NCBI GenBank assembly: GCA_021812265.1
Contig: JAKAOI010000038.1
Span: 1-10,907 of the forward strand
Reading direction: 5' to 3'
DNA: 10,907 nucleotides
Source: Chloroflexota bacterium
GTDB taxonomy: Bacteria > Chloroflexota > Ktedonobacteria > Ktedonobacterales > JACDGC01
Each line of letters begins with the position of its first letter. Position 1 is the stretch's first letter. A program made the translations under genes and the position numbers. The notes below the pieces were generated by a model. It did no database searches, was not told where the DNA came from, and saw nothing but the letters and a program-made list of their open reading frames with translations. Of the stretch, positions 1-10,907 are shown piece by piece.

Positions 1-1730
1 TTTTCTAACATTATTTGCGCGCTTTTGATTTTACCTTGCGCCAATAATATTCTGGCGTGCGCTGCTTGGAGATCGCTAAGTTTGCGCGGCAAATTATCAC
101 GCAATGCCGCTTGTTCTGCCCGGTTCAGCCATAACAAGCCAGTTTCCCAATTTCTGCCCCGATAAAAAACATTCACGAGTGTGTGCGAAAAATGGATTAA
201 ATCGCTATCCATCAGCGCGCTTGTATTCTGCGCCCATGTCATAATACCCAAAATATTGGGAAGATTTTGCTGTAAATCTATTTCAGATGTGTTTACATTG
301 ATGGAACGAAAAAAATCCAAAATTGCTGAACCTGCAAGTAAAATTTCGGCATGTTTCGTGTTTTGTTCAATAGCGTTTGCAACAGCGCGCCCGAGCTTCG
401 TAATACTATACTGCTTGGTAATGTTTTTTGCTGGATTCCATGGGTTTAGCCGCTGCAACAAAGTTTGTTCAGGTATTTGAATATAACGGCGATCTATAGC
501 TTTTTGCACTAATGCGCTTGCGTTTTTTTCATCGCATGCTGCTGCAACAAAATGCAGCGTGTTTGCGCCAACCATATCACCGCCAAACATACCCAATGCC
601 GCAAAAAAGATCCGCTCGTTGGGATCGATCTGCTGATACAGCGATTGACTGATAGCTCGCGATTGCAGCGCGCCAGATTCTTTTTGGCGAATTATTCTCA
701 CTTGCGACATCCCACCGCCGGAAACATAGATATCACTAAGCTGTTGAATATCACCGGGTAGCGCGTTATCCAGCAATACACCGAGTTCTTTTTCATCTTC
801 ATGATGCAAATGGCCTTTTTGTCTGTGAATTTCTTGCTTAAATAGCTGCATTGCCTGATATCCGGTAAAATTTTCTATATAAATGTGTTGATATAACACT
901 TTTTTTTTGGACTCTTCTGCGGATTCAGTAAATGTATATGCAGATTCAGGAATTTTCAGCGCCGCGCCATTAACAAGGATCATATTTTTTGCGCCATAAA
1001 GATAGGGAAGAATTTCATTGAAAAGAAAAGAAGGATCATCGATCTGATCGATGATAATCAGCCACATTTCTTGTTCATCTTCAAAATACTCTTGAACAGC
1101 TTTTTGCATCATTGGAAGTGTGTCACCAACATCACCCGGAATTTTTGTGCCCTTAATAATTCGCCGAAAAATACGCACTATCAGCCGTTGTTTTGCGTGC
1201 TGTTCGGATTCTTCGGGACGCCGTTCTATACTGGAAAAGTCACCGCGCACAATAATGGTGTGCGCGCGAATCCGTTTCGGCAAATGTTGAATAACATAAT
1301 GTGTAATGGTGGTTTTACCGGAGTTTTTCACACCATCTACCACAATCAATTTAGGTTGCTGTGCAGGTTTCAGAGCATTTTTAAGGTTGTTTTCCAATGG
1401 CGGGCGGCGAACATAATTTTCGGGTAATTCAATAAATTCGCTTTGTTTCAGCGCCAATTCTTCTAAATCAATTCCGAGTAATTTATGGCCCATTTCCCAA
1501 ATAAAGTGCATTTTTTCCATATTTTCTATTAGAAAAATCAATGCAACGATTGTAAGCGCCAAACCAGAACCTTGCCCAGGTGTATTTTTCAATAACTCGG
1601 CAATTGAAAGAAATTCTAACGTTTTTTCCCGTATTTCGGGATTAATAAGTAATATGACAATAAAAATTGTAAGAATACCAAGAATGCTATACCGGATCAT
1701 TTGGTTTCGTCGTTCTTGTTTGGTTTTCAT
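1..1730 (-). CDS. Membrane-anchored STAND (NB-ARC-like) P-loop NTPase, C-terminus cut by window edge
   Basis: Reading from ATG at 1730 leftward gives 576 uninterrupted residues that leave the window, so the C-terminus is missing. The start is preceded by GAAGGGA about ten bases upstream. Residues about 14-30 and 55-69 are two hydrophobic segments (the second contains LALTIVALIFLIE), separated by a short charged loop, so the N-terminus probably sits in the membrane. A Walker A motif, GVKNSGKT, lies at residues 133-140. A Walker B-like strand, WLIIDQIDD, is at 223-231, and an NB-ARC/STAND-type segment, YIENFTGYQAMQLF, is near 283-296, followed by a helical region resembling the winged-helix part (TKLGRAVANAI). 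The last visible part (LLWLNRAEQAALRD..., ARILLAQGKIKSAQIMLE) looks like the start of TPR-like helical repeats. Family knowledge: STAND NTPases are ligand-triggered oligomerising switches, with an N-terminal effector and C-terminal sensor repeats. Here the effector position is taken by transmembrane helices. A defence or signalling role is inferred. It is divergent from the Clp-like gene at 2055. Confidence 0.8.
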   Translation of the reverse strand, partial: MKTKQERRNQMIRYSILGILTIFIVILLINPEIREKTLEFLSIAELLKNTPGQGSGLALTIVALIFLIENMEKMHFIWEMGHKLLGIDLEELALKQSEFIELPENYVRRPPLENNLKNALKPAQQPKLIVVDGVKNSGKTTITHYVIQHLPKRIRAHTIIVRGDFSSIERRPEESEQHAKQRLIVRIFRRIIKGTKIPGDVGDTLPMMQKAVQEYFEDEQEMWLIIIDQIDDPSFLFNEILPYLYGAKNMILVNGAALKIPESAYTFTESAEESKKKVLYQHIYIENFTGYQAMQLFKQEIHRQKGHLHHEDEKELGVLLDNALPGDIQQLSDIYVSGGGMSQVRIIRQKESGALQSRAISQSLYQQIDPNERIFFAALGMFGGDMVGANTLHFVAAACDEKNASALVQKAIDRRYIQIPEQTLLQRLNPWNPAKNITKQYSITKLGRAVANAIEQNTKHAEILLAGSAILDFFRSINVNTSEIDLQQNLPNILGIMTWAQNTSALMDSDLIHFSHTLVNVFYRGRNWETGLLWLNRAEQAALRDNLPRKLSDLQAAHARILLAQGKIKSAQIMLE

Positions 1731-1795
1731 GGAAATAAATCCCTTCAAAATCTGAATATATCAGGACTTTCGCTGCAGTATGGAAAATCGGAGAT

Positions 1796-1842
1796 ATACA
1801 AGAGGCGCCGCCCCTTGTATGGGGTTCTGGAGTGTCCCCAGA
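1796..1842. repeat. Double-hairpin GC-rich element
   Basis: ATACAAG (1796-1802) pairs perfectly with CTTGTAT (1814-1820) around a GC-rich core that pairs further (three more pairs after one mismatch). Immediately next to it TCTGG (1826-1830) can pair with CCAGA (1838-1842), or alternatively TGGGG (1820-1824) with CCCCA (1836-1840). Read on the minus strand, the pattern of a GGGGACAC-type hairpin followed by an AAGGGGCGGCGCC-type hairpin resembles dispersed palindromic elements I remember from Chloroflexota and Clostridia genomes. That resemblance is from memory. It has no T-run that would make it a clear terminator. It could be a mobile palindromic repeat or an RNA structure in the leader of the STAND gene. 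Confidence 0.45.
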
Positions 1843-1940
1843 CATCCCTTTGTTGCAGATACGATAAACATATGTTTTTCTTTCAAGCAAAAGTCCTATA
1901 TATATATTAAAAATATATGTGGTTTAATATGTTGTGATAC

Positions 1941-1969
1941 TTGTATGGTTGCATCCTTCATATTATAAT
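1941..1969 (+). promoter_or_regulatory. Sigma70-type promoter for the Clp-like gene
   Basis: A -35 box TTGTAT (1941-1946) and a perfect -10 box TATAAT (1964-1969) are separated by exactly 17 bases. The predicted start near 1976 leaves a leader of about 79 bases before the ATG at 2055. The surrounding AT-rich sequence makes chance -10 matches likely, but the spacing and position fit well. Confidence 0.6.
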
Positions 1970-2054
1970 ATTACAAGAGTGAATATACAATAGCTGTTTT
2001 TGTTTTATGTATAGATTTCACCGGATTACTGCTTTTTTGAAAGGAACTTAATTG

Positions 2055-3608
2055 ATGACTTCACCACAAAATTTCTTCCAAACATGGGAAGACGCTACAA
2101 TTCAATTTATTGAAAGCGCCCGCAAAAAAAATTCAGACGCTATTCCTTTTTCTACACTGCATATTATTGTCAACGCATTGAATAATCTTCCGTCAGAGCA
2201 AATATATGATAATCCATTACGTAAACTGATGGATGAAAATCAATTGATCGAATGTTTTGCCAGTATTCGCGTACAACTTGCTTTTTATAAGGAAAATCCT
2301 GCCGGTATGCAAACCACCATTATAACAGAGAAAACATTTGTTGAATGGAATACGGAAGCGCAAAAGAGGTCTGTAAAAGTAACGATTCCATTTATCATTT
2401 GGTATATTTTAATGCATGATAAGGTTATTTGGACATGTTTTCATGAATTGACGGATGTTGATCTGTTAATCCGTATGCTGGAACACCGGTTTTCCCAAAT
2501 TTCCGGTGTTTTTTATCCACCGGTTAAAACAGATTCAGTAGAAATGAGTAGTTATATTGAAAGCGTAGCCAATATTATTCTTCCTAGCGATGAAAGGCCT
2601 AATAATTTTGAGAAAAAATTATTGTACGCAGAAATGCACGCTATTTTAATGTCTAATATTCTTACTGTTTTGAATAAACTTGAGAAAAATAGAATAGCTG
2701 TTTTGACAGGAATGTTTGGCACACCCATTAATAATATTGGTGATACACTCGCCGATGTATTAAAAAAAGGCAGTCTTCAACTCAATTACACATCTCGCCT
2801 GCTAGGTTATTCCAAAGTATATCAGCTTGATATGATTGGTTTGCTGAATCTATCGACGCGAGGCGCTAATCCCTTTGCTGTTTTGCAGGAAGTATTTGCT
2901 GAAGCGGAAAAAGATAACGCCATTCTTCTGATAAAAAACTTGCAAATACTCGCTAAACAAACAAATGCGCAGCAGTATATTGCGACAATGGAAAATTCCG
3001 GACGCTTAGTTCTAGGCTTATTTGAAGCCGGAGCGCATAGCAATGATAACCCCAACGAAATATTTGATACCGATACCATTGATGTTATTTTGGCGCGAAG
3101 TTACACCGATGGGCAAACAAAGGCGCTGATAACAGAGCATTACTTGCCGCAATGGCAAAATCTCACCAGCTACACATTTACCCCAGACGCATTTGACACT
3201 ATTATTGCTTTAGAACCCGGGGCGTGGATTGAAACGCGGCGCAAAACATTACCCTATCTTGCAGTCGGTTTGGGTGAGGATACTATTCAAACAGCGCAAG
3301 GCGGCAAGTCGCTTATAGCAGAAACTGCACAAAGCGCGTTGGATACACTGAAAAACTTAAGAGATGAAGCGGCTGTAGCAGAAAGGATCCCTCGCGCTAA
3401 ATATCAGCCAATACTTGATGAAGCGCAGCAGGATATTGAAGCTTTACTGAAAGATCCTCTGCCAAAAAGAAACGCCAATGGCAAATATATTCTTACACGC
3501 GCGCATGTAACAGCGCAATTAATTTGTCCCAACAATAGTGAATTTCATTACCCCGGCATACCTCCAGAGCAATATCTCAGCCGAAAAATAGATTTGCCCA
3601 GTGTATAA
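2055..3608 (+). CDS. Clp-type (ClpA/B/C N-terminal half) AAA+ pseudo-ATPase
   Basis: 517 residues from ATG 2055. A TTG at 2052 is also possible, but GAAAGGA at 2039-2045 sits nine bases before the ATG. Residues about 1-75 and 88-150 look like two divergent Clp-N repeats. Residues 190-445 follow Clp NBD1 segment by segment. ILMSNILTVLNKLEKNRIAV matches the strand leading to the P-loop. GDTLADVLKKG matches the VEGLAQRIVNG helix. VYQLDMIGLL matches LDMGALVAG. AVLQEVFAEAEKDNAILLI matches the strand before Walker B. ETAQSALDTLKNLRDEAA matches the lid helix PDKAIDLIDEAA. Near the C-terminus LTRAHVTAQLICPNN resembles the linker before NBD2. NBD2 is absent, where ClpA/B/C proteins have about 750-870 residues. 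The catalytic residues are gone. The P-loop position reads GMFGTPIN (219-226) instead of GEPGVGKT, and Walker B reads LLIKNL (291-296) instead of LFIDEL. Nucleotide hydrolysis is therefore unlikely. The frame is intact and long, so it is probably maintained as a scaffold, adaptor or sensor. The homology is a by-eye alignment. Confidence 0.7.
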   Translation: MTSPQNFFQTWEDATIQFIESARKKNSDAIPFSTLHIIVNALNNLPSEQIYDNPLRKLMDENQLIECFASIRVQLAFYKENPAGMQTTIITEKTFVEWNTEAQKRSVKVTIPFIIWYILMHDKVIWTCFHELTDVDLLIRMLEHRFSQISGVFYPPVKTDSVEMSSYIESVANIILPSDERPNNFEKKLLYAEMHAILMSNILTVLNKLEKNRIAVLTGMFGTPINNIGDTLADVLKKGSLQLNYTSRLLGYSKVYQLDMIGLLNLSTRGANPFAVLQEVFAEAEKDNAILLIKNLQILAKQTNAQQYIATMENSGRLVLGLFEAGAHSNDNPNEIFDTDTIDVILARSYTDGQTKALITEHYLPQWQNLTSYTFTPDAFDTIIALEPGAWIETRRKTLPYLAVGLGEDTIQTAQGGKSLIAETAQSALDTLKNLRDEAAVAERIPRAKYQPILDEAQQDIEALLKDPLPKRNANGKYILTRAHVTAQLICPNNSEFHYPGIPPEQYLSRKIDLPSV

Positions 3609-3693
3609 CATCTGTGCGCGCTGATGGCTAGTTTTTCGTTTGCTTAAATTATATTAATGCATTTCAAAATTCAATTGATGAAAAGAAATAGAT

Positions 3694-4386
3694 ATGAGTC
3701 GTATAGAAGAAGTGATTCGCCGCCGGTTATTCGATTTGCAGGATATAAGCTATCAAGTGTTTATGCGCAAACTTATACCAACTGTGGACCAAGAAACTGT
3801 GATCGGCGTCCGTACTCCGGATCTGCGCAAGTTCGCCAAGGAGTTTTCCCAAACGTCGGATGCTTCGGAATTCCTCAAAATTCTGCCGCATGCGTATTTT
3901 GAAGAAAATAATCTGCACGGCTTTTTGATTGAATCGATGAAAGATTATGATACTGCTATTGCTGCTGTTGATGCGTTTCTTCCATATATAGATAATTGGG
4001 CAACCTGCGATCTGATTTCTCCGAAGATATTTAAAAAACATCTGCCCAATCTCTATGAAAACATCAAAATCTGGCTGAAATCAGGCCGGACCTATACGAT
4101 ACGCTTTGGGATCGGAATGCTCATGATGTTCTATCTTGATGATAATTTACAGCCGGAAATGCTGAATCTTGTGGCAAATATTCGGTCGGATGAATACTAT
4201 ATCAATATGATGATTGCTTGGTATTTTGCAACGGCATTGACCAAGCAGTACAAAGCAGCGTTGCCATATATTCAGGAACAGCGCTTGGCAAAGTGGACGC
4301 ACAACAAAACTATCCAGAAAGCGATTGAAAGCTGCCGGATCGGCGGCGAAATAAAAGCGTATCTGCGCACGTTGAAAATAAAATAA
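3694..4386 (+). CDS. DNA alkylation repair protein, AlkD-like HEAT-repeat glycosylase
   Basis: 230 residues, the usual length for this family. AlkD-type enzymes are HEAT-like helical-repeat DNA glycosylases that remove N3- and N7-alkylated purines in base excision repair. Family landmarks are present: GVRTPDLRKFAK (38-49), the NWATCD segment with W102 and D106 (equivalent to the AlkD Trp and catalytic Asp), R137 in TYTIRFGIGML, W176 in MMIAWYFATAL, and the strongly conserved ending KWTHNKTIQKAIESCRI (200-216) with W201. The ATG at 3694 gives the expected N-terminus, although the upstream purine stretch (GAAAAGAAATAG) is a weak ribosome binding site. It starts 85 bases after the Clp-like gene, on the same strand, so co-transcription is possible. 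No strong terminator is visible between them. The gap has an AT-rich stretch near 3645-3660 that could hold its own promoter. Confidence 0.9.
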   Translation: MSRIEEVIRRRLFDLQDISYQVFMRKLIPTVDQETVIGVRTPDLRKFAKEFSQTSDASEFLKILPHAYFEENNLHGFLIESMKDYDTAIAAVDAFLPYIDNWATCDLISPKIFKKHLPNLYENIKIWLKSGRTYTIRFGIGMLMMFYLDDNLQPEMLNLVANIRSDEYYINMMIAWYFATALTKQYKAALPYIQEQRLAKWTHNKTIQKAIESCRIGGEIKAYLRTLKIK

Positions 4387-4639
4387 AGCTGGATTACAGC
4401 CGCAATACTGCTCTGCATGCGTCCATGTCATTCAAAAATAGGGAGTGGCGATGTGGCCGGGTCTTGTGATATATTCTCGATATGGGACTACATACATGTC
4501 TGCGCTGTCAACAGACAGCCAAACAGCATAAAATTGGAAGAAACCCTTCCGTCTCTCAGCGGTGTCGGTGTGGATACTGCGCCAAGAAATATACCTGTTT
4601 TCACCCATCAAGGGTATGCAACCACTTAATTTGCAACTA
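4387..4639 (+). other. Gene-free stretch with hairpins; possible structured RNA of unknown type
   Basis: No convincing protein gene is present. A 70-codon open frame at 4417-4629 lacks a ribosome binding site and recognisable composition. The stretch contains a perfect hairpin GCTGTC/GACAGC with an AACA loop (4504-4519), a second hairpin GGAAG/CTTCC (4536-4550), a small ACCC/GGGT hairpin near 4607-4618, and weak complementarity between its ends (GTGG near 4453, CCAC near 4622). The total length of about 175 bases is in the range of small housekeeping RNAs. I find none of the hallmark sequences of RNase P, tmRNA or SRP RNA. A 6S-like RNA can neither be shown nor excluded. Confidence 0.25.
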
Positions 4640-4668
4640 TTGACTTTTATGGGGTTTTAGACTATAAT
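4640..4668 (+). promoter_or_regulatory. Near-consensus sigma70 promoter
   Basis: The -35 box TTGACT (4640-4645) differs from consensus by one base, the -10 box TATAAT (4663-4668) is perfect, and the spacer is 17 bases. It is the best promoter in the window. It points rightward, into the 3' end of a leftward gene, with no rightward protein gene behind it. Predicted start is about 4674-4676. Confidence 0.75.
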
Positions 4669-4674
4669 TTTGAT

Positions 4675-4743
4675 TGAAGCTCATTTACCATGTGTAAAAG
4701 GAGTAACGGCGCCGTTTCATATGAAGCGGCGCTAGCTTTTTTT
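4675..4743 (+). ncRNA. Predicted ~70-nt small RNA, antisense-overlapping the 3' end of the adjacent gene
   Basis: It is defined only by its ends: a strong promoter just upstream and a strong intrinsic terminator at 4709-4743. The transcript would be about 70 bases. It has a single-stranded 5' part containing an AAAAGGAG stretch (4696-4703), then the terminator hairpin. The last dozen bases are antisense to the stop codon region of the leftward gene ending at 4732. The sequence matches no RNA family I know. Alternative: the promoter drives a 57-codon frame starting at ATG 4690, but that frame is largely antisense to the neighbouring gene and has no well-placed Shine-Dalgarno. Prediction from signals alone. 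Confidence 0.45.
4709..4743 (+). terminator. Intrinsic (Rho-independent) terminator
   Basis: A 10-base-pair stem, GCGCCGTTTC (4709-4718) with GAAGCGGCGC (4723-4732) including one G-U pair, closes an ATAT loop. Four bases later comes a run of seven T (4737-4743). On the opposite strand the hairpin is followed only by a weak T4 after about ten bases, so it terminates mainly rightward transcription. The stop codon of the leftward gene (4732-4734) lies at its edge. Confidence 0.75.
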
Positions 4744-5225
4744 ATAAGCGCAATATTCTTTTTCAAGTTTTCGGCGTTGATGCTCATGCTCAACACAATA
4801 TGCTGTCCACAAGAGAATGTAGTCCCCTCTATCTGCAAGTACGACAATATAGCTAAAATCTGACAATGCCAATATAATACGCTCTTCATTCCTTCGTTTA
4901 TTTTTCCATAGCTTTACAGATTCCGTGCTGGCGGCATCAATGATTGCTCGTGGCCAACGTATCCGTTCACATCGACGCAAATCAGGAGTTCGCTCAGATT
5001 CACTGTTTCCTTTTGTTATGATATGCCAGAAGGTTGCCTCTTTATTGTGTTTAAGTGGGTATCGCTTCATTGCCCAACGTTTTTGTTCATATATAGGCAA
5101 TTAGGCAATGATTCAATAAAATCTCTATGGAAATATTGATAAATACATTCAATGTAACACTCCCAGTCACCATTATTTTCTTCAAGCAAAACTAAATCAG
5201 GAAGCCAGCGCTGTTTTTGATCCAT
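4732..5225 (-). pseudogene. DUF3800-associated conserved protein (possible PBECR-like nuclease/toxin), split by an 8-bp tandem duplication
   Basis: The first frame starts with ATG at 5225, one base after the DUF3800 stop, and ends at TGA 5067-5069 (52 residues). The second frame runs to TAG at 4732-4734. At 5094-5109 the 8-mer TAGGCAAT is repeated exactly in tandem. Removing one copy fuses the frames into a 161-residue protein with a continuous join, DFIESLP-IYEQKRWAMKRYP. The restored protein has GDWECYIECIYQYF near the start, then HNKEATFWHII, PDLRRCERIRWPRAIID and a basic C-terminal part, FSYIVVLADRGDYILLWTAY followed by EHEHQRRKLEKEY. This pattern matches, from memory, a family found next to DUF3800 genes. 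The TAY plus H/R/K-rich ending recalls PBECR (barnase/EndoU/RelE-like) nucleases, which is tentative. The second half could still be made by reinitiation, because its ATG (5070) overlaps the upstream TGA as ATGA. Confidence 0.7.
5094..5109. repeat. Exact 8-bp tandem duplication causing a frameshift
   Basis: TAGGCAAT at 5094-5101 is followed immediately by TAGGCAAT at 5102-5109. Eight bases is not a multiple of three, so the second copy shifts the frame of the leftward gene. One copy fewer restores a single 161-residue reading frame. Confidence 0.9.
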
Positions 5226-5226
5226 T

Positions 5227-5931
5227 TTATCTCTCTTGTGCTTCCCAAACAAACAAATTGATTTTCTTTTCCTGAAGAGGTGTTGTTTGTTGCAAGGAAT
5301 ATCCTGAATGTTTACGCATGTGTTCGATAAACGCCACTTTTGCTGCGTTGGTTTTAAGATCTCTAACAGCATAATTAATTGCGCCTATAAGCAAATCAGC
5401 TAACTGTATCTGTTCAACCTCATGTGAACGAACCATTTGCATACGTTCGATAAACTCATGGTTAAAGTCATAAGAGTTATTACAGAGAATATTTTGAAGT
5501 TGCTTAATTTTGTCAGAACTTGAAGTATCCTTGATATCCAGATAGATGCGATAGTGTTCTCCAGGCTTCAGTAACGTTTTCAGAAGATTAAAATACATCT
5601 TATAATACCAAATATCATGATTATGTCCGAAATCGTCATGATGCAATTTGGACTTGTCTGGCACAATTAACGCGCGAAAATGAAGATCACAATTCTCAAA
5701 AAAATAGTTCAAGATATCAATATAAAATGATTGTTTTGCTGGCCCAATTTTTATCCATTTGATTTCAAAATCAGCAGATAAATTATATTGAATTTTTATT
5801 TCTCTGATATGTTTGGCAATTTCGCGAGTTTTCTCAAGCGGGCACCAAATAGCTCCAAGAACCATAACCGGTAAATGATCATGTTCAAGGTGGGCGCTTT
5901 CATCACAATAGATATTATAGATCATTCCCAT
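5227..5931 (-). CDS. DUF3800 family protein
   Basis: 234 residues with the layout I know for DUF3800 proteins. These are thought to have an RNase H-like fold with conserved acidic residues; their biochemical role is not established. Visible landmarks are YNIYCDES at 5-12 (D10, E11), VLGAIWCPLEK (24-34), FEIKWIKI (55-62), DIWYYKMYFNLLK (106-118), YRIYLDIKD (127-135; D132, D135), MVRSHEVEQIQLADLLIGA (166-184; D179) and a SGYSL ending region. The acidic residues in separate strands fit a metal-dependent nuclease-like centre, which is inference. The start at 5931 has GGAG ten bases upstream. A second ATG at 5925 is less well placed. Only one base separates its stop from the start of the split gene at 5225, so the two form an operon and probably one functional module. 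The genes are AT-richer than sbcD and mutS, consistent with an accessory island. Confidence 0.85.
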   Translation of the reverse strand: MGMIYNIYCDESAHLEHDHLPVMVLGAIWCPLEKTREIAKHIREIKIQYNLSADFEIKWIKIGPAKQSFYIDILNYFFENCDLHFRALIVPDKSKLHHDDFGHNHDIWYYKMYFNLLKTLLKPGEHYRIYLDIKDTSSSDKIKQLQNILCNNSYDFNHEFIERMQMVRSHEVEQIQLADLLIGAINYAVRDLKTNAAKVAFIEHMRKHSGYSLQQTTPLQEKKINLFVWEAQER

Positions 5932-6003
5932 ATCTACATTGCTCCAATAAATATATATACAAACATATATAAAGACATTGTTTGGTTAAAGAACACAACC
6001 TGT

Positions 6004-6246
6004 TTATTTGGATAGAAAAATATGCGCATTACTTGGCTCAATACACTCACAAATTATTGCTTTTGTGTTTCCTAAATAAATTACATATATAATATTATCT
6101 TCTGGTTAAACTTCCTTGTGATAAGATATCAAATCTATTTCTTTTTCGGGCAGGTTTCCCAAATTTTTATAGGTATATATTGTTTTATATCCTATATTAT
6201 TATCTAATTGCAAGTCGTTAACATTTTTGTGGTAAATATACCACAT
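6004..6246 (-). pseudogene. Possible small degraded gene with an in-frame stop
   Basis: Read leftward from ATG 6246 (preceded closely by AAGG), 46 codons give a protein-like sequence (MWYIYHKNVNDLQL..., NLGNLPEKEIDLISYHKEV) ending at TAA 6106-6108. The same frame continues past that stop for 33 more protein-like codons (PEDNIIYVIYLGNTKAI..., IEPSNAHIFLSK) to TAA 6004-6006. One nonsense change such as TTA to TAA in an 80-residue gene would explain this. The second part has no good start codon of its own. I do not recognise the family. In such AT-rich DNA two chance frames remain a serious alternative. Confidence 0.35.
6228..6245. repeat. Perfect 7-bp inverted repeat
   Basis: TGTGGTA (6228-6234) and TACCACA (6239-6245) are exact reverse complements around an AATA spacer. 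There is no T-run after it on either strand, so it is not a terminator. Its place at the very start of the small broken frame would suit an operator, or it may be chance. Confidence 0.35.
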
Positions 6247-6287
6247 ACACCTTAACAATCAATTATTGCGCTATTTGCTGCGTATTT

Positions 6288-7931
6288 TTAAAATAATTCT
6301 GAGGTGATACGCCAGCGTTCAAACAGCGCAGTTTCTGCAGCAGTGAACGCAAACAGCGCTGCAGTCTCACTGTCTAATCTCGCGCGTATAGTTTGCAGCG
6401 CTTCTATCGCGCTGTTATTTTGCTGATACACTTGGGTAAGCTCTGTCGTTAGCGCTGCAATAGTTTGCAGCCGCGCAGTATCTTCTATGGGAAGAGGCAG
6501 CGCCGCCAGCATTGCCGCGTCTATCGATGGGCGGCTGAGTTGGTAGACGGTTGCTGTCAGCCGAAACAACAATTGTACTGGTTTAGCGTTCAACAAAACA
6601 GGCAGCGCCGGCCAGCAATTTGCCGGCAAAGTAGTGTCGGCTTTGGGAATTGCCACATACAGCGAATTATGCGCAATCATCGCGCCGCTGCTTTGCGCTG
6701 CCGCAGGAACAGCGCCGGTTCGTGTTATATATATTGCATTGACTGACATGTTGGGCTGCAATGTTGCGGCGTCGGTGGCCGAAATCCATTGTCGCGGCAG
6801 GATTTGATATGGCTTTATATCTCCTGATCGGATCACTGCTATCGATCCTGCATATGCAGTTTCGGAAACAGCGGTTTCTTTGGGGATTTCAACACCTCGG
6901 GCAATATCTGCCAGCAAGGCAAATGATGCGCTTCCTCTGCTTCGGAAACGCTCTATAAATAAGCGCTCTTCAGATCCCAGCGCATACTTCCATTGTTGTT
7001 GCGACCCTTCGCCCAGCAGATCTTGCTCGATAGATCCTTTTATTTTCCATTCTTGCCGCAAATAGCGCGCCGCGCCGGATCCTGTGTCTGCGCTGGATTC
7101 GGCGGATTTGAGCGCAGCAATTTTCTCAACACGTTCCCATGATATGGCGTGTGCAGCCGGTGGATCGCTGCGTTGTGCAGTCATTAAAATTGCCGAAGCG
7201 CCCGAGCGGAATAATCCCTGAGTATGAGTCATTGCCAAAACGGTCCATTCGCGTCGCAATGTTTGGCGCAGCGCTGCCGCTGAAGATTTCAGTAAAAACA
7301 CTTCGGGAAGCGCAATGGCCAAATAACCGCCATATGCGGTTAATTCCATTGCCTGTTCACAATATTGCAGCCAAATATCGCGCGCAGGTTTTGTCGGCGC
7401 TGTTTCGGCGTCCCACACTGCTTTGGATATTTTAATCGGCGGATTTGTCAGCACGATACGAAATCGCGCGCCGGCCATAACCGCCAAGCTATCTGCTTGA
7501 TGGATGTGAAACTGCATTGTTTTGCGCCGCGCCGCCGGTAAATCGGGCAGCAATTGCGCAATAGTTCTGCGCAGCCGCAGTTCGGCAATATGGCACGCTA
7601 TCGGGTCGGGGTCTAGTCCCCATATTGATTTTTCAATCTCTTGCGCTATTCTTTCCGCGCCCCACCGGCGCGCCTTGCCTCGCGCAATAAGTATTTGCGC
7701 CGCCGCCGCTAAAGAAGATCCGGAGCCGCACGCCGGATCGATGACAGAAGATTCTTGCGCCGCAGTGCCGGCTAAATAGTGCGCTTGCCGCAACAGAGCC
7801 AACGCTGCGTTTATTGGCATGGATGACGCCGACTTTATGCCCAGCAGTTTGGAACGCTGCCCGTCATGTTCATAAAGATCGTCGCGTGTTTGATTTTCTG
7901 TAAGTGTTTTGCTGAACTGATGGAAATCCAT
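6288..7931 (-). CDS. N6-adenine-type DNA methyltransferase fused to an HsdS-like target recognition domain
   Basis: 547 residues. The N-terminal part is a class I SAM-dependent methyltransferase of the HsdM/N-6 type. Motif I is VIDPACGSGS (63-72), the motif II acidic segment is GLDPDP (105-110), the motif III region is ADSLA (146-150), and motif IV is VLTNPPI (160-166). After GGYLAIALPEVFLLKSS (201-217) and a linker, residues about 340-500 look like a type I specificity domain: LLADIARGVEIPKE, VIRSGDI, IYITRTGAV, IAHNSLYVAIP, then VLLNAKPVQLL and LAALPLPI, followed by a helical end. Such MTase-TRD fusions occur in type IIG-like and orphan systems, but no nuclease domain or restriction gene is visible here. 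Motif IV normally ends in Tyr, Phe or Trp (NPPY/F). The Ile here is unusual and may lower or alter base flipping. It lies 96 bases downstream of sbcD on the same strand, so co-transcription is likely. The protein is very alanine-rich. The start at 7931 has only distant GGAAGG upstream. Confidence 0.85.
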   Translation of the reverse strand: MDFHQFSKTLTENQTRDDLYEHDGQRSKLLGIKSASSMPINAALALLRQAHYLAGTAAQESSVIDPACGSGSSLAAAAQILIARGKARRWGAERIAQEIEKSIWGLDPDPIACHIAELRLRRTIAQLLPDLPAARRKTMQFHIHQADSLAVMAGARFRIVLTNPPIKISKAVWDAETAPTKPARDIWLQYCEQAMELTAYGGYLAIALPEVFLLKSSAAALRQTLRREWTVLAMTHTQGLFRSGASAILMTAQRSDPPAAHAISWERVEKIAALKSAESSADTGSGAARYLRQEWKIKGSIEQDLLGEGSQQQWKYALGSEERLFIERFRSRGSASFALLADIARGVEIPKETAVSETAYAGSIAVIRSGDIKPYQILPRQWISATDAATLQPNMSVNAIYITRTGAVPAAAQSSGAMIAHNSLYVAIPKADTTLPANCWPALPVLLNAKPVQLLFRLTATVYQLSRPSIDAAMLAALPLPIEDTARLQTIAALTTELTQVYQQNNSAIEALQTIRARLDSETAALFAFTAAETALFERWRITSELF

Positions 7932-8027
7932 CGCCCGATAGTGTCCTTCCCGACGAGATCGCGCCTTTTTTCTGGGATTAAGTGTATCCTAAGCGCGGCT
8001 ATCCGGCCAATGAAACAGACAATAGGG

Positions 8028-9332
8028 CTAGCCTTGATCGCTTTGCCCAACTCGCTGATATTCTTCAATAAACCAATCACAAATGGCTTCCGCTGGATCA
8101 CCGTTGAGCGAATGCTGTTTCAAATTTTGCATTATCTGTGACCATTGTTCCGCGGCATTGGCAAATCGCGCATCGGAAAGCGCCATTTGATAGAAAATAT
8201 CTTTTTCCATCGACTGAATGGAGGAACGTGTGTCATCTTCAGGCAAATCAATAGCTTCTGCCGAATCGGTGTTGTCGTGAATAATGATATGCAGCGGCTT
8301 ATATATTGTGACAGATTCGTATAGTTGTTTCATATTGAATGCGGTTCTGTCAAAGGCCAAGTTGCCGCGCAGGTATATATGCGCAACCGGTTTTTCTTCG
8401 GTTTGGGCAAATTCCTGTTTATGCCGCCGCAAAAACCGTGTGAAATCTTCCAGCAGTTCTTCCTGAGATTGCACACCATCTACTATATAAGAAAGCTGCA
8501 AAAATGGCCGCTTCGGCGTAATAATAAGTTCCGCTGAATATTCCGGAGCGGCGGCGGCGGTATCTGTTTGCACATCAATTTGATAATAGCCTCGCTTTTC
8601 CTTAGCTTCTTCAATATTTACTGTTTCCAATGATCCGGGATTATAGATATACCCATCATATGTATATGGCTTATGCACATGCCCCAGCGCAATATAGTTT
8701 ACCAAATCTTTTAACACACGAAAATCATTTCCCGCCGGCAGCCCTTTCAGCCGCGGATCTTCACCGTCTACCCCGGTGTGCATCATTAAAATGCGAAACC
8801 GCACTCCTTGCCGCTCTTCATCTGCGCGAACTTTGCGCAAATAATCGCTGACGGCGCTCATAATATTCCGTGTTTGCGCTCCAACCCATGGCAACCCATA
8901 AATCCGTATCCCTGTTCCTGCGATATCCGTATAACTGCCGGAGCGGGTTTTATCGTCAAACGGAGATAACTGTATGCCTTCGTCGGAAAAATTGAAGGAA
9001 AGTAAGCGGATATACTCCATTTGATTCAGATAACTTAACCAAGAATATCCTTCGGAACGATACGCTTTATCGTGATTTCCTTCAATAACCACGACCGGAA
9101 TCCCTGCTTCGCGCAATCGTTCCAGCAATTTAGTGGCGCTGTATAAAGTCTGTGAATCGATAGAGCGGTTATGAAAAAAATCACCTGCAATCAGCAAACA
9201 TTGGCAATCCGTTTGTATTGTTTCTGTAATCAGGTGTTCCAGCGCGCGGGTAAAATCTATGGCGCGTTCATCTAAGCCATATTGCAGGTATCCTAAATGG
9301 ATATCGGCGGCGTGAATAAGTCGTGTGCGCAT
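8028..9332 (-). CDS. sbcD: SbcD/Mre11-type DNA double-strand-break nuclease
   Basis: 434 residues from ATG 9332. This is a calcineurin-like metallophosphoesterase of the SbcD/Mre11 group, the nuclease partner of the SbcC/Rad50 ATPase, acting on DNA ends and hairpins. The phosphodiesterase motifs appear in order: HAADIHLGY (D10, H12), LLIAGDFFHNRSID (D51), VVIEGNHDKA (N87-H88-D89), MMHTGVDGEDPR (H185) and LGHVHKP (H218, H220). These complete the two-metal site. The rest (YNPGSLETVNIEEAKEKRGYY and a capping/C-terminal domain) is also typical. The frame extends upstream of 9332, but homologues begin right before the DIH motif. Alternative upstream starts would add unfamiliar sequence, and GAAAGGA lies at 9351-9357, a long 18 bases from the chosen ATG. 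No sbcC follows. The next gene leftward is the methyltransferase. It is divergent from mutS. Confidence 0.92.
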   Translation of the reverse strand: MRTRLIHAADIHLGYLQYGLDERAIDFTRALEHLITETIQTDCQCLLIAGDFFHNRSIDSQTLYSATKLLERLREAGIPVVVIEGNHDKAYRSEGYSWLSYLNQMEYIRLLSFNFSDEGIQLSPFDDKTRSGSYTDIAGTGIRIYGLPWVGAQTRNIMSAVSDYLRKVRADEERQGVRFRILMMHTGVDGEDPRLKGLPAGNDFRVLKDLVNYIALGHVHKPYTYDGYIYNPGSLETVNIEEAKEKRGYYQIDVQTDTAAAAPEYSAELIITPKRPFLQLSYIVDGVQSQEELLEDFTRFLRRHKQEFAQTEEKPVAHIYLRGNLAFDRTAFNMKQLYESVTIYKPLHIIIHDNTDSAEAIDLPEDDTRSSIQSMEKDIFYQMALSDARFANAAEQWSQIMQNLKQHSLNGDPAEAICDWFIEEYQRVGQSDQG

Positions 9333-9424
9333 AATAATGGTTTTTTTCAATCCTTTCGGCAGATCTTTGTCATGAACATGCGCCATTCCAATCATGATTT
9401 TGGTTGAATATATTGCTGTTTTTG

Positions 9425-9460
9425 ATTGTAACACAGAACCGAAGCAATGCGTGCTACAAT
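9425..9460. promoter_or_regulatory. Divergent extended -10 promoters of sbcD and mutS forming an inverted repeat
   Basis: Rightward, TGCTACAAT (9452-9460) is an extended -10 box about 43 bases before the mutS ATG. Leftward, the complement of 9425-9433 reads TGTTACAAT, an extended -10 box about 93 bases before the sbcD ATG. The two are reverse complements at 8 of 9 positions and face outward with 18 bases between them, so each promoter's -35 zone overlaps the other's -10. Good -35 hexamers are lacking on both sides, which agrees with the extended -10 type. RNA polymerase binding would be mutually exclusive. Confidence 0.5.
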
Positions 9461-9502
9461 AAAAAAGAATTTTGAACGAAATCTGGACGGATCTTTCTGC
9501 CA

Positions 9503-10907
9503 ATGCCTGTAACTGATGACTTCCAAGGACATTCACCCATTCGCGCGCAATATTTATCTATAAAAAAAGATTATCCGGATGCGCTTATTTTTTTTCGTTT
9601 GGGCGATTTTTACGAAACGTTTGACACCGACGCTGAAATTGCTTCCCGCGAATTAGATTTGACATTAACCAAGCGCGAATGGGGCCGCGGTGAGCGTTCT
9701 CCCATGGCCGGAGCGCCACACCATACCATCGATTCGTATATTGCAAAATTAATTGAGCGCGGCTATCGTGTTGCTGTAGTAGAGCAAGTAACCGAACCAA
9801 ACGGCAAAGGATTGGTGCAGCGCGAGGTTACACGGGTGGTTACTCCCGGCGCAGTTATCGATCCCAGTATGCTTGCGGCGCAGCGCAACAATTACCTTGC
9901 GGCAATTATTACCGGCAAAGACGCGGTGGGTGTTGCGTATGCAGATGTTTCAACCGGAGAGTTTGCCTGCGCCGAAATTGCCGCGACAGATATACCAACA
10001 ACACTGGCGCAGGAAATGGCGCGTATTATGCCTATGGAAACGCTGGTGGAAGCGCCGGCGCAAGCAAAGCTTGACCCGCGCGCGCTGCGCAGTGTTCCCG
10101 ATGATGAACTTGCGTCGGCAGGCTATGATGAAACGCTGCCGCCATGGGCTAAAACTATTGGGCAGTTTACCAAGCATTTTACACCGTTAGATTCCAGTGA
10201 ATTTAACGAACAACAGGCCCGCAGAAGATTATTAGAGCATTTTCATATTGCGTCGCTCGAAGCCTTTGGCTGAATAATCTGTCACTTGCTGTACGAGCGG
10301 CTGGCGCCATCATCGGCTATCTTTCGGTAACTCAGCGGGGTTTATTGGAACACTTAACTTCTTTGGAAACATATTCCACAGAACAATTTATGCTGCTCGA
10401 CCCCTATACCCGGCGCAATTTAGAGTTGTTTGAAAATAACCGGGATCGTTCCGCCAAGGGATCGCTGGTGTGGGCGCTAGATCAAACACGCACTGCCATG
10501 GGCGGCCGCTTGCTGCGCAAATGGATGGGGCAGCCCCTGATAGATATTGCTGCGCTGCATATTCGACTGGACGCAGTAGAATATTTGTTTGAGCGCGCCT
10601 TAACACGCGCAAAACTGATTCAGGCGCTGGCAAAAATCGGTGATTTAGAGCGATTGGCCAATCGTGTTATTATGCGCGCCGCAACGCCGCGCGACCTTGC
10701 AGCATTAAAAGAGAGTCTGCGCGGTACGCAGGAATTATTGATAAACGGGTTGGCGGATGAACTTGTCGTTGGGCCGCTGTCCCAGATTGTCGGCGCTATT
10801 GATCCTTGTGAAGACTGCGCGGCGTTTATCAGTCAAGCGTTGACAGAATCTCCGCCGATAACAGTAACTGAAGGCGGTATTATCCGCGCAGGGTATTCGG
10901 AGATCGG
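9503..10907 (+). pseudogene. mutS: DNA mismatch repair protein MutS, 3' end beyond window, -1 frameshift near 10270
   Basis: MutS recognises mismatches and small insertion/deletion loops and starts mismatch repair. The first frame (ATG 9503 to TGA 10271-10273, 256 residues) covers the mismatch-binding domain with RLGDFYETF, where F36 and E38 sit at the same numbers as the E. coli Phe-X-Glu reader, and PMAGAPHHTIDSYIAKLIERG. It also covers the connector domain (GVAYADVSTGEFACAEI). The reading then continues one base back: ASLEAFG joins LNNLSLAVRAAGAIIGYL from CTG 10270. It stays open to the window end through family-typical core sequence (TQRGLLEHL, MLLDPYTRRNLELFEN, GSLVWALDQTRTAMGGRLLR, WMGQPL). 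Losing one base from a run such as GGCCTG would give exactly this break. No slippery heptamer is visible, so programmed frameshifting is unlikely. The clamp and ATPase domains lie outside the window. Either a real inactivation or an assembly error; identity is certain. Confidence 0.93.

Follow-up and report, generated by a model that had tools for sequence, protein, structure and literature searches.

The gene at positions 2055..3608 (plus strand) of the stretch of DNA analyzed here (the window, a whole contig of 10,907 bases from a genome that is 80% complete) encodes a 517-amino-acid protein with the body of a Clp ATPase and none of its catalytic residues: a Clp_N-like domain, a degenerate first nucleotide-binding domain (NBD1), and an M/linker-like tail, without NBD2. 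We refer to it as pseudo-Clp. The genome of the window (G000) shares the gene with three others of the same order: G001 (a Chloroflexi MAG), G009 (a Ktedonobacterales MAG), and G035 (Ktedonosporobacter rubrisoli, of the class Ktedonobacteria). The family is rare and the host is a soil-type bacterium. Catalytic and pore-loop residues have been lost across the family, the gene is under purifying selection, and it is linked to genes for a STAND-like NTPase and for a membrane protein that resembles DASS/ArsB ion transporters and forms another new family. A first-pass annotation of the window had described a catalytically dead Clp-like protein; that observation is confirmed, and the interpretation offered with it is partly supported. 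Our working reading, which we hold tentatively and would stop short of calling probable, is that pseudo-Clp is a non-enzymatic, ClpC-derived protein that serves a membrane module as sensor or regulatory subunit.

The pseudo-Clp gene and its surroundings

The reading frame is open over 517 codons from an ATG at 2055 to a stop at 3608 (a TTG lies three bases 5' of the ATG), as clean as the first-pass annotation had described it. NBD2, said there to be missing, is indeed absent: the frame stops at 3608, and the next gene on the same strand, to the right, is a DNA alkylation repair gene (PF08713; 3694-4386, plus strand). The divergent intergenic region (1749..2054) holds TTGTAT at 1941-1946 and, after 17 nucleotides, TATAAT at 1964-1969, as well as GAAAGGA at 2039-2045. 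All three elements also stand upstream of the pseudo-Clp gene of the sister species, which bears out in part the good promoter claimed for the gene, but a consensus promoter scan listed no plus-strand site upstream of pseudo-Clp and found no excess of sites (6, compared with 7.1 in shuffles).

Elsewhere in the window, a DUF3800 protein (5227-5931, minus strand) matches the PADLOC candidate defense family PDC-M04A (E 2.5e-92). An N6-adenine DNA methyltransferase-like gene (6288-7931, minus strand; Eco57I and N6_Mtase, with PADLOC MTase_II at E 1.1e-16) has a GC content above that of its surroundings, and no restriction partner was recognized among the scanned ORFs of the window. The mutS gene (9503-10905, plus strand) is split over two ORFs in different frames (MutS_I/II at 9503-10273, MutS_III at 10345-10905) and is therefore frameshifted, either in the genome or in the assembly. 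Divergent from it is a gene for an SbcD/Mre11-like phosphoesterase (8028-9536, minus strand), whose listed GTG start overlaps mutS, so that the true start probably lies further in.

Relationship to Clp ATPases

The degenerate NBD1 with its lid occupies residues 195-437, approximately (2637..3365, plus strand). Against NBD1, hhalign gave a score of 36.1 for the C-terminal part of pseudo-Clp (best of 200 column shuffles, 24.9) and 35.8 for the whole protein (best of 200, 28.1), and the reversed alignment, as a control, scored 16.1. When a template-free model of the protein was searched, 50 of the 50 matches listed by Foldseek and 46 of the 50 listed by VIA were Clp/Hsp100 proteins. As judged from alignment and model together, pseudo-Clp has a Clp-type NBD1 AAA+ fold with lid, and the similarity is beyond chance; this is the structural match to Clp NBD1 that the first-pass annotation had proposed to look for.

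Single-sequence searches do not reveal the relationship: nothing passed the cut-off in Pfam or NCBIfam, phmmer found no match in the PDB, and hhalign against one ClpC sequence gave none. In hmmsearch with an NBD1 profile made from Clp sequences, the four pseudo-Clps were poorly separated from 1000 shuffled proteins (ranks 1, 4, 5, and 186; best E 0.07, for G009), and with the corresponding Clp_N profile they ranked 3, 32, 226, and 325 beside 1000 shuffled proteins. Sub-cut-off Pfam matches to Poxvirus A49R (E 0.019) and DUF6694 were put down to chance, and a designed helical repeat in the PDB (E 0.097) to helix matching.

That the protein follows the N-terminal half of ClpA/B/C, as had been claimed, is thus well supported for NBD1 and the lid, but less so for the Clp_N part. 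A double Clp_N domain at residues 1-150 (2055..2504, plus strand) is probable, with moderate support. The model places its helices in a 4+4 order, at low confidence (pLDDT below 50 over residues 1-194). With the window protein as reference, hhalign to Clp_N scored 17.4 over one repeat, a value reached by 4 of 200 shuffles; with the G009 homolog as reference, it covered the whole double domain and scored 22.7 (best of 200 shuffles, 19.3). Pfam Clp_N matches one homolog of the four, again that of G009, below its cut-off (E 0.0029; 18.2 bits, cut-off 20.7). The helical tail (residues 438-517; 3366..3605, plus strand), which ends in ...SEFHYPGIPPE..., is set by global hhalign, forced end to end, on the ClpC M-domain and D1-D2 linker (WTGIPV); SEFH.PG..P is invariant in the family alignment, and the resemblance to the M-domain/linker is suggestive only.

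The genome of the window also holds an intact clpC frame and a second Clp_N-bearing protein (L016, on G000:C256; 2-562, minus strand, cut by the contig end), which appears to be a ClpC paralog and has Clp_N repeats over the cut-off.

Loss of catalytic residues across the family

The motifs reported as Walker A (GMFGTPIN) and Walker B (LLIKNL) read as stated, and profile-profile alignment puts them in register with those of the same genome's ClpC. The Walker A equivalent (residues 219-226; 2709..2732, plus strand) has Ile for Lys and Asn for Thr, and the Walker B equivalent (residues 291-296; 2925..2942, plus strand) has Lys for Asp and Asn for Glu. We compared the four family members with 51 Clp sequences, in which the Walker A Lys and the Walker B Asp-Glu are invariant and the pore residue is aromatic in 46 (the columns are those that we take to be Walker A and B, sensor 1, the arginine fingers, and the pore loop). 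In the order G000, G001, G009, and G035, the Walker A Lys is replaced by Ile, Ile, Leu, and Ile and the Thr by Asn, Asn, Asp, and Asn; the Walker B Asp reads Lys, Lys, Asp, and Ile, and the Glu reads Asn, Asn, Arg, and Gly; sensor-1 Thr has become Phe, Phe, Tyr, and Tyr, and the pore-loop aromatic Arg, Gln, Arg, and Arg. Both arginine-finger positions are lost in three members, a single Arg being left in G009 only.

The statement that Lys, Thr, Asp, and Glu are all replaced is therefore correct for the window protein, and for Lys, Thr, and Glu in the whole family, but not for Asp, which one member in four (G009) keeps. The degenerate motifs are common to the homologs, none of which has intact Walker motifs, and decay of the window copy alone is ruled out, the motifs being lost across all four members. 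The family retains glycines 1 and 4 of the P-loop as well as Pro and Ala of the lid, indicating that the scaffold outlived the chemistry. On these residues, pseudo-Clp is predicted neither to bind nor to hydrolyze ATP.

Conservation and distribution

Purifying selection on pseudo-Clp is apparent from comparison of the window with the sister species, in which the protein is 83% identical, with no indels, and dN/dS is 0.139 (dS 0.66), below 1 as the first-pass annotation would have it. Within the protein, residues 346-517 show the lowest ratio (0.083) and residues 191-345 the highest (0.22); for the same species pair, dN/dS is 0.136 for the STAND gene and 0.015 for ClpC. The four homologs have open frames of 517-557 amino acids, and a decayed pseudogene is rejected because of these open frames (4 of 4) and the dN/dS. 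The idea of a conserved pseudo-unfoldase is thus borne out by the structural match, the absence of homologs with intact Walker motifs, and a dN/dS below 1.

We found pseudo-Clp in 4 of 47 Ktedonobacteria genomes (three families) and, with a profile, in 4 of 400 genomes sampled from Chloroflexota; two of the four carriers belong to one genus, so that these represent about three lineages. Scanning genome contigs with the profile recovered the same relatives again (three loci among 116 candidate stretches), and scanning them with a single pseudo-Clp protein recovered none in 20 candidate stretches. Carriage as cargo of a mobile element found no backing: in scans that reach mainly close relatives, plasmids held no relative of the G009 pseudo-Clp or of the G009 transporter-like protein, and viral contigs held none of pseudo-Clp.

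Linked genes: a STAND-like NTPase and a transporter-like protein

A STAND-like NTPase gene adjoins pseudo-Clp in all four loci. In three of them the NTPase is membrane-anchored and its gene is divergent from pseudo-Clp, and in the fourth, that of K. rubrisoli, it is an unrelated NTPase; to that extent (3 of 4 loci), gene neighborhood supports the suggested partnership with the divergent STAND protein. The gene in the window (3..1748, minus strand) encodes a P-loop NTPase with two N-terminal hydrophobic helices and is cut by the contig end (the sister-species protein has 897 amino acids). This first NTPase family occurs in 3 of the 47 class genomes at E 1e-10, all of them pseudo-Clp carriers. 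The G001 protein matches AAA_16, NB-ARC, NPHP3_N, and TPR models, each below its curated cut-off; the G009 fragment reaches 36.7 bits with AAA_16, over the cut-off of 32.6; and the K. rubrisoli protein passes TPR models and not AAA_16. The last of these, encoded downstream of pseudo-Clp (L009, 9230-11899, plus strand), contains TPR repeats, lacks any hydrophobic segment, and shows no BLASTP similarity to the membrane-anchored NTPase (E 0.26). The 11.3 Mb K. rubrisoli genome has at least 149 AAA_16 matches, compared with 51-74 in the three smaller genomes.

The transporter-like membrane protein was found in 3 of the 47 class genomes and 3 of the 400 phylum genomes, every time in pseudo-Clp carriers; the chance that three random genomes of 47 all fall among four carriers is 4/16215, or about 0.00025, a figure that ignores kinship. 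In G001, pseudo-Clp and the divergent 897-amino-acid NTPase gene are followed, on the strand of the NTPase, by the gene for a membrane protein of 545 amino acids. In G009, one contig carries pseudo-Clp together with the beginning of the NTPase gene. A second contig opens inside an NTPase gene of this kind and runs on into the gene for a homologous membrane protein; 81 bases at the start of the second contig match the end of the first at 97.5%, and we infer that the two adjoin. In K. rubrisoli the membrane protein gene is divergent from pseudo-Clp, with the other NTPase downstream. The window's genome gave no match to the membrane protein, a gap that we read as missing data because the contig breaks off within the STAND gene and genome completeness is 80%. 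Given the co-occurrence and the differing NTPases, pseudo-Clp and the transporter look like the core, and the STAND-like gene looks exchangeable.

The membrane protein has 12-14 hydrophobic segments, and no curated family reaches its cut-off. One of the three sequences has a sub-cut-off match to DUF1646 (E 0.017; 15.0 bits, cut-off 21.4), the other two having none. Profile alignment with DUF1646 scored 30.6 (best shuffle 23.4, that is, above 200 of 200) over a span of only 82 columns near the C-terminus, in which S..TDN of the membrane protein is aligned with the S...DN motif of DUF1646. A remote relationship to DUF1646 is therefore likely at the level of sequence profiles; some DUF1646 proteins have been predicted to act as Na+/H+ antiporters (PMC9337991). 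The top Foldseek and VIA rows for a model of the protein are DASS/ArsB-type, rows that do not count alone because the model is too poor (pLDDT 46.5). VIA also aligned its long helices locally, over short spans, with unrelated chains, and these matches were disregarded. Rfam, applied to five sources at gathering thresholds, gave no Na+ riboswitch or other regulatory RNA and only a tRNA, in L009.

A possible membrane-linked module and its alternatives

With the co-inherited transporter-like gene, pseudo-Clp looks less like an adaptor acting alone and more like part of a module linked to the membrane. Substrate adaptor and decoy guarding Clp, also suggested in the first-pass annotation, are candidate roles. 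In the sensor or regulatory reading that we tentatively prefer, pseudo-Clp would be a ClpC-derived pseudo-ATPase that has kept Clp_N, a dead NBD1, and the M/linker-like tail and has lost NBD2. It would not bind or hydrolyze ATP or thread substrates, and a client, an adaptor, or an anti-Clp agent could still bind to the Clp-type surfaces of its Clp_N/NBD1 body. Its partners would be the STAND-like NTPase (which has a TPR-like tail and, in three of the four loci, a pair of membrane helices at its N-terminus) and the DASS/ArsB-type protein. The NTPase would serve as a nucleotide-dependent switch reading the bound or unbound state of pseudo-Clp and, once switched, would gate or regulate the transporter, thereby altering ion flux (perhaps Na+/H+). 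Physical contact, the direction of signaling, the ion, and the trigger are elements of the model that we infer. Identity to distant members is 28-32% for pseudo-Clp and 48-50% for the transporter-like protein, and a fast-diverging pseudo-Clp with a slowly diverging transporter would fit a sensor/effector pair.

The faster divergence of pseudo-Clp, together with its patchy distribution (4 of 47) and the intact ClpC frame in the same genome, would also suit an immune decoy, in which a ClpC mimic takes a phage or antibiotic attack and a STAND guard opens the transporter as a lethal ion leak. Inactive copies of cellular enzymes have been proposed to serve as decoys or as dominant-negative effectors in the NTPase-based conflict systems of multicellular bacteria, Chloroflexi included (PMC7159879), mycobacterial ClpC2, a partial ClpC1 homolog, sponges a ClpC1-targeting antibiotic (PMC10030653), and the nearby DUF3800 gene matches a PADLOC candidate family. 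The decoy is nonetheless unlikely in our view: pseudo-Clp has no PADLOC match, the three STAND sequences have none or weak ones (best E 4.5e-4), and the scans described above found no plasmid relatives of pseudo-Clp or the transporter and no viral-contig relatives of pseudo-Clp. Its wiring as a bait guard system, with Clp attack or overload sensed on pseudo-ClpC and passed through the membrane STAND NTPase to open the new-family transporter, is a long shot; if true, it would connect proteostasis surveillance with ion flux through a three-part link that is new.

The domain order (N, NBD1, and M-like tail, ending about where NBD2 would begin) and the intact ClpC frame could also reflect a regulator of ClpC, a dominant-negative subunit or an adaptor that co-assembles or competes with ClpC by way of its Clp_N, NBD1, or M-domain surfaces; the neighboring genes would be merely co-regulated. 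We doubt this account, given that Clp ATPase matches occur in 47 of 47 genomes and pseudo-Clp in only 4, that both arginine-finger positions are lost in three of the four pseudo-Clps, and that the linkage to the transporter and STAND genes is left unexplained. Least probable is stress-tuned ion homeostasis with no conflict role, an ordinary Na+/H+-type exchanger having pseudo-Clp as misfolding or pH sensor and STAND as regulator, which can draw on the DASS/ArsB-like fold rows, on both DUF1646 matches, and on the antiporters predicted in that family, but which sits poorly with the searched loci having neither a Na+ riboswitch nor a regulatory Rfam family of another kind, and with STAND NTPases being more typical of conflict or signaling systems.

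The pseudo-Clp locus supplies genes with which to test Clp N/NBD1 surfaces without ATP and the wiring of STAND proteins to membrane ion flux.

Comparison with known systems

Larger machines are known to include AAA+ domains that are dead. Pseudo-Clp shares with ClpC, ClpA, and ClpB an NBD1 of the same fold with its lid, two of the P-loop glycines (1 and 4), Pro and Ala in the lid, a probable double Clp_N domain, and an M/linker-like tail; unlike them, it is without NBD2 and carries replacements, in all four members, of the Walker A Lys and Thr, of the Walker B Glu, of the sensor-1 residue, and of the pore-loop aromatic, and its Clp kinship escapes single-sequence search. The co-inherited membrane protein resembles DASS/ArsB and DUF1646 proteins in its hydrophobic segments, its S..TDN motif, and its top Foldseek and VIA rows, but falls under the cut-off of every curated family.

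Mycobacterial ClpC2 is not known to have an NBD1. It is like pseudo-Clp in being a partial ClpC homolog (of ClpC1), which binds a ClpC1-targeting antibiotic as a sponge, and unlike it in repressing its own promoter; the cited part of PMC10030653 mentions no STAND or transporter neighbor. The conflict systems of PMC7159879, as far as the part cited describes them, likewise bring together inactive enzyme versions, an inactive FtsH-type domain, ClpN repeats, and STAND-type NTPases, in Chloroflexi among others, but are built on MoxR-vWA or GTPase cores, and no pairing of Clp NBD1 with an ion transporter is described there. We found no such core in the 8 scanned ORFs of the window or in the 5 scanned ORFs of L007 and L009, and contigs break nearby. 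Among the literature matches listed, none describes a dead ClpC body with a STAND NTPase and a transporter.

The plant SMXL/D53 proteins, atypical Clp ATPases of hormone signaling, also reuse a Clp_N and Clp NBD body for signaling, and their chaperone activity has not been studied in detail; unlike pseudo-Clp, they keep D2 and an EAR motif and are described with Walker motifs (all from the cited part of PMC9133912). A free-standing dead ClpC body, conserved alongside a signaling-type NTPase and a transporter family of its own, would be an example of a bacterial Clp scaffold turned sensor, in parallel to plant SMXL.
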